This document shows, piece by piece, positions 1 through 64,000 of a DNA stretch of 64,000 nucleotides. Under the pieces are notes generated by a model. The model saw only the letters and a program-made list of their open reading frames with translations. It made no database searches and was not told where the DNA came from. Position numbers and translations under genes: made by a program. How positions within the stretch are numbered: position 1 is the first letter of the stretch; each line of letters begins with the position of its first letter. Source of the DNA: Cytophagales bacterium (lineage in GTDB: Bacteria > Bacteroidota > Bacteroidia > Cytophagales > Cyclobacteriaceae); contig JAFLBR010000021.1 in assembly GCA_017303795.1 (NCBI GenBank), forward strand, positions 1-64,000, read 5' to 3'.

Positions 1-62
1 GCACAACAAAGTGCATAATCAATGTCGGGGTTCAGTATAAATTTGTAGTTTAGTTTTTCAAA

Positions 63-131
63 TAACGTTTGGTGCCGCGGGACAGTGAAGCGCTTCGAAC
101 ACCCGCCACTGCTTATGCACAAACGTTAGCA
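63..131 (+). repeat. attC-like imperfect hairpin 1
   Basis: An 8-bp arm TAACGTTT (63-70) pairs perfectly with AAACGTTA (121-128). After one bulged G at 71, GTGC (72-75) pairs with GCAC (117-120), then GCGGG (77-81) pairs with CCCGC (102-106). The loop holds a 10-bp palindrome (87-96). The outer right arm ends in GTTAGCA, one base off the integron core GTTRRRY. Bulged base, unpaired central segment and outer core are features of integron attC sites. No integron integrase is visible, so this would be an orphan cassette site. A short open frame ends at 53 just before it. The fold is seen; the attC identity is inferred. Confidence 0.45.
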
Positions 132-134
132 ACA

Positions 135-306
135 ATGCCCTTCCGTGTCACCCGACAAATTCTCCACGACAACAAAATAACGTTCGACATCCCACCTATC
201 AAGCTTCTCCATGGGGACAACTAATCGTTCCTTAGACAACGAGGGACTTGCAAAAAGAAAAATAGAGTTGGGGCTGGAGTCGGCTGACGAACAAAGACTC
301 GTCTAA
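135..306 (+). pseudogene. small frameshifted cassette-like ORF
   Basis: An ATG at 135 opens a 29-codon frame that stops at 224. From an overlapping ATG at 211 the next frame runs on to a TAA at 304-306, which lies inside the core box of the next attC-like element. Removing one G from the GGGG run at 213-216 would join the two into one protein of about 57 residues ending ESADEQRLV. Position between two attC-like hairpins and a stop inside the downstream core are how integron cassettes are built. No family was recognised. It could be a true frameshift, a sequencing error, or two chance frames. Confidence 0.3.
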
Positions 307-427
307 CAATTCCCCACCGCACGGCAACCTAAAAAGATTCTCCCCCACGCTTTTGGCACTTGCCATTGCCACACCTCCCACCCGCGATACCAAAGCAATG
401 GCAAGAGCCAAACCACCCAAGTTAGCC
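301..427 (+). repeat. attC-like imperfect hairpin 2
   Basis: The left end GTCTAAC (301-307) fits the attC core RYYYAAC exactly. The right end GTTAGCC (421-427) fits GTTRRRY at six of seven bases. Inside is an 18-bp inverted repeat, 352-369 against 395-412, with a single mismatch and a 25-base loop. The total of 127 bp lies within the usual attC range. The two arms are unequal, with about 45 extra bases on the left, which weakens the case. The inverted repeat is certain; calling it a recombination site is inference. Confidence 0.45.
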
Positions 428-510
428 AATCCAACTGGCGGAGTGAACAGTATTTAGAATTTTTAAATAGCAAAAAGTATTGAAAGAACAAAGATCATTA
501 TACTCAACAC

Positions 511-846
511 CTATCGTTTCTTTATCTTCTTTTCAAAAGCAAGATTCCACTCTACAATACTCTTAAAAATCGGTAATAGGGCCAAACCTTTATCAGTTAA
601 TGAATATTCTACTCTCGGTGGAGTTTCACTATAAGATACCCGCTTCAATATATCGTCTTCAACCAATTCTTTCAGTTGTTCAGTAAGCACCTTTCTGGTA
701 ACCAATGGCACAAGTGCATCTAATTGACCAAACCTGAGAGTACGTTTGCTAATAAGATTGACAATGATGGGTTTCCACTTATTGCCGATTTGCCCGACTG
801 CTCTTGTCATCGGGCACTCAGAACTACGAAATCGTTTATCTCTCAT
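511..846 (-). CDS. HxlR-family winged-helix transcriptional regulator
   Basis: A 111-residue protein, full length for the family. It begins with the HxlR signature: a Cys-Pro pair at residues 11-12 followed by GQIGNKWKPIIV, then a winged helix with the recognition region around VTRKVLTEQLKEL and the wing near VEYSLTDKG. HxlR proteins are small dimeric regulators, often of detoxification or redox genes, and the Cys near the N-terminus is the sensing residue in characterised members. It is divergent from a peroxiredoxin-like gene, and the gap holds a good palindromic operator (893-922), so it probably controls that gene and itself. Confidence 0.9.
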   Translation of the reverse strand: MRDKRFRSSECPMTRAVGQIGNKWKPIIVNLISKRTLRFGQLDALVPLVTRKVLTEQLKELVEDDILKRVSYSETPPRVEYSLTDKGLALLPIFKSIVEWNLAFEKKIKKR

Positions 847-892
847 ATTTTTTTACAATTACTAGTTTCCACAAAGTAACTACATTTTATTC

Positions 893-922
893 TAATAGTA
901 TATTATTGATACTATTAATAGT
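893..922. promoter_or_regulatory. palindromic operator between hxlR and peroxiredoxin-like gene
   Basis: TAATAGTAT (893-901) and ATACTATTA (909-917) form a perfect 9-bp inverted repeat with a 7-base spacer. The right arm runs into a further perfect 12-bp palindrome, ACTATTAATAGT (911-922), so three half-sites are stacked. It lies in the only gap between the divergent regulator and redox gene, 28 bases before the latter's ATG. A binding site for the HxlR dimer is the natural reading; binding is inferred. Confidence 0.6.
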
Positions 923-950
923 TTATTTGTGAAACAAAACAAAAATAAAT

Positions 951-1484
951 ATGAAACTCGATGCAAATAAACATTTTCCAAATCTTCAGTTGAGGAACAT
1001 CAAAGATGAAATAGTATCTATTCCAAATGAGAAAGGGAAATTTGTTCACTTACAATTTCGAAGATTCTCAGGTTGCCCAGTTTGCAACCTTCACTTACAA
1101 GGCTTTATCAGACGAAAATACGAATTGGACATGGCAAACATTCAGGAAATAGTGTTTTTCCATTCTTCAAAAGAAGTATTATTAGAATATCAAGGGCAGT
1201 TTCCGTTTGATATTATCGGTGATCCACAGAAAAAATTTTACAAACAATTTGGTGTAGAACAATCAATTTGGGCCTTGCTAAACTTAAAGGCCATCTGGGT
1301 TGCAATAAAAGGGAATTTGAAAAAAAATAAGCCAAAGGTTAATATGGAGGGAGGAATTTTAGGACTTCCTGCAGATTTTTTGATTGCACCAGATGGAAAA
1401 ATTTTGGCAGCACATTACGGTAAACATGCGGCAGACCAGTGGACAATGGAAGAACTACTAAGCAAAACAAACGCCAGCCACTAA
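951..1484 (+). CDS. peroxiredoxin-like (AhpC/TSA) protein
   Basis: 177 residues with a thioredoxin-fold redox centre: C42 and C45 in SGCPVCNLHL, after a strand KFVHLQFRRF. This CPVC variant marks the peroxiredoxin-like AhpC/TSA_2 group rather than classical 2-Cys peroxiredoxins. A late PADFLIAPDGKILAAHYG stretch matches the conserved C-terminal strand pair of the fold. No signal peptide, so cytoplasmic. Expected role: thiol-based peroxide or quinone handling. Its stop codon overlaps a small hairpin (1474-1494). trxB follows 42 bp later on the same strand and could supply reducing power indirectly. Confidence 0.8.
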   Translation: MKLDANKHFPNLQLRNIKDEIVSIPNEKGKFVHLQFRRFSGCPVCNLHLQGFIRRKYELDMANIQEIVFFHSSKEVLLEYQGQFPFDIIGDPQKKFYKQFGVEQSIWALLNLKAIWVAIKGNLKKNKPKVNMEGGILGLPADFLIAPDGKILAAHYGKHAADQWTMEELLSKTNASH

Positions 1485-1494
1485 CATTGGCTGG
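1474..1494. repeat. short hairpin over the peroxiredoxin stop codon
   Basis: CCAGCCA (1474-1480) and TGGCTGG (1488-1494) form a perfect 7-bp stem with a 7-base loop that contains the stop codon. No T-run follows, so a strong intrinsic terminator is unlikely. It may be an RNA-stabilising hairpin or the worn end of a cassette site like those at 63-427. Confidence 0.4.
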
Positions 1495-1526
1495 GCAAAT
1501 CGTATCTGTGGTAAAATAAAATCAAC

Positions 1527-2468
1527 ATGACAGAAAAAATTCAAGTCCTAATCATCGGTTCAGGCCCTGCTGGTTATACGGCAGCTATATATGCAGCAAG
1601 GGCAGGTTTGAAACCTTTAGTTTACACCGGAGGCCAACCTGGGGGCCAGTTAACCATCACCGGTGAGGTAGAGAATTATCCAGGCTACCCGAAAGGCATT
1701 CAAGGCCCTGAGATGATGGCCGAGTTGCAGCAGCAAGCCGAACGATTTGGAACAAAAGTGCGCTACGGCATGATTACCGCTGTGGATTTTTCTTCATATC
1801 CACTCAAGGCTGTAGCCGATGAAAAAGAAGAAATAGTTGCAGATGCTGTGATTGTGGCCACAGGGGCAAGCGCTAAATACCTTGGCCTGCCATCCGAACA
1901 GAAATTCATGAACAAAGGAGTGAGCGCTTGTGCCGTTTGCGATGGGTTCTTTTACAAAGACATGACTGTGGCCGTGGTTGGGGCAGGCGATGCCGCAGCC
2001 GAGGAAGCCACCTACCTGTCTAAGCTTTGCTCTAAAGTTTATTTGATCGTGAGGCGCGATGAAATGCGGGCATCCAAGATTATGGCGCAGCGTGTGTTGA
2101 ACAATCCTAAGATTGAAATCCTCTGGAATACCGAGACGGAAGAAATTTTAGGCGACCATGATGTTACTGGCATTCGAGTGGTGAACAATAAAACAGGTGA
2201 AAAGCGTGAGGTGGCCATCAAAGGTTTTTTTGTTGCCATCGGGCATAAACCTAATACCGACATTTTTAGAGGATGGCTGGAACTGGATGATATCGGATAC
2301 ATTAAAGTAAAGCCAGGCTCTTCATACACCAACACTGAAGGTGTGTTTGCTGTGGGCGATGCGGCAGACAAAATTTATCGCCAAGCAGTTACAGCTGCGG
2401 GTAGTGGCTGCATGGGCGCCCTTGATGCCGAAAGGTTTTTGTCAGCTAAAGAACTTGAACCTGACTGA
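1527..2468 (+). CDS. trxB: thioredoxin-disulfide reductase
   Basis: 313 residues, the normal length of low-molecular-weight bacterial thioredoxin reductase. FAD-binding GSGPAGYTAA near residues 11-20, GGQPGGQL near 35-42, the catalytic disulfide CAVC at 135-138, a second dinucleotide motif GAGDAAAEEA near 152-161 for NADPH, and the C-terminal FAD motif GVFAVGDAAD. It transfers electrons from NADPH through FAD and the CxxC to thioredoxin in the cytoplasm. The start is the first ATG in frame. Confidence 0.97.
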   Translation: MTEKIQVLIIGSGPAGYTAAIYAARAGLKPLVYTGGQPGGQLTITGEVENYPGYPKGIQGPEMMAELQQQAERFGTKVRYGMITAVDFSSYPLKAVADEKEEIVADAVIVATGASAKYLGLPSEQKFMNKGVSACAVCDGFFYKDMTVAVVGAGDAAAEEATYLSKLCSKVYLIVRRDEMRASKIMAQRVLNNPKIEILWNTETEEILGDHDVTGIRVVNNKTGEKREVAIKGFFVAIGHKPNTDIFRGWLELDDIGYIKVKPGSSYTNTEGVFAVGDAADKIYRQAVTAAGSGCMGALDAERFLSAKELEPD

Positions 2469-2504
2469 TTCTATGACCAATTACGAACGCTTTACCTCAC
2501 GCAT

Positions 2505-2732
2505 TTGGCACTTGTTGTAGCCGAACAAGCTCAAAAACACGCGTCCGAGCGGAGAATTCACGTGACCGCGCGGAGAAATGGAGCATCCGCGCGTAGTATT
2601 CTCGCTTCCGCATTTAGAATTCTTGCACTCGAGACTTCTATTCTCGCTACCAATCCTCAAATTGGAGCAGGTTTGGGCATATCTAAACTGAGCAATTTGG
2701 AAAACCTATTGACAACTTTATCTCAAAAATGA
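2505..2732 (+). CDS. small heptad-repeat protein of unknown function
   Basis: About 75 codons from a TTG; the frame is open from 2469 with no ATG. From about 2535 the protein is built of seven-residue units, ASERRIH, VTARRNG, ASARSIL, ASAFRIL, ALETSIL, ATNPQIG, i.e. a degenerate 21-bp tandem repeat with Ala first and Ile/Leu last. Its TGA overlaps the ATG of the next gene (ATGA), which suggests translational coupling and supports real translation. An unrelated out-of-frame ATG at 2473 gives only 15 codons. Similar heptad-rich small proteins of unknown role occur in Bacteroidota. Start uncertain. Confidence 0.45.
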   Translation: MALVVAEQAQKHASERRIHVTARRNGASARSILASAFRILALETSILATNPQIGAGLGISKLSNLENLLTTLSQK

Positions 2733-2938
2733 TTTTCGTTTTCAAAACTTCTGTCAAGACAAAAAATCAGGTTAAGAAACTAAAACCACATATTGACAAA
2801 GTACTGCCTAATGCAAAATGGAATTTTGACCTTGATGATTGCGATAAAATTTTGCGCATTGACAGTGAAGAGTGTATCGTTCTGAAAATAACAGACTTGC
2901 TAAGTATTCATGAATTTTACTGTAAAGAATTGGAATAG
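2729..2938 (+). CDS. conserved small hypothetical protein
   Basis: 69 residues, acidic towards the middle, with VFKTSVKTKNQVKKLKPHID and WNFDLDDCDKILRID. This arrangement looks like the compact alpha/beta fold of heavy-metal-associated-like small proteins (Lys-rich helix, then a strand with a Cys), without the metal CxxC. It starts on the ATG that overlaps the previous stop. No enzyme motif is visible. Function unknown. Confidence 0.6.
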   Translation: MIFVFKTSVKTKNQVKKLKPHIDKVLPNAKWNFDLDDCDKILRIDSEECIVLKITDLLSIHEFYCKELE

Positions 2939-3011
2939 GTACAAGTTTTTAGTTACCATCAGCTTAGACTTTTTGAATTATCTATGTTCTATCTATGTCA
3001 CCTAACAAATA

Positions 3012-4994
3012 CTATTTTTTCTTTGGCAAGGCCTCTATTTTCCCATTGCCTGTATTGGCTTCTATGGAAACAAGTTTTCCTGTATCATCAAAAGTTACGA
3101 ATACGGTGATATCACCACTATTAGAACTCCTGAATTTCTCACCTTGAGCTGCGGGTTGTGTTATTAGAAACTGAACATGTCCGTTATTTGAACCTTTTAA
3201 TTTTGTTATCCGGTAATTCTCTTGATCATACACAAACGTTTTTGAGAATTCTTCACTGTTAAGTTCTACTTGCCACACTTGTACTGAGCTTGTGGTATTT
3301 ACGTTTAGCGCTAAATTCCGTTTGGCGAGCAGGTAATAATTGACCCACACATCTGCGGGCAGGTGCCAGCCTTGCATGGGACCTGCTATTAGAAATTGAG
3401 TCGCGTTGATTGGTTCGGAATATTTAAACGAGCCCAGGTATGGTGCAGTACCCGAGAAAGTAATGGAATCCTTTTCTCTTTTTGCTAACACTTTAATCTC
3501 GCCATCAATTCTCTTTTGAGAAATTCGGGAACTATCAGGTCTGTTCTGTGAAAAGTAAAAGTCAGACTTGGTTTCACGGTAGTAAGGCCCTTCCATAAAG
3601 TTATGGCTCAATACGTGTACACTTGAGCCAACCGTGTCCATCTGAATAGACTCTTCACCTACTTTTACCCCTTGCTTAACAATTTCAAGATTTATTGTTG
3701 CCGTTTTAACCGGACTTTTCTGATTATTCATTTGATCACGCTGGCTATTGGCTTGTTTGATCAATGCTGCATGTGTAAGCCATTTCCCATTCACAATCAA
3801 TCCGGTAATCTCTTTTACGTGGTCGATGTTTTGTAACGGATTTTTATCCAGCAAAAGCAAATCTGCTTCTTTCCCTACTTCAATTGACCCGATTCTATCT
3901 TGCCAACGCATAAACTCAGCCGCTCTAATAGTGGCCGCTTGCAGTATTTCAACATCCTTCATACCTATCTCTTTCAGATTCTTTAGCTCATCGATATACG
4001 CGAAGCCATCCACCACTAACGGAAAGCCTCCATCACTGCCCGGCAAAATCACAACCCCTTTTTGGTAAGCCCGCTGCACTAGTTTTTTCGTGCCCGCATA
4101 GTTGTAACCCGAACGAATAAATGGGCTGTTGCGTAAGTCAGCCCACTCGGCACGCGTCAGGCGCGATACATAATTCATCCGCTCTTGCTTCAAAAGTTCC
4201 TCGGCCTGTGGCCCATTTGCTCTTGCTTTGTGAACGGTTAATGTGGGTATCAGATATCGCTTTTTGGTTACCATATCGGCAAAGAGCGATTCAACAATTG
4301 CCGAATCGTAACGCCAGTTACCACTTCGCACCAGGCCACTTAAATTATCAAAACTGCGTTGTTGCCCGTTTTGTATTTGTGCTATCGGTACCTGCGAGGG
4401 AAAGTGTCCCGTTATATCAATCTGTTGACGGGATGCTTCATCTAATATAAAAGGATAGATGACTGGCGACATGCTGCCATAGATGAATAATGATTGATAA
4501 CCCATCTGTTTTGTTTCCCGAACTGCTAACCGTGCATCACTCTCTGTTTGCAAAGGATGTTGGCTTGGAAAGGCAGTGGGCACTCCCGACAAGGCATTCC
4601 CAGTAAGATAGATTTCAGGACCAAAGAGCTCACCGCGACTTATCTTTTCTGCGAGCCCAGGTAAATGCCCCATGCTGGGTGCATCGCGCACGGTGGTTAT
4701 GCCATGAAGAAGATAAAGAGATGTGTTAAATTCATGAATGTGTGTATAACAATTAATCAATCCGGGGATTAAGAATTTGCCTTGACCATTGATGATCGTG
4801 TACTCTTTTTTAATCTTCAAAGCAGGGTCGCCAATCATCTCAATCTCACCATTGCGGATTAAGACAGTGTGTACATCGGATTTAGCGTTAATCACGTCAA
4901 TTACTGTTACGTTTTTAATCGCGATTGGTGATTGACCCACTACCACTTGTGTGAAAAAAGTAAATAAAAGGATACTCAATGTCTTTCTTATCAT
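3012..4994 (-). CDS. secreted amidohydrolase-family protein, partly degenerate metal site
   Basis: 660 residues with a signal peptide ending near VVVGQ. Residues 25-410 form an amidohydrolase (imidazolonepropionase/prolidase-like) barrel: IPGLINCYTHIHEF with H85xH87, H197 in ITGHFPSQ, and D321 in PGSDGG, followed by the composite-domain return GSIEVGKEADLLLLD. At the place where the family usually has IEH, this protein reads SFDN (about 215-218), and no obvious metal-bridging Lys is seen, so metal binding may be altered. The last 230 residues are a beta-rich domain I do not recognise. It is 16 bp downstream of the next gene and likely in the same operon. Confidence 0.8.
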   Translation of the reverse strand: MIRKTLSILLFTFFTQVVVGQSPIAIKNVTVIDVINAKSDVHTVLIRNGEIEMIGDPALKIKKEYTIINGQGKFLIPGLINCYTHIHEFNTSLYLLHGITTVRDAPSMGHLPGLAEKISRGELFGPEIYLTGNALSGVPTAFPSQHPLQTESDARLAVRETKQMGYQSLFIYGSMSPVIYPFILDEASRQQIDITGHFPSQVPIAQIQNGQQRSFDNLSGLVRSGNWRYDSAIVESLFADMVTKKRYLIPTLTVHKARANGPQAEELLKQERMNYVSRLTRAEWADLRNSPFIRSGYNYAGTKKLVQRAYQKGVVILPGSDGGFPLVVDGFAYIDELKNLKEIGMKDVEILQAATIRAAEFMRWQDRIGSIEVGKEADLLLLDKNPLQNIDHVKEITGLIVNGKWLTHAALIKQANSQRDQMNNQKSPVKTATINLEIVKQGVKVGEESIQMDTVGSSVHVLSHNFMEGPYYRETKSDFYFSQNRPDSSRISQKRIDGEIKVLAKREKDSITFSGTAPYLGSFKYSEPINATQFLIAGPMQGWHLPADVWVNYYLLAKRNLALNVNTTSSVQVWQVELNSEEFSKTFVYDQENYRITKLKGSNNGHVQFLITQPAAQGEKFRSSNSGDITVFVTFDDTGKLVSIEANTGNGKIEALPKKK

Positions 4995-5010
4995 AATCTT
5001 TTAGAACAAA

Positions 5011-6264
5011 TTATTGGGTAGATTTTAATTTATACTTCAGGACTACAATGTCCTGTAATTTTTCCGAAGGCAGTTGCGCGAAGTCTTCCTCGTATCCACC
5101 CCATTGACTATTCGCCACATAATACAGAGTATCTCCATCAATCATTCCATTGGTTGGCTCATGATGGGCGGGGTGGTTCCAGTCGATTACTTCATAGCTG
5201 GTAATGGTGTCCATAGTTTCGTTCAAAAAATATCGCATTACCCGGAAGGGTATAACACCATTTTGAATAGCTATCAGGCTGCGGTTGTAATATTCAAGAC
5301 CATCAATGCCCACCAGCGAGGCTTCCGTTGAATTCGTCAGTTGTTTCAGGGTCAGAGTTTTCAGATCAAGTCGATAAATGCCTTTTACATAGTCAGCAAT
5401 AAAAAGATATTGACTATTGTCGCTTAGTGCTATGCCTTGTAAGTTCTGAAATTCGTAAGAGGAAAAGAACGTCAGTAACGTGTCGCCATTTGAGCGGGTG
5501 AGTATTACATTGTTCTTGCTGTCCGACATAAACAGCTCTCCATTGTTGCTCACAACCAAGTCACCCAGTAGCGAAGGTTTGGTGGTGCGGTACGTCTTTG
5601 TTAGTCTTTTTGTCGAAAGGTTATATCCATAAACACCCGATTGCAGAGTAGAGTCAAAGTTGACCATTTGTTCGATAGGCGAAGCAGATGCCCAAAGCAT
5701 GTCTCTTCGCTTGTCTATGGCGATACCGAAAAATGCTGGCGAATTCTGACGATTTATCATTTCAACTGGGACTCCTTTTTTTATTTCAAACAGTGCCCGT
5801 TGCCTGATGCTGGCACCATAAAATGTATTCTTATGAACAGCCACAGATTCCAAGTGTAGCGTGCGATCGCTCAGCACCAGTGCCGTATCAGAAGAGATTA
5901 CAACTACTTGCAACTTCTGCTGCAATGATAACAAGTCACTCCAACCAGGTGTTGATTTTAATCTACCGAGTGCATTGTTTCCTGTCAAGTCAAGTTCAGC
6001 ATTCATCCATAGTGCTTTGGTTAGCAAGTCAAGAGCTTGTTGAGGTTTGTCATTCGAAGCTGATGCAGCACCAAAGTGATAAGCTATGGCATAATGTTGG
6101 GGATATAACTCGTAGGCCTGTGACATATATTGATAATAACCTACATGATCATTGTCGGCAAGGCACTTCTTTCCTTGTTCGTAAACAGTAGTAACATCTT
6201 GAGCGTATACGTATAGATGGCTATTGAAACCAATACCGATAAATAGAATTAATTGCCGAAACAT
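5011..6264 (-). CDS. secreted TPR plus beta-propeller protein
   Basis: 417 residues from the ATG at 6264; the frame extends to a TTG at 6285 but the ATG gives a clean signal peptide ending YVYAQ. Residues 25-110 look like two TPR-type helical repeats (HYAIAYHFGAASA, ALDLLTKALWMN). The rest is a six-bladed NHL/SMP-30-like propeller with blades such as GVYGYNLSTKRL, NGELFMSDSKNN and SQYLFIADYVKGIYRLDL. Likely periplasmic or surface-exposed binding protein. Upstream of and probably cotranscribed with the amidohydrolase. Confidence 0.7.
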   Translation of the reverse strand: MFRQLILFIGIGFNSHLYVYAQDVTTVYEQGKKCLADNDHVGYYQYMSQAYELYPQHYAIAYHFGAASASNDKPQQALDLLTKALWMNAELDLTGNNALGRLKSTPGWSDLLSLQQKLQVVVISSDTALVLSDRTLHLESVAVHKNTFYGASIRQRALFEIKKGVPVEMINRQNSPAFFGIAIDKRRDMLWASASPIEQMVNFDSTLQSGVYGYNLSTKRLTKTYRTTKPSLLGDLVVSNNGELFMSDSKNNVILTRSNGDTLLTFFSSYEFQNLQGIALSDNSQYLFIADYVKGIYRLDLKTLTLKQLTNSTEASLVGIDGLEYYNRSLIAIQNGVIPFRVMRYFLNETMDTITSYEVIDWNHPAHHEPTNGMIDGDTLYYVANSQWGGYEEDFAQLPSEKLQDIVVLKYKLKSTQ

Positions 6265-6339
6265 AGTGCTTGAATAAAACGCCAAATTCTCGCCAAAGAC
6301 TGAAATGCCAAATAAGAACTTGATATGTCCACAATAAAG

Positions 6340-6360
6340 TTGATAAACTCAGTTTGTCAA
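6340..6360. promoter_or_regulatory. odd palindrome, copy 1
   Basis: TTGATAAACT (6340-6349), a central C, then AGTTTGTCAA (6351-6360): ten-base arms with one mismatch. It sits between the divergent propeller gene and the M61-like peptidase gene. Closely related sequences lie at 7953-7973 (18 of 21 bases the same) and 15321-15341 (17 of 21). Recurrence in three intergenic gaps suggests a shared regulator site; the regulator is unknown. Confidence 0.5.
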
Positions 6361-6472
6361 GTATCAACGGTAACTAAGAAATTTAATTCTGACCTTATCT
6401 TCTTAGGGCATGTAATTCAGTAACCTACTTTGCTAAAGCACTTCTAACTTGACTTACACTACTAATTATTTT

Positions 6473-7909
6473 ATGCGTAATCAACTTTTTGTTTCACTGT
6501 TATTTTTTTTCTCTTGCACACTTCAAGCACAGCAAATGGCACTTTATGAATTTTCGGTAACCACTTCCCGGGAAGTTCGTATTCAGGCAACGTTGCCGTT
6601 GAAGAATAGTATTATCTTGATGCAATTGCGTGGCACATCTGATGACTTGCCGAATGGGACTGCAGAGTTTGTTGAAAACCTCAAAGTAACCGATAAAAAA
6701 GGAAAGGTCATTCGTGTGGAAAATCTTCCGGAAGGGCAATGGAGGCTGGATACTCAGTTAAAGCAAGTCAATATCTCATATACCATTAAGCTTGATCATG
6801 AAAAGTATTCCTGGGACGGATATGGAGGTATTGATGGTGTGAGCTTCGTAAATGCAGATGGTATATTCGGAACGGGCTATACGTTCTTTATTGTACCCGA
6901 TAGTTTGGAAGTTCCGGCCACTGTAAAAACCATTCTCCCGAATGATTGGAAATTTTCTGCACCGTGGAAACAAATAACTTCTAATCAATTTCAAACTGCA
7001 ACGCTGGATGATTTATTGAACAATTGCTTTCTAATCGGTACACACTATGAGCAGAAGATTACTGCTGGAGATTTCGAAATCACAATGGCTATTGGCGGCA
7101 CACTTAAAAACCACGCACCTCTGTTTGGGAGAATATTGAGGGGAGCAATTCAACAATATTGGAAGATATTTCAGTCAGCCAACATAAAAAAATACCTTGT
7201 AACACTCAATGCAGGGAGCATGACAGATGGTGAAACATTTAACAGCAGCTTCAATCAATTGATAAAAGGAACTATTAATGAAGACGGCATCATTAGCTGG
7301 GGCAATATTCTGGCACATGAGACTTTTCATTTATGGAACGGCATCTCCATGTACTCATCGCAGCAAAACGAGTGGTTTAAAGAGGGGTTTACCGAGTACA
7401 TGAGTGTAAAAACACTCCGTAGGGCTGGGTTAATCGATGACGCCTTGCTACTCAAAAAAATTGAGAGCTTTCATACCCGCTACTGGATTGGTCGCAATAT
7501 TACAAGCAGGGAGGTGACGCTTAAGGATGCTGGTAGTAACAAGAGTGCAAATGTTTTTTTACTATACGGAGGCGGAAGCCTGGTTGCTTTTATGATGGAT
7601 GTTGAAATCCGGAAAGCCACTCAAAATAAAAAGGGCATTGAAAATTTGATGCACGCCCTGTATGCCCGCTACAGCAATGGACGAACATATACGCAGAAAG
7701 ATTTAGAAAAAGTGTTGGATGAAGTAGCAGGTAAGCCCGTCAGTTTAATACTTACTAAACTGATTAACGAAGAATCAACTTTTTCAACAGAGACATATTT
7801 GTACGATTGTGGTTTGGGGCTTACCACCTTTGCAGAAGAAAACTATCTGTATTTTATCGATGCGCATAATCCCCACAATACTCTATTTGAAAGCATGTTT
7901 TTAGAATAG
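6473..7909 (+). CDS. secreted M61-like zinc metallopeptidase
   Basis: 478 residues from the ATG at 6473, chosen because it gives a signal peptide (MRNQLFVSLLFFFSCTLQAQ); the frame extends to 6449. The zinc motif is HETFH at residues 282-286, with the third ligand E304 in WFKEGFTEYMS, an arrangement typical of gluzincins and especially the M61 glycyl-aminopeptidase-like family. An N-terminal beta-sandwich (about 20-200) precedes it, as in M61. No PDZ domain is evident. Expected to act on peptides outside the cytoplasm. Preceded by a palindromic motif at 6340. Confidence 0.75.
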   Translation: MRNQLFVSLLFFFSCTLQAQQMALYEFSVTTSREVRIQATLPLKNSIILMQLRGTSDDLPNGTAEFVENLKVTDKKGKVIRVENLPEGQWRLDTQLKQVNISYTIKLDHEKYSWDGYGGIDGVSFVNADGIFGTGYTFFIVPDSLEVPATVKTILPNDWKFSAPWKQITSNQFQTATLDDLLNNCFLIGTHYEQKITAGDFEITMAIGGTLKNHAPLFGRILRGAIQQYWKIFQSANIKKYLVTLNAGSMTDGETFNSSFNQLIKGTINEDGIISWGNILAHETFHLWNGISMYSSQQNEWFKEGFTEYMSVKTLRRAGLIDDALLLKKIESFHTRYWIGRNITSREVTLKDAGSNKSANVFLLYGGGSLVAFMMDVEIRKATQNKKGIENLMHALYARYSNGRTYTQKDLEKVLDEVAGKPVSLILTKLINEESTFSTETYLYDCGLGLTTFAEENYLYFIDAHNPHNTLFESMFLE

Positions 7910-7943
7910 AATTAAAGCAAACTACCAAATACCTGAACAACCC

Positions 7944-7973
7944 TTGACAAAACTGATAAACTGATTTTGTCAA
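7944..7973. promoter_or_regulatory. odd palindrome, copy 2, inside a longer hairpin
   Basis: TTGACAAAA (7944-7952) pairs with TTTTGTCAA (7965-7973) as a perfect 9-bp stem with a 12-base loop. Its right part (7953-7973) matches the palindrome at 6340 at 18 of 21 positions. It lies 57 bp before the DUF3667 gene, after the M61-like gene. It could be a regulator site or a weak terminator for the upstream gene. Confidence 0.45.
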
Positions 7974-8029
7974 ATATTTCCAGCTATTGGGAAATATATT
8001 TCTGATTTTACCTTTCTTATTCACCCTCT

Positions 8030-8896
8030 ATGAAATTATTCAAGCGAACAGATACGTTCAACTATCAGCAACAGCGGATCTGTGTTACCTGCGCTAGTTC
8101 ATTTACAGGAAAGTACTGCGGAGTTTGTGGCGAAAAAGTACTTGAACCCGGAGAAAAATCGTTTGTGGATTTTTTAGCAGGAGTTGTGAACGCCTTCACG
8201 TTTCTGGATGGAAAATTTGCGAAGTCCTTTCGGTTGATGCTTGTACGCCCCGGTGGATTCTCGAAAGCTTTTTCCTACGGCATTCGCCAGCCGTACATGA
8301 AACCAGTGTCTCTGTTCTTTGTTGCCAACTTCATCTTCTTTCTTTTTCCATTTGCTACATCCAATACCTTTAGCACCCCTTTAAAGTACCAGCCGAATAT
8401 GCAGTTGTACGGAAAATCTGCCGAAGAACTAATTAGCGCGAAGGTAGTTGCCGACAATATTTCATTTGATGAGCTCGCTGTTCTTTATCAACAGCAGTCG
8501 AACAGTCTTGCTAAATTACTGATGGTGGTGATGGTGGTGCTGTTTGCTATCCCGTTGATGATTCTAAACTATCGTAAGCACCTGTACTTAGCCGATCATT
8601 TGTACCTATCGTTTGAGTTCAATGCGTTTTTCATTTTCGTGAATATGATTCTGCTGTCAACCCTTGTTGGCATATTATTCTTATTACCGATTAAGTCGGC
8701 TTTCATTAATGATGTTTTCTTTTCGCGGGTATTTGCGCTTACTACTTTCTATTTCCTGCTCCGCGCTCAGAGCGAGTTCTATGCTCAACGGTGGTGGGTA
8801 GCCATCACAAAATCAATTGTACTGACCTTTTCTTTGCAGTATGTGTTTAGTGCATACAAAGGAATTCTTTTTTACATCACTATGTGGACTATTTAG
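8030..8896 (+). CDS. DUF3667-type membrane protein with zinc ribbon
   Basis: 288 residues. A CxxC...CGxC zinc-ribbon-like start (ICVTCASSFTGKYCGVCGEKV, residues about 17-38) is followed by the DUF3667 signature region, FLDGKFAKSFRLMLVRPG, then at least four membrane helices (around 85-105, 160-180, 195-220, 230-260). DUF3667 proteins are common in Bacteroidota and have no assigned biochemical role. Its last 8 bp overlap the end of the convergent lipoprotein gene. Confidence 0.8.
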   Translation: MKLFKRTDTFNYQQQRICVTCASSFTGKYCGVCGEKVLEPGEKSFVDFLAGVVNAFTFLDGKFAKSFRLMLVRPGGFSKAFSYGIRQPYMKPVSLFFVANFIFFLFPFATSNTFSTPLKYQPNMQLYGKSAEELISAKVVADNISFDELAVLYQQQSNSLAKLLMVVMVVLFAIPLMILNYRKHLYLADHLYLSFEFNAFFIFVNMILLSTLVGILFLLPIKSAFINDVFFSRVFALTTFYFLLRAQSEFYAQRWWVAITKSIVLTFSLQYVFSAYKGILFYITMWTI

Positions 8897-9845
8897 TTGT
8901 TCGATTTTTCAGTATTTTATTCCTCTTGCCGGAAAGAATCAACCCCTTCTTTCCAATTAGCCACACCTTAGATTTATGTGTCACAACACGATGCACATCA
9001 CTTTTAATCTCCAAAGTATTCCAACTCAAACCATTATCATACGAAATCAAAACGTTATTAGCTCCTGTTGTTTTATCGCCTGCCAGCAGAATACTATGGT
9101 CATTTAGTCTCTGCACTTGTCGTAACCTGTTCGTGCTTACTTTTTGTACGTGCCAGGTGTAACCGGCATCTGTACTGCTTAGCAAGTTTCCTTTGAATCC
9201 AGTGGAGAGTAAATTGTTTTCACCCGCTATAGTTAGGCCGCGAAGTTGACCACAGCTTTTCAGACTATCAGAGAACGATTCAATCCAATCCGTTCCGTTC
9301 TTTGATGTATAGATTTTATCGGTAGCCGATGCCCACCATGTTCCATCAGTCGTTTTTACTAAATTGAAAAACAAGGCAGGCGCGGCATGTTTTGTCCAAC
9401 TAAAGCCACCATCAACAGACGTATAAATGTAATTTTGTATTTGTGTTCCTTTTCTGACATGGCCGCTAAGCCAGCCTTGATCAGAATCATGCCAGAACAT
9501 GGAGTAGAATAATAGATTATGACTTTCATCAGCATCAACTTCTAGCTTTTCCCATTGCCTGCCGCCATCTGTTGTTTTTAACAACGTGCCTCGCTCGCCT
9601 ACCAACCAACCTTGCTTGCTATCTAAAAATTGAATCTCTTCAAAAAACAACGAATCGAGTTTCGCTACGGGCTTCCAGCTTCTGCCAGAATTACTTGTTT
9701 TGAAAACCTGACCTGTTCCATATGAAACAATCCAGCCTTCGTTTTTGTGAAACGTGATTTCGTGGAGGTCGATGGGGTCTGGCAGTGATCGATCCGTCCA
9801 TACCCGACAGGAACTTACCAGTAACAAGAGCAGTAACCAGCGCAT
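8889..9845 (-). CDS. YCF48/BNR-type beta-propeller lipoprotein
   Basis: 318 residues. A lipobox LLVSSC at the N-terminus (Cys near residue 13) predicts a lipoprotein. The body repeats the photosystem II assembly factor YCF48/BNR pattern: GTGQVFKTSNSGRSW, GERGTLLKTTDGGRQW, YIYTSVDGGFSW, and GNLLSSTDAGYTW. Such propellers bind proteins or act as stress sensors. It is the last gene of a four-gene kinase/regulator operon; its ATG overlaps the regulator stop by one base (TGATG). May be a surface sensor or the output of that system. Confidence 0.8.
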   Translation of the reverse strand: MRWLLLLLLVSSCRVWTDRSLPDPIDLHEITFHKNEGWIVSYGTGQVFKTSNSGRSWKPVAKLDSLFFEEIQFLDSKQGWLVGERGTLLKTTDGGRQWEKLEVDADESHNLLFYSMFWHDSDQGWLSGHVRKGTQIQNYIYTSVDGGFSWTKHAAPALFFNLVKTTDGTWWASATDKIYTSKNGTDWIESFSDSLKSCGQLRGLTIAGENNLLSTGFKGNLLSSTDAGYTWHVQKVSTNRLRQVQRLNDHSILLAGDKTTGANNVLISYDNGLSWNTLEIKSDVHRVVTHKSKVWLIGKKGLILSGKRNKILKNRTTK

Positions 9846-10564
9846 CAGGTGCGAGTCAAGTGGCCTAACAACTCCTTCTTATAAAAACTACCGATGGGTA
9901 TGGTTACTCCGCCCTCTAGTTTCACTTCGTTATTAATCATTTTTTTAATTCCATTGATGGGAATGATATAGGATTTATGAACGCGTGAAAAAGGATAGGG
10001 CTTGAGAATTTCTTCTATCACAGACATCTTTTCATGTACAATAAGCGGATGTTTTCCTGTATGTATTTTTACATAATTTCCGTAGGCTTCAATGTAGCGG
10101 ATACTGGTTACTTCCACTTTGGCAAACTCACTTCCAGATTTGAAGAAAAGAAATGGTTCTGCTGGAGTTGCTGTTTCAACTGTTGTGTTCGTTGCGCTTT
10201 CGTTGCCAATGGCTCTGCCAACAGCTTTCAGAAAACGTTCAAAGCGAATGGGCTTCACCAGGTAATCCGTTACACCTACTTCAAATCCTTCAACCGCATA
10301 TTCGCTAAAGGCGGTTGTTAAAATGATGGCCGGGCGTTTGTCCAGAAATCGAATAAGTTCAAGGCCGCTGATCTCTGGCATCTTAATATCGCAGAAGAGA
10401 ATATCCACGCGCTTTTTCTGAAGGATGGGCAGCGCTTCAATGGCATTCTTGCAACTTGCAACCAGACTAAGCGTGGGGATACGCTTAATGTATTCTTCCA
10501 GCACTTCACGAGCCAGTGGCTCATCATCTACTACAAGGCAAGGCTTGGGTGCTTCTTGGTTCAT
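9845..10564 (-). CDS. LytTR-family response regulator
   Basis: 239 residues from ATG at 10564; a GTG at 10570 would overlap the previous stop by four bases. Receiver domain about 8-122 with DDEP near the start, phosphoacceptor Asp in LFCDIKMPEISG, Thr in LTTAFSEYA and Lys in DYLVKPIRF. LytTR DNA-binding domain about 140-235 with YIEAYGNYVKI and FSRVHKSYIIP. It would be phosphorylated by the LytS-type kinase encoded two genes upstream. A 205-residue secreted protein lies between kinase and regulator. Confidence 0.92.
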   Translation of the reverse strand: MNQEAPKPCLVVDDEPLAREVLEEYIKRIPTLSLVASCKNAIEALPILQKKRVDILFCDIKMPEISGLELIRFLDKRPAIILTTAFSEYAVEGFEVGVTDYLVKPIRFERFLKAVGRAIGNESATNTTVETATPAEPFLFFKSGSEFAKVEVTSIRYIEAYGNYVKIHTGKHPLIVHEKMSVIEEILKPYPFSRVHKSYIIPINGIKKMINNEVKLEGGVTIPIGSFYKKELLGHLTRT

Positions 10565-10566
10565 CG

Positions 10567-11184
10567 TCACTGCTTTAACAAAAAGAGTTTATTGTCTATA
10601 GTCCGAGCTTTAATATCAATGGCCTTCCAGTGAATAACGTATTCATCTGTTTCAATACGATGTTCTGTCCACAGTGATTTGGAAAATGCAAAGACCGTGT
10701 TTAAATGATTGTAGTGCCATCGTCTAAACACGGAGGGGTCAATCATAAGTTGATCTGAATCAAACCTGAAATCAGAACGTGAGGTTGAGCCATTTCCGTA
10801 GGCTTGTGTTAGCAACAACTTCTTACTTTCACCATGATTGATCTCTACTAAATAAGATACAGGTTTGGTTAAATCGGTAGTAATAGTCTTTTCAATGCCC
10901 TTCTGATTCACCAGCATCATCCGCTGGTTGGAGTCGACCCGGTAAACATGCCTTTTGGTTTCCGTGCCGTTAAAATCAAAACGAAAATTGCCCTTGCTAT
11001 AGAAGAGCTCAGCCGTATCGCCATACAAGGTTGAGAAGTTGCTTACGTCAAAATTGTTTTTGGCACTGTATTCAATTTTGTACGTAATCTTCCCTTCAAA
11101 TTGATTGGCTGTTTTAATTGCTTGAGCCTTACTGTGAAAAGCAGGTACAAGAAGCAAAAATAGAAAGCACCTTATCGCGTTCAT
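10567..11184 (-). CDS. secreted GLPGLI/DUF4412-like hypothetical protein
   Basis: 205 residues from the ATG at 11184, which overlaps the kinase stop (ATGA) and gives a signal peptide (MNAIRCFLFLLLVPAFHSKAQ); the frame extends to 11205. The mature part begins NQFEGKITYKIEYSA, then beta strands with GNFRFDFNGTETKRHVYRVD and MMLVNQKGIEKTI, a pattern like GLPGLI and DUF4412 periplasmic or outer-membrane proteins. Its place between kinase and regulator suggests it belongs to the signalling system, perhaps as a periplasmic accessory. Family assignment is by resemblance. Confidence 0.6.
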   Translation of the reverse strand: MNAIRCFLFLLLVPAFHSKAQAIKTANQFEGKITYKIEYSAKNNFDVSNFSTLYGDTAELFYSKGNFRFDFNGTETKRHVYRVDSNQRMMLVNQKGIEKTITTDLTKPVSYLVEINHGESKKLLLTQAYGNGSTSRSDFRFDSDQLMIDPSVFRRWHYNHLNTVFAFSKSLWTEHRIETDEYVIHWKAIDIKARTIDNKLFLLKQ

Positions 11185-12212
11185 GAATTGATCAGTTTGA
11201 TCCATAGATTAGCGACAAATCTTTCCTCCCCTTCATCGATGTTCAGTTCATAATTGTCTGGATACAACAGATCGAGCCGCCTTCGCAAATTTGCAAGGCC
11301 AATACCGGATGGATGGTTTGTGTCACTCACTGCCCTGTGAACCGGCTTTGTATTTTGCACACGAAAGAACAATTGGTCATTTTGGAGCGAAAGTGCTACC
11401 TCCAGCCAAATGTTTTCGGTTTGGGTTTCGATGCCATGCTTAAATGCATTTTCAACTAAGGGTAACATAAGCAACGGAGCGATTTGCACATTTTTCAAAT
11501 TACCTTGTTGATGAAATTCAATGTGCGCACCTGCATTCAGCCGTAGCTTTTCCAAGTCAATATAGCGTTCTATGTGTTCTGCTTCTTGTTGAAGGCTCAC
11601 CAACGGTTGTCCAGTCACCTGAGTCATATAGCGCATGAGTTCCGATAGTTTCAGCACTACTTCGGGTGCTGATTGTGATTGTTTCAGGGTAAGTGAGTAC
11701 AGGTTGTTAAGTGTGTTAAAAAGAAAGTGTGGGTTCACCTGAGATCGCAACGCCTGTACTTCGGCTGTTTGTTGTGCTACTTTAAGTTCCTGTATGGTGA
11801 AGTAATTTCTAACTCCTTCCTTGAAAAACTTGGCACCCGTTGCCAGCGAGTGCAACACCAGTGTGCTAAAGAAGAACGTGTAAAAAAAAGGATTATCAAG
11901 TATGCCGGTTAGTATGTAGGTCTGCACAATGGCAAAAGAGCCGACCACTATCAACAGGGTAACTGATAGTAAGTAATAAAGTACTTTACCTTTTTGAAAG
12001 AATCGTGGATATAAAAAGTAAATATTGAAATACACCTGGGGTACATACACTGCGAGGTAGATGGCAAAGTATTCTATCAGGTAGCTAAGCTCATAGCTTT
12101 TGAATACTGACGTGTAAGCACGGCCAATAATGAGTGACCAGAACACCATGTGGTGCAGCCACCGAGCGTTGGCCAACCATCGCAGAAAGCTATTATTCTC
12201 CAGTTTTGTCAC
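11181..12212 (-). CDS. LytS-type sensor histidine kinase
   Basis: 343 residues starting with GTG at 12212; no nearer ATG leaves the first membrane helix intact. Four membrane helices (about 18-125) precede a short coiled coil. The His_kinase (PF06580) box NPHFLFNTLNNL with the phosphoacceptor His is near residue 160. A GHKL ATPase domain follows, with the N box MLPLVENAFKHG and the G box SGIGLANLRRRLD. No separate sensor domain. First gene of the coupled operon 12212 to 8889. Confidence 0.92.
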   Translation of the reverse strand: MTKLENNSFLRWLANARWLHHMVFWSLIIGRAYTSVFKSYELSYLIEYFAIYLAVYVPQVYFNIYFLYPRFFQKGKVLYYLLSVTLLIVVGSFAIVQTYILTGILDNPFFYTFFFSTLVLHSLATGAKFFKEGVRNYFTIQELKVAQQTAEVQALRSQVNPHFLFNTLNNLYSLTLKQSQSAPEVVLKLSELMRYMTQVTGQPLVSLQQEAEHIERYIDLEKLRLNAGAHIEFHQQGNLKNVQIAPLLMLPLVENAFKHGIETQTENIWLEVALSLQNDQLFFRVQNTKPVHRAVSDTNHPSGIGLANLRRRLDLLYPDNYELNIDEGEERFVANLWIKLINS

Positions 12213-12232
12213 AAAGTTTCGTTGAGCTTAGA

Positions 12233-13456
12233 TCACTTAATATAGGAAGACGGTGAAACTTTTGGAAATACAACCAGCACATCGTAACCATTGACAATGG
12301 TTCGGATGATGCCTGCATCAATCTGAATTTTGCCTTGGTTCCAGGCTTTGCGTAACGACCGTAGATCCACGACCATTACCTCATTCGATTTATGCAAATC
12401 AAACAAGGGATAAAGTGCATTCAAGTGACTGTTTTTATCTGCGCTTGAAAATGTTCTGTTATGACTTTGTTGAAAAGATGGTGAGAAAGTATTGGTTGTA
12501 CCTTCTTTGCCCAGCGTAAGTATATGCAGGGTATTTTGAGCATTGGCATCCGCCAGATTTTTAGCCAGGTTTCCAATGTCATCGTTACCCATGAAACTTC
12601 CCGTACTGGCGGAATGGTTGGCTCCGAATTTGAAAAAGACTTTCCCCTTAGCGTTATTCAGATGTTCCTGATAAACACTCAATAGATTTTTCTTCATAAG
12701 ACTGATTCGGGTGCTGTGACCTGTCCGCTGATTCAAATATATCTGTTGACTGACTTTTAATTGCGCAATCATGTCTTTGGCTGCAGCCGGTTCATTTGTA
12801 AAAGCATCGTCCAGTCTCTTAAAATTCTCTGTTGAAAGCGAGGGCAGAAACATTTCTTCCAACTTGCCTGCCTCAATCGCCTCACGATCTTTTTCATAAG
12901 CAGCTTTCGCAAATTCGGTTGCTATTACTTTCCCCTGCTTGGTTGTTGCTTTGGTGTGCAGCAAGTTGAAGAAAAGCGAAGACGACAATAAAGACACCTG
13001 ATCAATACCAGTAAATGTAATCTTCGACTTTGCACTTCTTTGAATGAAATCAAACTCAGCATCTGCACTATAAAACGAATAATTGAATGGGTGCAGTTTC
13101 AAAGCTGTCATTGCTTCCGTGGTCGATAACCTTGAAACTCTATTCAACTCTTCAGCAGTGTATGGGTCAACTTCAAGAACAACCGTAACTGATTTAAGGA
13201 TGCTTACAACTTGCTCGCAGAAAAATGGTATTTCTTTGGTGCCGTGTTCCTCGCCAACAAGAACATAATCGGCATTACTGATTAGATTGGTTAGCAAACC
13301 CCAACCAGTTCCTTCATACATGTTGTTCAGAATAGTGAATGATTTTGTATTTGCTTTCAGAGAATCTAACCATACAGATTGCTGCGCATATGAAGCTACA
13401 CTCATCAGGCAGCTAAAAGTTAAAAGCAACCCTTGGAATCTTATTTGTTTAATCAT
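12233..13456 (-). CDS. secreted erythromycin-esterase/ChaN-like protein
   Basis: 407 residues with a signal peptide ending VASYAQ. Early motif VLVGEEHGTKEIPFFCEQV resembles the conserved GExHG region of the EreA/ChaN/TraB-like fold, where E and H are active or metal-binding residues. A later FFKFGANHSAS and closing ILTLG strand also fit that fold. Family members include erythromycin esterases and haem-binding ChaN; the substrate here cannot be told. It lies 20 bp upstream of the kinase gene on the same strand, so may be part of that transcript. Confidence 0.6.
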   Translation of the reverse strand: MIKQIRFQGLLLTFSCLMSVASYAQQSVWLDSLKANTKSFTILNNMYEGTGWGLLTNLISNADYVLVGEEHGTKEIPFFCEQVVSILKSVTVVLEVDPYTAEELNRVSRLSTTEAMTALKLHPFNYSFYSADAEFDFIQRSAKSKITFTGIDQVSLLSSSLFFNLLHTKATTKQGKVIATEFAKAAYEKDREAIEAGKLEEMFLPSLSTENFKRLDDAFTNEPAAAKDMIAQLKVSQQIYLNQRTGHSTRISLMKKNLLSVYQEHLNNAKGKVFFKFGANHSASTGSFMGNDDIGNLAKNLADANAQNTLHILTLGKEGTTNTFSPSFQQSHNRTFSSADKNSHLNALYPLFDLHKSNEVMVVDLRSLRKAWNQGKIQIDAGIIRTIVNGYDVLVVFPKVSPSSYIK

Positions 13457-13487
13457 AATCGAAATTGGACAGTAGTGTAACGTATGC

Positions 13488-14117
13488 TTAAAGTTTTAAG
13501 ACTAGCCAATCATCGGCTTTATTGTTCTTTGCGCCATGCGGATACTCTTCTGCTTTCCATTGCCCTCCCTGCTTAAAGTTACTGTAGATAAACAGTTTCC
13601 ATTCGTTGCCTTTGAATTTCGAGCGGTCAATTTGAAATTCTTTACTTCGGGCAAATTTCATGGTACTGCAATCGCTGGGTCTGCACTTAAACCAACCATA
13701 GTTTGAAGTCCAGCCGATGTGATTAAACCAGCTATCATTTGGAAATACCTTAGCCCAATCAGGGTAGTTTCCGGTATCATCCGCTACCCGTTCGCCCAAT
13801 CGTCCGGAGGAATGAAGGTCAACAATTCCATCATCAGGTACAGAGATGTAAAGGCTCACGTAAGGTATAGAATCCGTTGGGTTATTGGCTTCAATGGCAA
13901 TAAATACATAATCACTATTCTTTTTAATGTGCAGAATGATGTTTGCTCCAAGTGGCAAATGGGTCGCATCATGCCATTCGCTTTTCGCACAGTTGCCGTC
14001 AATAAGCGGGGCTTTGCCTTTGGAAACGTTTATAGATTGCGTCCAGGCAGGTGTTCCTAAAATTATACTGATGACAACGAGTAGAAGTGTTATCTTTTTT
14101 AAGACAGTGCTTTTCAT
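13488..14117 (-). CDS. secreted CBM9-like sugar-binding-domain protein
   Basis: 209 residues with a signal peptide ending GTPAWTQ. The mature protein reads like a CBM9/DOMON-type beta sandwich: APLIDGNCAKSEWHDATHLPLG at the start, then DYVFIAIEANNP and PYVSLYISVPDD. These domains bind carbohydrates or cofactors at the cell surface. It is too short to hold a catalytic domain as well. Neighbouring genes on the same strand are also small secreted proteins. Confidence 0.6.
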   Translation of the reverse strand: MKSTVLKKITLLLVVISIILGTPAWTQSINVSKGKAPLIDGNCAKSEWHDATHLPLGANIILHIKKNSDYVFIAIEANNPTDSIPYVSLYISVPDDGIVDLHSSGRLGERVADDTGNYPDWAKVFPNDSWFNHIGWTSNYGWFKCRPSDCSTMKFARSKEFQIDRSKFKGNEWKLFIYSNFKQGGQWKAEEYPHGAKNNKADDWLVLKL

Positions 14118-14139
14118 AGCATTCTGGTGTTGAACTTTT

Positions 14140-14646
14140 TTATTGCTTATCTAACGTCATTTCAAAAAACTGAAACCAGTCATTTCCACGCTTCATTTCT
14201 CCGGTTTCATACCATTGCTTTTTTTCGTTCAAAAAAATTATGTATCGCATATTTTCGTTCGGGTACCAATAAAATTTATTATCAAGTAATTCTGCCTTAA
14301 AAACTCCACCACGACCAGTGGATAGAAATGAACTGAAATTATAATTCTTAGCCGACTTGTTATACGATACAATAGCTAAGGCATTGTGTGTGATCTCACC
14401 ATTATTTTTTCCAAGTCCTTCAATTAATATGGCTGTCCCATCCAGTTTAAATTTTATAGCTTCCGTCTGAGTAAATGCGTTCTTCTGTCCGTCACGACCC
14501 ATAACCCATCCGGCACCTGCCCAATCGCCTACAATAAATTCCAGTTTGGAAATGGCATCTTTTGCTTCTTTATCAGTCTCTACTTTTTGGGCGTGAGATA
14601 AGCCTGAGATAAAAAGCAATGTGAAAATCAATGTCAGTTTTTTCAT
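14140..14646 (-). CDS. secreted DUF1579-like protein
   Basis: 168 residues with a signal peptide ending GLSHAQ. The motif LEFIVGDWAGAGWVMG near residue 35 and TGEMKRGNDWFQFFEMTL at the end match the lipocalin-like DUF1579/heme-binding-like group, often annotated as hypothetical. Probably binds a small ligand outside the cytoplasm. Two bases separate it from the upstream FISUMP gene stop, so the two are likely cotranscribed. Confidence 0.65.
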   Translation of the reverse strand: MKKLTLIFTLLFISGLSHAQKVETDKEAKDAISKLEFIVGDWAGAGWVMGRDGQKNAFTQTEAIKFKLDGTAILIEGLGKNNGEITHNALAIVSYNKSAKNYNFSSFLSTGRGGVFKAELLDNKFYWYPNENMRYIIFLNEKKQWYETGEMKRGNDWFQFFEMTLDKQ

Positions 14647-14648
14647 AT

Positions 14649-15278
14649 TTAGTTTCGTTTATTTTTAATACACCTGCAATAATATCCATAGGCAGCACTG
14701 TTGGCGTAGGTAGGCTCAGCGTGCAGCGAATCAGTTGTGGCTTTGTAAAAATGGTAGCCGATAAACCTATTTCCGTTAAACCGCGGATCGGGATTGTTAG
14801 TCGATACTGTATCCGATGAGGTCCAAAAAATAGTCATTCTGTTAAATGCCACATCTTTTCCTTCTGGGGTTCTAAATCCGGCAAGGCTTATATTGAGGAA
14901 CGTTGAGTCAGAAACTTTTTTCTCTTCAACAATTCTGCCACCTCTTGTATTCAATGAACCTGGTACTTGTTTCATTAACCTGTTCCAATCTTGTTTGGAT
15001 GGAAGCCGCCAGCCGGGTGGGCAAGCAAGTTTGGCTGACGAGAGTGAATAAAGAAGGCCATGCTTTTGTAAGTTCTCTTCGCTGCTGTTAAAAGCATGGG
15101 TTAATGAATCTCCAGGAGGCTTATATCTTAAGTTTTCGGCAAACCAGTAATTCCCATCACTTTGAACAATCTTGTACTTATGTTTGTCCCGAGGATCGGT
15201 AAACACATTATCTTTCTTCAAGTAACCCGAAGCAAATGATATCAAAAGCGCAAACATGCTAAAAATGAAAACCTTCAT
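14649..15278 (-). CDS. FISUMP-domain secreted protein
   Basis: 209 residues from ATG at 15278 (frame open to 15299); the start was chosen for its signal sequence (MKVFIFSMFALLISFASG). It carries the Fibrobacter succinogenes major paralogous domain: DKHKYKIVQSDGNYWFAENLRY, GLLYSLSSAKLACPPGWRLPS and a final GYYCRCIKN, a two-Cys pattern. FISUMP proteins are exported and of unknown role, abundant in Bacteroidota. The odd palindrome copy 3 lies 43 bp upstream. Confidence 0.85.
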   Translation of the reverse strand: MKVFIFSMFALLISFASGYLKKDNVFTDPRDKHKYKIVQSDGNYWFAENLRYKPPGDSLTHAFNSSEENLQKHGLLYSLSSAKLACPPGWRLPSKQDWNRLMKQVPGSLNTRGGRIVEEKKVSDSTFLNISLAGFRTPEGKDVAFNRMTIFWTSSDTVSTNNPDPRFNGNRFIGYHFYKATTDSLHAEPTYANSAAYGYYCRCIKNKRN

Positions 15279-15320
15279 GAGGCCTAAAATACCAATCAAA
15301 GAAAGGTGCGCTCTAAATTT

Positions 15321-15350
15321 TTGATGAACTCAGTTCATCACTTTGTGATG
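15321..15350. promoter_or_regulatory. odd palindrome, copy 3, with interlocked hairpin
   Basis: TGATGAACT (15322-15330), central C, AGTTCATCA (15332-15340) is a perfect palindrome around one base. Its right arm also forms CATCAC (15336-15341) / GTGATG (15345-15350) with a 3-base loop, so two alternative hairpins share bases. It resembles the palindromes at 6340 and 7953 and sits just upstream of the FISUMP gene start. A repressor site or a switching RNA structure are both possible. Confidence 0.5.
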
Positions 15351-15366
15351 CCTTAATGCTGAAAGC

Positions 15367-15804
15367 CTAATCACTATTAAAAATATCAATCACGATTTTC
15401 CACAACCCAGCGTGTTTCTTCCAGATAGTCACATACTTTCCGGTTCTTAGCACTCCATCGGATTCAGTTCTAAATTGTCCGGTAAGATAGCCCATATCAC
15501 CTGACGCGGATAGTTCCACCTTAGTAGCTGCGGCAGAAAAAATTACTTTTCCTTTCGCATGCATAGCACTTACAAAGTTTCGGATTTCTGCAGGGGTTGA
15601 TAAAATCGGACCGTTTTGCACAAAAATTTGCCCGTCATCAGAAAAATAAGAGGCTGCTTTTTCCGGCTGATTGGTCATTATGGCCTCATTCCATTCCTTA
15701 TCCAACTGAAAAAGTAATTGCGAATCTGTTTGTGCCAGCATGGTAAACGTTGTAAATGAGTATAAGAATGATAAAACGAAAACTCTTTTTGCTAAACTCC
15801 GCAT
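15367..15804 (-). CDS. secreted NTF2-like (SnoaL/DUF4440) protein
   Basis: 145 residues with a signal peptide ending FTMLAQ. The NTF2-like fold is indicated by LLFQLDKEWNEAIMTNQPEKAASYFSDDG, the PAEIRNFVSAM helix and the closing GKYVTIWKKHAGLWKIVIDIFNSD, typical of DUF4440. Such proteins bind or isomerise small molecules; no catalytic residues can be assigned. Single-gene unit on the minus strand, divergent from the esterase gene at 16168. Confidence 0.75.
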   Translation of the reverse strand: MRSLAKRVFVLSFLYSFTTFTMLAQTDSQLLFQLDKEWNEAIMTNQPEKAASYFSDDGQIFVQNGPILSTPAEIRNFVSAMHAKGKVIFSAAATKVELSASGDMGYLTGQFRTESDGVLRTGKYVTIWKKHAGLWKIVIDIFNSD

Positions 15805-16167
15805 ATTCCTAAAAATAAGTAAATACTAGCCCTTCTTAACTACAGAAAAAGTACTTGCAGTGACGATTCTGAATGGAAGCTGGAGACAACTGACAAACCA
15901 AGTATAAACCTCTATTGATTGGATGAACTTGATATAAACACAAAGCACTTCTTTTATCAATAATAAGCTCGATTGAAACAAGGATTTATAAATATTAAAG
16001 GGCGATTATAAGATTTGTAGAATCCATTAAAGTAGAAGGGTACGTGGCGACATGAGCGGATTGGGTAGATTAGAAGTGTCAGGGTTGCTTTTTATAAGTA
16101 AGGACTCTGCACTTCTTTCTTTGGTAATTGTGTCAGTTGAAATCAATTTTAAAATAATTGCTAGTAC
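15805..16167. other. 363-bp divergent intergenic region
   Basis: This stretch separates the divergent NTF2-like and esterase genes and must hold both promoters. It is AT-rich. I see no convincing gene, strong hairpin or exact TAnnTTTG box in it. Confidence 0.4.
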
Positions 16168-17307
16168 ATGAAATCATTTCTAATAAACATTTGTCTTTTA
16201 CTCCTCGCTATTGCTGCCACTGCATTTGGCGCGCACGGCCAAATCAAAACGCTTAAAATTAATTCGAGCATCCTCAATGAGGATGTGGAGGTATGGGTAA
16301 CCACACCGCCCGAGTATTCTAAAACCACCACATCGTTTCCGGTGCTTTATGTACTTGATGCCGACGGCCTCTTTAATCTCGCTTCGGATATGAACGCATA
16401 TTTGTCACTCAAGTATGTAGAGCACATGCCAGCCATGATTGTGGTGGGCGTGCGCAGTAAAAGTGGTACGTGGCGGAGTAAGTATTTCAATCCGCCTGAC
16501 TCCGCCTCTAAAGATCAGTATCAGGCAGATTACTTTCAACAGTTTTTAGAAAAAGAACTGAAACCAGAAATCACTAAAAACTTTAGAACGGCTGATTTCA
16601 GTTTACTCGTAGGACACTCACTGGGTGGTCTATTTGTCACTTACTCACTCGCATCACGTCCAAATGTCTTCAACGGCTACATTGCCATCAGTCCAACATT
16701 GCATCGACATCTACCACAACTCACTAAAAAGATAAAAGCACTAACCTTAACCAAACCTACTTTTTACTATTTCTCAGTGGCGGAACACGATTTAAACAAC
16801 TACTTACCTGCCACCGAAAAACTTCGCGATAGTGTTACTCATTATGCTGTTCCAAACTTGGAGTGGGCTTATTCATTCTCAAAAAGCAAAGATCATTATA
16901 CCACTGCCCCAGTAGTGTTATTCGAGCAACTGGATGCAATCTTTAAGCCGTGGTATTTAAGCGATCCTGTTAAGCCCATCACACTCGATTGGATGTTGCA
17001 ACATGTCGAGGTGCTTAACAAGCGTTACGCATACGACATTAACATTGAATCAAGGCTCGCAACATTTGGTCAGGCACTTCTTGCCAATGAACGCCTCGAG
17101 TCAGCCAAGCGCACCTTTGATGCCTTGCTTCAACGCTATCCATTATCGCCCATTCCACACCAATGTCTTACTGATTATTACATTTCCGTGCAAGACAAAT
17201 CAAAAGCGAGGCACCACAATGATGAAGCCATCAAGATTATGCGAAGCATCAAAAGCCCGGACTTAAATGCCGCGATTGTTTTAAAAGCGGTAATTGATAA
17301 GATGTAA
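16168..17307 (+). CDS. secreted esterase (PF00756) with TPR-like tail
   Basis: 379 residues, signal peptide ending FGAHGQ. An alpha/beta hydrolase of the esterase D/enterochelin esterase type: VLYVLDADGLF near residue 60, nucleophile S151 in VGHSLGG, and a candidate catalytic His in the KDHYTTAP stretch. The last 90 residues (LASFGQALLANERLESAKRTFDALLQRYP-like helices) look like a TPR tail. Acts on an ester or small peptide outside the cytoplasm; related proteins remove acyl groups from siderophores or sugars. The lipoprotein hydrolase gene follows at once. Confidence 0.85.
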   Translation: MKSFLINICLLLLAIAATAFGAHGQIKTLKINSSILNEDVEVWVTTPPEYSKTTTSFPVLYVLDADGLFNLASDMNAYLSLKYVEHMPAMIVVGVRSKSGTWRSKYFNPPDSASKDQYQADYFQQFLEKELKPEITKNFRTADFSLLVGHSLGGLFVTYSLASRPNVFNGYIAISPTLHRHLPQLTKKIKALTLTKPTFYYFSVAEHDLNNYLPATEKLRDSVTHYAVPNLEWAYSFSKSKDHYTTAPVVLFEQLDAIFKPWYLSDPVKPITLDWMLQHVEVLNKRYAYDINIESRLATFGQALLANERLESAKRTFDALLQRYPLSPIPHQCLTDYYISVQDKSKARHHNDEAIKIMRSIKSPDLNAAIVLKAVIDKM

Positions 17308-17334
17308 TTGATACGCTTGACTTACTTGATTGGT

Positions 17335-18744
17335 ATGACAGTACGATCACTTTTGCTTATCCTACCCGTTCTTGCATTAACAGGCTGCGTTCAGCAAGCT
17401 AATCGCGATGATAAGGTATTGGTACAACAAGCCGAACTAGGATTTGACTCTTGCGGTTTTTTAGAAGTTCCTGAAGATTATTCGGTACTTGAAGGAAGGA
17501 GAATAAAAATTGCCTATTGCATTCTTAAAGCTAAAGGGAGTAACAATAGCAAAGTGCCCTTAATTATTTGCACGGGAGGTCCTGGTAGTGCGGCTATATC
17601 TGGTGTTGTCCGTTGGGCTGATCATCCCTTTCGGGATACCCATGACATCATTCTTTTCGATCAGAGAGGCGTGGGTCTTTCAGGTGCGCTACCCTCAATG
17701 GGTTCAGCACTATTTGATATTCTGGCTGCTGATTTAAATCTTTCAGAAGAATTTACGGCTATTCATGATACGCTCATGCTGTACAAGTCACAGATTGAAG
17801 CCACTGGTGTTGACATTGGAAGTTACAACACTCGTAATAATGCAACTGATGTAAACGCTATCATGAACCACCTGAATTATCCACAGTACATACTCTATGG
17901 AGAGTCATATGGCACTAAATTAGTTCGCACTGTCCTAGATGTATATCCTGAGAAGATAAAATCTGTTATTCTTGATTCCCCGGCTATCCCCGAGAATGAT
18001 TTCTTATTGATGAGATTACAAAACCTCAGCAATGCCTTGGAAGCAATCTTTCAGTTTTGTTCTAAAGACTCCGCTTGTAACGCATTGACGCCAGATTTGC
18101 GAGAAGATTTCTTAGCAGGTGCGAAGAGTCTTGAGACTAAACCCATCCACATTCAAGTGGACGGCAAACCGTTTGTTATTAATCCACAAGATGCTTTATA
18201 CTTACTTCGATACCAGCTCTATACACGTGCTGCACGGTCAACGGTACCCGAGTTTATCTCCAATATTAAAACAGGTAATATTTTGAAACTGAGTGAATCA
18301 CTCGAAGCAGCTTTCGGAATCTTTGAGCTAATAAACTTCTCTATGTTTCTTGCTGTTGAAACATACGATGAAGTAGATGTGCAGCTAACCGTCACGGACA
18401 TCAATAACTATCATGCTGATGAGCTCCGACTACCTGCATCGCTAGCGTTGTTCACGTCTTTACGCTTATCTGCTTCTGATTGGGGTGCGCGCTCAGCCGA
18501 GTCAACAGAGATGATGTTTTCTGTATCGACCGTACCTGCTCTAATCTTTGTAAACGCCTATGACCCGGCTACACCGCCTGCTTACGCCCGGGCATACCAA
18601 AAAACATTACCAAACTCCATACTCTACGTTCTCGATCAGTGGGGGCATGGCGTTGGATCGACATGCGCTGAGAGGGTAATGGCCTCGTTTGCCAGAGACT
18701 CAATTTCTTCGGTAGATGTTTCGTGTCTTCCGATTGTAAAATGA
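17335..18744 (+). CDS. lipoprotein alpha/beta hydrolase, TAP/proline iminopeptidase-like
   Basis: 469 residues from ATG at 17335; a TTG at 17308 directly after the previous stop is the alternative. The ATG gives a lipobox (LALTGC). Fold motifs: LIICTGGPGSAA oxyanion loop, IILFDQRGVGLSG, nucleophile S191 in YGESYGTK, and a C-terminal TAP-like segment with PALIFVNAYDPATPP (acid) and WGHGVG (His). This set matches tripeptidyl or prolyl aminopeptidases that act at the envelope. Likely cotranscribed with the esterase just upstream. Confidence 0.85.
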   Translation: MTVRSLLLILPVLALTGCVQQANRDDKVLVQQAELGFDSCGFLEVPEDYSVLEGRRIKIAYCILKAKGSNNSKVPLIICTGGPGSAAISGVVRWADHPFRDTHDIILFDQRGVGLSGALPSMGSALFDILAADLNLSEEFTAIHDTLMLYKSQIEATGVDIGSYNTRNNATDVNAIMNHLNYPQYILYGESYGTKLVRTVLDVYPEKIKSVILDSPAIPENDFLLMRLQNLSNALEAIFQFCSKDSACNALTPDLREDFLAGAKSLETKPIHIQVDGKPFVINPQDALYLLRYQLYTRAARSTVPEFISNIKTGNILKLSESLEAAFGIFELINFSMFLAVETYDEVDVQLTVTDINNYHADELRLPASLALFTSLRLSASDWGARSAESTEMMFSVSTVPALIFVNAYDPATPPAYARAYQKTLPNSILYVLDQWGHGVGSTCAERVMASFARDSISSVDVSCLPIVK

Positions 18745-19092
18745 AACAGCGTAGAATTTAATATGGAGGTAGTTGTTGTGATGTTATTAGACTTAGTGTA
18801 TTGATACGAATGAAATGTGTGCTGCTTGAACTACTACTTCCATGAAGAATAATCAGGTTGATATAAATATCAATATCAAGATAGATGACTCCAGGAAGAG
18901 CAGTACCAAGGAATCAATTGAGCCACGGGTCAAAATAGTGACTAAGCTCTTTGGCATTTTGCATTTCGGAAATGGATTCACGAAATATCCATAGCATTTC
19001 ATAGTGCATATAGCAATAACAGTATGAATAATTTTGCCACAACAAGATGAAAGCGCCCTTTTTAATACTTGACGAATTGTTACTAACTGTTG
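18745..19092. other. 348-bp gene-free stretch at the island's left edge
   Basis: No credible gene. It holds a perfect palindrome: TTGATAT (18858-18864), AA, ATATCAA (18867-18873). The island at 19093-24124 should end somewhere here, but no copy of tRNA-Ser sequence that would mark the distal attachment site was found. Confidence 0.4.
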
Positions 19093-19371
19093 CTAACTGA
19101 TGAATACTGTTGAAACGCGATTGGCTTTGCCTGCTGAAAAGTTGAGGCCTACATTTTGCATCGATAGTTCTATCAAGAATTGAGGTATTTTTTCTTCACC
19201 TTCAAGCTTTCCCGAAAAGATTCCCTTTTCATTTATCTCTATCCTGAAAGTTCCCGAATCATCCAATAGTGATACACTGTACATTTCAGGGAATGTATAT
19301 TTCAGACAGCAAGATGTCAATTCAAACAAAATTGGATAAAAACAATCAGAATCGTGCATATTCGTTTGCAA
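19093..19371 (-). CDS. small hypothetical protein, possibly a GHKL ATPase fragment
   Basis: 92 residues. The order FELTSCCLKYTFPEMYSVSL, then GTFRIEINEKGIFSG, then a final VSTVFIS strand resembles the layout of a histidine-kinase ATPase domain (N box, G1 box, last strand), but the N-box Asn is missing and the protein is far too short. It could be a decayed kinase end, or an unrelated small gene at the island edge. Opposite in direction to the helix-turn-helix genes next door. Confidence 0.35.
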   Translation of the reverse strand: MQTNMHDSDCFYPILFELTSCCLKYTFPEMYSVSLLDDSGTFRIEINEKGIFSGKLEGEEKIPQFLIELSMQNVGLNFSAGKANRVSTVFIS

Positions 19372-19438
19372 TCGATCAAAATCGTTTACCTATGGTTTTG
19401 AGTGTTGCATATTTGACGTATAAATAAAGTGTAAAATT

Positions 19439-19753
19439 ATGAACATGATCAGTGGGAAGAATTCAGGGGTAGGATCATCTGTTTACCGTGAACAATTAAT
19501 CACTATTGATGACCTGGAGGTATTTAAAAATACACTACTGGATGAAATCAAAAAGCTACTCAAGGGAAATTTGAAAACCCTTGAAAAGAAGTGCCTGAAA
19601 TCATCGGAGGTAAAAAGGATGTTAGGAATTTCTTCAGGCACATTGCAGAACTTCCGTGTGAATGGTACACTGCCGTACAGCAGAGTTGGCCGACTTATTT
19701 TCTATAAGCAGGAAGATGTTGACAGGTTATTAACCAATTCAAATTCTAAATAA
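19439..19753 (+). CDS. excisionase/MerR-type helix-turn-helix protein
   Basis: 104 residues. The C-terminal half has the HTH_17 layout: SEVKRMLGISSGTLQNFRVNGTLPYSRVGRLIFYKQEDVDRLL (helix-turn-helix then wing), preceded by a helical N-terminus. Such proteins are very common in Bacteroidota integrative elements and act as excision or plasmid-type regulators. First of three same-strand genes (next start 8 bp after the stop). A second in-frame ATG lies at 19445. Confidence 0.75.
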   Translation: MNMISGKNSGVGSSVYREQLITIDDLEVFKNTLLDEIKKLLKGNLKTLEKKCLKSSEVKRMLGISSGTLQNFRVNGTLPYSRVGRLIFYKQEDVDRLLTNSNSK

Positions 19754-19761
19754 GATTGGTT

Positions 19762-20055
19762 ATGGAAAACCTGAATCGATTGACGAGACTTTTACAACGG
19801 GTAACGGCTGACGTTGGGCTACGCGCTTGTCATATTAGTCTGTACACTGCATTATGCCAGGGATGGATAGAGAATGGCTGTAGAAATCCATTTAATATTT
19901 CGCGAAGAAAGATTATGAAGCTAGCCAGGATCAATTCATTGGCTACCTATCACCGGATTATACATGAACTCATCAATAGCAAGTACATTCAATACAATCC
20001 TTCCTATCATCCAATTAAAGGAAGCGAGGTTTCATTGCTCGATCAGGTTGTATGA
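19762..20055 (+). CDS. small element-borne protein, winged-helix-like
   Basis: 97 residues from ATG at 19762 (a TTG at 19756 is also in frame). The middle, NPFNISRRKIMKLARINSLATYHRIIHELINSKYIQYNPSYHP, reads as a winged-helix similar to replication or conjugation accessory proteins of Bacteroidota mobile elements. No catalytic motif. Its TGA overlaps the ATG of the next gene by four bases, so the two are coupled. Confidence 0.65.
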   Translation: MENLNRLTRLLQRVTADVGLRACHISLYTALCQGWIENGCRNPFNISRRKIMKLARINSLATYHRIIHELINSKYIQYNPSYHPIKGSEVSLLDQVV

Positions 20056-20354
20056 GTATCCGAACTAAGTTAACCGTAGATGAGATTAAAGAAATCTTTT
20101 TTGATGTATTGGAAGATTTCAAAAAGGCATTGATTGAGGAATTAAAGCAGGAAGTTTTGCAATCGCTAAAGGTGGTACAAGCTGATGACCCAATAGTCCG
20201 TACTTCAGATGTATGTAGACGATGGGGGCGTAGCAGAACCACGCTGAGCAAACTGATACGAGCGAAGAAATTAACTCCTGCGGGAAAATACGGTCGGTCT
20301 TTTACATTCAGGACTTCAGATATTGAAAGACTACTTGGGCGATCCGTTTTGTAA
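20052..20354 (+). CDS. second helix-turn-helix protein of the island
   Basis: 100 residues. Residues 50-98 form an excisionase-like helix-turn-helix: VRTSDVCRRWGRSRTTLSKLI, then AGKYGRSFTFRTSDIERLL as the wing. The N-terminal half is a charged helix (VDEIKEIFFDVLEDFKKALIEELKQE) that could dimerise. It parallels the first gene of the trio in architecture but shares little sequence. Convergent with the nucleotidyltransferase gene 9 bp downstream. Confidence 0.7.
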   Translation: MSIRTKLTVDEIKEIFFDVLEDFKKALIEELKQEVLQSLKVVQADDPIVRTSDVCRRWGRSRTTLSKLIRAKKLTPAGKYGRSFTFRTSDIERLLGRSVL

Positions 20355-20363
20355 ACGGCAAAC

Positions 20364-21215
20364 TCACTTCCTGGCTATGGTTTCCAAAATGCCCATTTTC
20401 AATTCGTTCAATAAACTACCGGCATACGCTATGTCCCAGTCTTTCTGCTTTGCCCATTGTCTGGCTATAGAAGAACGAGTCGGATCTATTGCACTGGTTT
20501 CCAGTATAGTCAGGATGCGCTGCTCCAAGGCTGTTGACTGTTTCAATATTTCGGCAGCCTTTCTACCAAGCACTCTGGATGCAACCAAAAGCTGATCCAA
20601 CTCTCCTTCAGGAAAGGTATCGTAATGATGGGTTACGATCTCATCAAATTCAAGGTCAAAATAGTTGGTGATTATATACAAGATGTCGAATGGATCATTG
20701 TCGCGTTCTTCTGGCCGGTCACTCCAGGCTACCAATTTCAGTATCACCATGCCATGCAGCGGTGGAATACGGGCAATTTTTTCTTCAATGAAAATATCCT
20801 TCGACTGCGCCAACACCTCTTTAAAGCCCAGTACATGGAGATCGGAATAACGTTCCGTGAATTTTTCGGTATCATTCTCCTCCACTTCGCCAAATGGCAG
20901 CAGGTCAATCACTACTTTATATTCGGGATGATAGAGTGTCCACGGAGCCTGGACTTTTGTAAAGCCTCGTGCTATTAAATCAGCAACTACCTCTTCAAAG
21001 ATTTGCAGCGATGCGATCATGATGGCAAAGTCAATGTCTTTCGTACCTCGGCTCGGCTTATGCCCCCTCTCCAGAAGTTCCAATGCAATGGCGTTCACGC
21101 CCACTAAATAATACGGTACGTTTTTACTGGTCAAGACGTCATCGATCAACCTAAACACCTCCTCAAAGAAGGGAATGGCTAACTCTTTATAGGTTTGGCC
21201 TGATGTATTGTTCAT
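20364..21215 (-). CDS. AbiEii-like nucleotidyltransferase (putative toxin)
   Basis: 283 residues. Nucleotidyltransferase motif: YYLVGVNAIALELLERGHKPSRGTKDIDFAI, with the G...D-x-D metal site near residues 58-62 and a third acidic strand VVIDLLPFGE. The rest is helical, as in AbiEii/MNT-type proteins that pair with an AbiEi-like antitoxin and modify tRNA or other targets. It overlaps the upstream antitoxin gene by 29 bp. Type IV abortive-infection toxin-antitoxin is the best reading; the target is unknown. Confidence 0.75.
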   Translation of the reverse strand: MNNTSGQTYKELAIPFFEEVFRLIDDVLTSKNVPYYLVGVNAIALELLERGHKPSRGTKDIDFAIMIASLQIFEEVVADLIARGFTKVQAPWTLYHPEYKVVIDLLPFGEVEENDTEKFTERYSDLHVLGFKEVLAQSKDIFIEEKIARIPPLHGMVILKLVAWSDRPEERDNDPFDILYIITNYFDLEFDEIVTHHYDTFPEGELDQLLVASRVLGRKAAEILKQSTALEQRILTILETSAIDPTRSSIARQWAKQKDWDIAYAGSLLNELKMGILETIARK

Positions 21216-22185
21216 AAATTTTCTCTGCCGTTTCGCGACAACGTTTTTCGTCTTTGTTTATTAAGTCAGCATAAGCCAGTATTGCTGGCACAACCTTAGG
21301 TTTATTGTTTGTTGTAAACCAGAACCTTTTATATGTTTTTACCCTGCCATGCTCATCGGGTATAAGTTTGTAATTTCGAATAAGCTCGTTTCGGGTTTCA
21401 TCGGTGTAAAGCGTAAGTTCTTCAGGGCGCAAATAATTTGTCAGCAAATCACCGGCTGGCTCACCTCCCCACCAGTTTTTTTTCTCATTCAAATTAACGC
21501 CACCCCAATTCACATCATCTTTTTCGTTGGCAAACCGGAAAGCACCAATTTTTAAAGTGGGTTTGAGATTTTGTTCGTAAGCATCGACCCAACGCTGAAT
21601 CAAGGCCTCCTGGTTGTTGAGCATAATCTTGTTCTTCGTAAGTGGCAGTATGAAGCCCTCCTGCTTTAGCCCGCCTATAATGTTGGTAATATTGCCCACG
21701 GCTGTTTCAGTATATTCGGCAATCTGGCGGTAAGGTTGATTGACAAGCTCTTTGTTCAGGAGAAACTCAAACAATACTTTTAATCCTGTTTTAGTAAAGG
21801 CGCGATTTCGGTTGTCCTGCTCCAGGGGTAGCGGAGGATTCGTATCAATGAGAATCCATTTTTGATCTTTCCTGAAGTAGAAATTGCCATTTGCCTCCAG
21901 GTATGCCACATTATTTTGACGGAGCTGCTCCTTCATTTTAGGAAACAGGCGACCTGCCACCAGGATGAAGGGTGTGAAGCGTTGATTGTAGTCAAGGAGC
22001 TGGGGAATAATATGGTTTCGCAACTCATTTTTGATTTCCGTGTTGAATTTGATCTTCTCGTTTCCAAATGTGAGCGTAAGTTGCCCATCCAGCTCCTTAA
22101 AGCCGTTCTGAGCCCACTTTCCTGCTATCTGGGTCTCTTTTTGGAGGTTTTCCAAGGCTGTATGAATAATCTGTGTTTCTGTCAT
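21187..22185 (-). CDS. AbiEi-family antitoxin (COG4861-like)
   Basis: 332 residues from ATG at 22185; the frame extends to 22260, but MTETQIIHTALENLQ is the likely start. Middle region contains a winged helix, KTGLKVLFEFLLNKELVNQPYRQIAEYTETAVGNITNIIGGLKQEGF (about 135-185), and the C-terminal part has GGEPAGDLLTNYLRPEELTLYTDE, both typical of the type IV TA antitoxin AbiEi group. It would repress its own operon and neutralise the nucleotidyltransferase encoded next. Confidence 0.8.
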   Translation of the reverse strand: MTETQIIHTALENLQKETQIAGKWAQNGFKELDGQLTLTFGNEKIKFNTEIKNELRNHIIPQLLDYNQRFTPFILVAGRLFPKMKEQLRQNNVAYLEANGNFYFRKDQKWILIDTNPPLPLEQDNRNRAFTKTGLKVLFEFLLNKELVNQPYRQIAEYTETAVGNITNIIGGLKQEGFILPLTKNKIMLNNQEALIQRWVDAYEQNLKPTLKIGAFRFANEKDDVNWGGVNLNEKKNWWGGEPAGDLLTNYLRPEELTLYTDETRNELIRNYKLIPDEHGRVKTYKRFWFTTNNKPKVVPAILAYADLINKDEKRCRETAEKIYEQYIRPNL

Positions 22186-22265
22186 GTTCACCAAATTTAT
22201 GTGTACACGAATACGTGAACAATCAAAATTAGTGAACAAAAGTGTTTTCTCAAAGCCCAAAGCTT

Positions 22266-22844
22266 TTAATGATAACTATGGCCATTCGATCGTTGGCCTG
22301 TAGTCCCTACATTCCTCAGTTCCTTTTTAATATACTTATGGGCTTTGGAGACGTGCCCATCCAACGACCTTTTATTCGGAAATGGCCCCGCATCACATTC
22401 CGCGCACCAGTATTCTACAGCCTTTTCCTTATCTGCTTTTAGCCTTTTGTAAAACAGTTCACTAAGCTGCCATATCGACAACGAATGCATGAGGCAGATC
22501 AGAAAACTCGTTGCCGTCAACTTCATATTTAGAATGGTTGGGTCTTGTAACGCCAGAAACCAGTAGTCGTAGTAAAGCGCGTTGATGAAGAAACTTACCA
22601 ACGCATAGGCTTTTCCCGTTTTTTGGTAGCCATTTATAATGAATATCAGGATAAGTAGTTCTATGATTGCCGCCAGTGCAATTCCATAAAACCAATTGAT
22701 AAATGTGAACCCGAAAATGGTCATGTCAAGATGCTCCAACTGCTTAAAAAGGTGGCCTGCATGTGGAACATAAAGTATTATCAGCGCAAGGGCACCGTGA
22801 AATATCACTTCCTTGCTTTCGAGATAAGTAACGATTCTGTTCAT
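22266..22844 (-). CDS. membrane protein with a C-terminal C2H2 zinc finger
   Basis: 192 residues. Four predicted membrane helices (about 14-32, 45-72, 80-98, 105-125) are followed by a cytosolic tail with Cys-x2-Cys-x13-His-x4-His (CAECDAGPFPN...GHVSKAH), the spacing of a C2H2 finger. Zinc fingers on small membrane proteins are uncommon in bacteria. It lies between the integrase and the toxin-antitoxin genes inside the island, on the same strand as both. Function unknown; the tail may bind nucleic acid or protein. Confidence 0.6.
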   Translation of the reverse strand: MNRIVTYLESKEVIFHGALALIILYVPHAGHLFKQLEHLDMTIFGFTFINWFYGIALAAIIELLILIFIINGYQKTGKAYALVSFFINALYYDYWFLALQDPTILNMKLTATSFLICLMHSLSIWQLSELFYKRLKADKEKAVEYWCAECDAGPFPNKRSLDGHVSKAHKYIKKELRNVGTTGQRSNGHSYH

Positions 22845-22879
22845 GTTATATAAGGTTAAGAGTTGATCAAAGAAGTCAG

Positions 22880-24124
22880 TTATAAAGTAGGAGAAGGTGC
22901 TTCTATCCGGGAGTCAAGCTTAGCGCGAAGTGTCAGCATATCATCACTTACCTTTTTATCGAGGATTTTAGCATAATGCTGGGTGGTCTTTAGGTTTCTG
23001 TGACCCAACATTTTTCCCACAGTCTCTATCGGCACACCATTGGTGAGCGTTACCGTGGTAGCGAAAGTATGCCGGGCAATATGGAAGGTCATCTTCTTGG
23101 TTATTCCGCATACATCAGCTATCTCCTTAAGGTAGGCGTTCACTTTTTGATTGCTCGACATGGGTAAGAGCACACCTTTATTCAGGCACAACAGGTTGTT
23201 TTCATATTTCTGTAAAATCCGCAACGCAGCGGGCAGCAAGGGTATGCGCGAAGGGGCCTCTGTTTTTTTGCGATGTGTAAATATCCATTGCTCACCATCC
23301 ATACCCGTAGTGATCTCGGTACGCTTGAGTTTTTTAACATCGGCATACGCAAGGCCAGTGTAGCAACTGAATAAAAAGATGTCGCGAACAATGGCAAGCC
23401 GATCGGTGGGAAAAACCTTATTTGCGATACGATCAATTTCTTCCTGCGATAGGATTTCACGCACCACTTCACGCTTATTCATTTTGTAACCCGTAAACGG
23501 ATCTCGTTGAAGCCAGCCATTCTTCAAACAGATGTTAATGATTTTCTTCAGGTTGCTGATGTACTTCACCGAAGTATTGTGACTGCAATTGCGTTCCGAT
23601 TTCAGCCAGAATTCGAATTCTGTTACAAACTCAAAAGAGAGATCAAGTATGTCGATGTCGGAAGTTTTGAACTTCCATTGAAGGAATGAGACTGTATGGC
23701 TTAATGCTGTTTCATAACGTTCTAATGTTCCAGGCGCAAAATCCTTGTCAACAAGTAACCTCAACTGTTCGTTATGATTTCCAAAAATCTCGATCAGCAT
23801 TCGCGATTTTCTCTTTTCCCCTCCTAATCGTTGGCGTAGTTTGTCGATAGTTACAGGCAGGTTGTCTGCAATGAGCTGACGTTGCGCTTCATAAACCCTT
23901 CCCTGAAGTGTATCCAGGTAGGTGTTCAATGAACGTGCGTCCTCTTTTGTCCCACTAGCTCTTCCGGCTGCGATGTTCCAACGAGAGGGTTCCCATCTTC
24001 GTTGAGTGGAAATTTCTGTGCGCTGGCAACCTACACTGATGCGCATGTAAATTGGCAAGCCATTACCAGCATGCTTCTTCGGCTTCTTGAAGTAAAAGAG
24101 CAAACTGAATCTGTTGTTGTTCAT
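22880..24124 (-). CDS. tyrosine-type site-specific recombinase (integrase)
   Basis: 414 residues, typical of Bacteroidota phage/ICE integrases. An N-terminal arm-binding domain (FYFKKPKKHAGNGLPIYMRIS) is followed by a SAM-like core-binding domain (about 110-215) and a catalytic domain with FSCYTGLAYADV (Arg-box region), HIARHTFATTVTL and GHRNLKTTQHYAKI, giving the R-H-x-x-R-H-Y residues with the nucleophile Tyr in QHYAK. It sits 255 bp from the 3' end of tRNA-Ser, a normal integration target. All catalytic motifs are intact. Confidence 0.95.
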   Translation of the reverse strand: MNNNRFSLLFYFKKPKKHAGNGLPIYMRISVGCQRTEISTQRRWEPSRWNIAAGRASGTKEDARSLNTYLDTLQGRVYEAQRQLIADNLPVTIDKLRQRLGGEKRKSRMLIEIFGNHNEQLRLLVDKDFAPGTLERYETALSHTVSFLQWKFKTSDIDILDLSFEFVTEFEFWLKSERNCSHNTSVKYISNLKKIINICLKNGWLQRDPFTGYKMNKREVVREILSQEEIDRIANKVFPTDRLAIVRDIFLFSCYTGLAYADVKKLKRTEITTGMDGEQWIFTHRKKTEAPSRIPLLPAALRILQKYENNLLCLNKGVLLPMSSNQKVNAYLKEIADVCGITKKMTFHIARHTFATTVTLTNGVPIETVGKMLGHRNLKTTQHYAKILDKKVSDDMLTLRAKLDSRIEAPSPTL

Positions 24125-24189
24125 AACGAAAGTGCTTTAAGCAGTTAATAAATTTATAACTACAGCCACCCTCAAATCAAGATGTTCAA

Positions 24190-24290
24190 TGGTTGAACAG
24201 GTTGAATTTCAGTTCGTTATGAGAAAACTTGGTGAGTACATTTTAGCACTTTTCGGAAGACTCACCAGTTCACTCACCAACAGGTTGAGT
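24190..24290. repeat. candidate integrase arm-site repeats
   Basis: AACAGGTTGA occurs directly twice, at 24196-24205 and 24279-24288. ACTCACCA occurs twice (24260-24267 and 24272-24279) and once inverted as TTGGTGAGT (24229-24237). Clustered short direct and inverted repeats between an integrase gene and its tRNA target are what attP arm sites look like. Binding is inferred. Confidence 0.5.
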
Positions 24291-24322
24291 TTTGATGAAC
24301 AAGTTGGTGCATCCAAAAAACA

Positions 24323-24356
24323 AAAAGCCTGCAAATCATACAATTTGCAGGCTTTT
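24323..24356 (-). terminator. intrinsic terminator of the tRNA-Ser gene
   Basis: A perfect 14-bp stem, 24323-24336 against 24343-24356, with a 6-base loop. On the minus strand a U-rich run (complement of the A-run 24315-24326) follows, so it would stop transcription leaving the tRNA gene. The symmetric A/T tails make it usable in both directions. Confidence 0.75.
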
Positions 24357-24379
24357 GAATAGTTTGATACTGTTATCAG

Positions 24380-24466
24380 CAGAGGAGGAGGGATTCGAAC
24401 CCCCGGACCGCGTTAACGGTCTCCGGTTTTCAAGACCGGTGCAATAAACCGCTCTACCACTCCTCT
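24380..24466 (-). tRNA. tRNA-Ser (anticodon UGA)
   Basis: Minus-strand cloverleaf: acceptor arm AGAGGAG pairs with CTCCTCT, D arm around GTAGAGCGG, anticodon stem CCGGT/ACCGG enclosing loop CTTGAAA with anticodon TGA, a long type II variable arm (GACCG...CGGTC), and T arm with GTTCGAATC. Discriminator base G at 24380; CCA is not encoded. The long variable arm and anticodon both say serine. Confidence 0.96.
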
Positions 24467-24481
24467 GTTTACTTTCTTTGA

Positions 24482-24534
24482 GGTTTTCAAGACCGGTGCT
24501 CCCGATAGCTATCGGGAAAACCGCTCAATCCTCT
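24482..24534 (-). pseudogene. broken tRNA-Ser 5'-half copy with palindrome insertion
   Basis: Just upstream of the tRNA-Ser gene, 24482-24499 repeats 18 bases identical to 24425-24442 of the tRNA (anticodon arm). AAACCGCTC (24518-24526) and TCCTCT (24529-24534) match the D-arm side and 5' end of the tRNA. In place of the three bases AAT in the tRNA sits an 18-bp perfect palindrome, TCCCGATAGCTATCGGGA (24500-24517). The 3' half is missing. It cannot form a tRNA. It is probably the remnant of a duplicated gene or an earlier integration. Confidence 0.7.
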
Positions 24535-24598
24535 TTATTTCTCCTTATTTTGCTTTAAGGACTGCAAAAGTAAACTGAAATTTGATTTATGCAAAAAA

Positions 24599-26128
24599 CT
24601 ATTGATCGCTAAAGTCGGGGAAAGTTTTCTTTAGCTCCTTATTATCGTAATTGACAATGCCCGGCTTGCTGGCATCCAACTCCAGCACCACCAATTTCTG
24701 GTTATTCAAAATGGGCAGCAGCTTATCCCGATCCGGATCGAAATCCTTACTTCTGCGGGCACTCTTTAAAGCATATTTGCGCGCAAAATTGTCGGCCTCC
24801 AGTTGCAGCTGATTTCTGATTTCAACATTAATCTTCAGCTTCTCAATAATATCCGATTTCGATTTGCCAATTACTTCGGTAGCTTCCAGCGTGCCAAGGG
24901 TAAGCACCGATGTACCACCAATTGCCGATACTGCCTTATATGCTTGCGGATCGTTAGGCATGGCAACCGGAGCCAACCCCGTAGTGGCACCTAACGATGC
25001 ATTTAAGATTGACCGGTGTTTCTTCCCCTTCTTGGCCTGCTTGTAAGCCTTATTCAGTTTTTCGTGGTTCTCATCCAACTGATCAATTAATGTTTTGGAT
25101 TGACTTAAGGAGCTGCGGTACTTGGTGTACAGAAATTTGTCTTTTTCCTCCAGGTTCTCGGTGTCAACCACTTTTACCTTCACCGTTTTTTGAGCGCGGT
25201 TGTTCGATTTATCAATAGCAAAAAAGAGTAACTCTACCGTTTTGGTTTTTTCAGATTCATCTACAAAATAATAACCGGGCGACCAGGTGAACTCAGCCTG
25301 CACCGTGGTGTTTTGGATAAAAGCCTTATTGCTGATGCGCGGGTCGCTGCTGATAAAACCTACACTGTTAATATTATCATCGCCATTGGGGTCGGATACA
25401 TAAATTTTGAAATGAATGCGTTCATCTTCTTTAATACTCACAATCGAATCGCCCGGCACCAACAGTATTTCGGGTGGCAGATCTAATTGTGTCTGCGCAA
25501 TTTTTATTCTACCCCGCGTCTCAGCTTTTTCGGGTTGATCCTGAACTATAAACTCAATTACAACGGGTACAGTTTTTAAAGCGTTAAACTGGTTGCGCGA
25601 AGGCGACCACGTAAGCAGCCCTTGCGAACTGAACGTTGCACCTTCTGGTATTTGCGATTGTATTGACTTAAATACCAATGGATCGCCATCAGGATCGCTT
25701 ACATATTGATCGGGAATCTGATAATTATTTACCGATGATTGCTTCACATAAAAGATAGGCAAATCTTCAATTACCGGTGGACGGTTTTGATGATACAACG
25801 TAAAGGCAAGTTGCTTGCGTGCACGCTTACCATCTTTCCATTCGGCTTGTACAATTACAGTTACTTCTTTCTTTTTCTCTAACCGATCAACCAGATCAAA
25901 GCCTGGCTTCCAGTAAAAATTACCCAGCGTATCTAATTGAATGCCGTAACCATTGCCACCCTCCAGCGAATATTTTGGTTTTACAGCTTCCGGGGTTTCC
26001 ATTTTAAAGGCAAGTTCTGCGCCTTCAAATAAAGAATGCCATCCGGTTGAATCGGATACGGTAATATGTTGCGCATAACCGCCAATAGAAATCAGAAGTA
26101 AAAAAGTAGCTAACGCCCAAATCCTCAT
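24599..26128 (-). CDS. secreted Ig-like (He_PIG) domain protein with coiled coil
   Basis: 509 residues with a signal peptide ending IGGYAQ. Three Ig/cadherin-like segments: about 35-110, 115-215 with DPDGDPLVFKSI and GATFSSQGLLTWSP (He_PIG hallmark), and 220-330 with VSDPNGDDNINSVGF. Residues 335-380 form a Lys-rich coiled coil, followed by a short Gly-rich hydrophobic stretch (ASLGATTGLAPVAMPNDP). Likely a cell-surface or periplasmic structural protein. No enzymatic motif and no C-terminal sorting domain seen. Confidence 0.7.
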   Translation of the reverse strand: MRIWALATFLLLISIGGYAQHITVSDSTGWHSLFEGAELAFKMETPEAVKPKYSLEGGNGYGIQLDTLGNFYWKPGFDLVDRLEKKKEVTVIVQAEWKDGKRARKQLAFTLYHQNRPPVIEDLPIFYVKQSSVNNYQIPDQYVSDPDGDPLVFKSIQSQIPEGATFSSQGLLTWSPSRNQFNALKTVPVVIEFIVQDQPEKAETRGRIKIAQTQLDLPPEILLVPGDSIVSIKEDERIHFKIYVSDPNGDDNINSVGFISSDPRISNKAFIQNTTVQAEFTWSPGYYFVDESEKTKTVELLFFAIDKSNNRAQKTVKVKVVDTENLEEKDKFLYTKYRSSLSQSKTLIDQLDENHEKLNKAYKQAKKGKKHRSILNASLGATTGLAPVAMPNDPQAYKAVSAIGGTSVLTLGTLEATEVIGKSKSDIIEKLKINVEIRNQLQLEADNFARKYALKSARRSKDFDPDRDKLLPILNNQKLVVLELDASKPGIVNYDNKELKKTFPDFSDQ

Positions 26129-26222
26129 TTCAGCAAAGGTTTGTTAGATTTAGAGGCGCAAAGTTAACCCTTTAAACGGGCGGAGCCATAGCCATTGGTG
26201 GATTTTAGCTTCGCATAAGCGA

Positions 26223-26564
26223 ATGGAAAAGAAGAAAAAAGAAGTTTCGTTTTTTGAAGATGTCTGGGCCATTGTCATGCTGGTTCCGAAAGGGCGTGTT
26301 ACCAGTTATGGCGCTATTGCCCGCTACCTGGGCACGGGCATGAGTGCCCGCATGGTGGGCTGGGCTATGAATGCCGCGCATACCAACAAAAAAATTCCGG
26401 CACACCGCGTAGTTAACCGCAATGGCTTGTTAACAGGTAAACATCATTTCGAAACGCCATCAACCATGAAAACCCGACTGGAAAAAGAGGGTATCAAAGT
26501 AAAGAAAGACCAGGTGCAGGATTTTGAAAAGCGATTCTGGGATCCCGCGCTTGAACTATTGTAA
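26223..26564 (+). CDS. alkyltransferase-like (MGMT-fold) DNA-binding protein
   Basis: 113 residues. The MGMT DNA-binding domain is clear: VPKGRVTSYGAIARYLG recognition region, SARMVGWAMN helix, and IPAHRVVNRNG, where alkyltransferases have PCHRV. The reactive Cys is replaced by Ala (residue 60), so it cannot accept alkyl groups. Alkyltransferase-like proteins bind O6-alkylguanine and route it to nucleotide excision repair. Known ATLs usually carry Trp or Ala at that position, so this is a fit rather than a lesion. Divergent from the Ig-like gene. Confidence 0.9.
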   Translation: MEKKKKEVSFFEDVWAIVMLVPKGRVTSYGAIARYLGTGMSARMVGWAMNAAHTNKKIPAHRVVNRNGLLTGKHHFETPSTMKTRLEKEGIKVKKDQVQDFEKRFWDPALELL

Positions 26565-26691
26565 GACTGTTAATCCCAACATGGGAAGTTTCTAGACACC
26601 GACATTCTTAAATTTTATTGTTTAAGCTGTTTTCAGGCAAGGCAGGGTTTTGGCAAATGAGGTTATCATTCGACTAAAACACCTGATGAAT

Positions 26692-27000
26692 ATGAAAGCC
26701 TTAATAAAAATTTCCGCCCTGTTAGTGCTTATCGCGATAATAACTCCGGCACACAGCCAGAGCCTGGTTCATGTAATGCACACTCGTAATCAATATCAAT
26801 TTGTATTTAAAGTTTCTAAGGAGATGTTGGGTGCACATGTGGGCATTCAATCGGAAGCTGGTAACCAGATAAACTCACAACGGTTGATGAAACGTAAAAT
26901 GATTATTGATTTTACCGATCTACCCGTAGGGCATTATACCGTAGTGGTTGAGAAAGACGGAAAGGCAGAAAGTTTTGAGTATGTAAGAAACTGGCGATAG
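26692..27000 (+). CDS. small secreted protein, DUF3244-like
   Basis: 102 residues from ATG at 26692; the frame extends to a TTG at 26650, and an ATG at 26686 is also possible. The start chosen gives a signal peptide (MKALIKISALLVLIAIITPAHSQ). The mature part is a single beta-rich domain closing LPVGHYTVVVEKDGKAESFEYVR, which resembles the DUF3244 or T9SS sorting-type beta sandwich in its last strands. Followed by a good terminator. Confidence 0.65.
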   Translation: MKALIKISALLVLIAIITPAHSQSLVHVMHTRNQYQFVFKVSKEMLGAHVGIQSEAGNQINSQRLMKRKMIIDFTDLPVGHYTVVVEKDGKAESFEYVRNWR

Positions 27001-27026
27001 TATAAATCGTTGGTACTTTAATCTGG

Positions 27027-27049
27027 CCCCGCTATGGCGGGGTTATTTT
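27027..27049 (+). terminator. intrinsic terminator after the small secreted protein gene
   Basis: CCCCGC (27027-27032), 4-base loop, GCGGGG (27037-27042), then TTATTTTTT. A strong short G+C stem and a T-run. It overlaps the start of the convergent symporter gene's 3' end by a few bases. Confidence 0.85.
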
Positions 27050-28482
27050 TTAGATACCAGCCACAGGCCACCAAAAGTTATTAACCCATTTACCAGCAAT
27101 ACTTCAATTCCTATTTTATAACCATTAAACCAAACGGGTGCATTGCTGCTAATGATGTAACTAATAACAGGCGAGAGTACACAAACTACTGTAACGGCCA
27201 GCCCTTTTAGTTTGCGATCGGTAAACAATCCAAACGAAAACAATCCTAACAACGGCCCATACGTATAACCCGCTACGCTTAACACCGCATCAATTACCGA
27301 CTTTTCATTAACCTCTTTAAAGATGATGATGATAAGCAGAAACAATAAAGAGAAAGCAAGGTGTACAATAAATTTTTGTTTCTTTTTTACAGATTCAGGT
27401 TTGTCTTTAAAATTCAGAAAGTCGATACAGAATGAAGTAGTAAGACCAGCTAGCGCAGAATCGGCACTGGCATAAGAAGAGGCCGTTATGCCTAACAGAA
27501 AAAATATTCCAACCACCGGGCCTAACTCGGTAAATGCAAGTCGTGGAAAAATTTCATCGGGCTTTGCCGGAATGGTTAGATTAAACTGCTCACTGAAAAC
27601 AAGCAGCAAGCCACCCAGCACCAGAAAGAGTAAGGTTACAAATACGATGGTAAGACTAAACCAGAACATATTTTTTTGTGCATCACCCAACGTTTTGCAG
27701 GTAAGATTTTTCTGCATGATTTCCTGATCGAGCCCCGTCATGGCGATGGCAATAAACGCCCCACCGAAAAATTGTTTGGGAAAAAATAAGGTAGAGTTTA
27801 CATCATCAAAATGAAATACGCGTGCATACCCGGCTGCATCAATGCGTTCAAAAATTTCAATAAAGTTTAGTCCGAGTTTATTGGCAATAACAATTACGGT
27901 AATCACCAAAGCCGATACCAGAAACAGCGTTTGAAAAGTATCGGTCCATACAATGGTTTTTATGCCGCCTCTAAAGGTGTAAATCCAGATTAGAACAATA
28001 GTAATGGCTACGGTTACAAAAAACGGAACGCCCCATGCATCAAACAAAAAGTATTGCAACACCGAAGCTGCCAGAAACAAACGCAACGAGGAGCCAATGG
28101 TGCGCGAGATTAAAAAGAAAACCGCTCCGGTGCGGTAGGCCCATGTATCGAATCTTTGTTCCAGATACGAATAAATAGAAACAAGATTTAGTCGATAGTA
28201 CAAAGGCATTAGTATGCCGAGTATGGCCCAATAACCAAACAAGTAACCTATTACCACCTGAAAGTATGCAAAGCCGGTGTTTATTACGTTGCCCGGAACG
28301 GAGATAAATGTTACCCCCGATAACGATGCGCCAATCATACCAAAGGCAACCAGATACCAGGGCGATTGCCGGTTAGCGGTAAAAAACGTGTTGGTGTCGG
28401 CCCCGCGCGAAGTGAGAAATGAAATCCCGATCAGCACGCAGAAATAAATAGTTAATATAGAAACAACCAGTAGTGGATTCAT
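27043..28482 (-). CDS. sodium:solute symporter (SSS family)
   Basis: 479 residues from ATG at 28482. The open frame runs on to 28770, but that extension overlaps clpS and its promoter and has no membrane character. About 13 membrane helices. SSS family signatures: FFTANRQSPWYLVAFGMIGASLSGVTFISVPG near residues 30-60, GGIKTIVWTDTFQ, and GITASSYASADSALAGLTTSFCIDF. It would import a sugar, amino acid or carboxylate with Na+. Substrate not predictable. Confidence 0.92.
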   Translation of the reverse strand: MNPLLVVSILTIYFCVLIGISFLTSRGADTNTFFTANRQSPWYLVAFGMIGASLSGVTFISVPGNVINTGFAYFQVVIGYLFGYWAILGILMPLYYRLNLVSIYSYLEQRFDTWAYRTGAVFFLISRTIGSSLRLFLAASVLQYFLFDAWGVPFFVTVAITIVLIWIYTFRGGIKTIVWTDTFQTLFLVSALVITVIVIANKLGLNFIEIFERIDAAGYARVFHFDDVNSTLFFPKQFFGGAFIAIAMTGLDQEIMQKNLTCKTLGDAQKNMFWFSLTIVFVTLLFLVLGGLLLVFSEQFNLTIPAKPDEIFPRLAFTELGPVVGIFFLLGITASSYASADSALAGLTTSFCIDFLNFKDKPESVKKKQKFIVHLAFSLLFLLIIIIFKEVNEKSVIDAVLSVAGYTYGPLLGLFSFGLFTDRKLKGLAVTVVCVLSPVISYIISSNAPVWFNGYKIGIEVLLVNGLITFGGLWLVSKK

Positions 28483-28556
28483 GTTTTGAGTTAGCGCGGG
28501 TAAAGAAAGTAAAAAATGGCAGCATATACATGTGCCATTACACGGGCTAAATGTTT

Positions 28557-28564
28557 TACCTTTG
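28557..28564 (+). promoter_or_regulatory. TAnnTTTG box before clpS
   Basis: TACCTTTG matches the Bacteroidota -7 consensus exactly and sits 23 bases before the clpS ATG. No clear -33 TTG was found at the usual spacing. Confidence 0.5.
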
Positions 28565-28587
28565 CAAGGTCTGGAAATTTTCACAGC

Positions 28588-28869
28588 ATGAAGACCAAAC
28601 AACAGGAAGTTTACGAAACAGATGTACTGGAAGTAGTGGAAGACACCGATCTGAAAGATTTGGTTGTATTCAACGATGACTTCAACACGTTTGAGCATGT
28701 AATTGCTACGCTTATCCGTGTTTGCAAGCACACACCCGAACAAGCCGAGCAATGTACGTTGCTGATTCACTACAAAGGTAAATGTGCGGTGCGCAAAGGA
28801 GCTGAAGAAGTATTGAAGCCTATGTGCGAAGCCATTTGCGAAGTGGGGATTGATGCCCGCATACTTTAA
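28588..28869 (+). CDS. clpS: ATP-dependent Clp protease adaptor ClpS
   Basis: 93 residues from ATG at 28588; the longer frame from 28516 runs into the promoter region. Signature LVVFNDDFNTFEHVIATLIRVCKHT and the helix-rich rest match ClpS, which binds N-degron substrates and delivers them to ClpA/ClpC-P. The conserved N-D-D loop that contacts the N-terminal residue is present. Followed 12 bp later by recR. Confidence 0.93.
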   Translation: MKTKQQEVYETDVLEVVEDTDLKDLVVFNDDFNTFEHVIATLIRVCKHTPEQAEQCTLLIHYKGKCAVRKGAEEVLKPMCEAICEVGIDARIL

Positions 28870-28881
28870 CTTGCTTGAGGC

Positions 28882-29493
28882 GTGGAGTTTCCATCTAAAC
28901 TTATTGAAGACGCAGTAAACGAAGTTTCCAAACTGCCGGGCATTGGAAAAAAAACTGCCTTGCGATTGGTTTTACATTTGGTAAAAGAATCGGAACATAA
29001 AACGGCTGCCCTTGCCGATGCACTTAGCCGCATGCGACAGCAAATCCGGTTTTGCAAAACGTGTTTTAATATTTCCGATACTGAAGAGTGCAGCATTTGC
29101 CAGAGCCACCGCAGAGATAAATCGATGGTTTGTGTGGTAGAAGAAACCAACGATGTAATGGCGATTGAAAACACTGCGCAATACAATGGTGTGTATCATG
29201 TACTGGGTGGCGTAATCTCGCCTATGAATGGCGTGGGGCCATCAGATTTAAAAATTGATGCGCTGGTTGATCGCTTAACGCGAGCACAAGGCTCTGTTAA
29301 AGAAATCGTGTTGGCACTAAGCCCAACTATGGAAGGCGACACTACCGCGTTTTACCTGAACAAACGGTTGAAAGACTTTTCAATAAAAGTAACATCAATT
29401 GCGCGCGGGGTGCCTGTAGGTGGCGAGTTGGAATATACCGATGAGATTACATTGGGAAGAAGTATTAGCAGTCGCGTTCCGTTTCAGGTTTAA
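28882..29493 (+). CDS. recR: recombination mediator protein RecR
   Basis: 203 residues from a GTG at 28882, normal length for RecR. Helix-hairpin-helix LPGIGKKTALRLVLHLV, a C4 zinc finger (CKTCFNISDTEECSIC), and a Toprim domain with VCVVEETNDVMAIENT and the SPTMEGDTTAFYL region. It forms RecFOR/RecOR complexes that load RecA at gaps. Cotranscribed with clpS by position. Confidence 0.95.
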   Translation: MEFPSKLIEDAVNEVSKLPGIGKKTALRLVLHLVKESEHKTAALADALSRMRQQIRFCKTCFNISDTEECSICQSHRRDKSMVCVVEETNDVMAIENTAQYNGVYHVLGGVISPMNGVGPSDLKIDALVDRLTRAQGSVKEIVLALSPTMEGDTTAFYLNKRLKDFSIKVTSIARGVPVGGELEYTDEITLGRSISSRVPFQV

Positions 29494-29565
29494 TGAATGG
29501 TTGCTAACAAGTGTTTAGCAATCAACCAATCTGCATTTATCGTTTAACGCCTTCAGATTCTTTCT

Positions 29566-29573
29566 TACTTTTG
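29566..29573 (+). promoter_or_regulatory. TAnnTTTG box before the aminotransferase gene
   Basis: TACTTTTG fits the -7 consensus exactly and lies 19 bases before the ATG at 29593. No convincing -33 element seen. Confidence 0.5.
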
Positions 29574-29592
29574 GGCACATTTTCTATAAATC

Positions 29593-30789
29593 ATGAGCAA
29601 ACTTTCAAACCGTATTGAAGCCATTCAGGAATCGGCCACACTGGCCATGGCCGCCAAAGCCCGCGAATTTAAAAACCGCGGTATCGATGTTATAAATCTT
29701 AGTCTGGGTGAACCCGATTTTAAAACTCCCCAGCATATTTGCGATGCCGCCAAGAAAGCTATTGATGATGGAAAATACTTTTCGTATCCACCCGTAGCGG
29801 GTTATCAGGATTTACGCGAAGCACTCGCAGCAAAATATCAGAAAGAAAACAACGTGCCTTACAAGGCCGAGAATTTTGTGGTAAGCAACGGAGCCAAGCA
29901 ATCTATTGCCAACGTAATGCTGGCATTGTTAAATCCGGGCGATGAGGTGATTGTGTTTTCGCCTTACTGGGTAAGTTACGATGCGCTGGTGCGTTTGGCA
30001 GAGGCCACACCGGTAATTGTAAAAGGCACGCTCGAAAATGACTTTAAAGTTACGGCTGCTCAGGTGGAGGCTGCCATTACACCTAAAACAAAAGCACTCA
30101 TCTTCTCTTCACCGTGTAATCCAACTGGTTCTGTATTCAGCAAGAAAGAATTGGAAGCCATTGCGCAGGTGGTGTTGAAACACGAAGGATTGATGGTAAT
30201 TGCAGATGAAATTTACGAACACATCAACTTTACAGGCGACCAAACCAGTATGGCTTCTTTGCCCGGTATGTTCGATAGAACCATAACCGTAAATGGTTTT
30301 GCCAAAGGCTTTGCCATGACGGGCTGGCGCGTGGGTTACATTGCAGCACCAAAATGGGTAGTGGATGGTAGCAATAAAGTGCAAGGGCAAATTACTTCAG
30401 CAAACTGTTCTATTTCACAACGCGGGGCATTGGCTGCCGTTACCGGAGATCTTGGGCCAACAACCGAAATGGTGAAGGCGTATCACAAGCGCAGAGATAT
30501 TGTTTACAAGTTGCTGAAAGAAATTCCGGGGGTAAAAGCTAACTATCCGCAAGGCGCATTTTATTTCTTTCCGGATGTGAGTTCTTATTATGGCAAGAAA
30601 GATGGCGAGCGTGTAATTAAAGATGGCGATGATTTTTGTTTATACATGTTAGAGAAAGCGCATGTTTCGCTGGTGCCGGGTGGTGCCTTTGGCGAAGAAA
30701 AATGTGTACGACTTTCTTATGCCGCTTCTGAGAAAGAATTGATTGAAGCGATGCGCAGAGTAAAAGAAGCGCTGACAAATCTTAAGTAA
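29593..30789 (+). CDS. PLP-dependent aspartate-type aminotransferase
   Basis: 398 residues, fold type I class I aminotransferase. SLGEPDFKTPQHICDAAKKAI near the start, GAKQSIANVMLALL, SSPCNPTGSVF (substrate Asn), and the PLP Lys K238 in NGFAKGFAMTGWRVGY, with Arg near the C-terminus (CVRLSYA). The NPTG and WRVGY features and length fit the I-gamma aspartate aminotransferase group (AspB/AatA-like). Alternative amino-acid specificity is possible. Confidence 0.93.
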   Translation: MSKLSNRIEAIQESATLAMAAKAREFKNRGIDVINLSLGEPDFKTPQHICDAAKKAIDDGKYFSYPPVAGYQDLREALAAKYQKENNVPYKAENFVVSNGAKQSIANVMLALLNPGDEVIVFSPYWVSYDALVRLAEATPVIVKGTLENDFKVTAAQVEAAITPKTKALIFSSPCNPTGSVFSKKELEAIAQVVLKHEGLMVIADEIYEHINFTGDQTSMASLPGMFDRTITVNGFAKGFAMTGWRVGYIAAPKWVVDGSNKVQGQITSANCSISQRGALAAVTGDLGPTTEMVKAYHKRRDIVYKLLKEIPGVKANYPQGAFYFFPDVSSYYGKKDGERVIKDGDDFCLYMLEKAHVSLVPGGAFGEEKCVRLSYAASEKELIEAMRRVKEALTNLK

Positions 30790-30805
30790 TTAGTTTGATT
30801 CCAAC

Positions 30806-30843
30806 CGACATAACCATTTTGAATTCTTCGAATGGTTATGTCG
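30806..30843. repeat. 13-bp perfect inverted repeat
   Basis: CGACATAACCATT (30806-30818) and AATGGTTATGTCG (30831-30843) with a 12-base loop. It lies 16 bp after the aminotransferase stop. There is no T-run, so it may be a 3'-end stabilising hairpin or a processed terminator shared with the convergent small gene. Confidence 0.6.
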
Positions 30844-30903
30844 CGTATTGCCGTAAGGCGGGAAATATTTTAAGTCTTCCGTAGCGATTTCTGGTTTCGC
30901 GAC

Positions 30904-31014
30904 TCAATCAAACAAATAAGATTTGAGTAGATCCCAATTACGAAATAGCGCGAATGAAATAGCGATTGTTATAAGTATCGTTAAAACTTTTTTTCGCTTA
31001 GTTTCTCGATTCAT
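30904..31014 (-). CDS. candidate 36-residue single-span membrane microprotein
   Basis: ATG at 31014, TGA at 30904. Reads MNRETKRKKVLTILITIAI then SFALFRNWDLLKSYLFD: a basic N-terminus, one hydrophobic helix (about 9-24), short tail, the normal inside-positive layout. It begins 20 bp after the stop of the CarboxypepD_reg-like gene and may be its last cistron. Too short for confident calling. Confidence 0.4.
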   Translation of the reverse strand: MNRETKRKKVLTILITIAISFALFRNWDLLKSYLFD

Positions 31015-31034
31015 AATTTTGAACTTGCATTTAC

Positions 31035-32252
31035 TCAGAACTCATGATCCTTAAACTGCTTCTCTAACGGGCCGTGGCGTTCAAGGTCTTTTAAGATTTT
31101 ACGATCGAGCGGACTTTCTTTAATTACGTTGTAGTTATCCCAAAACTCTTTGTTGTAGGGCCGATCCTGATATTGCAATCCGTAGTTGCGCATCTTTTCG
31201 GTGGTAGCCACGCGCCTGATGGTGTTGGGAACAATATCATTTACCAAAAGGTATTGATTGAGTTCCGTTTCAAACTTTAGTTCTTTGGTGCGGATGTCGT
31301 ACCAGTTTATTTTAGAATCTACCGTAAGGAAATTGAGATAATACTTTCCCAAAAAAGGTTTAAACTCCATTACGCGCTTTAAGCCTACAAACCGGCTTTC
31401 CATGCCGCGCTTTTTAGTAAGTGCTTCTTCCTGTTTGCTCTCAAACTCTACCCGAATAATGGCATAGTTATCTTTCTCCACAAAAACCCGAAGCAGGTAA
31501 TCCTGATTATGACTTACAACATATACTTCATGCCCATTGTAAACTGTTTCTTTCTCTCGTTCCAGGCTTTTATAAAAAACTTCTTCCAACGGAAAGTGGC
31601 GGTAGCGCACACTGTTATGCAGCAATAAATCTTCCAACAAATTATCCTGATCGAAGTAAGAAGTAAACCGGCTTGCGTAACCTATACTTCTGCGTACTTC
31701 CTGTAAGGCAACGCGTTCGCGCAGTTTGTATTTGTTACGAGGTTCAGTGTAGTCTTCGTCATAAATTTTTACGGCTGCTTCCAGCAATGCAATGTAAGTG
31801 CCGCCCACTTTTTTGAGGTCGCGATAGAAACCTTCTATCAGGTAAGGTTGCATAGGGTAGTTTTGCTCAATCCGCGAAAGCGCAATCATCAGAATTTCGC
31901 CACCCGTTAACGAATCGGCTACTGTTACTTCGTTTAGTAAGTAGGTGGATTTTTCAACTTCAATTACCAACGGTTTAATTTCCAGTAAAGTCCACACGGG
32001 TGCCTCGTACGGTTTGTAACCGAGCATGGAAAGTGTAAACAAGTCGTTGCGCAGTTCGGCCGGAATGTGAAAGTCGAATTCGCCTTGCAGGTTGGTAATG
32101 GTACCTATGGCTTTGCCTTTAATACCCAGCGTGGCAAACGGCAGCGGTTCTTTGGTTTCTTTATCGATTATCCTTCCGGAAAGAGTAATTTTCTGGGCAA
32201 AGGCCGAGGGTGCCAGTGCCATTATGAATAACAATAAAAAAATATTCCTCAT
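31035..32252 (-). CDS. CarboxypepD_reg-like domain protein, outer-membrane associated
   Basis: 405 residues, signal peptide ending APSAFAQ. Residues 22-105 are a carboxypeptidase regulatory-like domain (GRIIDKETKEPLPFATLGIKGKAIGTITNLQGEFDF), the domain found at the N-terminus of SusC-like and other surface proteins. The rest is beta-rich and has the look of DUF5686-type proteins but lacks a clear barrel end. Probably periplasmic or surface. Function unknown. Confidence 0.75.
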   Translation of the reverse strand: MRNIFLLLFIMALAPSAFAQKITLSGRIIDKETKEPLPFATLGIKGKAIGTITNLQGEFDFHIPAELRNDLFTLSMLGYKPYEAPVWTLLEIKPLVIEVEKSTYLLNEVTVADSLTGGEILMIALSRIEQNYPMQPYLIEGFYRDLKKVGGTYIALLEAAVKIYDEDYTEPRNKYKLRERVALQEVRRSIGYASRFTSYFDQDNLLEDLLLHNSVRYRHFPLEEVFYKSLEREKETVYNGHEVYVVSHNQDYLLRVFVEKDNYAIIRVEFESKQEEALTKKRGMESRFVGLKRVMEFKPFLGKYYLNFLTVDSKINWYDIRTKELKFETELNQYLLVNDIVPNTIRRVATTEKMRNYGLQYQDRPYNKEFWDNYNVIKESPLDRKILKDLERHGPLEKQFKDHEF

Positions 32253-32416
32253 GTAAAGTAAACGCTAATTCAAACCTGTTTGGTGCACAGATGCCTTATT
32301 CATAAACTTAGGCTAAGGTAGGTAAACACCTCTAAAATTCAATTAATCGCTAATACATTACATTGGTCGGCTTTCCCTTCTAATTTTTACTTTTATAGAA
32401 CAATCTTTCCCTTTCC

Positions 32417-33538
32417 ATGAAATGGCTTGATGCAATACCTCGAATCTGGAAGCGCGCCTACTTGCTTATATGTTTGTGGTATGCCATCAATTTTACCATA
32501 AGCGCGGTGCTGGAGTGGAAATTTGTTAAACCCGAATTTTACGTGTTGTGGACCGCGCTTTTCCTTTTGGAAGCCTTGTGCGTTTTTATCCTGCTGATTT
32601 TTTTGTGGAGCCATTGGTTATTCCGGTTCTCGGCTATGGGGCAGATCATTGGCCATGTTTCAGGTATTCTGGTTTTCTTTTTTCTGATGGGTTCGCTTTC
32701 GTATTATTTCACAGATTATCTGGAGGGTTATGTGTACGTGGAACATTGGAAGGAATACATGATTGGTATGCTGAGTAGTTGGGATGCCCTACGTATTCAC
32801 GATCAATACATTATTACCGTGGGTGTGTATTATGTGATCCGGTATTTTCAAGGCTTGCAAAAACAAGAACAAGAGAAAAGCGAACTGGCCTTGCGCAATA
32901 AAGAGATGCAGATTTCACTTTTAAAGTCACAGATCAATCCGCACTTTTTATTTAATACACTTAATTCAATCAGCACATTAGTACACACCAGTAAAGAGCA
33001 AGCCCGCAAAGTAATTACGCAGTTGTCAGATATATTCCGTTACGCGTTAGATTCGCACAATGGCGAGATGGTGAAGTTAGTTCACGAAATTGAGTTTATC
33101 GATAATTATGTACGTATTCAGCAGGTACGCTTTGGCGATAGACTAAAGTTTGAAAAACATATTGATCCCTCTTGCTTGGGTACCTACCTTCCGCCTATGA
33201 TTTTACAGCCGCTGGTGGAGAACTCAGTTAAGTATGGTATTGCCCCTAAAGAAGAGGGTGGAACAATTTCACTAACCGTAAAACGTTCTGGCTCGGTAAT
33301 CTTCTTCGAGATAAAAGATGATGGCCTGGGATCGAAAGCTAAAAAAGTAATGGATGGCAGTTCCAGCGGAGTAGGTATGCTAAACACAGACTTACGTTTG
33401 CGTAGTTATTTTGGAGTACAATCGCACCTGCGTGTGCTGGCTACCGAGCATGGGTACTCGGTAAGTTTTTTTATTGAAGATAAAAACATTAAAAACCCAA
33501 TGGAGACTAAACCTGTACTTGAAAACCAATTAGTATGA
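32417..33538 (+). CDS. LytS-type sensor histidine kinase
   Basis: 373 residues. Four membrane helices (about 15-140), coiled coil with EQEKSELALRNKEMQIS, His box NPHFLFNTLNSIS near residue 175, N box MILQPLVENSVKYG, and G box SGVGMLNTDLRLRS. A GHKL ATPase domain is complete. Its stop overlaps the regulator's ATG (ATGA), so the pair is coupled. Second such pair in the window. Confidence 0.92.
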   Translation: MKWLDAIPRIWKRAYLLICLWYAINFTISAVLEWKFVKPEFYVLWTALFLLEALCVFILLIFLWSHWLFRFSAMGQIIGHVSGILVFFFLMGSLSYYFTDYLEGYVYVEHWKEYMIGMLSSWDALRIHDQYIITVGVYYVIRYFQGLQKQEQEKSELALRNKEMQISLLKSQINPHFLFNTLNSISTLVHTSKEQARKVITQLSDIFRYALDSHNGEMVKLVHEIEFIDNYVRIQQVRFGDRLKFEKHIDPSCLGTYLPPMILQPLVENSVKYGIAPKEEGGTISLTVKRSGSVIFFEIKDDGLGSKAKKVMDGSSSGVGMLNTDLRLRSYFGVQSHLRVLATEHGYSVSFFIEDKNIKNPMETKPVLENQLV

Positions 33539-34278
33539 CAACCTGTTTGATTATTGACGATGAAAAATTAGCACGCGAACTTTTGCGCGAGTTTCTGGAG
33601 TCATTTCCTGAAATAGAAATTATTGGTGAATGCAGTAAAGGCACAGAAGCTGTTGAGCAAATCGACAAGCTGAAACCCGATTTGATATTTCTGGATGTGC
33701 AAATGCCAGGCATGAATGGTTTTGATGTGCTGGATGAAATTGAACACGAGCCCTATGTAATTTTTTCTACTGCGTACGATCAGTATGCTATTAAAGCTTT
33801 TGAACGCAACGCAGTTGACTACTTGCTGAAGCCCCTGGACCAAGAACGCTTTAAACTAGCCGTAGAGCGTGCGCTTAAGCGTAAGAAAACAGAAGAAGGT
33901 AAGCTGGAAGATTTACTGGGAAGTTTAAGACCGGTAAATACGCGCACATCTTACGATTCGCATTTGTTTGTACAGAAATCTGAAAAGTTATTTAACCTGC
34001 CGGTGGAAGACATTGTTTACCTGGAAGCTTCTGGCGACTACACCGTAATCTCTACCAAGAACGATCAGTTTGTAAGTTCATCGGGTATTGGAAAGTTGGA
34101 GGAGTTAATGAATCCTGAAATTTTTATTCGCGTGCATCGCTCTACCATCGTAAATGTAAATTACCTGAAAGAGATTGAACGCCACTTTAATGGCGGTATG
34201 ATTGTGAAGATGCAAAACGGAAAAAGTTTTCCGGTAAGTCGCACGTATGCCAAATTGATCCGGAAAAAAGTGGTTTAA
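33535..34278 (+). CDS. LytTR-family response regulator
   Basis: 247 residues. Receiver domain about 3-118: DDEKLAREL, phosphoacceptor Asp in LIFLDVQMPGMNG, Thr in FSTAYDQYA, Lys in YLLKPLD. LytTR domain about 140-245 with YLEASGDYTVIS and FIRVHRSTIVN. Cognate to the kinase it overlaps. Targets unknown; LytTR regulators often control envelope or competence genes. Confidence 0.93.
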   Translation: MTTCLIIDDEKLARELLREFLESFPEIEIIGECSKGTEAVEQIDKLKPDLIFLDVQMPGMNGFDVLDEIEHEPYVIFSTAYDQYAIKAFERNAVDYLLKPLDQERFKLAVERALKRKKTEEGKLEDLLGSLRPVNTRTSYDSHLFVQKSEKLFNLPVEDIVYLEASGDYTVISTKNDQFVSSSGIGKLEELMNPEIFIRVHRSTIVNVNYLKEIERHFNGGMIVKMQNGKSFPVSRTYAKLIRKKVV

Positions 34279-34959
34279 CTAAAGATAATTCAATACCTCA
34301 CGAATAGAAACGAGTTGTTTGAATCTTTCATTCTCGATAGTAGTATCTACCCGTTCGTGTGCCCACGTAATATGATAAGGGATGTGAAACCCGTGTCCGC
34401 CTAAAGCCAGCACGGGCATTACATCCGATTTTAATGAGTTGCCAATCATGGCAAATTGGTCAGGCGCAATGTCTAAGTGTTTAATGAGTTTTTGAAAGTC
34501 TGCCTCTTTCTTCTCCGACATAATCTCGATGTGGTGAAAATATTTTTCCAGTCCGGATTTTTTGAGCTTGCGCTCCTGGTCTAACAAATCACCTTTGGTA
34601 GCCATTACCAACCGGTACTTACCTTTAAGTTGCTTTAATACATCTTCTACGCCATCCATTACTTCCACCGGCATGTTTAGCATTTCTTTGCCGTAGCCAA
34701 TAATGGTTTCAATAGCTTCGTTGGGAATGGTGTTATTGGTTACGCGCATGGCAGTTTCAATCATGGAAAGCATAAATGCTTTTATGCCATAGCCATAAAG
34801 CGGCAGGTTATCAATTTCTGTTTTCAGTAATTCGCGCGCGGTAGTATGCTGCGGCAAATAGTTTTCAAGCAAAACAAAAAATTTCTTCTCGGTTTCCTGA
34901 AAGAAGGCCTCGTTGTGCCACAACGTATCGTCAGCATCGAAAGCAATTACTTTTAACAT
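34279..34959 (-). CDS. HAD-superfamily hydrolase
   Basis: 226 residues. HAD motif I FDADDTLWHNEAFFQ, cap helices, motif II-like VMATKGDLLDQE, motif III Lys in FQKLIKHLDI, motif IV AMIGNSLKSDVMPVLALGG. Subfamily IA-like phosphatase. Substrate not predictable. Its stop abuts the convergent regulator's stop (34278/34279). Confidence 0.85.
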   Translation of the reverse strand: MLKVIAFDADDTLWHNEAFFQETEKKFFVLLENYLPQHTTARELLKTEIDNLPLYGYGIKAFMLSMIETAMRVTNNTIPNEAIETIIGYGKEMLNMPVEVMDGVEDVLKQLKGKYRLVMATKGDLLDQERKLKKSGLEKYFHHIEIMSEKKEADFQKLIKHLDIAPDQFAMIGNSLKSDVMPVLALGGHGFHIPYHITWAHERVDTTIENERFKQLVSIREVLNYL

Positions 34960-35105
34960 AACAATTAATGGATCCCGAGGTCCTGCAATATATGGAATAG
35001 AAAAAATACTTGATTTAAACCAAATTGTTTTGAAGGCCGTAATTGCACTAAATTTATGTCTTTATTTTACATGATCATATTCTTGAGATTATAGTTACGC
35101 CTACA

Positions 35106-35981
35106 ATGAAAATTCACTACCAAGATAAATGGATTCGTATTATTAGCTATCCATTACTGGGGTTTGTTCTTCGACACTTTGGAGAATATGAGTCAATCGG
35201 ATCATTGATGAAACAACCTCTTTATTACGGGGACTTACTATGGAACACATTAATTGTAGCACTTAGTTGGGAAACCAATCGCAGATTAATTCGGTATTTG
35301 GATAGCCAATATTCCTGGGTAACTCAACGATTTCAACGATTTATGCTTCAAGTGTTTGGGGCTTTATTGGTTACAGTTCCGATTGTAGCCTCCATGATTT
35401 ATATCTGGAATGAATTACTAATAAAACGACCTAATAATTTTGAAACTGGCTATTTGCTTGTCTACGACTTTCCTCTTACTATCGTTTTCACGGCCATTAT
35501 TCATATGATTTATACGGGTATGTACTTCCAGCAATATTATTTACAAAAGATAGAGGGCCTGACTAATCGTTTGCGTGAATTGGAAGCCACTGTGGTCAGT
35601 GTAAAAAGTTCTACCGAACTTGGCAAGCCTTTTGGCTACCGCGATGTATTAATAGTAAATTATGGCACATCTTCCGTGCCCGTACAAACCAATGATATTG
35701 CTTACATCTACAAGCAAAACGAAGTTAGTTTTATAAAAACAGCCGATGCCAAAGAATATACATCCTCGGCATCATTAGAAACGCTGGAGGAGCTATTGGA
35801 TCCTGAATCTTTTTTTCGGCTTAACCGTCAAATGATTGGTCACATCAAAGCAATCAGACAATTTAAGTCAGACGTATCAGGTAAACTTATATTGGAAACT
35901 CAACCACCTTTTTCTGAAGAAGTTACGGTGAGCAAGAAAAAGGCGGCTGAGTTTAAAACCTGGATGGGGCAAAAAATTTAG
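35106..35981 (+). CDS. membrane-bound LytTR-domain transcriptional regulator
   Basis: 291 residues. Four membrane helices in about 10-145 (MIYIWNEL, LTIVFTAIIHMIYTG), a short coiled coil (LQKIEGLTNRLRELEA), then a LytTR DNA-binding domain about 190-290: IAYIYKQNEVSFIKT and FFRLNRQMIGHIKAIRQF. It lacks a receiver domain and any kinase, so it may sense membrane or envelope state directly. Such membrane LytTR proteins are known in Bacteroidota. Transcribed alone. Confidence 0.85.
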   Translation: MKIHYQDKWIRIISYPLLGFVLRHFGEYESIGSLMKQPLYYGDLLWNTLIVALSWETNRRLIRYLDSQYSWVTQRFQRFMLQVFGALLVTVPIVASMIYIWNELLIKRPNNFETGYLLVYDFPLTIVFTAIIHMIYTGMYFQQYYLQKIEGLTNRLRELEATVVSVKSSTELGKPFGYRDVLIVNYGTSSVPVQTNDIAYIYKQNEVSFIKTADAKEYTSSASLETLEELLDPESFFRLNRQMIGHIKAIRQFKSDVSGKLILETQPPFSEEVTVSKKKAAEFKTWMGQKI

Positions 35982-36008
35982 AGCTGTAAATAGTGAAGAA
36001 TTAAGACT

Positions 36009-37148
36009 TCACTTCATTATTTGGTCTAGCCAACGTTTATCAGATCCATTTCCATTATTCTTGTAAAGCACAGAAATACCACCGTTGCTTTCATAGTATA
36101 ACACATTCGCTTCAATGCCCACAAGCCCACCATTGTGTCCATAGGCAGTTCCGGCATCAGTCCGCCAGATTTCTATACCTAAACCATATTCGCAATAAGG
36201 CGTGTTGCATGTGGGCAATTGAATTTTTGTCATTTCTTCAAGCATATCCACAGATACCAATTCTCCACTAAACAATCCATCCATAAATTTAAATAAATCT
36301 TCTGCCGTACTGATCAATCCGCCACTGGCTTCGCCATCCCCTTCGGCTTTATCCCATAAGGAAACATCTTGTAAAATACCATTACCATATAAATCGGCAT
36401 AGCCACGCGCTACATTGCGATCATCACGCCTTTCTATATAAGTACTGTTAAGCTGTAAGGGAGTAAAGATCAACTCATCCATTAGAGCTTGAAGTGATTT
36501 GCCTGAGATGTTCTCTGCAATGTTGCCCAGCAGCCAGTAGTTGGTATTACTATATGAATAGTTTGTACCCGGTGCAAAGATCAAATCTTTTCCGTACACG
36601 TAGGTTTCCAGTGTTTTAGAAAGGCTCATGTTGTACATGTTAGTAGGATGGTTGATTATATCAGTCTGATAGCGCAAGCTTTCATTTGGAGGATCAATTA
36701 TGCCACTGAGATGTGCAAGTAAATGACGAATGGTAATTTTTTCAGCCTGTGGTATTTTTCCGATAACCGAAGGAAGAAGATCGCCCAATTTAGATTCAAG
36801 CGATAACTTATCTTGCTCAACAAGCTTTAGAATGGTTACAGCCGTAAACATTTTGGTTACACTGCCTGTACGAAATTGGCTTGTGGTATTCATAGAGGTA
36901 CCATGTTCCAGATTTGATTTGCCCGAGTTTCCAATCCAAAGATCTTCAGCCGGTTTATATATTAAGAGAATACTTCCAGCTGAATTTGTATTCTTTCGGT
37001 AATCATTCACTGACGTTTGATAAATATTATTTTTTGGATGATTTGCATAACTAATATTTTCAATTGTGTCTGGCTTAGGCACAACTATTTCGTTGGTGCA
37101 GGCAACAGTAAGTGTTAAAGCAAAAAGAAGAAGGTTACTACGTTTCAT
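36009..37148 (-). CDS. beta-lactamase-family serine hydrolase, lipoprotein
   Basis: 379 residues. Lipobox LTVAC (Cys17) predicts lipid anchoring. Class C beta-lactamase/PBP fold: SxxK S96VTK99, YSYSNTNYWLLG (Tyr box), and GHNGG (His-x-Gly box) near residue 340. These serine hydrolases cover carboxypeptidases, esterases and lactamases; the mechanism is predicted but not the substrate. Cotranscribed with the outer-membrane-like gene upstream on the minus strand (gap 5 bp). Confidence 0.88.
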   Translation of the reverse strand: MKRSNLLLFALTLTVACTNEIVVPKPDTIENISYANHPKNNIYQTSVNDYRKNTNSAGSILLIYKPAEDLWIGNSGKSNLEHGTSMNTTSQFRTGSVTKMFTAVTILKLVEQDKLSLESKLGDLLPSVIGKIPQAEKITIRHLLAHLSGIIDPPNESLRYQTDIINHPTNMYNMSLSKTLETYVYGKDLIFAPGTNYSYSNTNYWLLGNIAENISGKSLQALMDELIFTPLQLNSTYIERRDDRNVARGYADLYGNGILQDVSLWDKAEGDGEASGGLISTAEDLFKFMDGLFSGELVSVDMLEEMTKIQLPTCNTPYCEYGLGIEIWRTDAGTAYGHNGGLVGIEANVLYYESNGGISVLYKNNGNGSDKRWLDQIMK

Positions 37149-37153
37149 ATTCG

Positions 37154-37735
37154 TTATTTTAAATTAAATCTTGTTCCGACATGGAATGCTTTGTGTGGTA
37201 ATGCAGGCACACCCTTAAAGCCAAAAGGAGTCTCTCCAAAAATTTCATACCTACTAAAAAAGGAGACTCTATCAAACTGATAGCCCGCACCCAAACCGAT
37301 GGTGGGCATAAGGCGCCCAAAAGTATTCCCTGCCCGTTCGTAATCATTTCCTTTTAATTCATAACGCGGCAGGGCAGAGTTAATTAATAAATAACCAACC
37401 CCAACAGTTGCATCTACAAAGGCTTTATGAATGAATTTTCGATAGCCAAACTCTGAACTCAGATACAAGCCCTTTTGAAAATCCTTATGGTAATAGTACC
37501 CAAGGTTAATGGTTTGAATTAATTGTCGGTTTTCACTTCTGGAATAATAGAGTTCTGTGCCAATGCGAATACCCAGATTCGGATTTTTAAAGATGTTGCG
37601 GAAGTTGGGCATACTTACCGATTCAGAAAATAGGGTGATAGTAATCGGCACATTAGGGCCATTTGGCACCCGATCTTGTGCGCGTGTCCACAGGCTTAAC
37701 CCGAGCATAATTGAAATAAGAAGGAATGGTTTCAT
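37154..37735 (-). CDS. outer-membrane beta-barrel-like protein
   Basis: 193 residues, signal peptide ending LWTRAQ. The sequence alternates short beta strands with aromatic residues (NLGYYYHKDFQKGLYLSSEF, VGVGYLLIN) and closes with KAFHVGTRFNLK, a pattern typical of small outer-membrane beta-barrels. No specific family recognised. Upstream partner of the serine hydrolase gene. Confidence 0.6.
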   Translation of the reverse strand: MKPFLLISIMLGLSLWTRAQDRVPNGPNVPITITLFSESVSMPNFRNIFKNPNLGIRIGTELYYSRSENRQLIQTINLGYYYHKDFQKGLYLSSEFGYRKFIHKAFVDATVGVGYLLINSALPRYELKGNDYERAGNTFGRLMPTIGLGAGYQFDRVSFFSRYEIFGETPFGFKGVPALPHKAFHVGTRFNLK

Positions 37736-37967
37736 ACGATTTTTGTTTGACGGATTAAACGGGTTGGGGTATTGCCGAGATTAATGAAAACCCGCTGAAA
37801 AGCCTTCAAAAAAGGCTGAAAAGCTTATTTTATAGTAGTGAGGGGGAGAAACCCGTAGGTGAAAGATTGGGCGAAACTCTCGGTATAGAGTATTAATAAG
37901 GCTGTATGAAGAAGATTTGTAATAGACTTCAACATCTATTGTGGCTATCCGACATTACTGATCTTTA

Positions 37968-38423
37968 TCAGGAATTTTTAGTGTAATGCGATTGTACACG
38001 AGGCAATAAAGTAAGTATCAACACCAGCATTCCAACTGCTGAAATAATTGGTTGAAGGACAAAATAGTTTGTTAATAATTGTTGCACTATTATCCAGACA
38101 CAAAGCATTATTCCACAATAGACCGAAAACGTCCATGCCCAGAATTTATTCTTGTAAATGTTAAGGCGCTGTGGCCACTGCCATGCTGGTTGAACTAAAA
38201 GGCCAATTGTGGTAAGTAAACACCCCAATCCAATAAATGTAAAGAGTAAAAGACCGGGAATTCTAAACGAACGAAAAGGAGTGCCATCCAACCACGACAG
38301 TGGTAAGCCAATCCATTTTCCATCAGAAAAAATCAGTAAGCCTGCGCCCGCTATCAACGCATTAAGGCTTGTGAGAAACAGCAACGCACAAATTAAGTAT
38401 GTTTCCGGGAGGTGGCGTTTCAT
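37968..38423 (-). CDS. small integral membrane protein
   Basis: 151 residues from ATG at 38423 (frame open to 38474; the ATG at 38423 follows a hydrophobic helix start). Four membrane helices (about 8-26, 47-70, 90-110, 118-135). No motif known. It sits just downstream of a perfect 16-bp palindrome. Confidence 0.6.
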   Translation of the reverse strand: MKRHLPETYLICALLFLTSLNALIAGAGLLIFSDGKWIGLPLSWLDGTPFRSFRIPGLLLFTFIGLGCLLTTIGLLVQPAWQWPQRLNIYKNKFWAWTFSVYCGIMLCVWIIVQQLLTNYFVLQPIISAVGMLVLILTLLPRVQSHYTKNS

Positions 38424-38480
38424 GCCCTTAAATTGAGCAAATGAATAACAAGTAAATATGACACACGTTGGCATGCCACA

Positions 38481-38496
38481 TGATTGATATCAATCA
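38481..38496. promoter_or_regulatory. perfect 16-bp palindrome before the membrane protein gene
   Basis: TGATTGATATCAATCA is its own reverse complement. A second palindrome, TGGCATGCCA (38469-38478), lies 3 bases away. Paired palindromes 45 bp before a minus-strand start are a likely repressor site. No candidate regulator is adjacent. Confidence 0.4.
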
Positions 38497-38501
38497 AACA
38501 A

Positions 38502-39008
38502 TTATAGCTTCTTCTCCAACACTACAAACTCCAGTTGTTTTTTAGGAACTCCCCAGCGGGTATCGGGTACAATAAAAGGTTTGCGCTCACCTGTTAGCTG
38601 ATAGCCGTGGCGCATGTACCAATCAATTAATTCTTTCCGCACGGAAATTACTGTCATTACAATAGCATTGATGTTTTGTTGTGTGGCATAATCTTCGGCT
38701 GCTTGCATCAGTTTTTTCCCAATGCCAGTACCTTGTGTATCGGGTTTAACGCTCAGCATACCCAGGTATAACTTCCCTTCCTGAAAACGCAATTCCACAC
38801 AACCTAAAAGTTCACCGGCTTCGCGATAAGTAAGAATAACGGTACCCGGTTTTTCAATCAGGTCGCGCATGGCGGCCTCGTCAATGCGGGTGCCATCCAG
38901 CAAATCGGCCTCGGTTGTCCAACCCTGCCGCGAGGTATCTCCGCGGTAAGCAGAATTTACTAATTGATTAAGGACTGGGGCATCTGCCAGAACGGCCTTT
39001 AGAATCAT
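38502..39008 (-). CDS. GNAT-family N-acetyltransferase
   Basis: 168 residues. GNAT motif A is clear: LSVKPDTQGTGIGKKLMQAAEDYA (acetyl-CoA pyrophosphate loop), preceded by VELRFQEGKLYLGML and followed by a motif B region WYMRHGYQLTGERKPFIV. Substrate cannot be told from sequence. Confidence 0.9.
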   Translation of the reverse strand: MILKAVLADAPVLNQLVNSAYRGDTSRQGWTTEADLLDGTRIDEAAMRDLIEKPGTVILTYREAGELLGCVELRFQEGKLYLGMLSVKPDTQGTGIGKKLMQAAEDYATQQNINAIVMTVISVRKELIDWYMRHGYQLTGERKPFIVPDTRWGVPKKQLEFVVLEKKL

Positions 39009-39125
39009 ACGCTATAAAATTTTTCTCTTTTTCGAAGGTAGTAAAACATTGCAAGAAGCCATATCAAAAATACTTGTCATCGCGGACAGTGATTCGCGAT
39101 CCAGAAATCGCAGGTAGACGTTAAG

Positions 39126-39146
39126 ATGCCGGAATGAATCCGGCAT
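39126..39146. repeat. small hairpin repeat
   Basis: ATGCCGG (39126-39132) pairs with CCGGCAT (39140-39146), 7-base loop. Looks like a dispersed intergenic palindrome. No further role visible. The rest of the 39009-39222 gap holds nothing recognised except AT-rich promoter sequence before 39223. Confidence 0.45.
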
Positions 39147-39222
39147 GACTTCACACTTAGATATATTTTTGGTATGGCTTCTAAAAAGTAAACTCTATCT
39201 TTAAAGAACAAATTTCTACCGT

Positions 39223-40464
39223 ATGCGATCAGTTGTTTTATTGGGTGCAGTATTGCTACTCGCGTGTTCAAAAGATAAACCCGAGCCCCGCGTGTGGCAA
39301 AGTATTGAGCAAAGTTTGCAAACACAGTTGATAACCATTCAGGATGGGGATACGCTCTTTCTGCCGGAAGGTAATTTCATGTTTACCAAAAGCCTGGCCA
39401 TGGAAGGTAAGTCCAACATCACCATTCGCGGAAAGGGAATGGATAAAACAATCTTGTCGTTTAAAAATCAAACCGAAGGCGCCCAAGGGTTGCTGATCAG
39501 TAATGGCAAACAGATAACATTAGAAGATTTTTCGATTGAAGATGCGAAAGGCGATAACCTGAAAGTGAGTGAAGTGGTGGGTATTACGTTAAAAAGAATT
39601 CGTTCGGTTTGGGCCGATGGCCCGAAGACAGAAAATGGCGCGTATGCCCTCTATCCGGTTTTGTGTAAGCACGTGTTGATTGATGAATGCATTGCGATGG
39701 GTTCATCCGATGCGGGTATTTATGTAGGTCAATCCGACTCGGTAATTATTCGCAATAGCAAAGCTTATTGGAATGTGGCCGGTATTGAAAGTGAAAACTC
39801 ACGTTGGGTAGAAATCTATGGCAACGAAGCGTATGAAAATACGGGCGGTATTTTAATTTTTGATCTGCCCGGCCTTACCCAGTATGGACATACCACCAAA
39901 GTTTACAACAACATTGTCCGAGAAAATAATCACAACAACTTTGCCATGAAGGGAAATATTGTGGCCAGCATTCCACCCGGCACGGGGGTTATGATTCTGG
40001 CCACACACAACCTGGAATTAACTGGTAACGAGATTATTGATAACAAAACCGTTGGCACCGGAATAATCAGTTACGAATTAGTGGCCGCTTTAAATGAAGG
40101 TGAAGTTGAACAAGAAACTTCCATTGGTGGTGTGCAAACAGTAGCCAATAATTTCAGAGCCGATACCTTGTATAATCCGTTTCCTTACGGGATTTATATT
40201 CATGATAATAAGTATGAAAATAGTAAATGGTTTCCGGCACTAAGTCATGATATTGGTAAACTGTTTTTTATGAAATCGTTTATGAATCCGCCCGATATTG
40301 TGTATGATGGCATTGCAGACCCCAATCGGCCTGATCATCAGATTTGTGTTCAGCAAGGTGATGAAGTAATTGTGATTAACCTGGATGCGGCAAATGATTT
40401 TGAAAATCTAAAAAAGGACGCACGTCAGTTCAATTGTGAAGGTGCGAAGATTTCCTTGCGATGA
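39223..40464 (+). CDS. parallel beta-helix lipoprotein, TIGR03805-like
   Basis: 413 residues. Lipobox VLLLAC predicts a lipoprotein. The body is a right-handed parallel beta-helix: KSNITIRGKGMDKTILSF, then turns NGKQITLEDFSIEDAKGDNLKV, SDSVIIRNSKAYWN and GNEAYENTGGILIFD. Beta-helix proteins of this type (TIGR03805) are known to occur beside a lipoprotein of family TIGR03806, as here (40461). Function of the pair is unknown. The next ATG overlaps this stop by four bases (ATGA). Confidence 0.75.
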   Translation: MRSVVLLGAVLLLACSKDKPEPRVWQSIEQSLQTQLITIQDGDTLFLPEGNFMFTKSLAMEGKSNITIRGKGMDKTILSFKNQTEGAQGLLISNGKQITLEDFSIEDAKGDNLKVSEVVGITLKRIRSVWADGPKTENGAYALYPVLCKHVLIDECIAMGSSDAGIYVGQSDSVIIRNSKAYWNVAGIESENSRWVEIYGNEAYENTGGILIFDLPGLTQYGHTTKVYNNIVRENNHNNFAMKGNIVASIPPGTGVMILATHNLELTGNEIIDNKTVGTGIISYELVAALNEGEVEQETSIGGVQTVANNFRADTLYNPFPYGIYIHDNKYENSKWFPALSHDIGKLFFMKSFMNPPDIVYDGIADPNRPDHQICVQQGDEVIVINLDAANDFENLKKDARQFNCEGAKISLR

Positions 40465-41528
40465 GACGAGTTTCTTTACTTGTATTTTTTTGTGCGCTTT
40501 TGTCTTGTGAATCGCGCAAGCAGGAAATTATTGTATTGCCAGAAACTGAATCAACAATTGACTTATCGCACATCGGCAAAACAAAACTTTCAGAGTATGG
40601 TTTTTTTGTTGGTGAACTAAAAACATTAACTCCGGCAGCCGATGTAATTCCTTACACCCTTAACTCAGCTTTGTTTTCGGACTATGCTTTAAAAAAGCGT
40701 TTCGTAAAAATCCCGCAAGGAAGAAAAGCTGTTTATAATGCCGATGATGTGTTTGATTTCCTGGAAGGAACAATCCTGATTAAAAACTTTTATTACCCAG
40801 CCGATCTTAATAAGCCAGAGGAAAATCTGCGCATATTGGAAACACGGTTATTGATTAATGAAAGCGGTATTTGGAAAGCGTTACCTTATATCTGGAACGA
40901 TGAGCAAACAGAAGCTTACTTAAACGTGGCCGGAAAAAATCTAGACGTTTCGTGGAAACACACCGATGGCCAACTTCGAAAAATAAGTTATTCAGTGCCC
41001 AACATGAATCAATGCAAGGGTTGCCACTTGCGTGGCGATAAGGTTAAGCCGATTGGCCCAAGTGCAAGGCAACTCAATTGTGATTATTTATTTAGTGAAG
41101 GCAAACAAAATCAGTTGGCGTATTGGCAATCGAGAGGTTTAATTGATGTACCAGAGCTTGGTTCCATAGCAAAATTAGTTTCGTATGATGATGAATCTGT
41201 TGCCGTAAGTGAACGTGCGCGGGCGTGGCTCGAAATTAATTGTGCACATTGCCATCGTGCAGACGGCCCGGCTAAAAATAGCGGCCTGTATTTATTATCC
41301 AGCGAAAATGATCTATCGCGATTGGGTGTAGGTAAAGCTCCGGTTGCCGCTGGCAAAGGTTCAGGTGGATTGCTGTACGGAATTGTGCCCGGTAAACCCG
41401 ATGAATCAATACTTCAGTACCGGATAGAATCAGTTCATCCCGGGGTAATGATGCCCGAGCTTGGCCGATCTATTACGCATGAAGAAGGCGTGGCATTGGT
41501 GCGCCAATGGATAAAAGAGATGAAGTAA
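40461..41528 (+). CDS. diheme-type CxxCH lipoprotein, TIGR03806-like
   Basis: 355 residues. Lipobox FFCALLSC; two haem-attachment motifs, CKGCH (MNQCKGCHLRG) and CAHCH (INCAHCHRADGP), about 65 residues apart, with Met ligand candidates (VMMPELG) near the end. The TIGR03806 family is uncharacterised but always pairs with the beta-helix gene. Likely an exported c-type cytochrome linked to an oxidoreductase or surface polysaccharide step. Overlaps the previous stop, so it is coupled. Confidence 0.75.
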   Translation: MRRVSLLVFFCALLSCESRKQEIIVLPETESTIDLSHIGKTKLSEYGFFVGELKTLTPAADVIPYTLNSALFSDYALKKRFVKIPQGRKAVYNADDVFDFLEGTILIKNFYYPADLNKPEENLRILETRLLINESGIWKALPYIWNDEQTEAYLNVAGKNLDVSWKHTDGQLRKISYSVPNMNQCKGCHLRGDKVKPIGPSARQLNCDYLFSEGKQNQLAYWQSRGLIDVPELGSIAKLVSYDDESVAVSERARAWLEINCAHCHRADGPAKNSGLYLLSSENDLSRLGVGKAPVAAGKGSGGLLYGIVPGKPDESILQYRIESVHPGVMMPELGRSITHEEGVALVRQWIKEMK

Positions 41529-41584
41529 CTATAATCAGACTTTACTCAGGATATTAATACGATAAAGTATACATGGACAAATGA

Positions 41585-41612
41585 AAAGAGAGCAACTTTC
41601 GCTGCTCTCTTT
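41585..41612. terminator. bidirectional terminator-like hairpin
   Basis: AAAGAGAGCA (41585-41594) and TGCTCTCTTT (41603-41612) form a perfect 10-bp stem with an 8-base loop, between the convergent haem lipoprotein and SPFH genes. A/T-rich flanks on both sides. Confidence 0.65.
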
Positions 41613-41632
41613 CTAAACCTAAAACCTAATTT

Positions 41633-42865
41633 TTAATTCTTATTCTTCATGTCCAGTGCAAAGTCTTTAGCAGTTTTAGCTGTCATAATATCCATAAAGC
41701 TTAAGGCACCATTGGTTGTTGTTCCAGAGCCAGTTTGAATTTGTGGAACAACAGCACCCTGATATTTACTAAAGGCATCGGCCCACACTTTCTGCACTTC
41801 CACTTGCGCTTTCAGTTTCAATTCAAGGGCACCGTCAGCTTGCATAATGCGCTGGCGTGCATACGCATTTGCATCGGCCAACTCTTTGATTTTACGAGCT
41901 TCCAAAATAGAAGCTTCGTACGCAATCTTCTGCTGAAGTTTATCTTGTTCAGCAACCTTTACTTTGGTTTCAGCTTCTACCACTTGCTTGGTCTGATCTT
42001 GCTTTTGTTGATACTCAATCTCTACGAGTGCCTGCTCACCTTTTGCTTTGGCAGTTAACGTTTGTTGTTGGGCCGTCATCAACTCTTGTTTAGAGATTGC
42101 TGATTTGGTGGCAGCATCAATAATCTTCACTAATTTTTCGTCTACTTTTTCTTCGTAATCCACATCGGTAATAGCAGCATCAGCCACTGTAATACCATAT
42201 TCTTTTATAGACGAAATCTTACGCTTGGGAACCATCGTTTTAGGATCAACTTGTATTTCGGTCTGGTAGATTCGTTTTTTCTCCATCTCCAGAGAATCGT
42301 ACACTAAGTTCTCTTCGGTTCTCAATAAGTACACGCCTTCTTTTAACTGATCAAGAAAATCTTGCGCCATTTGTGCGCGACCACCACCATAGTGTTTTTC
42401 GCTGCTCATCAATTGGGCTGATGATTGCAAACACTCTTTTGTATAGGGGGCAAGACGTTTAACAACCAATGATTGTGGTGTGCGGTGTGTGTTGTGAATC
42501 AGAATCATTTCTTTTTCATCCGATGGCAAAATGAATTGTGTAATACCCCGAACATCGGCTGTTGTAGCATCGCTAAAGCGGATCATAATCTGACCAACTT
42601 CAATACCATTGTCTTCTAATTCAAGTTGGGCCGATGCATCCTGATAGGTAACAGAAATCTGGTTGGGCCATTCTTTTTCTTTAGAAAAGAAGCCAGCATA
42701 AAAAATTCCGGGCGCAAATTGTACAATCTGCTCGCCAGTGGTGCGCTCCACTACGGTGCGGTTACCGGCATCGTTCCACGAGAACGGATTTACAATAATG
42801 AAGAAAATAAGCGCCAGCACGAACATGACGCCAAAGACAATCGTCTTTCGGTTAATAGGGTTCAT
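41633..42865 (-). CDS. SPFH/Band 7 domain protein
   Basis: 410 residues. N-terminal membrane anchor (TIVFGVMFVLALIFFIIVNPF), then a prohibitin/flotillin-like SPFH region with SVTYQDASAQLELEDNGIEVGQIMIRFSDA, and a long coiled coil from about residue 250 (QKQDQTKQVVEAETKVKVAEQ). The C-terminus has NGALSFMDIMTAK. SPFH proteins form large membrane-associated oligomers, scaffolds for proteases. The microprotein gene lies 5 bp upstream on the same strand. Confidence 0.85.
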   Translation of the reverse strand: MNPINRKTIVFGVMFVLALIFFIIVNPFSWNDAGNRTVVERTTGEQIVQFAPGIFYAGFFSKEKEWPNQISVTYQDASAQLELEDNGIEVGQIMIRFSDATTADVRGITQFILPSDEKEMILIHNTHRTPQSLVVKRLAPYTKECLQSSAQLMSSEKHYGGGRAQMAQDFLDQLKEGVYLLRTEENLVYDSLEMEKKRIYQTEIQVDPKTMVPKRKISSIKEYGITVADAAITDVDYEEKVDEKLVKIIDAATKSAISKQELMTAQQQTLTAKAKGEQALVEIEYQQKQDQTKQVVEAETKVKVAEQDKLQQKIAYEASILEARKIKELADANAYARQRIMQADGALELKLKAQVEVQKVWADAFSKYQGAVVPQIQTGSGTTTNGALSFMDIMTAKTAKDFALDMKNKN

Positions 42866-42870
42866 AGCAA

Positions 42871-42990
42871 TTAGGGGTTTTGGTTAGACTTGTTTTTTTT
42901 GGTGAAATAATCCGTAAGTAACAACACAATTGCGTATGCTACTATTCCAAATACGGCCATAAAACCGACTGCGAGGGCTAATCGAATCAT
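42871..42990 (-). CDS. 39-residue membrane microprotein upstream of SPFH
   Basis: ATG at 42990, TAA at 42871. The reading is MIRLALAVGFMAVFGIVAYA, then IVLLLTDYFTKKNKSNQNP: one membrane helix (about 4-26) and a basic polar tail. Its stop lies 5 bp before the SPFH ATG on the same strand. Good hydrophobic pattern and tight spacing support it as a real first cistron. A small partner of the SPFH complex is plausible. Not in any family I know. Confidence 0.55.
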   Translation of the reverse strand: MIRLALAVGFMAVFGIVAYAIVLLLTDYFTKKNKSNQNP

Positions 42991-43171
42991 AAGTAATTAA
43001 ATTTTGGGTGTGGAGATTTTTCAAGAGCAGGCCTAAGCCTTGTTTGCAACTACAGATGAGCGGTTACATGGTGTTTGAATTTGGATGTGTATTCGCCAAT
43101 GGCATGTAATGAAACCAACCAAACTCAATTATTTTGAGATTAATTTTTTGAAAAAGTACGGTTACTTTAGC

Positions 43172-43378
43172 TTAATCCAGATCCCGGATTTCGAAATCTT
43201 TTCCGGTGCCAAATTTAATAGTGTCTTTGAGCAGGTACCGCTCCAGTGTGTGCAGGTCTTTTACTTTGAAGTCGCCATTTACAAGAATGCGTTCAATTTC
43301 AAATTCGTAGGTCTCGCCAAAATTTTTGAGTCGGTATTTTTTACCTACGCGCAGTACGTCAAAAGAAAGACCTTTCAT
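43172..43378 (-). CDS. small conserved hypothetical protein
   Basis: 68 residues. MKGLSFDVLRVGKKYRLKNFGETYEFEIERIL and a final KFGTGKDFEIRDLD: a compact beta barrel-like pattern (possibly SH3-like). Its ATG overlaps the GroES-like stop (ATGA), so it is translated with that gene. Found in Bacteroidota genomes; no function known. Confidence 0.6.
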   Translation of the reverse strand: MKGLSFDVLRVGKKYRLKNFGETYEFEIERILVNGDFKVKDLHTLERYLLKDTIKFGTGKDFEIRDLD

Positions 43379-43755
43379 AATTCCTCTTCGCGTTCCAGCA
43401 TCAAAATAGAAACCTGCGGCACAATAAAATATTTCTGCCCTTCGTACATAACTTCAATTGCACCCTTCTGCAAGAATATAGCAAGGTCGCCTTCTTGCGC
43501 TTGCAGTGGCAAATACTTTACCTGGTCTTCTTTGCCTTTCCACATATCATCTTCATCGGCTGGCATAGGCAACGGATAGCCGGGGCCAACTTTAATTACA
43601 TAACCTTTCTGAATTTTTTCTTTCTCTTGTACACCCGGTGGCAGATATAAACCACTTTCAGTTTTATCAGATTCTTTGGCCGGGCGAATCAATACACGAT
43701 CGCCCACTACAATAAGCTTCTTCAGTTTGTTATCGGCTGTAATTTTTACTGACAT
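43375..43755 (-). CDS. GroES-like (Cpn10-fold) paralogue
   Basis: 126 residues, longer than the classical 95-100 residue GroES. The Cpn10 start LIVVGDRVLIRPAKESDKTESGLYLPPG is present, with GYVIKVGPGYPLPMPADEDD in the mobile-loop region and closing KYFIVPQVSILMLE. No groEL is next to it. It may be a diverged co-chaperonin or a Cpn10-fold protein with other use. Confidence 0.8.
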   Translation of the reverse strand: MSVKITADNKLKKLIVVGDRVLIRPAKESDKTESGLYLPPGVQEKEKIQKGYVIKVGPGYPLPMPADEDDMWKGKEDQVKYLPLQAQEGDLAIFLQKGAIEVMYEGQKYFIVPQVSILMLEREEEL

Positions 43756-43760
43756 GTTTT

Positions 43761-44135
43761 TTAATTCTTACGCGTTGCTTTAAAAGGAAAATTCATACCA
43801 CTGGTTGACATGTTTCCGGTAATCTCATTTACATTGAGTACTGCATCCAAAAGAATCAACGCTCCGGAGTAGTCAAACTCACCCGACATTTTCTGAGTTT
43901 CTTTGTTAAAAAGAAAATTATTGATTGGAAGATCGCTACCATCGCTAACCAACTTGGCCGTTAGTACTTTATCTACTTCAGTAATGATCATTATACCCCT
44001 AAAATCTCCTTGTGGAGTACCTGTAATGGAATAATCCCAATTGCCTGCGGGCGATGGTGCTTTGGTAGTGGTTTTAGTAGCTACACATGCTGTTATAGTG
44101 ATAGCAATAAAAAGAAGGCTGAAAATTTTTTTCAT
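43761..44135 (-). CDS. small lipoprotein of unknown function
   Basis: 124 residues. Lipobox ITITAC predicts lipid anchoring. Beta-rich mature part (NWDYSITGTPQGDFRGIMIITEV, NNFLFNKETQKMSGEFDYSG). No family recognised. Gap of 5 bp before the GroES-like gene on the same strand. Confidence 0.6.
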   Translation of the reverse strand: MKKIFSLLFIAITITACVATKTTTKAPSPAGNWDYSITGTPQGDFRGIMIITEVDKVLTAKLVSDGSDLPINNFLFNKETQKMSGEFDYSGALILLDAVLNVNEITGNMSTSGMNFPFKATRKN

Positions 44136-44146
44136 AATGTGGTAGT

Positions 44147-45520
44147 TTAATCAAACAGGTCTTGCTGACTTTTGTCTGGTTCGGTTGTAAAATAAAGTGG
44201 AAGCTTATTTATCTCTTTGGTTAATAGACTATCCTGCATGTCAATTCCTTTTTGCTGCGCTTCGCCTTGAATTTTCTCGGCATCAGCTTCCAGTTCTTTC
44301 ATGCTGATTTGTTTCTCGCGTTTTTCCTGTGGTGGATTTAACTTTTCTGATTTCTCAAACTCAGCAACCTTTTCTAAAAACTCTTTCGATAAATCCGCCT
44401 CGGTACGATATACCAATTCAAAAAACTGTTTGGCAAAAAATCCATCAATCTGAATTCTGCGTTTGCTCAGGTGTACAAACTTGCCAATTACGCGACAAAT
44501 GTTTTCGCGCTCTTCCGGACTCATCTGCTCGGCAAACTCATATTCTTCAATCCGCCTCAGCGTAAGCAACATCGGCTCTAACGAATCGCGCGAGATTACA
44601 TACACCGTGTAATCGCTTAAGCGATATTCAAAAGTTTCCAGATACTCTAACGTGTTGGTGGGCACCACCAGAAAAACTTCTTTGCGCACATTCTCTTCTT
44701 TCACGTATTTCATAGCGCCTTCCGCCTGCGCTTTTACATACGATGGAAAGTTGGAGAGATCGTCACCGGCCGGGCTTTTCGCATCGAAGATGATGTACTC
44801 ATCGTTAATTCTTACGGTGTTGTCTGGTTTTCCTTTAAAGGGAACTTTATCAACATACTCAATACCGTGGCGATGGCAGATAGCCCGCATACGATTCTTT
44901 ACATTCTCTTCGTGCTTTAACCACGTTTCTTTTAGTTTGCGGATTCGAAGTATCTCGGCTTGATTTTTTGTGAGTTGTTCTTGCTCGCGGTCGTCCTGAA
45001 TTTTGCGTTGAATCTCGCGCAACGAAGCCATAGCATTAGAATGTTCTTGCCTGCGAAACTCATCTTCTTTTTTCAGCTTGCTGTTTTCTTCTTTTAACTC
45101 CTGATTGTACTTGTCTTGCGTTTCCAGTTTTTGTTTCGAGCCATTTAGATCATTGGCAAGTTCCTGCCCGCGTTTCAGGTATTGATGGTTAAGGGTTTCA
45201 AGGGTTACATTTTTATCCTGAAGCTCTTTTAGTTTTTCAGTTTGATGATGTTGCGAAGTTTTGATTACTTCAAGTTCGGTACTTACCCGGTTAAATCCAT
45301 CCTGCACATTTTTTAAGGCAACTTTCTCTACCGATAATGTATTCTCCAATCGCGTGTTTTCTGCTTTTATAGCATTGGCAGTAGCGCTTAGTTTTTGCAA
45401 CTCGCCATTAGCTTCAACCAATTGCGATTTTATTTGTCCCCAGCCAAAAAGCCGGTTCCATAAACTGAGCGATTTAAGGGTATCAAAAAGTCTTCGGGTA
45501 TTGTCCAGAAAAAAATCCAT
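44147..45520 (-). CDS. coiled-coil protein with PD-(D/E)XK nuclease-like core, RmuC-like
   Basis: 457 residues. A long coiled coil spans about 25-215 (NGELQKLSATANAIKAENTRLENT...). Then NTVRINDEYIIFDAKSPAG (about 245-262) reads as the PD-(D/E)XK motif, the D-x-K placement seen in RmuC-type DNA recombination proteins (VDAKFP), followed by helices. RmuC proteins restrict inversion recombination. The match is partial. The N-terminus (FLDNTRRLFDTLKSLSLWNRLF) is amphipathic, not a clear anchor. Confidence 0.55.
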   Translation of the reverse strand: MDFFLDNTRRLFDTLKSLSLWNRLFGWGQIKSQLVEANGELQKLSATANAIKAENTRLENTLSVEKVALKNVQDGFNRVSTELEVIKTSQHHQTEKLKELQDKNVTLETLNHQYLKRGQELANDLNGSKQKLETQDKYNQELKEENSKLKKEDEFRRQEHSNAMASLREIQRKIQDDREQEQLTKNQAEILRIRKLKETWLKHEENVKNRMRAICHRHGIEYVDKVPFKGKPDNTVRINDEYIIFDAKSPAGDDLSNFPSYVKAQAEGAMKYVKEENVRKEVFLVVPTNTLEYLETFEYRLSDYTVYVISRDSLEPMLLTLRRIEEYEFAEQMSPEERENICRVIGKFVHLSKRRIQIDGFFAKQFFELVYRTEADLSKEFLEKVAEFEKSEKLNPPQEKREKQISMKELEADAEKIQGEAQQKGIDMQDSLLTKEINKLPLYFTTEPDKSQQDLFD

Positions 45521-45625
45521 GGCAGATTAAAAAGTGTTACCAAAGGTAGTGCATTCAAAGTAGCACACAAAACATAAACCTCGCGGCTATAAAATGTTTA
45601 ACTTTACCAGGCTAAAACCAATCTT

Positions 45626-46864
45626 ATGGTAACCACTATAACATCCAGCCAGGAGGCTATTGATCTGGAAGAAAAATATGGCGCACATAATTACCACCCG
45701 CTGCCGGTTGTACTTAACCGGGGCGAAAGTGTTTTTTTGTGGGATGTAGAAGGCAAACGCTATTACGATTTTCTTTCGGCCTACAGTGCCGTTAATCAGG
45801 GACATTGCCATCCGCAAATTATTAATGCATTAATTGAACAAGCAAAAGAACTTACGCTCACCTCTCGCGCTTTTTATAACGACAAATTGGGTGTGACCGA
45901 AAAATTTGTGTGCGAAACGTTTGGATACGATAAGGCCTTGTTTATGAACAGCGGAGCCGAGGCAAACGAAACAGCTATTAAACTGGCTCGCAAGTGGGGT
46001 TACACCAAAAAAGGAATTGAAGACAACAAAGCTGTTATTGTGGCTGCGAAAAAGAATTTTCATGGGCGCACCACCAGTATTATTTCTGCTTCCACCGATT
46101 CCTCGGCCCGTAAAAACTTTGGGCCGTTTATGCCGGGCTTTGAGATTATTGATTACGATGACGTAGCTGCCTTAAAGAAAGCATTGGCCAATCCAAATGT
46201 GTGCGGGTTATGGATTGAACCCATACAAGGCGAAGCCGGGGTATATGTTCCGCAAGCCGGTTATTTAAAAGCGGCTGCCGATTTATGTAAACAGCACAAC
46301 GTGTTGTTGATGATGGACGAAATTCAAACCGGAATTGCACGCACCGGTAAAATGTTGGCAAGCGATCATGAAGATGTTCATCCAGATATTTTAATTCTAG
46401 GTAAAGCACTTTCGGGTGGCGTGTTACCCGTTTCAGTTGTGTTAGCCGATGATGAGATTATGTTGGTAATAAAACCAGGCGAACATGGTTCTACCTTTGG
46501 CGGTAACCCTTTGGCTGCTGCGGTTGTAGTTGCAGCTTTGGAAGTTGTTAATAATGAAAATCTGATTGAGAACGCGGCACGTCTGGGCGAAGTATTTCGC
46601 GATCGCATGCGTATGTTAATTGAAAAATCTGATCTGATAAGTTCAGTTCGCGGCAAAGGGTTATTAAATGCAATTGTTATAAACGACACTTCGGAAAGTG
46701 AAACCGCCTGGAATCTTTGTTTAAAATTTGCAGAGAACGGATTGCTGGCCAAACCTACACATGGCAATATTATCAGGCTGGCACCACCACTTGTCATTAC
46801 CGAAGAACAAATTCACGAATGTTGCGATATTATTGAAAGCGTTGTGTTGGCCTACAAAAAGTAA
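45626..46864 (+). CDS. rocD: ornithine--oxo-acid transaminase
   Basis: 412 residues, normal length. PLP fold type I class [49 protein letters not shown], and the PLP Lys K260 in [20 protein letters not shown]. It converts ornithine to glutamate semialdehyde in arginine/ornithine breakdown. Its stop abuts that of the convergent META gene. Confidence 0.93.
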
Positions 46865-47608
46865 TCAATCCACTTTTTTGAATCTAAGCTTTTCTGTGCT
46901 TCCAGAAAGCAGGTAAAGTTTCAGGTTAACAATCTTGAAGAAAGATATTTCATTCATAGCTTGAACAAATTGAGTTTCGCCTTTGCCGAGACAAGCCATT
47001 TTGGTTGTAAGCAATGGCCCAAAGGCAATGTTGTTTCCGCTGGTTGTATAAGTTCCGTTAAGTCTGTTGCATCCGGTGGTACCCATTACTTTCCCGTCCA
47101 CTTTATGAAACTCCAGTTGCGGAATATCACGGTTGTAATCAGCATCTGAAATTTCAATATTGTCGATGGCTTCCAACACCCAGATGTCATTCAACAAAAC
47201 AGATTGATCCGTTCCTGAAGTCCCCATCCGCGAAAGCACGGCTGGTTGTTTTTCCAGATGGTTTTCAATTGCATCAATAATGACTAAACTCCCATTGGCA
47301 TTTACTTTTATTTTGTAAGCTAATCTGCCGGGGTTAAGAGTTAGCATAGAATCGCCATCGGCATGCCAATTACCATGCACTTCGTAATTTCCGTTGGGGT
47401 TGCCCAGAAAGGTAATGTGTTCAATAAATGAGGAGTCCGATTCAAGTTCAAGTTGATACTCAATGCTGATACAGCCATCGCAGGGTAAAGATGCTTCGTA
47501 ACTTCCAATAACCTGTTGAGTAAGCATGCCCACATCTGTTTTCTTTTCTTGCGGAGCTTTGCAGCTAAATGCGAACACGACAATAATTAAAAACAGAAAA
47601 GACCGCAT
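46865..47608 (-). CDS. NlpE/META-domain lipoprotein
   Basis: 247 residues. Lipobox VFAFSC. An NlpE-like N-terminal part with CDGCISIEYQLELESDSSFIEH (about 38-60), then a META/HslJ-type domain (LNDIWVLEAIDNIEI, MGTTGCNRLNGTYTT, FVQAMNEISFFKIVN). NlpE N-domains sense adhesion and copper; META domains are stress-linked. Coupled with the WG-repeat gene (gap 1 bp). Confidence 0.8.
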   Translation of the reverse strand: MRSFLFLIIVVFAFSCKAPQEKKTDVGMLTQQVIGSYEASLPCDGCISIEYQLELESDSSFIEHITFLGNPNGNYEVHGNWHADGDSMLTLNPGRLAYKIKVNANGSLVIIDAIENHLEKQPAVLSRMGTSGTDQSVLLNDIWVLEAIDNIEISDADYNRDIPQLEFHKVDGKVMGTTGCNRLNGTYTTSGNNIAFGPLLTTKMACLGKGETQFVQAMNEISFFKIVNLKLYLLSGSTEKLRFKKVD

Positions 47609-47609
47609 G

Positions 47610-48497
47610 CTAATTATTGTTTGATGAAAGCTTATCCAACTCTTCCATTGCCTGGCTTAGTGTAAGCGTACAGGGTACTACTTCCTTTCCGGCACGATCT
47701 AGTATGCCATACTTTTTCTTGCGACTCACCACGGCAAAGTTCTCTTCGAAGAAAATCTTTTCATCGTATGTTGGTGGCACAATTTCTTTTTTAAGCTCAG
47801 ATGAATAAATACCAAATTTCTTTTTGATGCCGATGTCGAATAATAGTGTGTCCGGATATTCGCGTACGCCTACTTCCTCGTAAAGAAAGGGAACCAGTGT
47901 GTTGCCTTGATTATCAAGTATTCCACTTTTTTTATTCTGAGTAGTTAGTATCACGCCAGACTTCAATAGCGTTTCAATGGCTGTAAACGGTTCTCTGCCA
48001 CTATTATCATACAAAAAATTGATGATTACTTTTCCTGATGCGTCAATAAGTCCGGCTTTGTTTTCTTTTATAGCCAGCAGCAACATAGTGTCAGTCCAAT
48101 AAAAATTTTCCTGAAAAACAAGTTTGTTATCATACAAACAATTAACACTTTCGATACCGGTGTTTTTATTTACAAGTCCGTGTTTTTTGTCCTTGACTAC
48201 CGGTATCAGGTTGTCATCGTATTCCGGGTAACCGGGCTTACCATAGGCAAATGGCAGCACAGTTTCACCTTTGCGATTGATTAGCCCCCATTTACCACCT
48301 TTCTTTACAAATGTAAAATTGTAGTCAAAAAAATCTTCACCGGCTTCAAACTGTGGTCGAATAACCCAAACATCTTCTCCGTTATCGTTCAGTGTAACGA
48401 ATCCATACATACCGCTTTTGGAGTCTTGCATCAATTCCTGAGCGAATATTAAATTCGTGGTAATAAGTAGCTTGAGTATTACCGTAAGTGATTTCAT
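47610..48497 (-). CDS. WG-repeat secreted protein
   Basis: 295 residues with a signal peptide (ending IFAQ). Six or more WG repeats: GMYGFVTLNDNGEDVWVI, GKWGLINRKGETVLPF, HGLVNKNTGIE, AGLIDASGKVIINF, SGILDNQGNTLVPF, YGILDRAGKEVVPC. These make a beta-propeller-like binding scaffold, common at the envelope. Same strand and near-zero gap with the META lipoprotein gene. Confidence 0.88.
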   Translation of the reverse strand: MKSLTVILKLLITTNLIFAQELMQDSKSGMYGFVTLNDNGEDVWVIRPQFEAGEDFFDYNFTFVKKGGKWGLINRKGETVLPFAYGKPGYPEYDDNLIPVVKDKKHGLVNKNTGIESVNCLYDNKLVFQENFYWTDTMLLLAIKENKAGLIDASGKVIINFLYDNSGREPFTAIETLLKSGVILTTQNKKSGILDNQGNTLVPFLYEEVGVREYPDTLLFDIGIKKKFGIYSSELKKEIVPPTYDEKIFFEENFAVVSRKKKYGILDRAGKEVVPCTLTLSQAMEELDKLSSNNN

Positions 48498-48507
48498 AGT
48501 AGAATGA

Positions 48508-49128
48508 TCAGGATTTAAAAATTCCTTTTTGAATAAGAGCTTCCCTTAATTGCTCAGGCGATTGAAAGTGAATACCGGGCATACCTACTTCTTGCCCACC
48601 ATTAATATTGCGCAAGTTATCATCAATAAATAATGCTTCCGCGGGATTGATGTTATAGCGATCAAAAAGAATCTGAAAAAATTCTGGAAACGGCTTGCGG
48701 GTTTTTTCATGGCCCGAAACCACAATGCCTTCAAACCAATGAAGGAACTCAAATTTCTCTAATGCCCACGGAAACGTTTCGGTTGACCAATTGGTGAGGG
48801 CGTAAAGTTTATACTTTTTCGAATCGCGAATTTCTCTCAGGATATCAACCGTGCCTTGTATTGGGCCATTCATGGTTTCTTGCCAGCGGCCATACCATGC
48901 GCGAATGGGAACTTCATGCTCTGGAAATTTTGCAAGCAGTTCTGCTGTTGCTTCTTCGAATGAACGGCCAGCATCTTGCTTCTCGTTCCAATCGTGTGTA
49001 CAGATGTTTTCCAAAAACCAGGTAACTTCTTCTTCGGTTTTAAAAATTTTACGATACAGGTAGCGCGGGTTCCAATCAATCAGTACTGCGCCAAGATCAA
49101 ATACAATTGTGTTTACAGTAGTTGGCAT
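48508..49128 (-). CDS. HAD-superfamily phosphatase (YihX-like)
   Basis: 206 residues. HAD motif I VFDLGAVLIDWNPRYLY, cap, motif II-like YALTNWSTETF, motif III Lys in HEKTRKPFPE, motif IV LFIDDNLRNINGG. Fits the IA-like YihX group, which dephosphorylates sugar phosphates. The TA toxin gene is 1 bp upstream on the same strand. Confidence 0.85.
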   Translation of the reverse strand: MPTTVNTIVFDLGAVLIDWNPRYLYRKIFKTEEEVTWFLENICTHDWNEKQDAGRSFEEATAELLAKFPEHEVPIRAWYGRWQETMNGPIQGTVDILREIRDSKKYKLYALTNWSTETFPWALEKFEFLHWFEGIVVSGHEKTRKPFPEFFQILFDRYNINPAEALFIDDNLRNINGGQEVGMPGIHFQSPEQLREALIQKGIFKS

Positions 49129-49129
49129 A

Positions 49130-49471
49130 TTAGTTTATAGCTTCGATGCGGTCAATAAATACATTCACCAATTTATAGTCTTTGTTAAGCCGGATTACTT
49201 CCGGCCAAACTTGAGTCATACGATTGAAAAAATCTTTCATTTTAAGATTGCCGAATCTTAAATGAATAACTTTTGGGGGTGGGGCTTGCAACAGCATTCG
49301 ATTTGAAAAATCACTGTCTTTAGAAATAATTGTTAAACTATGTTCTTGTGCATATTTCCATATTGCAGAATCCTTCCAGGTGTCATCAATATCAAACTGA
49401 TGAATGTAATCAGGATCATTCCATATTGAAAAGTAGTAGGGTAGATTTACGTCAACTAAAAATCTTGGCAT
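49130..49471 (-). CDS. DUF5615 PIN-like toxin
   Basis: 113 residues, normal for the family. PIN/Mut7-like start MPRFLVDVNLPYYFS with the acidic active-site Asp residues, then WKYAQEHSLTIISKDSDFSNRM, where D and D of the second acidic pair sit. Predicted Mg2+-dependent RNase. Follows the DUF433 antitoxin gene by one base; HAD gene after it also by one base. Confidence 0.85.
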   Translation of the reverse strand: MPRFLVDVNLPYYFSIWNDPDYIHQFDIDDTWKDSAIWKYAQEHSLTIISKDSDFSNRMLLQAPPPKVIHLRFGNLKMKDFFNRMTQVWPEVIRLNKDYKLVNVFIDRIEAIN

Positions 49472-49472
49472 A

Positions 49473-49703
49473 CTAAGCCAGTTCTTTGATGATGTAATTA
49501 TGGTTCATAAGATTGGAGGCGAACCGAAGACAAGCATCAATGTCAGCAGCTTCTAATGAAGGATATTGTTTTAGAATTTCTTCTCTACTCTCGCCAGCAC
49601 TTAAATACTCCAGAATAGTATTAACTGTTATTCGTTTACCGCGAATAACAGGCTTACCATTGCAAATGGACTCGTCAATAACTATTCTCTCTTCTAAAGT
49701 CAT
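49473..49703 (-). CDS. DUF433 antitoxin
   Basis: 76 residues, typical of DUF433: ERIVIDESICNGKPVIRGKRITVNTILEYLSAGESREEILKQYP with its winged-helix core. Represses its own operon and neutralises the toxin (49130-49471). Start at 49703 follows no overlapping gene; 21 bp separate it from the esterase stop. Confidence 0.88.
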   Translation of the reverse strand: MTLEERIVIDESICNGKPVIRGKRITVNTILEYLSAGESREEILKQYPSLEAADIDACLRFASNLMNHNYIIKELA

Positions 49704-49724
49704 AATTCTGAATGGTAAATGTAA

Positions 49725-50549
49725 CTAAACTTTTTGAGCAGAAGGGGAAAAAGCCCACTTCAAAAACTCCGGCAAGGCCCGGCCCCACGTGGGTAAATCA
49801 TGGGCCCCATCGGGCAATTCTAAATATTGAATATCATGAAAAGGCCGATATCCTTTTTTAGTAAGCTCAACAATCAGATCCAACGTATCATCAATCGAGT
49901 CAATCACGCCATTTTTATTCCGATCACTTTGTTCATCCAGCAGGCCGGTTTGAAACCAGAACTTTAGTCCCGCCTTGTACTTTCCTTTTCGGATTTGCTG
50001 ATGCATAATTCTATCGTACTGCTCAGAATAAAACCTGCTGGCCGAATCGCGCTTGCGCCACCAGAACGATCCGCTAAAAGCACCAACCTTGCCAAAGTAA
50101 TCGCTGTGCCAGGCAATATCCATTGCCGAAAGCCCGCCAAGTGAAAATCCGCCAATAGCCCGTTGAGTTGGAGTTTTTGTAATGGCGTAGCGATATTCCA
50201 GATACGGAATAAGTTCGGTCATCATAAAACGGGTGTATGCCTTTGCTTTACTACCCCGCTTCTTAAAATCTGATTTAGCAGCCACCCCATATTCCTGCAT
50301 CCGGTCGCCAGCATGCACCGCCACCACGATAACTTCACTTATTTCCTCCCGGTGAACGAGGTGCTCAACGGTCTTTTTTAAGCCAATAGCTTCGGCATCC
50401 TGACCATCATTTAAGATTAAAAGTGGGTAAGGGCCATTGGTTTGGGCATACTGTGGCGGAAGCAGAATCTCCACCATGGTGTCGCGCCCCAGCAGCTTGG
50501 AATGTATATCGGTAAGTTTTTCGGGGCGATAATGGGCAACCTGCGACAA
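49725..50549 (-). CDS. esterase (PF00756), divergent from the ligase operon
   Basis: 274 residues from a TTG at 50549 (no in-frame ATG before residue 25). Alpha/beta hydrolase of the enterochelin-esterase type: LLILNDGQDAEAIGL near residue 45, GGFSLGGLSAMDIAW with nucleophile Ser near 138, Asp acid candidate in the QTGLLDEQSDRN stretch and His in DGAHDLPTW. No signal peptide, so cytoplasmic. Head-to-head with the next gene, 90 bp apart, and probably linked to the operon from 50640. Confidence 0.8.
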   Translation of the reverse strand: MSQVAHYRPEKLTDIHSKLLGRDTMVEILLPPQYAQTNGPYPLLILNDGQDAEAIGLKKTVEHLVHREEISEVIVVAVHAGDRMQEYGVAAKSDFKKRGSKAKAYTRFMMTELIPYLEYRYAITKTPTQRAIGGFSLGGLSAMDIAWHSDYFGKVGAFSGSFWWRKRDSASRFYSEQYDRIMHQQIRKGKYKAGLKFWFQTGLLDEQSDRNKNGVIDSIDDTLDLIVELTKKGYRPFHDIQYLELPDGAHDLPTWGRALPEFLKWAFSPSAQKV

Positions 50550-50639
50550 GAATGAAATAATTAAATTCGATAGTTAATTTAAAAGGCATTTCCGATTTTG
50601 AACAGAAAATTACCGTTGCAAAAATAAGAACTTAAGCCT

Positions 50640-51350
50640 ATGCCGCACGAACATTATCACAAATGGTACTCGCCACGCCTCAGTCGCGATATTGAAGTGC
50701 TGAGTTTTGGCACGCGTGGCTATCCAGTAATCTTGTTCCCAACCTCTATGGGGCATTTTAACGAGAACAAAGACTTTAAATTAATCGATAGCGTAAATTG
50801 GTTTTTAGATGAAGGCCTGGTTAAAATCTATTGCGTAGATGGCATTGATGAAATGAGTTGGTACAATAAAAATATTCATCCAGCCGATCGGGTGCGTAAT
50901 CACATCTGGTACGATCTCATGCTGCTGGATGAACTGGTGCCATTGGCGCAACACGAAACCGGAGTAAGACGCGTGGCCACTGCTGGCTGTAGCTTTGGTG
51001 GCTACCATGCAACCAACTTTGCATTTAAACATCCCGAGGTGGTGAAGTACGTATTTAACATGGGCGCAGCTTTCGATATAAAAAGCCAGTTGGATGGTTA
51101 TTATGATGATAACGTCTACTTCAACAACCCGATGGATTTTATTCCGCACGCACACAATCCTTATTTTGCCGATATGTACGTGGTGCTAGGTACCGGCACA
51201 CACGATATGTGTTGGGATGCAAATGTGAAAATGGCCAATATTCTGCAAAACAAAGGAGTAAACTATTGGTTGGATGTGCGGCCTAATGCACCGCACGATT
51301 GGCCCGCGTGGCGCGAAATGTTTCCACATTATTTATCGCTTATAAAATAA
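50640..51350 (+). CDS. esterase-family protein, first gene of the ligase operon
   Basis: 236 residues. PF00756-like alpha/beta hydrolase: YPVILFPTSMGHFNENKDFKL near residue 30, nucleophile Ser in ATAGCSFGGYHATNFAF near 120, a candidate acid in YVVLGTGTHDMCWD and His in NAPHDWPAW. No signal peptide. The ATP-grasp gene starts 43 bp later. Could cleave an ester in the product or release an intermediate. Confidence 0.8.
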   Translation: MPHEHYHKWYSPRLSRDIEVLSFGTRGYPVILFPTSMGHFNENKDFKLIDSVNWFLDEGLVKIYCVDGIDEMSWYNKNIHPADRVRNHIWYDLMLLDELVPLAQHETGVRRVATAGCSFGGYHATNFAFKHPEVVKYVFNMGAAFDIKSQLDGYYDDNVYFNNPMDFIPHAHNPYFADMYVVLGTGTHDMCWDANVKMANILQNKGVNYWLDVRPNAPHDWPAWREMFPHYLSLIK

Positions 51351-51393
51351 CAGCTTAAAAAAGTTAAACTATTTATCTTAAACTCTTAAGTGT

Positions 51394-52416
51394 ATGAAAA
51401 AGATCGGAATACTACACGGCATGGAACGCTCCTTCCCCGAGGCGTTTGTAGAACGCATTAACAAAATGGGATTGAAAGATATTAAAGCCGAGCCGGTTCT
51501 GGTAGATATGGTGAGCCAGGCAGAGCCAACCGATTACGCGGTAATCATCGATCGTATTTCGCAGGATGTTCCGTTTTACCGGGCGTATTTAAAAAATGCA
51601 GCTATCTCGGGTACAGCGGTAATCAATAATCCGTTTTGGTGGAGTGCCGATGAAAAGTTTTTTAACAATGCTTTGGCTGTTAAGATTGGTGTGCCCGTTC
51701 CTAAAACCGTAATCCTTCCATCGCACGAGCGCCCAACTGATACGGGCGAAAATTCTTTCAGCAACCTGAAGTTTCCATTGAGTTGGGAAAAAATCTTTGA
51801 ACACATTGGCTGGCCTGCGTATATGAAACCACATGCCGGTGGAGGTTGGAAGAGTGTGTATAAGCTCAACAACATGGACGATTTCTTTAAAGCATATGCC
51901 GAAACCAACCAATTGGTAATGATGCTGCAGGAAGAAATTATTTTTGAAGACTACTTCCGGTGTTATTGCCTGGGCAGAAAGTATGTGCGCATTATGCAAT
52001 ACGAACCCCGCAATCCACATCACTTAAGGTACCAGAGCAACAATGGTCCCGCATCCGAAAAGATGTTGAAGAAAGTACATGATTACGTGCTTGACTTATG
52101 CAATGCATTAGGGTATGATTTTAATACAGTAGAGATGGCGGTGCGCAATGGCGTTCCGTATGCCATCGACTTCTGTAACCCAGCACCCGATGCCGAGGTT
52201 ACATCGGTAGGTCAGGAAAATTTTGATTGGGTAGTTGAACATGCAGCTAAAATGGCAGTAGAGCGGGCGCAAGTTCAAAAGCCGGGCAAAGACAATCTTA
52301 CCTGGGGAACATTTGTTACCAGTTCGGTTGCATCGTTTGAGGCTGGTGTAGTAAAGCCAAAAGCAGCCAAGGTTGCCGCGCCCAAAGAAACAAAACCAAA
52401 ATCATCGAAGAAGTAG
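51394..52416 (+). CDS. ATP-grasp ligase
   Basis: 340 residues. ATP-grasp features: YMKPHAGGGWKSVYK (phosphate loop, K145), MMLQEEIIFEDYFR, and metal-ligand pattern VEMAVRNGVPYAIDFCNPAPDAE with E247, D259 and N262. The N-terminal 100 residues form the pre-ATP-grasp domain. The Lys/Ala-rich C-terminal tail is unusual and may be a flexible linker. Expected to form an amide bond from a carboxylate via acyl-phosphate. Second gene of the operon. Confidence 0.82.
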   Translation: MKKIGILHGMERSFPEAFVERINKMGLKDIKAEPVLVDMVSQAEPTDYAVIIDRISQDVPFYRAYLKNAAISGTAVINNPFWWSADEKFFNNALAVKIGVPVPKTVILPSHERPTDTGENSFSNLKFPLSWEKIFEHIGWPAYMKPHAGGGWKSVYKLNNMDDFFKAYAETNQLVMMLQEEIIFEDYFRCYCLGRKYVRIMQYEPRNPHHLRYQSNNGPASEKMLKKVHDYVLDLCNALGYDFNTVEMAVRNGVPYAIDFCNPAPDAEVTSVGQENFDWVVEHAAKMAVERAQVQKPGKDNLTWGTFVTSSVASFEAGVVKPKAAKVAAPKETKPKSSKK

Positions 52417-52443
52417 TTATAAGATTTAACTGTTAGTTGGCTT

Positions 52444-53541
52444 ATGGAAACCTTTACACTGGGTGTTGAAGAAGAATACATGGTGATTGATCCGCATACG
52501 CGCGAACTCACCTCACACGATCAGAAGATAGTTGAACTGGCTGCACACATTATAAAAGATAGTGTGAAAGCAGAAATGCATCAGGCGGTGGTGGAGGTAG
52601 GCACCGGCATCTGCAAAGATGTAACACAAGCCTATCACGAAATCGCAACATTGCGCAAAGTAGTAGGCGAAGTTGCCGGAACGCTGGGATTAAAAATCGG
52701 AGCTTCGGGCACGCACCCGTTTTCGCATTGGAGTAAACAGTTGATTACACCCAACCCGCGGTACGATGAAATTGTGCAAGAGATGCAGGAAGCTGCACGA
52801 TCAAACTTAATTTTTGGATTGCATGTGCATGTGGGCATTAAGGATAAGAATATGGCTATTCATATTCAAAATACCGTGCGTTACTTTTTACCACACGTGT
52901 ATGCGCTAAGTTGTAACTCACCTTTCTGGGAAGGTCGCAACACAGGCTTCAAATCTTTTCGTACAAAAGTGTTTGATAAATTTCCACGTACGGGTATTCC
53001 CGATCGTTTTGAAAACTGGGATGACTTCAAAAACTATGTAAACCTGCTCATCAAAACCAATTGTATTGATAACGCTAAAAAAATCTGGTGGGATGTACGC
53101 GTGCATCCATTCTTCGATACCATTGAGTTTCGCATTTGCGATGTGCCCATGCGGGTAGAAGAAACTATTGCAATTACAGCCGTGTTTCAGGCGCTGGTAG
53201 TGAAGTTGTATAAGTTGCGTTTGCAGAACATGAGTTTTATTATGTACACGCGCGCACTCATCAACGAAAATAAATGGCGCGCTTCGCGGTATGGATTAGA
53301 TGGTCGGTTGATTGACTTTGGAAAACAAGTTGAGTTAGATACACGCGAATTGATTGTTGAATTATTAGAGTTTGTAGATGATGTGGTGGATGAACTTGGC
53401 AGCCGCAGTGCGATCAACTATATTCGCACCATATTAGAGCATGGTACCGGTGCCGACAGACAATTAGCTGTGTTTAAGGAAACCGGAAGTTTGGAAAAAG
53501 TAGTGGATTACATAACAGACGAAACCTCGCGCGGACTTTAA
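52444..53541 (+). CDS. GCS2-type carboxylate-amine ligase
   Basis: 365 residues. Starts with the GCS2 signature LGVEEEYMVIDPHTRELT (residues 5-22) used by gamma-glutamyl-cysteine ligase-like enzymes such as YbdK, followed by VVEVGTGICKD, GASGTHPFSHW and GLHVHVGIKDKN. Predicted to couple an amine to a carboxylate (often glutamate gamma-carboxylate) with ATP. It is 27 bp from the previous gene, and the next starts 10 bp after it. Confidence 0.9.
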   Translation: METFTLGVEEEYMVIDPHTRELTSHDQKIVELAAHIIKDSVKAEMHQAVVEVGTGICKDVTQAYHEIATLRKVVGEVAGTLGLKIGASGTHPFSHWSKQLITPNPRYDEIVQEMQEAARSNLIFGLHVHVGIKDKNMAIHIQNTVRYFLPHVYALSCNSPFWEGRNTGFKSFRTKVFDKFPRTGIPDRFENWDDFKNYVNLLIKTNCIDNAKKIWWDVRVHPFFDTIEFRICDVPMRVEETIAITAVFQALVVKLYKLRLQNMSFIMYTRALINENKWRASRYGLDGRLIDFGKQVELDTRELIVELLEFVDDVVDELGSRSAINYIRTILEHGTGADRQLAVFKETGSLEKVVDYITDETSRGL

Positions 53542-53551
53542 ATTAAAAGCA

Positions 53552-54391
53552 TTGATTCAGGAAAATCAGATCAAAATAGCCGTGCTCGATTTATACGAGG
53601 GTGAAGCAAACGAAGGCATGCGCGGCATTAAACAATTGATCTCAAGTTTCGCAAGCGACTGTCAACTCAACATTGTTTATCACATCTTTGATGTGCGCAG
53701 TAAAAATGAAGTGCCCGATTTAAGTTATGATGCTTACATCTCATCGGGTGGGCCAGGCAGCCCGATAGACAGTGCCGGTTCTTTATGGGAAGAACGCTAC
53801 TTCGGTTTGATGGATTCCATCAAAGATCATAACGAACAACACCCCTATAATAAAAAGCATGTGCTGCTCATCTGTCATAGTTTTCAGATTTATTGTCGCT
53901 ATTACGGCTTGGGAACTGTTTCAAAACGAAAGTCAACATCGTTTGGAGTAATGCCTATTCATAAAACTAAATCGGGCAAGCTCGATCAGATTTTAAAATC
54001 GCTTGGCGACCCGATGTGGGCTGTTGATTCGCGCGATTATCAGATTACACAACCCGATGCTGAAAAAATTGAAGCAGAAGGCGGAGCTCTTTTATGCATT
54101 GAAAAGCACCGGCCTCATATTGATTTAGAGCGGGCAGTAATGGCCATTCGTTTTAACGATGCTATTATCGGCATGCAATTTCATCCCGAAGCCGATGCGG
54201 TGGGGATGCGCATGTATTTGCTGCGCGAAGACAAAAAAGCTTTAGTGATTGAAAAGCATGGTGAAAAAAAATATTGGGAGATGTTGAACCACCTCAACGA
54301 TCCGGATAAAATTATGCTTACGTATGCTACGGTGGTGCCGCGGTTTTTAATGTTGGCCTTGCGTAACCATTTAAGTTCAGTCCCGCTATGA
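53552..54391 (+). CDS. class I glutamine amidotransferase
   Basis: 279 residues from a TTG at 53552. Class I GATase: YISSGGPGSPID (oxyanion strand), nucleophile C108 in LLICHSFQ, and H211/E213 in MQFHPEAD, so the triad is intact. May hydrolyse a gamma-glutamyl amide or feed ammonia to a partner. ATGA overlap with the next gene. The C-terminal about 60 residues are extra helices. Confidence 0.87.
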   Translation: MIQENQIKIAVLDLYEGEANEGMRGIKQLISSFASDCQLNIVYHIFDVRSKNEVPDLSYDAYISSGGPGSPIDSAGSLWEERYFGLMDSIKDHNEQHPYNKKHVLLICHSFQIYCRYYGLGTVSKRKSTSFGVMPIHKTKSGKLDQILKSLGDPMWAVDSRDYQITQPDAEKIEAEGGALLCIEKHRPHIDLERAVMAIRFNDAIIGMQFHPEADAVGMRMYLLREDKKALVIEKHGEKKYWEMLNHLNDPDKIMLTYATVVPRFLMLALRNHLSSVPL

Positions 54392-55575
54392 TAACCAGCG
54401 CCCGCCAGCAGTTCAATCAGCAATTCTCGGAAGCGAAGTACAAAGATTTTATTGCTGATCTGGACCGGGAGTTTAATTATAAGATTCCATTTCGCGTTGC
54501 AGAAAGCCCGGTGTTTGTAGGGAAAGAGTTTAGTGCAAAACTTTTTAAAGCTGCTAACGAGATTATCGATGTAATTGTGCAGCCCGAATTCAAAACAAAA
54601 ATGAAGGGCGCACTTCCGGTAAATCTTCATGTTCCCAACGAAACCAATAACTCACTCTTTATTGCACTGGATTTTGCGGTGTGCCGCGAAAACGGTGAAC
54701 AAGTACCACGGCTGATTGAAATGCAAGGCTTTCCGTCTTTGTTTGGCTATCAGGATTTTTTGGGGAATAAATTCCGCGAACATTATCGCATTCCTGATAA
54801 TTTGCATTTTCATTTCGGATTAAACTCAACCGAATATTGGCAACACATCCGCAAGGCCATTGTAGGAAATCATAATCCCGAAAATGTAATTCTACTTGAA
54901 ATCAATCCGCTGCAACAAAACACGGCTATCGATTTTCTGATTACGCAAAAACATCTGGACATTGCACCCGTTCACTTAGGCGTTATTATTATCAAAGGCA
55001 GAAAATTATTTTATAAAAAGAATGGAATAGAAATCCCGGTACACCGGATTTACAATCGCGTAATCTTTGATGAATTGCTCGCACAAAAAAACCTGAAAAC
55101 ACAATTCCACTTAACAGAAGATGTAGATGTTGAATGGGCCGGACACCCCAACTGGTTTTTTTATATCAGCAAATACACCATGCCTTTTGTGCAGAGTGAT
55201 GCCGTGCCCGAATGCAAATTTTTGCATGAGTACACTACCTGGCCAACAAATCTTGAAGATTATGTGCTGAAGCCTCTCTTTTCTTTTTCGGGAAGTGGTG
55301 TAATTTTTCATGTAACGCAAGCCGATCTGGATGCGATACCCGCGGCAGAGCGTAAGAACTTTATGTTACAACGTAAAGTACAGTACGAACCCGTTATTCA
55401 AGCCCCCGATGGTTTGGTGAAAACAGAAATTCGCTTGTTGTTTATCTGGAACGAAGGCGAAGCCCGCCCCCAACTCATCACCAACCTCGCCCGTCTTAGC
55501 CGGGGAGAAATGATTGGTGTTAAATTTAATAAAGACAAAACCTGGGTGGGCGGTTCAGTTTGTTTCTTTGAGTAA
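54388..55575 (+). CDS. ATP-grasp-like enzyme
   Basis: 395 residues. Second ATP-grasp-type protein: VPRLIEMQGFPSLFGYQ near residue 107-122, and DYVLKPLFSFSGSGVIF (about 291-307) with K295, FMLQRKVQYEPVI and TEIRLLFIWNEGEA, the core strands seen in circularly permuted ATP-grasp enzymes. Catalytic order in the family differs from the ATP-grasp at 51394, suggesting a second bond-forming step. Overlaps both neighbours. Confidence 0.7.
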   Translation: MITSARQQFNQQFSEAKYKDFIADLDREFNYKIPFRVAESPVFVGKEFSAKLFKAANEIIDVIVQPEFKTKMKGALPVNLHVPNETNNSLFIALDFAVCRENGEQVPRLIEMQGFPSLFGYQDFLGNKFREHYRIPDNLHFHFGLNSTEYWQHIRKAIVGNHNPENVILLEINPLQQNTAIDFLITQKHLDIAPVHLGVIIIKGRKLFYKKNGIEIPVHRIYNRVIFDELLAQKNLKTQFHLTEDVDVEWAGHPNWFFYISKYTMPFVQSDAVPECKFLHEYTTWPTNLEDYVLKPLFSFSGSGVIFHVTQADLDAIPAAERKNFMLQRKVQYEPVIQAPDGLVKTEIRLLFIWNEGEARPQLITNLARLSRGEMIGVKFNKDKTWVGGSVCFFE

Positions 55576-56150
55576 TGTCCAGTCATCACATTGTGCGCGA
55601 AAATCAGGAACCCGTGCTTGTCATTTTTGATGCGCACGCAATTCCCTTTGAAAGAGTACAAGAGCTATTGGAGTGGATGCCTACAATTGTCGTTTTGTAT
55701 ACGCAAGCAGAAATCGTATTGGGTTGGGGCATTAAAATAGATGTGGTGTTAGTTCCCGCAGGTGAAGAAAGCAGTTGGGCAGAACGAACAAGAGACCAAC
55801 AACCCATTGAAGTAATTTCATTTCAGGCTAATGAACCTCCGCTCAATAAAGCCATTTCACTTTTACAATCCCGAAACATACCGGCCGTCAACTGGCTGGT
55901 GAAAGAGTTACAGACACTTACTGGTTTAATTGATTTTATTGGCGATGCTGAAGTGTTTGTTGATAACAAATGCTGGAGCAGAGTAAAATCAGGTCGATTT
56001 GAAAAGTGGTTACCGGTTGGTGTCGTACTGCAAATTTTCCCTGAGCAGGCTTGTTCTGAAATTGCTGATGGAAAGTTTATAGTGGAGCGTGATGGAGTAG
56101 TGGCACTACAAGGCAAGCAAGTGTTTTGGGTAGGAGAGGAAGTTGTATGA
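55575..56150 (+). CDS. small terminal protein of the ligase operon, thiamine-pyrophosphokinase-like
   Basis: 191 residues. ATG overlaps the previous stop (TAATG), so coupled. Reading of VVLYTQAEIVLGWGIKIDVVLVPAGE and of a C-terminal lobe with VVLQIFPEQACSE and FIVERDGVVALQGKQVFWVG resembles the two-lobe arrangement of thiamine pyrophosphokinase, but the catalytic acidic motif is not seen and the first lobe is short. Function not assigned; possibly binds the product or a nucleotide. Confidence 0.5.
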   Translation: MSSHHIVRENQEPVLVIFDAHAIPFERVQELLEWMPTIVVLYTQAEIVLGWGIKIDVVLVPAGEESSWAERTRDQQPIEVISFQANEPPLNKAISLLQSRNIPAVNWLVKELQTLTGLIDFIGDAEVFVDNKCWSRVKSGRFEKWLPVGVVLQIFPEQACSEIADGKFIVERDGVVALQGKQVFWVGEEVV

Positions 56151-56158
56151 ATGTTGTT

Positions 56159-57004
56159 TCATAAATTGTCAAATAACTCTCCCCAAACCACTCTTTCCTT
56201 CCCATTCCAATCCTTCAAAACAGTTACACCTTCAAAACTATTAGCTTTCAGAGTTTCACAAATCTCTTTTGCGTAATGTTCATTAATTTCAAACCATAAT
56301 GAACCACCTGGCTTTAAGGCCTGGTGTGCGCGTTGGGCAATAACCTTGTAAAATAAAAGCGCATCTTCTCCAGGTGCAAACAACGCGGTGTGCGGTTCGT
56401 AGTTCAGCACGTTCGGTTTCATGTTTTGTTTTTCCTGTTGCGAGATGTAAGGCGGATTGCTCACAATCAAGTCAAATTTTGGGGTGATGGGTTCCGTTAA
56501 AATATCCTGCTGACTAAACGTAACAGCAGCATTTAATCGCATTGCATTTTCCTGCGCTACTTTAAGCGCATTCAAACTCACATCAACAGCATGCACCTCT
56601 GCAGGTGTTTCCAAGGCTAATGAAATTGCAATACAACCGCTTCCGGTGCCAACATCTAAAATAGCAGGTTGGTCAATTGATTTTACGTGTCTGATAATTT
56701 CGTGTACTAATAACTCCGTTTCGGGTCGTGGAATCAACACATCGCGTGTAACCCGAAAACTTCTTCCAAAAAAATCAGCCTCACCTAAAATGTATTGAAC
56801 GGGTTCGTGGGTGTTAATTCGGTCAATGTAAGCATCAACCTCGGCTTGGTTAACGGTAATTTGTTTCTGCGTGAGAATATGGGTTCGGGTGAGGTTCCAT
56901 TTTTTATCCAGCAACAGGTAAGCAATGCTTTCTATTTCCGCTTTGTCTTCGGGCAGGTTAATACGCTTTACTACTTCGCTGAAAAGTTCTTTGGAATTGG
57001 TCAT
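56159..57004 (-). CDS. prmC: peptide chain release factor N5-glutamine methyltransferase
   Basis: 281 residues. Helical N-terminal domain, then a SAM-binding domain with LDVGTGSGCIAISLA and the NPPY catalytic motif (SNPPYISQQEKQN). It methylates the GGQ glutamine of release factors 1 and 2. Divergent from ribD, separated by about 35 bp. Confidence 0.94.
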   Translation of the reverse strand: MTNSKELFSEVVKRINLPEDKAEIESIAYLLLDKKWNLTRTHILTQKQITVNQAEVDAYIDRINTHEPVQYILGEADFFGRSFRVTRDVLIPRPETELLVHEIIRHVKSIDQPAILDVGTGSGCIAISLALETPAEVHAVDVSLNALKVAQENAMRLNAAVTFSQQDILTEPITPKFDLIVSNPPYISQQEKQNMKPNVLNYEPHTALFAPGEDALLFYKVIAQRAHQALKPGGSLWFEINEHYAKEICETLKANSFEGVTVLKDWNGKERVVWGELFDNL

Positions 57005-57039
57005 GCCGAAATTGATCTTTGCAAGGTAACAATTTCTGC

Positions 57040-58083
57040 ATGCTGCAAGATGAACACTATATGCTCCGTTGCCTGGAACTTGCCAGAATGGGTGTGGGTT
57101 CGGTTAGCCCGAATCCGCTTGTGGGTTGTGTAATTGTAAAAGATGGAAAAATTATTGGTGAAGGCTGGCATCAGAAATACGGAAGTTCGCATGCAGAAGT
57201 AAATGCTGTGAATAGTGTGGCGGATAAAGATCAATTGGCAGGAAGTACGGTTTATGTAAATCTTGAACCGTGTTCGCACTTTGGTAAAACTCCGCCTTGC
57301 TCCGATTTATTAATTACGCATAAAGTTGGCAAAGTTGTAATTTCTAATACCGACACCAACACCTTGGTAGCAGGAAAAGGAATTTCAAAACTAAAAGCTA
57401 CAGGAATAGAAGTAACACAAGGTGTGCTTGAGCAGCAAGGTCGTGAGTTGAATAAACGATTCTTTACATTCCACGAAAAGCAACGACCTTACATTATTTT
57501 GAAGTGGGCACAAACACTTGATGGGTTTATTGCACGATCTAATTACGAATCGAAATGGATCAGTAATGAGTTATCGCGGCAAGTGGTTCACAAGTGGCGT
57601 AGCGAAGAAGATGCGGTTTTGGTAGGCACTAAAACAGCCGCGCACGATAACCCTGTGTTAACTGTTCGTAATTGGTCGGGTCGAAATCCCGTAAGGATAG
57701 TGATTGATCGGTTTTTACGTTTGCCGGATAAGCTATCGTTGTTTGATGGTTCGGTAAAAACCATTTGTTACAATGTGCTGAAGCATGAAGAACATGCTAA
57801 CCTGCTGTTGATTCGGTTACCGGAAACAAATTTTCTGGAAGCATTGCTGGAGCATCTGGTTTCAATTGGAATACAATCTGTAATTGTAGAAGGTGGCAGT
57901 ACTACGCTATCGTTGTTTATCCAGGCGGGTTTGTGGGATGAAGCGCGTGTATTCACTTCCACCCGACAATTTTATTCGGGCATTGCTGCGCCTACATTTA
58001 CAGGCACCTTGATTGCGGAAGAAAAAATTGAAAGCGATACGCTGCGAATCTACTCGCCCGAAGTGTTAAAACCGCATCACTAA
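57040..58083 (+). CDS. ribD: riboflavin biosynthesis deaminase/reductase
   Basis: 347 residues from ATG at 57040 (a TTG at 57019 is also in frame). Deaminase domain: VSPNPLVGCVIVKDGKIIGEGWH, zinc ligands HAE and PCSHFGKTPPC. Reductase domain from about residue 140: YIILKWAQTLDGFIARSN and VIVEGGSTTLSLFIQAG. Bifunctional RibD in riboflavin synthesis. The convergent hypothetical gene overlaps its stop by 18 bp. Confidence 0.95.
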   Translation: MLQDEHYMLRCLELARMGVGSVSPNPLVGCVIVKDGKIIGEGWHQKYGSSHAEVNAVNSVADKDQLAGSTVYVNLEPCSHFGKTPPCSDLLITHKVGKVVISNTDTNTLVAGKGISKLKATGIEVTQGVLEQQGRELNKRFFTFHEKQRPYIILKWAQTLDGFIARSNYESKWISNELSRQVVHKWRSEEDAVLVGTKTAAHDNPVLTVRNWSGRNPVRIVIDRFLRLPDKLSLFDGSVKTICYNVLKHEEHANLLLIRLPETNFLEALLEHLVSIGIQSVIVEGGSTTLSLFIQAGLWDEARVFTSTRQFYSGIAAPTFTGTLIAEEKIESDTLRIYSPEVLKPHH

Positions 58084-58527
58084 ACGAGCACCGGTTCCAT
58101 AAAATTGAAACTCAGGTTTGATGCGGGCAGTCTTGCCATTATAAAGTTCGATAGCTTCAAATGCATGGCTTCGGAATATACTGTTGAGTGAGAAAGAGCC
58201 AACTATTAATACACCGCCTGCAATGGCCATTCCCCATTCGGGTTCACCACCACCAATGGCTGTGCCTATTGGAAATCCTACCAACAGACCTCCGGCAAAT
58301 CCCAATACACCAGCCGCATTGTAATTAGCTTTAGCTCTTTTAAATTTTTCGTAGGCGAGTGGTTCAACTTTTAAAATTTGTAACACTTGTTTTGGACTTA
58401 GCACAAGTGTATCCAACTCGAACCGTGCGCCACCAAAAGTTTTATACATTTTTAGTTCGGTGCGGTCTTGCGCATGCAAACCAATGGCTGCAACAAGAAC
58501 CAACAGGCTTAGGATAATTTTTTTCAA
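58066..58527 (-). CDS. small secreted glycine-rich hypothetical protein
   Basis: 153 residues with a signal peptide ending GLHAQ. A glycine-rich hydrophobic middle (AAGVLGFAGGLLVGFPIGTAIGGG) may insert in a membrane; ends RLVMRF. Common in Bacteroidota, no function. Seven bp after the superoxide dismutase stop on the same strand. Confidence 0.65.
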   Translation of the reverse strand: MKKIILSLLVLVAAIGLHAQDRTELKMYKTFGGARFELDTLVLSPKQVLQILKVEPLAYEKFKRAKANYNAAGVLGFAGGLLVGFPIGTAIGGGEPEWGMAIAGGVLIVGSFSLNSIFRSHAFEAIELYNGKTARIKPEFQFYGTGARLVMRF

Positions 58528-58534
58528 ACAGTTT

Positions 58535-59230
58535 TTAATTCAATCGTTTAGCTACTTCATCCCAGTTTACTACGTTCCACCAGTTGGCGACATACTCATT
58601 GCGTTTGTTCTGGTACTTTAAGTAATACGCATGTTCCCAAACATCTAATGCCAACAGCGGTGTACCTTTCAGTTCGCTTAGGTCCATCATCGGGTTATCC
58701 TGATTAGGTGTGCTTCCAACTTTTAAGGTATTACCATCTTTCACCAGCCAGGCCCAACCCGAGCCAAAGCGCGTCATGGCGGATTGTGTAAACTGTTCTT
58801 TAAATTTATCAACCGATCCGAATGCGCCATTAATTGCATCAGCAATTTTTCCTGTTGGCATGCCACCATTTGGTTTCATCACTTGCCAGAAGAAATTGTG
58901 ATTCCAGGCACCGCCTCCGTTGTTTCGGGCTTTTGCTGAAAGTTTAGAAGTATTGGCAAAAAAATCTTTCTCGGTGGTAAAGGTTATGTTTTCGCCTGCT
59001 ATGGCATCGTTCACGTTTTTAATATAAGCTGCGTGATGTTTGCCATAATGAATTTCCATGGTGAGCGCATCAATGTTCGGCTCTAAAGCATTAGCCGCAT
59101 ACGGCAACGCTACCTGCGAAAACTGTAATGCCGTGGGTATTAATTCCGCGAAAGCGGATGCCGGCACAGCCAAAGCTGCGGCAGCCGTTACGGTCTGTTT
59201 TACAAATCTTCTTCTTCCTATCGATTCCAT
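58535..59230 (-). CDS. superoxide dismutase (Fe/Mn), twin-arginine exported
   Basis: 231 residues. A twin-arginine signal (RRRFVK at residues 6-11, then a hydrophobic stretch ending ASAFAE) precedes a complete Fe/Mn-SOD: YAANALEPNIDALTMEIHYGKHHAAYI, GGGAWNHNFFW, and DVWEHAYYLKYQNKRNEYVANWW, which holds two of the metal ligands. The N-terminal His and the Asp/His pair are intact. Exported SOD would detoxify periplasmic superoxide. Usually cytoplasmic; the Tat signal is the odd feature. Confidence 0.9.
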   Translation of the reverse strand: MESIGRRRFVKQTVTAAAALAVPASAFAELIPTALQFSQVALPYAANALEPNIDALTMEIHYGKHHAAYIKNVNDAIAGENITFTTEKDFFANTSKLSAKARNNGGGAWNHNFFWQVMKPNGGMPTGKIADAINGAFGSVDKFKEQFTQSAMTRFGSGWAWLVKDGNTLKVGSTPNQDNPMMDLSELKGTPLLALDVWEHAYYLKYQNKRNEYVANWWNVVNWDEVAKRLN

Positions 59231-59333
59231 ATTTCTTTATTTAGAACTCCAACCTGACCAATATCATGCCCGACTTTGGGTATATGTGTAAATTTACCGA
59301 AAATAATTAGCTTGTATCTCAATTCATTTATTT

Positions 59334-60305
59334 ATGGCTGATATCCTGTTTGATGAAATACCTTCGCTTGATCTGGCAGACTTTACCAGTGGCGATGCAC
59401 AACGCAAAAATAATTTTGTTCAACAACTTGGTTCGGCCTATAACAACATTGGGTTTGTAGCCATCAAGAATCATTACCTTACCGATGAGCTTTCTGCAAA
59501 ACTGTATAGCACTATCAAGAAGTTTTATGCCTTGCCCGATGCTGTTAAACAGAAATATGAAATCCTCGGTTTAGCTGGCCAGCGTGGCTATATCAGCAAA
59601 GGAAAAGAACATGCCAAAGGAAGAAACACGGGCGATCTGAAAGAGTTTTATCATGTTGGGCAAGAGGTGTTGGATAACGATCCCATTAAAAAAGAATATC
59701 CTGACAATGTGTGGCCTGCTGAGCTTCCTGAGTTTCAGGAAATAGCGCTTGATGTTTATAAAAGGTTAGAGAAAACCGGTGTGCAGATGCTCAAGGCAAT
59801 TGCCTTGTATCTCAACCTGCCCGAAAATTATTTTGATGATAAAGTGCATCATGGCAACAGCATCTTAAGGCCAATCCATTATTTTCCTATCGAAGATCCG
59901 GATTCAGTTCCGGAAGATGCGGTGCGTGCTGCCGAACATGGCGACATCAATCTGATTACCTTATTAATGGGTGCCAGTGCCGATGGTTTGCAAGTGTTGC
60001 GCAGAGATGGTAAGTGGATTCCCATTACAGCATTGCCCGAACAATTGGTGGTAAACGTTGGCGATATGCTGGAACGACTCACCAATAAAAAATTAAAGTC
60101 AACCATTCACCGTGTGGTAAATCCGCCCCGGCATTTGATGAACACCCCGCGCTATTCCATACCTTTCTTTATGCACCCGCGTTCCGAAATGGATCTTACG
60201 GCTCTTTCGTCTTGTGTGGATGCACAACATCCTAAGCTTTGGGACGACATCAAAGCAGGAGATTTTTTAAATCAGCGCTTGCGCGAAATCGGATTGAAAA
60301 AATAA
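59334..60305 (+). CDS. 2-oxoglutarate/Fe(II) oxygenase, isopenicillin N synthase-like
   Basis: 323 residues. DIOX_N domain (ADFTSGDAQRKNNFVQQLGSAYNNIGFVAIKNHYL) and a double-stranded beta-helix catalytic domain with the H-x-D...H iron site: HGDINLITLLMG and KSTIHRVVNPP, and Arg/Ser for 2-oxoglutarate in RYSIPFF. Substrate unknown. Followed 6 bp later by the chromate transporter gene. Confidence 0.88.
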   Translation: MADILFDEIPSLDLADFTSGDAQRKNNFVQQLGSAYNNIGFVAIKNHYLTDELSAKLYSTIKKFYALPDAVKQKYEILGLAGQRGYISKGKEHAKGRNTGDLKEFYHVGQEVLDNDPIKKEYPDNVWPAELPEFQEIALDVYKRLEKTGVQMLKAIALYLNLPENYFDDKVHHGNSILRPIHYFPIEDPDSVPEDAVRAAEHGDINLITLLMGASADGLQVLRRDGKWIPITALPEQLVVNVGDMLERLTNKKLKSTIHRVVNPPRHLMNTPRYSIPFFMHPRSEMDLTALSSCVDAQHPKLWDDIKAGDFLNQRLREIGLKK

Positions 60306-60311
60306 GCCACC

Positions 60312-61523
60312 GTGAAGCAAGGAATACGGTATCGGGATTTTTTGAAAGACGTATTCCTGCTATCAGTTACTTGTTTTGGCGGCCCGCAAGCACACCTTGC
60401 GCACTTTCAAAATGTGCTGGTACAAAAGCGCAACTACATTACCGAATATGAGTTGATTGAACTGAATGCACTTTGTCAGGTAGTGCCTGGCCCGAGTTCT
60501 ACACAAACACTTTCTGCCATTGGCTATCGCATAGGTGGTGCAAAGCTGGCTTACCTTACGTTGTTAATCTGGTTGTTGCCTTCGGTGGCCATTATGACCG
60601 TGGCTGGTATTCTCATCAGCAGTTTTGTGGATAAGCATGCATCGCTTGCGTTTACACGATTTATTCAACCGATGGCTGTAGGGTTTGTCGCTTATGCAGC
60701 ATACTCTATCAGTTTAAAAACTGTAACAACAAAACGCGGTGTTGCTATTATGATTCTGGCTGGAGTAGCTACTTACTTCAGCAAATCCCCGGTAGTGTTT
60801 CCTTTAATTTTATTAGTAGCCGGTTTAATCACGGCACTTAATTATCGGGCCCATCCGCGGCAGGAAAAACAAAAGTTTGATGTTTCGTGGGCTAACTTCT
60901 TTTTGTGGGGTGGCGTATTGGTTTTTGCTGCCTTGCTGGGTGCGGCAACCAAATCCATTCCTGAATTTTTACCGGTACGTTTGTTTGAGAATTTTTATCG
61001 TAACGGCAGTTTGATTTTTGGTGGTGGGCAAGTGCTCACCCCCATGTTGTACACTGAGTTTGTGCAATACGCACCCAAACAATATCTCACGTCAGAAGAA
61101 TTTCTTTCCGGGTATGCATTTGTGCAAGGCTTACCGGGGCCGGTGTTTTCATTTAGCTCGTACATAGGTGCATTGGCCATGCGCGATTATGGTATTGCGG
61201 GTGAAATAGGGGGTGCAATTATGTCGGCAGCGGGAATTTTTTTGCCGGGCACGTTTCTTATCTTCTTTATGATTCGCATTTGGGAGAGTTTGAAAAAATT
61301 CAGACCGATACGCGCTTCATTGGAAGGAATTAATGCAGCCAGTGCCGGGCTTGTTGCTGCGGCAGCTGTATTACTTTTACAACCTTTGATTACTGATCAG
61401 CTGGTCTCAACTCTATTAATTAACCTTTCATTTGCGTTGGCTACAGCCTTGTTAACAGCCTTTACCAGAGTGCCTTCGTGGGCAATTATTCTTGTTGGGC
61501 TATTGTGTGGATTGATTTTCTGA
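60312..61523 (+). CDS. chrA: chromate transporter (CHR family)
   Basis: 403 residues from GTG at 60312, the long double-domain form of CHR. Two halves, each with the FGGPQAHLAHF-type and FGGGQVLTPMLY-type motif, and about ten membrane helices. CHR proteins export chromate or related anions. Coupled with the oxygenase gene by position. Confidence 0.9.
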   Translation: MKQGIRYRDFLKDVFLLSVTCFGGPQAHLAHFQNVLVQKRNYITEYELIELNALCQVVPGPSSTQTLSAIGYRIGGAKLAYLTLLIWLLPSVAIMTVAGILISSFVDKHASLAFTRFIQPMAVGFVAYAAYSISLKTVTTKRGVAIMILAGVATYFSKSPVVFPLILLVAGLITALNYRAHPRQEKQKFDVSWANFFLWGGVLVFAALLGAATKSIPEFLPVRLFENFYRNGSLIFGGGQVLTPMLYTEFVQYAPKQYLTSEEFLSGYAFVQGLPGPVFSFSSYIGALAMRDYGIAGEIGGAIMSAAGIFLPGTFLIFFMIRIWESLKKFRPIRASLEGINAASAGLVAAAAVLLLQPLITDQLVSTLLINLSFALATALLTAFTRVPSWAIILVGLLCGLIF

Positions 61524-61537
61524 CAAGGCCCAAAAAC

Positions 61538-61569
61538 AAAAAACCCGAACTAAGTGTCCGGGTTTTTTT
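61538..61569. terminator. bidirectional intrinsic terminator
   Basis: AAAAAACCCG (61538-61547) pairs with CGGGTTTTTT (61559-61568), with a T-run extending to 61569, between the convergent chrA and tonB genes. A/T tails on both strands allow stopping in either direction. Confidence 0.85.
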
Positions 61570-61586
61570 ATTTCTATATTGCCGGA

Positions 61587-62261
61587 TTATCCCAGTTTGA
61601 AGATAATCGGAATAACCATTTTCTGACGAACTGGCTTTCCTCTTTGCTTGCCAGGTTTCCATGATGGAGCACTTTGTACCACGCGTACAGCTTCTTCATC
61701 GCAACCAGCGCCAATACCTTTAATTGCTTTTACATCTACAATAGAACCATCGCGGTTAACAACAAATTCTACGAACACACGGCCTTCTACACCCATCCTG
61801 CGGGCCTGAGCCGGATACTTCATTTTTTCACCAACATATTTGTAGAATGCAGGCATACCACCTTTAGGTTCTGCAGTTTCTTCCACCACACTAAAAATCT
61901 GATCCACGTCTTCTTTTTCTTCAACAGCGGCAACAACTACCTCTTCCACTTTCGTTTCTTCGGTAACCTCTACGTCAAACTTAAGTTGAATATCTTCTTT
62001 GATTTCTTCTTCATCGGGTACCTCAACAATCTGAGGTTGTTGAATAACTGGCGCTGGTGGTGGTGGTTGTTCGGTAGGAGGCACTTCTACCAATTCTTCA
62101 AAAACGTTTGTGCTTTTGCCCCCAAGATCTACCAGATCATCATCATAACTTTTCCAGGTAAATGCTCCAAGTGTAATGGCCATTGTTACTAACAAGCCAA
62201 TACTAAAGAACAAAGAAGTCTTTCTTGTTAAATCTGCTTTGTCGGTTTTTTTAGCTTCCAT
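61587..62261 (-). CDS. tonB: energy transducer TonB
   Basis: 224 residues. N-terminal membrane anchor (KTSLFFSIGLLVTMAITLGAFTW), Pro/Glu-rich linker (PPTEQPPPPAPVIQQPQ) and a TonB C-terminal domain with YPAQARRMGVEGRVFVEFVV and WKPGKQRGKPVRQKMVIPIIF. Passes energy from ExbBD to outer-membrane receptors. No exbB/exbD are nearby; single-gene. Confidence 0.93.
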   Translation of the reverse strand: MEAKKTDKADLTRKTSLFFSIGLLVTMAITLGAFTWKSYDDDLVDLGGKSTNVFEELVEVPPTEQPPPPAPVIQQPQIVEVPDEEEIKEDIQLKFDVEVTEETKVEEVVVAAVEEKEDVDQIFSVVEETAEPKGGMPAFYKYVGEKMKYPAQARRMGVEGRVFVEFVVNRDGSIVDVKAIKGIGAGCDEEAVRVVQSAPSWKPGKQRGKPVRQKMVIPIIFKLG

Positions 62262-62355
62262 ACGCGAAATCTTTACAGTTTAGGAATTTCAAATATAGTA
62301 ATAGAATACACTTGGAGGCGGCCAGTCACGGAAAATCCAGAATTTTTTAGGGAAA

Positions 62356-63102
62356 TTATTTACGGCTGCCATAGAACATTGTGAAAAACACGGTTGGAAA
62401 GATGGCTTTATTCTCAGCCGTGGGCATAATTTCTACTTTTTTAAAGTATGAATCCACAAGTACCCCTACCTCAAAACCCGTTACCTGCGATTTTAAAAAC
62501 CCTAATTCAAAATTTATAGCGGCCTTCAGGTTAGTACCCAATTGAATTTTAGAATCGCCAATTCCTTCAAACAGATTGCCGGTGCCATAAATTTCAGAGT
62601 AGGCATGATTAGGGTTGGTTGGATCGTATTGCTCGCCTCGCGAAAAAGGAGAAAATGGAGGACCGCCATCTACTGGGACCTCGATATAATAAGGTGCTAC
62701 TATACCCAGACTTGGTCCAGCAGCAAATACGGCTTTAATTTCTACCCCTTGCTGTGGTGCTTTTGAAAACAAAATGAAATCGCGACCGTATTGAAACCGG
62801 AACGCGTACAAATAATTACTCTTTCCGAAAATAAAAAAATTACCCGTATCAAAAGAACTATGTCGTACTTCCTGCGGATGCTTAACATTCATGATCTCCA
62901 GACCGAACGTCTCAAGCATATTGTTATTCAGCTTTCTTGCCTTCTTAAATACAAAGCCGCCAATAAGTCCACCGGCAGAGTTCTTGTTAATTCCCCAGGT
63001 AAATTCTGAGTTGTAATCGTAGCTATCCTGAGTTTGGGCAAATGCCGAACCTACCCCTGACACAATTAAACCAACCAGAACCAGACTTAATACTTGCTTC
63101 AT
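62356..63102 (-). CDS. predicted outer-membrane protein of unknown function
   Basis: 248 residues, signal peptide ending GSAFAQ. Beta-rich throughout (YRFQYGRDFILFSK, GVEIKAVFAAGPSLGIVAPYYIEV) with a C-terminal FFTMFYGSRK. Found as a single conserved gene in Bacteroidota; likely an eight- to ten-strand barrel. Function unknown. Confidence 0.6.
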   Translation of the reverse strand: MKQVLSLVLVGLIVSGVGSAFAQTQDSYDYNSEFTWGINKNSAGGLIGGFVFKKARKLNNNMLETFGLEIMNVKHPQEVRHSSFDTGNFFIFGKSNYLYAFRFQYGRDFILFSKAPQQGVEIKAVFAAGPSLGIVAPYYIEVPVDGGPPFSPFSRGEQYDPTNPNHAYSEIYGTGNLFEGIGDSKIQLGTNLKAAINFELGFLKSQVTGFEVGVLVDSYFKKVEIMPTAENKAIFPTVFFTMFYGSRK

Positions 63103-63170
63103 ACCACCTGCATTTCGTTCCTTCGAAGAATTAAAAGTAAACTAAGTAACGCAGAAAAAATAGAGTTGTT

Positions 63171-63578
63171 ATGGCAAATATGGCTACTGTAGAATATCTG
63201 GGAGACCTCCGCACACAGGCAAAACACTTAAAATCAGGCAATTTGATTGTTACCGATGCCCCTACCGATAATAATGGCCGGGGCGAGGCTTTTAGCCCGA
63301 CTGATCTGGTAAGTGCAGCCTTGAGCAGTTGCATGATTACGATTATGGGTATGGTAGCCGGACGCGAGGGCGTGGATTTGAAAGGTCTAACCTCTGATGT
63401 GGTAAAAATTATGGCCAGCAACCCACGCAAAATTGCTGAGATACAAATTACGTTTACTCATCCGGGGTTGGGGGCAACTGAAGTTCAGAAACAAAAGTTG
63501 AAAAATGCAGCCCTTACCTGCCCGGTGGCATTAAGCCTGGCCGAAAGTGTAAAGCAAACCGTAGTGTTTAATTTTTAG
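63171..63578 (+). CDS. OsmC-family protein
   Basis: 135 residues. The two catalytic Cys residues are present: first in LSSCMITIMG (about residue 50), second in LTCPVALSLA (about 117). OsmC/Ohr proteins reduce organic hydroperoxides. Its last 11 bp overlap the convergent ytxJ end. Confidence 0.9.
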   Translation: MANMATVEYLGDLRTQAKHLKSGNLIVTDAPTDNNGRGEAFSPTDLVSAALSSCMITIMGMVAGREGVDLKGLTSDVVKIMASNPRKIAEIQITFTHPGLGATEVQKQKLKNAALTCPVALSLAESVKQTVVFNF

Positions 63579-63927
63579 AAACCGCCTGCGCGTTTACTAC
63601 ACGCTTGATCTCATTCAGATCAATATCGAAATGCGACTTGGCATAGACTGGCTTGCCCTGCCAGAGAACAATTGCCTGTGGCGATTCGTGTTCCACATCA
63701 AACTCAGCCGCTATCTGATTGGAAATGGGACGGTACTCCAATAAATCCAGAAAGTAAGGTTTAACGGTTGTTAATTCCGCTTGATTCCAATTGCGTTCTA
63801 TACGATCAAGTACCGCTCGACTGATTGAACACCTTGTACTGTGTTTAAAAATAACTACCGGTTGTTGTTGCGATTCGGCCTTGATGGCTTCGAGTTGAGC
63901 AGCCGAGGTGAGTTCATACCAATTCAT
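63568..63927 (-). CDS. ytxJ: bacillithiol-system redox protein YtxJ-like
   Basis: 119 residues from ATG at 63927, which overlaps the upstream stop by one base (TAATG); frame extends to 63948. The core VVIFKHSTRCSISRAVLDRI has the single redox Cys of YtxJ/DUF2847, a thioredoxin-like monothiol. It is thought to reduce bacillithiol mixed disulfides, and implies that this organism makes bacillithiol. Coupled with the truncated upstream gene. Confidence 0.85.
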   Translation of the reverse strand: MNWYELTSAAQLEAIKAESQQQPVVIFKHSTRCSISRAVLDRIERNWNQAELTTVKPYFLDLLEYRPISNQIAAEFDVEHESPQAIVLWQGKPVYAKSHFDIDLNEIKRVVNAQAVSKN

Positions 63928-64000
63928 TAGTCGTACAGATCTTTCCACAATTCTTTTTCCTTCTTATCATAGCGTGGCTTGCGCACTTTGTCTTTCACCG
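63927..64000 (-). CDS. 3' end of an unidentified gene, cut by the window edge
   Basis: The last about 24 codons of a minus-strand gene ending KPRYDKKEKELWKDLYD and TAA at 63927-63929. Lys-rich. Too short to identify. Overlaps the start of ytxJ (TAATG). Confidence 0.55.
   Translation of the reverse strand, partial: VKDKVRKPRYDKKEKELWKDLYD

What the first reader, a model, noticed from the sequence alone, without database searches (positions are those of the whole stretch)
49725..56150. Amidoligase operon that may build an undescribed amide-linked metabolite
Six same-strand genes in tight order, two of the junctions being ATGA and TAATG overlaps: esterase, ATP-grasp, GCS2 carboxylate-amine ligase, class I GATase, a second ATP-grasp-like enzyme and a small terminal protein, with a second esterase divergent 90 bp away. 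Three independent ATP-dependent bond-forming enzymes plus an amidotransferase and esterases is a good recipe for a modified peptide or gamma-glutamyl amine, and no transporter or known pathway gene is present to name the product. Comparative studies of amidoligases have predicted such clusters, but I know of no defined product for this set.
Basis: partly seen in the sequence, partly recalled or inferred. Interest (0 to 1): 0.75.

Follow-up and report, generated by a model that had tools for sequence, protein, structure and literature searches.

The report
Widespread uncharacterised multi-ligase amide operon
A set of three unrelated amide-bond-forming enzymes, often found with hydrolases, is inherited together across many Bacteroidota even when its genes are scattered, which points to a common but still unidentified small amide-linked compound.

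Summary
In detail: genes, order, the ATGA and TAATG overlaps and the 90-bp divergent spacing are as described. Two corrections. G (terminal gene) is fast-evolving, seen only in near relatives, not core. E, the "amidotransferase", is more likely an amide hydrolase: an unrelated M29-like protein sits in its place in other clusters.

F matches no Pfam family, but its confident model (pLDDT 91) resembles eukaryotic-type glutathione synthetases, glutathionylspermidine synthetases and YgiC/YjfC. C is a LysX/RimK/Ddl-like ATP-grasp; D is a YbdK/glutamate-cysteine-ligase relative.

C and F co-occur across the phylum: 110 of 114 F-positive genomes (of 395) have C. D is in 54 of 58 F-positive genomes tested and 0 of 10 with neither, often unlinked. 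In several genomes without F, a circularly permuted ATP-grasp lies between C and E.

Best reading: an NRPS-independent pathway in which D makes a gamma-glutamyl amide, F adds an amine in the manner of glutathione or peptide-spermidine synthesis, C adds another residue, and hydrolases trim or recycle. Product and order are unknown. BshC is present with or without the cluster, so a replacement thiol is unlikely. The main earlier survey of such clusters could not be read.

The parts
49725..50549 (-). A: PF00756 serine esterase, divergent; often beside the cluster
   Evidence: Pfam 105 bits; tblastn-detected in 20 of 36 named loci, two of them weak (25% in L028, 27% in L034)
50640..51350 (+). B: PF00756-type serine hydrolase, very conserved
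   Evidence: Pfam 32.7 bits; 21 of 36 named loci; dN/dS about 0.015-0.028
51394..52416 (+). C: LysX/ArgX/RimK/Ddl-like ATP-grasp ligase (core)
   Evidence: NCBIfam rimK_fam E 4.8e-7, below its cutoff; PDB profile hit to D-Ala-D-Ala ligase E 0.0011; model pLDDT 76.5; Foldseek 540 hits at E<=1e-3, the 50 shown being Ddl/VanG, ArgX/LysX, RimK, the graspetide ligase PsnB and one synapsin
52444..53541 (+). D: GCS2 / YbdK-type carboxylate-amine ligase (core)
   Evidence: PF04107 220 bits; PRK13515 532 bits over cutoff 371 and TIGR02050 307 over 176; PDB ybdK E 6e-66, plant glutamate-cysteine ligase E 5e-5
53552..54391 (+). E: class-I GATase-like Cys-His-Glu hydrolase
   Evidence: PF00117 40 bits; Cys108 and His211 in 25 of 25 rows, Glu213 in 24 of 25; position taken by an M29-like protein in other clusters
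54388..55575 (+). F: eukaryotic-type glutathione synthetase / GspS / YgiC-fold ligase without a Pfam family (core)
   Evidence: No Pfam hit for the window protein; model pLDDT 91, pTM 0.90; all 21 Foldseek hits with E<=1e-3 are this superfamily
55575..56150 (+). G: small protein of unknown function, probably a passenger
   Evidence: No family; among the loci fetched, found only in near relatives; dN/dS 0.13-0.18, like prmC; 2.1 kb from F in L021

Best explanation
The operon encodes an NRPS-independent assembly line for a small amide-linked compound. Inferred steps: D uses ATP to join the gamma-carboxyl of glutamate to an amine or amino acid (YbdK/GCL chemistry); F then activates the free carboxylate of that gamma-glutamyl product and couples an amine, as eukaryotic-type glutathione synthetase, homoglutathione synthetase, GspS and YgiC/YjfC do; C, a LysX/RimK/Ddl-like ATP-grasp, adds one more amino acid or supplies a dipeptide; E, or the M29-like metallohydrolase that replaces it, cleaves an amide bond to trim or recycle the conjugate; A and B are serine hydrolases acting on the compound or its esters. 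Shown here: families, folds, conservation and co-inheritance of C, D and F, and the positional swaps. Not shown: substrates, order of ligations, product.
For: Folds and families. Co-inheritance: C in 110 of 114 F-positive genomes among 395 (Fisher p 7e-68, not corrected for phylogeny); D in 54 of 58 F-positive, 4 of 12 C-only, 0 of 10 with neither. The genes are kept when scattered: A-B-C-D and E-F lie on different contigs of G094, and C and F are far apart in G411, G293, G231, G205 and others. E/F spacing is 50 bp or less in 56 of 61 distinct loci, 28 of them the 4-bp overlap. M29-like protein in E's place. YgiC/YjfC as peptidylpolyamine synthetases and hGSH synthetase as a gamma-glutamylcysteine + beta-alanine ligase: passage of PMC12568646.
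Against: 34 of the 54 F+D genomes in the 80-genome panel have no E, and only two of those have a strong M29-like match, so the hydrolase step is not universal. 24 of 134 C-positive genomes lack F. Three f8 genomes and G354 have F and C without D. F is only 9-14% identical to its structural matches, TM 0.46-0.63 by query length. C's model is of moderate confidence. Nothing shows that the three ligases act on one molecule.
Confidence: 0.55

Rival explanations
1. A low-molecular-weight thiol pathway: D is a glutamate-cysteine ligase and F or C a glutathione synthetase, making glutathione or a homologue.
For: D matches ybdK and, weakly, plant glutamate-cysteine ligases; F resembles yeast, human and soybean glutathione/homoglutathione synthetases.
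Against: BshC (bacillithiol) is in 40 of 40 F-positive and 38 of 40 negative genomes tested, the window's own included, so the cluster does not replace a missing thiol. D scores below the cutoff of every glutamate--cysteine ligase model listed. Glutathione synthesis needs no third ligase.
Confidence: 0.15
2. Amine use by gamma-glutamylation: D glutamylates an amine and E, a class-I-GATase-like hydrolase comparable to PuuD, later removes the glutamate.
For: D is a gamma-glutamyl-type ligase and E a GATase-fold Cys hydrolase. PuuD precedent is recalled. In L137 an FAD oxidase-type gene lies between B and C, and in L034 an aminotransferase lies beside F on the other strand.
Against: No oxidoreductase or aminotransferase in the window's cluster; C and F unexplained; E missing in 34 of 54 F+D genomes tested.
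Confidence: 0.12
3. Protein or carrier modification: C (RimK/LysX-like) and F add residues or polyamine to a protein, E or the M29-like protein removes them.
For: C's structural neighbours include RimK, also as a complex with RpsF, and LysX/ArgX acting on LysW.
Against: No LysW in the window's genome and no room for a small carrier gene between B and G (gaps of at most 43 bp); I noticed no recurrent candidate target beside the cluster, but the maps of relatives list only ORFs of 80 aa or more. D's relatives act on free amino acids (recalled).
Confidence: 0.1
4. E and F form a glutamine-dependent two-subunit amidotransferase that makes a terminal amide.
For: E/F genes overlap by 4 bp in 28 of 61 distinct loci and stay paired when A-B-C-D is elsewhere.
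Against: F occurs without E in 35 of 58 F genomes tested; E is replaced by a metallohydrolase; E occurs with another ligase where F is absent.
Confidence: 0.08

Closest known systems
Amidoligase gene clusters predicted by Iyer et al. 2009 (Mol Biosyst 5:1636); recalled, paper not held
   Same: Several unrelated ATP-dependent peptide ligases linked to peptidases in conserved neighbourhoods, no NRPS
   Different: Whether this exact set was listed there could not be checked; the phylum-wide unlinked co-inheritance, the E/M29-like swap and F's fold are measured here
Glutathione / homoglutathione synthesis with the eukaryotic-type synthetase
   Same: GCL-type ligase (D) plus eukaryotic-GS-fold ligase (F)
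   Different: Third ligase C; hydrolases; bacillithiol gene already present; F 9-13% identical to these synthetases and their effector relatives
YgiC/YjfC and glutathionylspermidine synthetase/amidase
   Same: F's fold; pairing of an amide-forming ligase with an amide hydrolase (E or the M29-like protein)
   Different: F is below any Pfam threshold for GSP_synth; hydrolase of another fold on a separate gene
E-64 pathway ligase Cp1B (fungal, NRPS-independent)
   Same: Standalone ATP-grasp of the same superfamily (hit 9cjn); stepwise amide bonds (abstract start)
   Different: Fungal; no GCS2 ligase or GATase-like partner known to me

Membership tests
GCS2 / YbdK carboxylate-amine ligase (D) | Pfam PF04107 and NCBIfam PRK13515 above cutoff | tested here: met
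   220 bits vs 21; 532 vs 371
GCS2 / YbdK carboxylate-amine ligase (D) | Glutamate gamma-carboxyl as donor, and which amine | not testable with these tools
   Needs assay
RimK/LysX-type ATP-grasp (C) | ATP-grasp fold | tested here: met
   Foldseek to Ddl/ArgX/RimK, E down to 8e-15, model pLDDT 76.5
RimK/LysX-type ATP-grasp (C) | NCBIfam rimK_fam or LysX score above cutoff | tested here: not met
   29.4 vs 143.4 and 28.4 vs 275.6 bits
RimK/LysX-type ATP-grasp (C) | LysW carrier (for LysX/ArgX) | tested here: not met
   No TIGR01206 match in the window's genome; the search rings in 4 of 14 control genomes
GspS / YgiC / eukaryotic glutathione synthetase (F) | Superfamily fold | tested here: met
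   21 of 21 hits at E<=1e-3
GspS / YgiC / eukaryotic glutathione synthetase (F) | Pfam GSP_synth or GSH synthetase above threshold | tested here: not met
   GSP_synth at E 0.013 in 1 of 24 members; none for the window protein
Class-I glutamine amidotransferase (E) | Pfam PF00117 and Cys-His-Glu triad | tested here: met
   40.4 bits vs 22.8; Cys and His 25 of 25, Glu 24 of 25
Class-I glutamine amidotransferase (E) | Canonical G-x-C-x-G-x-Q nucleophile elbow (motif recalled) | tested here: not met
   C-H-S-x-Q: Ser where Gly is expected in 25 of 25 rows, Gln kept in 25 of 25
Class-I glutamine amidotransferase (E) | Delivers ammonia to a synthetase partner | tested here: inconclusive
   Paired with F but dispensable and swapped
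Bacillithiol-replacing thiol pathway | Absence of bacillithiol genes in cluster-bearing genomes | tested here: not met
   BshC in 40 of 40 F-positive genomes tested
Known defence system | PADLOC match | tested here: not met
   0 of 8 proteins at E<=0.001
M29 metallopeptidase (E's stand-in in relatives) | PF02073 above cutoff, metal ligands kept | tested here: met
   50-64 bits vs 27 for three proteins; E196, E268, H294, Y301, H314, D316 invariant in 9 of 9 (ligand identities recalled)

The most novel reading that the evidence does not exclude
C, D and F make a so far undescribed gamma-glutamyl peptide-amine conjugate (for example a peptidyl polyamine) present in roughly a quarter of Bacteroidota species and some Verrucomicrobiota, working beside bacillithiol; an interchangeable hydrolase (E or the M29-like protein) takes the conjugate apart again, giving a reversible cycle like glutathionylspermidine synthetase/amidase but built from unrelated parts.
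Probability: 0.25. Interest if true: 0.82.

Novelty: new variant of a known kind. Interest (0 to 1): 0.62.

Why it matters
Two of the ligases (C and F) stay together, linked or not, in 110 of 395 sampled species of the phylum, and the third (D) accompanies F in 54 of 58 tested. That implies one shared product of real physiological use. The libraries searched (Pfam, NCBIfam, PADLOC) do not name the system, and it is testable by a simple deletion and metabolite comparison. F also defines a sequence family with no Pfam entry, and the swaps of E with an M29-like protein and of F with a circularly permuted ATP-grasp help tell which step each protein serves.

Tried and rejected
Sequence-only search of F against Pfam and PDB gave nothing firm (best YgiC E 0.044-0.093); the structure model settled the superfamily. 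G: no family in 16 relatives and a PDB hit at E 0.099 only; I first thought from memory that it resembled thiamine pyrophosphokinase, and no call supports that. A and B against PDB: only generic esterases. Rfam: none in 49000-57000. Promoter and terminator scans at chance level; the A-B spacer is conserved in near relatives but I name no promoter. Plasmids: no F relative. PADLOC: none. LysW carrier: none in the window's genome. Neighbours of unlinked C or F (aromatic amino acid lyase, amidohydrolase, outer-membrane efflux and others) were scanned for a few loci only and not followed up. E and the M29-like protein as strict alternatives covering all genomes: rejected, because 32 of 54 F+D genomes in the panel have neither. 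Bacillithiol replacement: rejected. ribD dN/dS against L005 and L012 is a misalignment artefact and was dropped. My longest-ORF caller picks wrong-strand ORFs in some loci (F in L139, C in L166 and L169, both C and E in L172), so counts are lower bounds. L042 and L128 duplicate L018 (same genome, G094) and L136 duplicates L034 (G535); one search recounts the E/F spacing without the duplicate L042.
Full report
What is there. The seven genes lie exactly as described. Pfam and NCBIfam name A and B as PF00756-type esterases, D as a GCS2/YbdK-type carboxylate-amine ligase and E as a class-I GATase relative; C has only sub-threshold RimK/LysX hits, F and G have none worth the name. The six + genes are closely packed: gaps 43, 27, 10 bp and overlaps of 4 and 1 bp.

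Conservation. A scan of named genomes gave 36 loci encoding F, 34 from Bacteroidota MAGs and two (L034, L035) from Verrucomicrobia-type MAGs. By tblastn, E is present in 33 of 36, C in 26, D in 24, B in 21 and A in 20, two of the A hits weak; several loci are cut by contig ends. The order A< B C D E F recurs. B, C and D evolve very slowly, E and F slowly, A faster, and G as fast as the flanking prmC (synonymous sites are near saturation, so the ratios are rough). G was found only in near relatives and is not counted as core.

Phylum-wide co-inheritance. In 148 genomes of the window's family F matches in 37 and C in 38. In 395 genomes of the phylum F matches in 115 and C in 141; after dropping 1 weak F and 7 weak C rows, 110 of 114 F genomes have C, against 24 C genomes without F and 257 with neither (Fisher p 7e-68, which ignores phylogeny). 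In a panel of 80 that I chose to over-represent distant families (58 of the 114 F genomes, 12 of the 24 C-only, 10 of the 257), D is in 54, 4 and 0. These genes are often far apart: in G094 A-B-[hydrolase]-C-D and E-F lie on different contigs, and in G293, G411, G231, G205 and others C and F are unlinked. Joint retention without linkage is the strongest sign that C, D and F serve one function. F also occurs in 10 of 240 genomes of the phylum of L034, one match marginal; there L136 (the genome of L034), L137 and L138 show A-B-C-D-[M29-like]-F, L137 with an FAD oxidase-type gene between B and C.

Folds. F was modelled from 24 sequences at mean pLDDT 91. All 21 PDB hits with E<=1e-3 are eukaryotic-type glutathione synthetases (including homoglutathione synthetase and synthetase-like nematode effectors), glutathionylspermidine synthetases, YgiC, YjfC or Cp1B, at 9-14% identity and TM 0.46-0.63. 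A weak YgiC profile match covers the ...W...YV.KP.FS... region. C was modelled from 17 sequences at pLDDT 76.5; the 50 of its 540 hits shown are D-Ala-D-Ala/D-Ser ligases, ArgX/LysX, RimK, PsnB and a synapsin. D aligns along its length with ybdK and in part with plant glutamate-cysteine ligase.

The E position. E keeps Cys108 and His211 in 25 of 25 rows and Glu213 in 24 of 25, but has C-H-S in all 25 where class-I amidotransferases have C-x-G (motif recalled). In other clusters the slot between D and F, or directly before F, is filled by an unrelated M29-like protein with invariant candidate metal ligands: L034, L035, L106, L112, L117, L118, L133, L137, L138, and by order also L139 and L144. 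No locus mapped holds both. In the 80-genome panel strong matches to this protein (over 500 bits) occur in 2 genomes, neither with E; weaker M29-like matches (20-124 bits) occur in 12 others, ten of which have E. E occurs in 23 of 58 F genomes, 10 of 12 C-only and 0 of 10 others. Two hydrolase folds in one slot fit an amide-cleaving role better than ammonia delivery. Against this, 32 of the 54 F+D genomes in the panel have neither E nor a strong M29-like match, so the step is optional or done by something else there.

A second architecture. In C-only genomes a protein related to circularly permuted ATP-grasps (PF14403: 37 bits over its cutoff of 32 in L150, below it in L151) lies between C and E in L150, L151, L165, L167, L170 and L171, and before E in L169: 7 of the 14 C-only genomes of which a locus was fetched. 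In all 10 C-only genomes of the panel with E, C and E are 1.4-1.8 kb apart (coordinates). C is thus the nearly constant element with exchangeable partner ligases.

Function. YgiC/YjfC are described as peptidylpolyamine synthetases and hGSH synthetase as joining gamma-glutamylcysteine and beta-alanine (passages of PMC12568646). With D as gamma-glutamyl ligase, D then F is the glutathione-style two-step; C adds a further residue. This order is inference. A replacement thiol is unlikely, as BshC is in 40 of 40 F genomes and 38 of 40 others tested (40 of the 114 and 40 of the 257), the window's genome included. A LysX-type carrier pathway is unlikely in this genome, which has no LysW match.

Prior work. 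Nine searches of the held library listed no paper whose title or abstract start describes this cluster; beyond listings I saw only passages of PMC12568646, PMC4431377 and PMC2922099. The main survey of such clusters (Iyer et al. 2009) is not held, so it may already list this neighbourhood. I therefore file it as a new variant of a known kind.

Noticed in passing
49130-49703: DUF433 + DUF5615 pair, the make-up of a VapBC-like toxin-antitoxin unit (recalled), directly beside A; by tblastn the DUF433 gene is seen in L004 and L008 but not in the other named loci.
   Followed up: no
L128 and L129 (G094, same genome as L018); L015, L017, L020, L033: E-F stays at the prmC-ribD site while A-B-C-D is elsewhere: a split operon with both halves kept in G094; for L015, L017, L020 and L033 only the E-F half was seen, in the fetched locus.
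   Followed up: partly
L009-L012, L037, L129 between B and C: Extra ~310-aa ORF between B and C in some relatives; in L010 it is an S33-type alpha/beta hydrolase, proline-iminopeptidase-like.
   Followed up: partly
L146, L147: In two genomes of one family an unlinked C lies beside an aromatic amino acid (histidine/phenylalanine-type) ammonia-lyase.
   Followed up: no
L150:13136-14314: A further ATP-grasp_4 protein follows the C-X-E cluster.
   Followed up: no
G182, G197, G268: Genomes with E also hold a weaker M29-like relative (116-124 bits), so the M29-like family is wider than the cluster.
   Followed up: no
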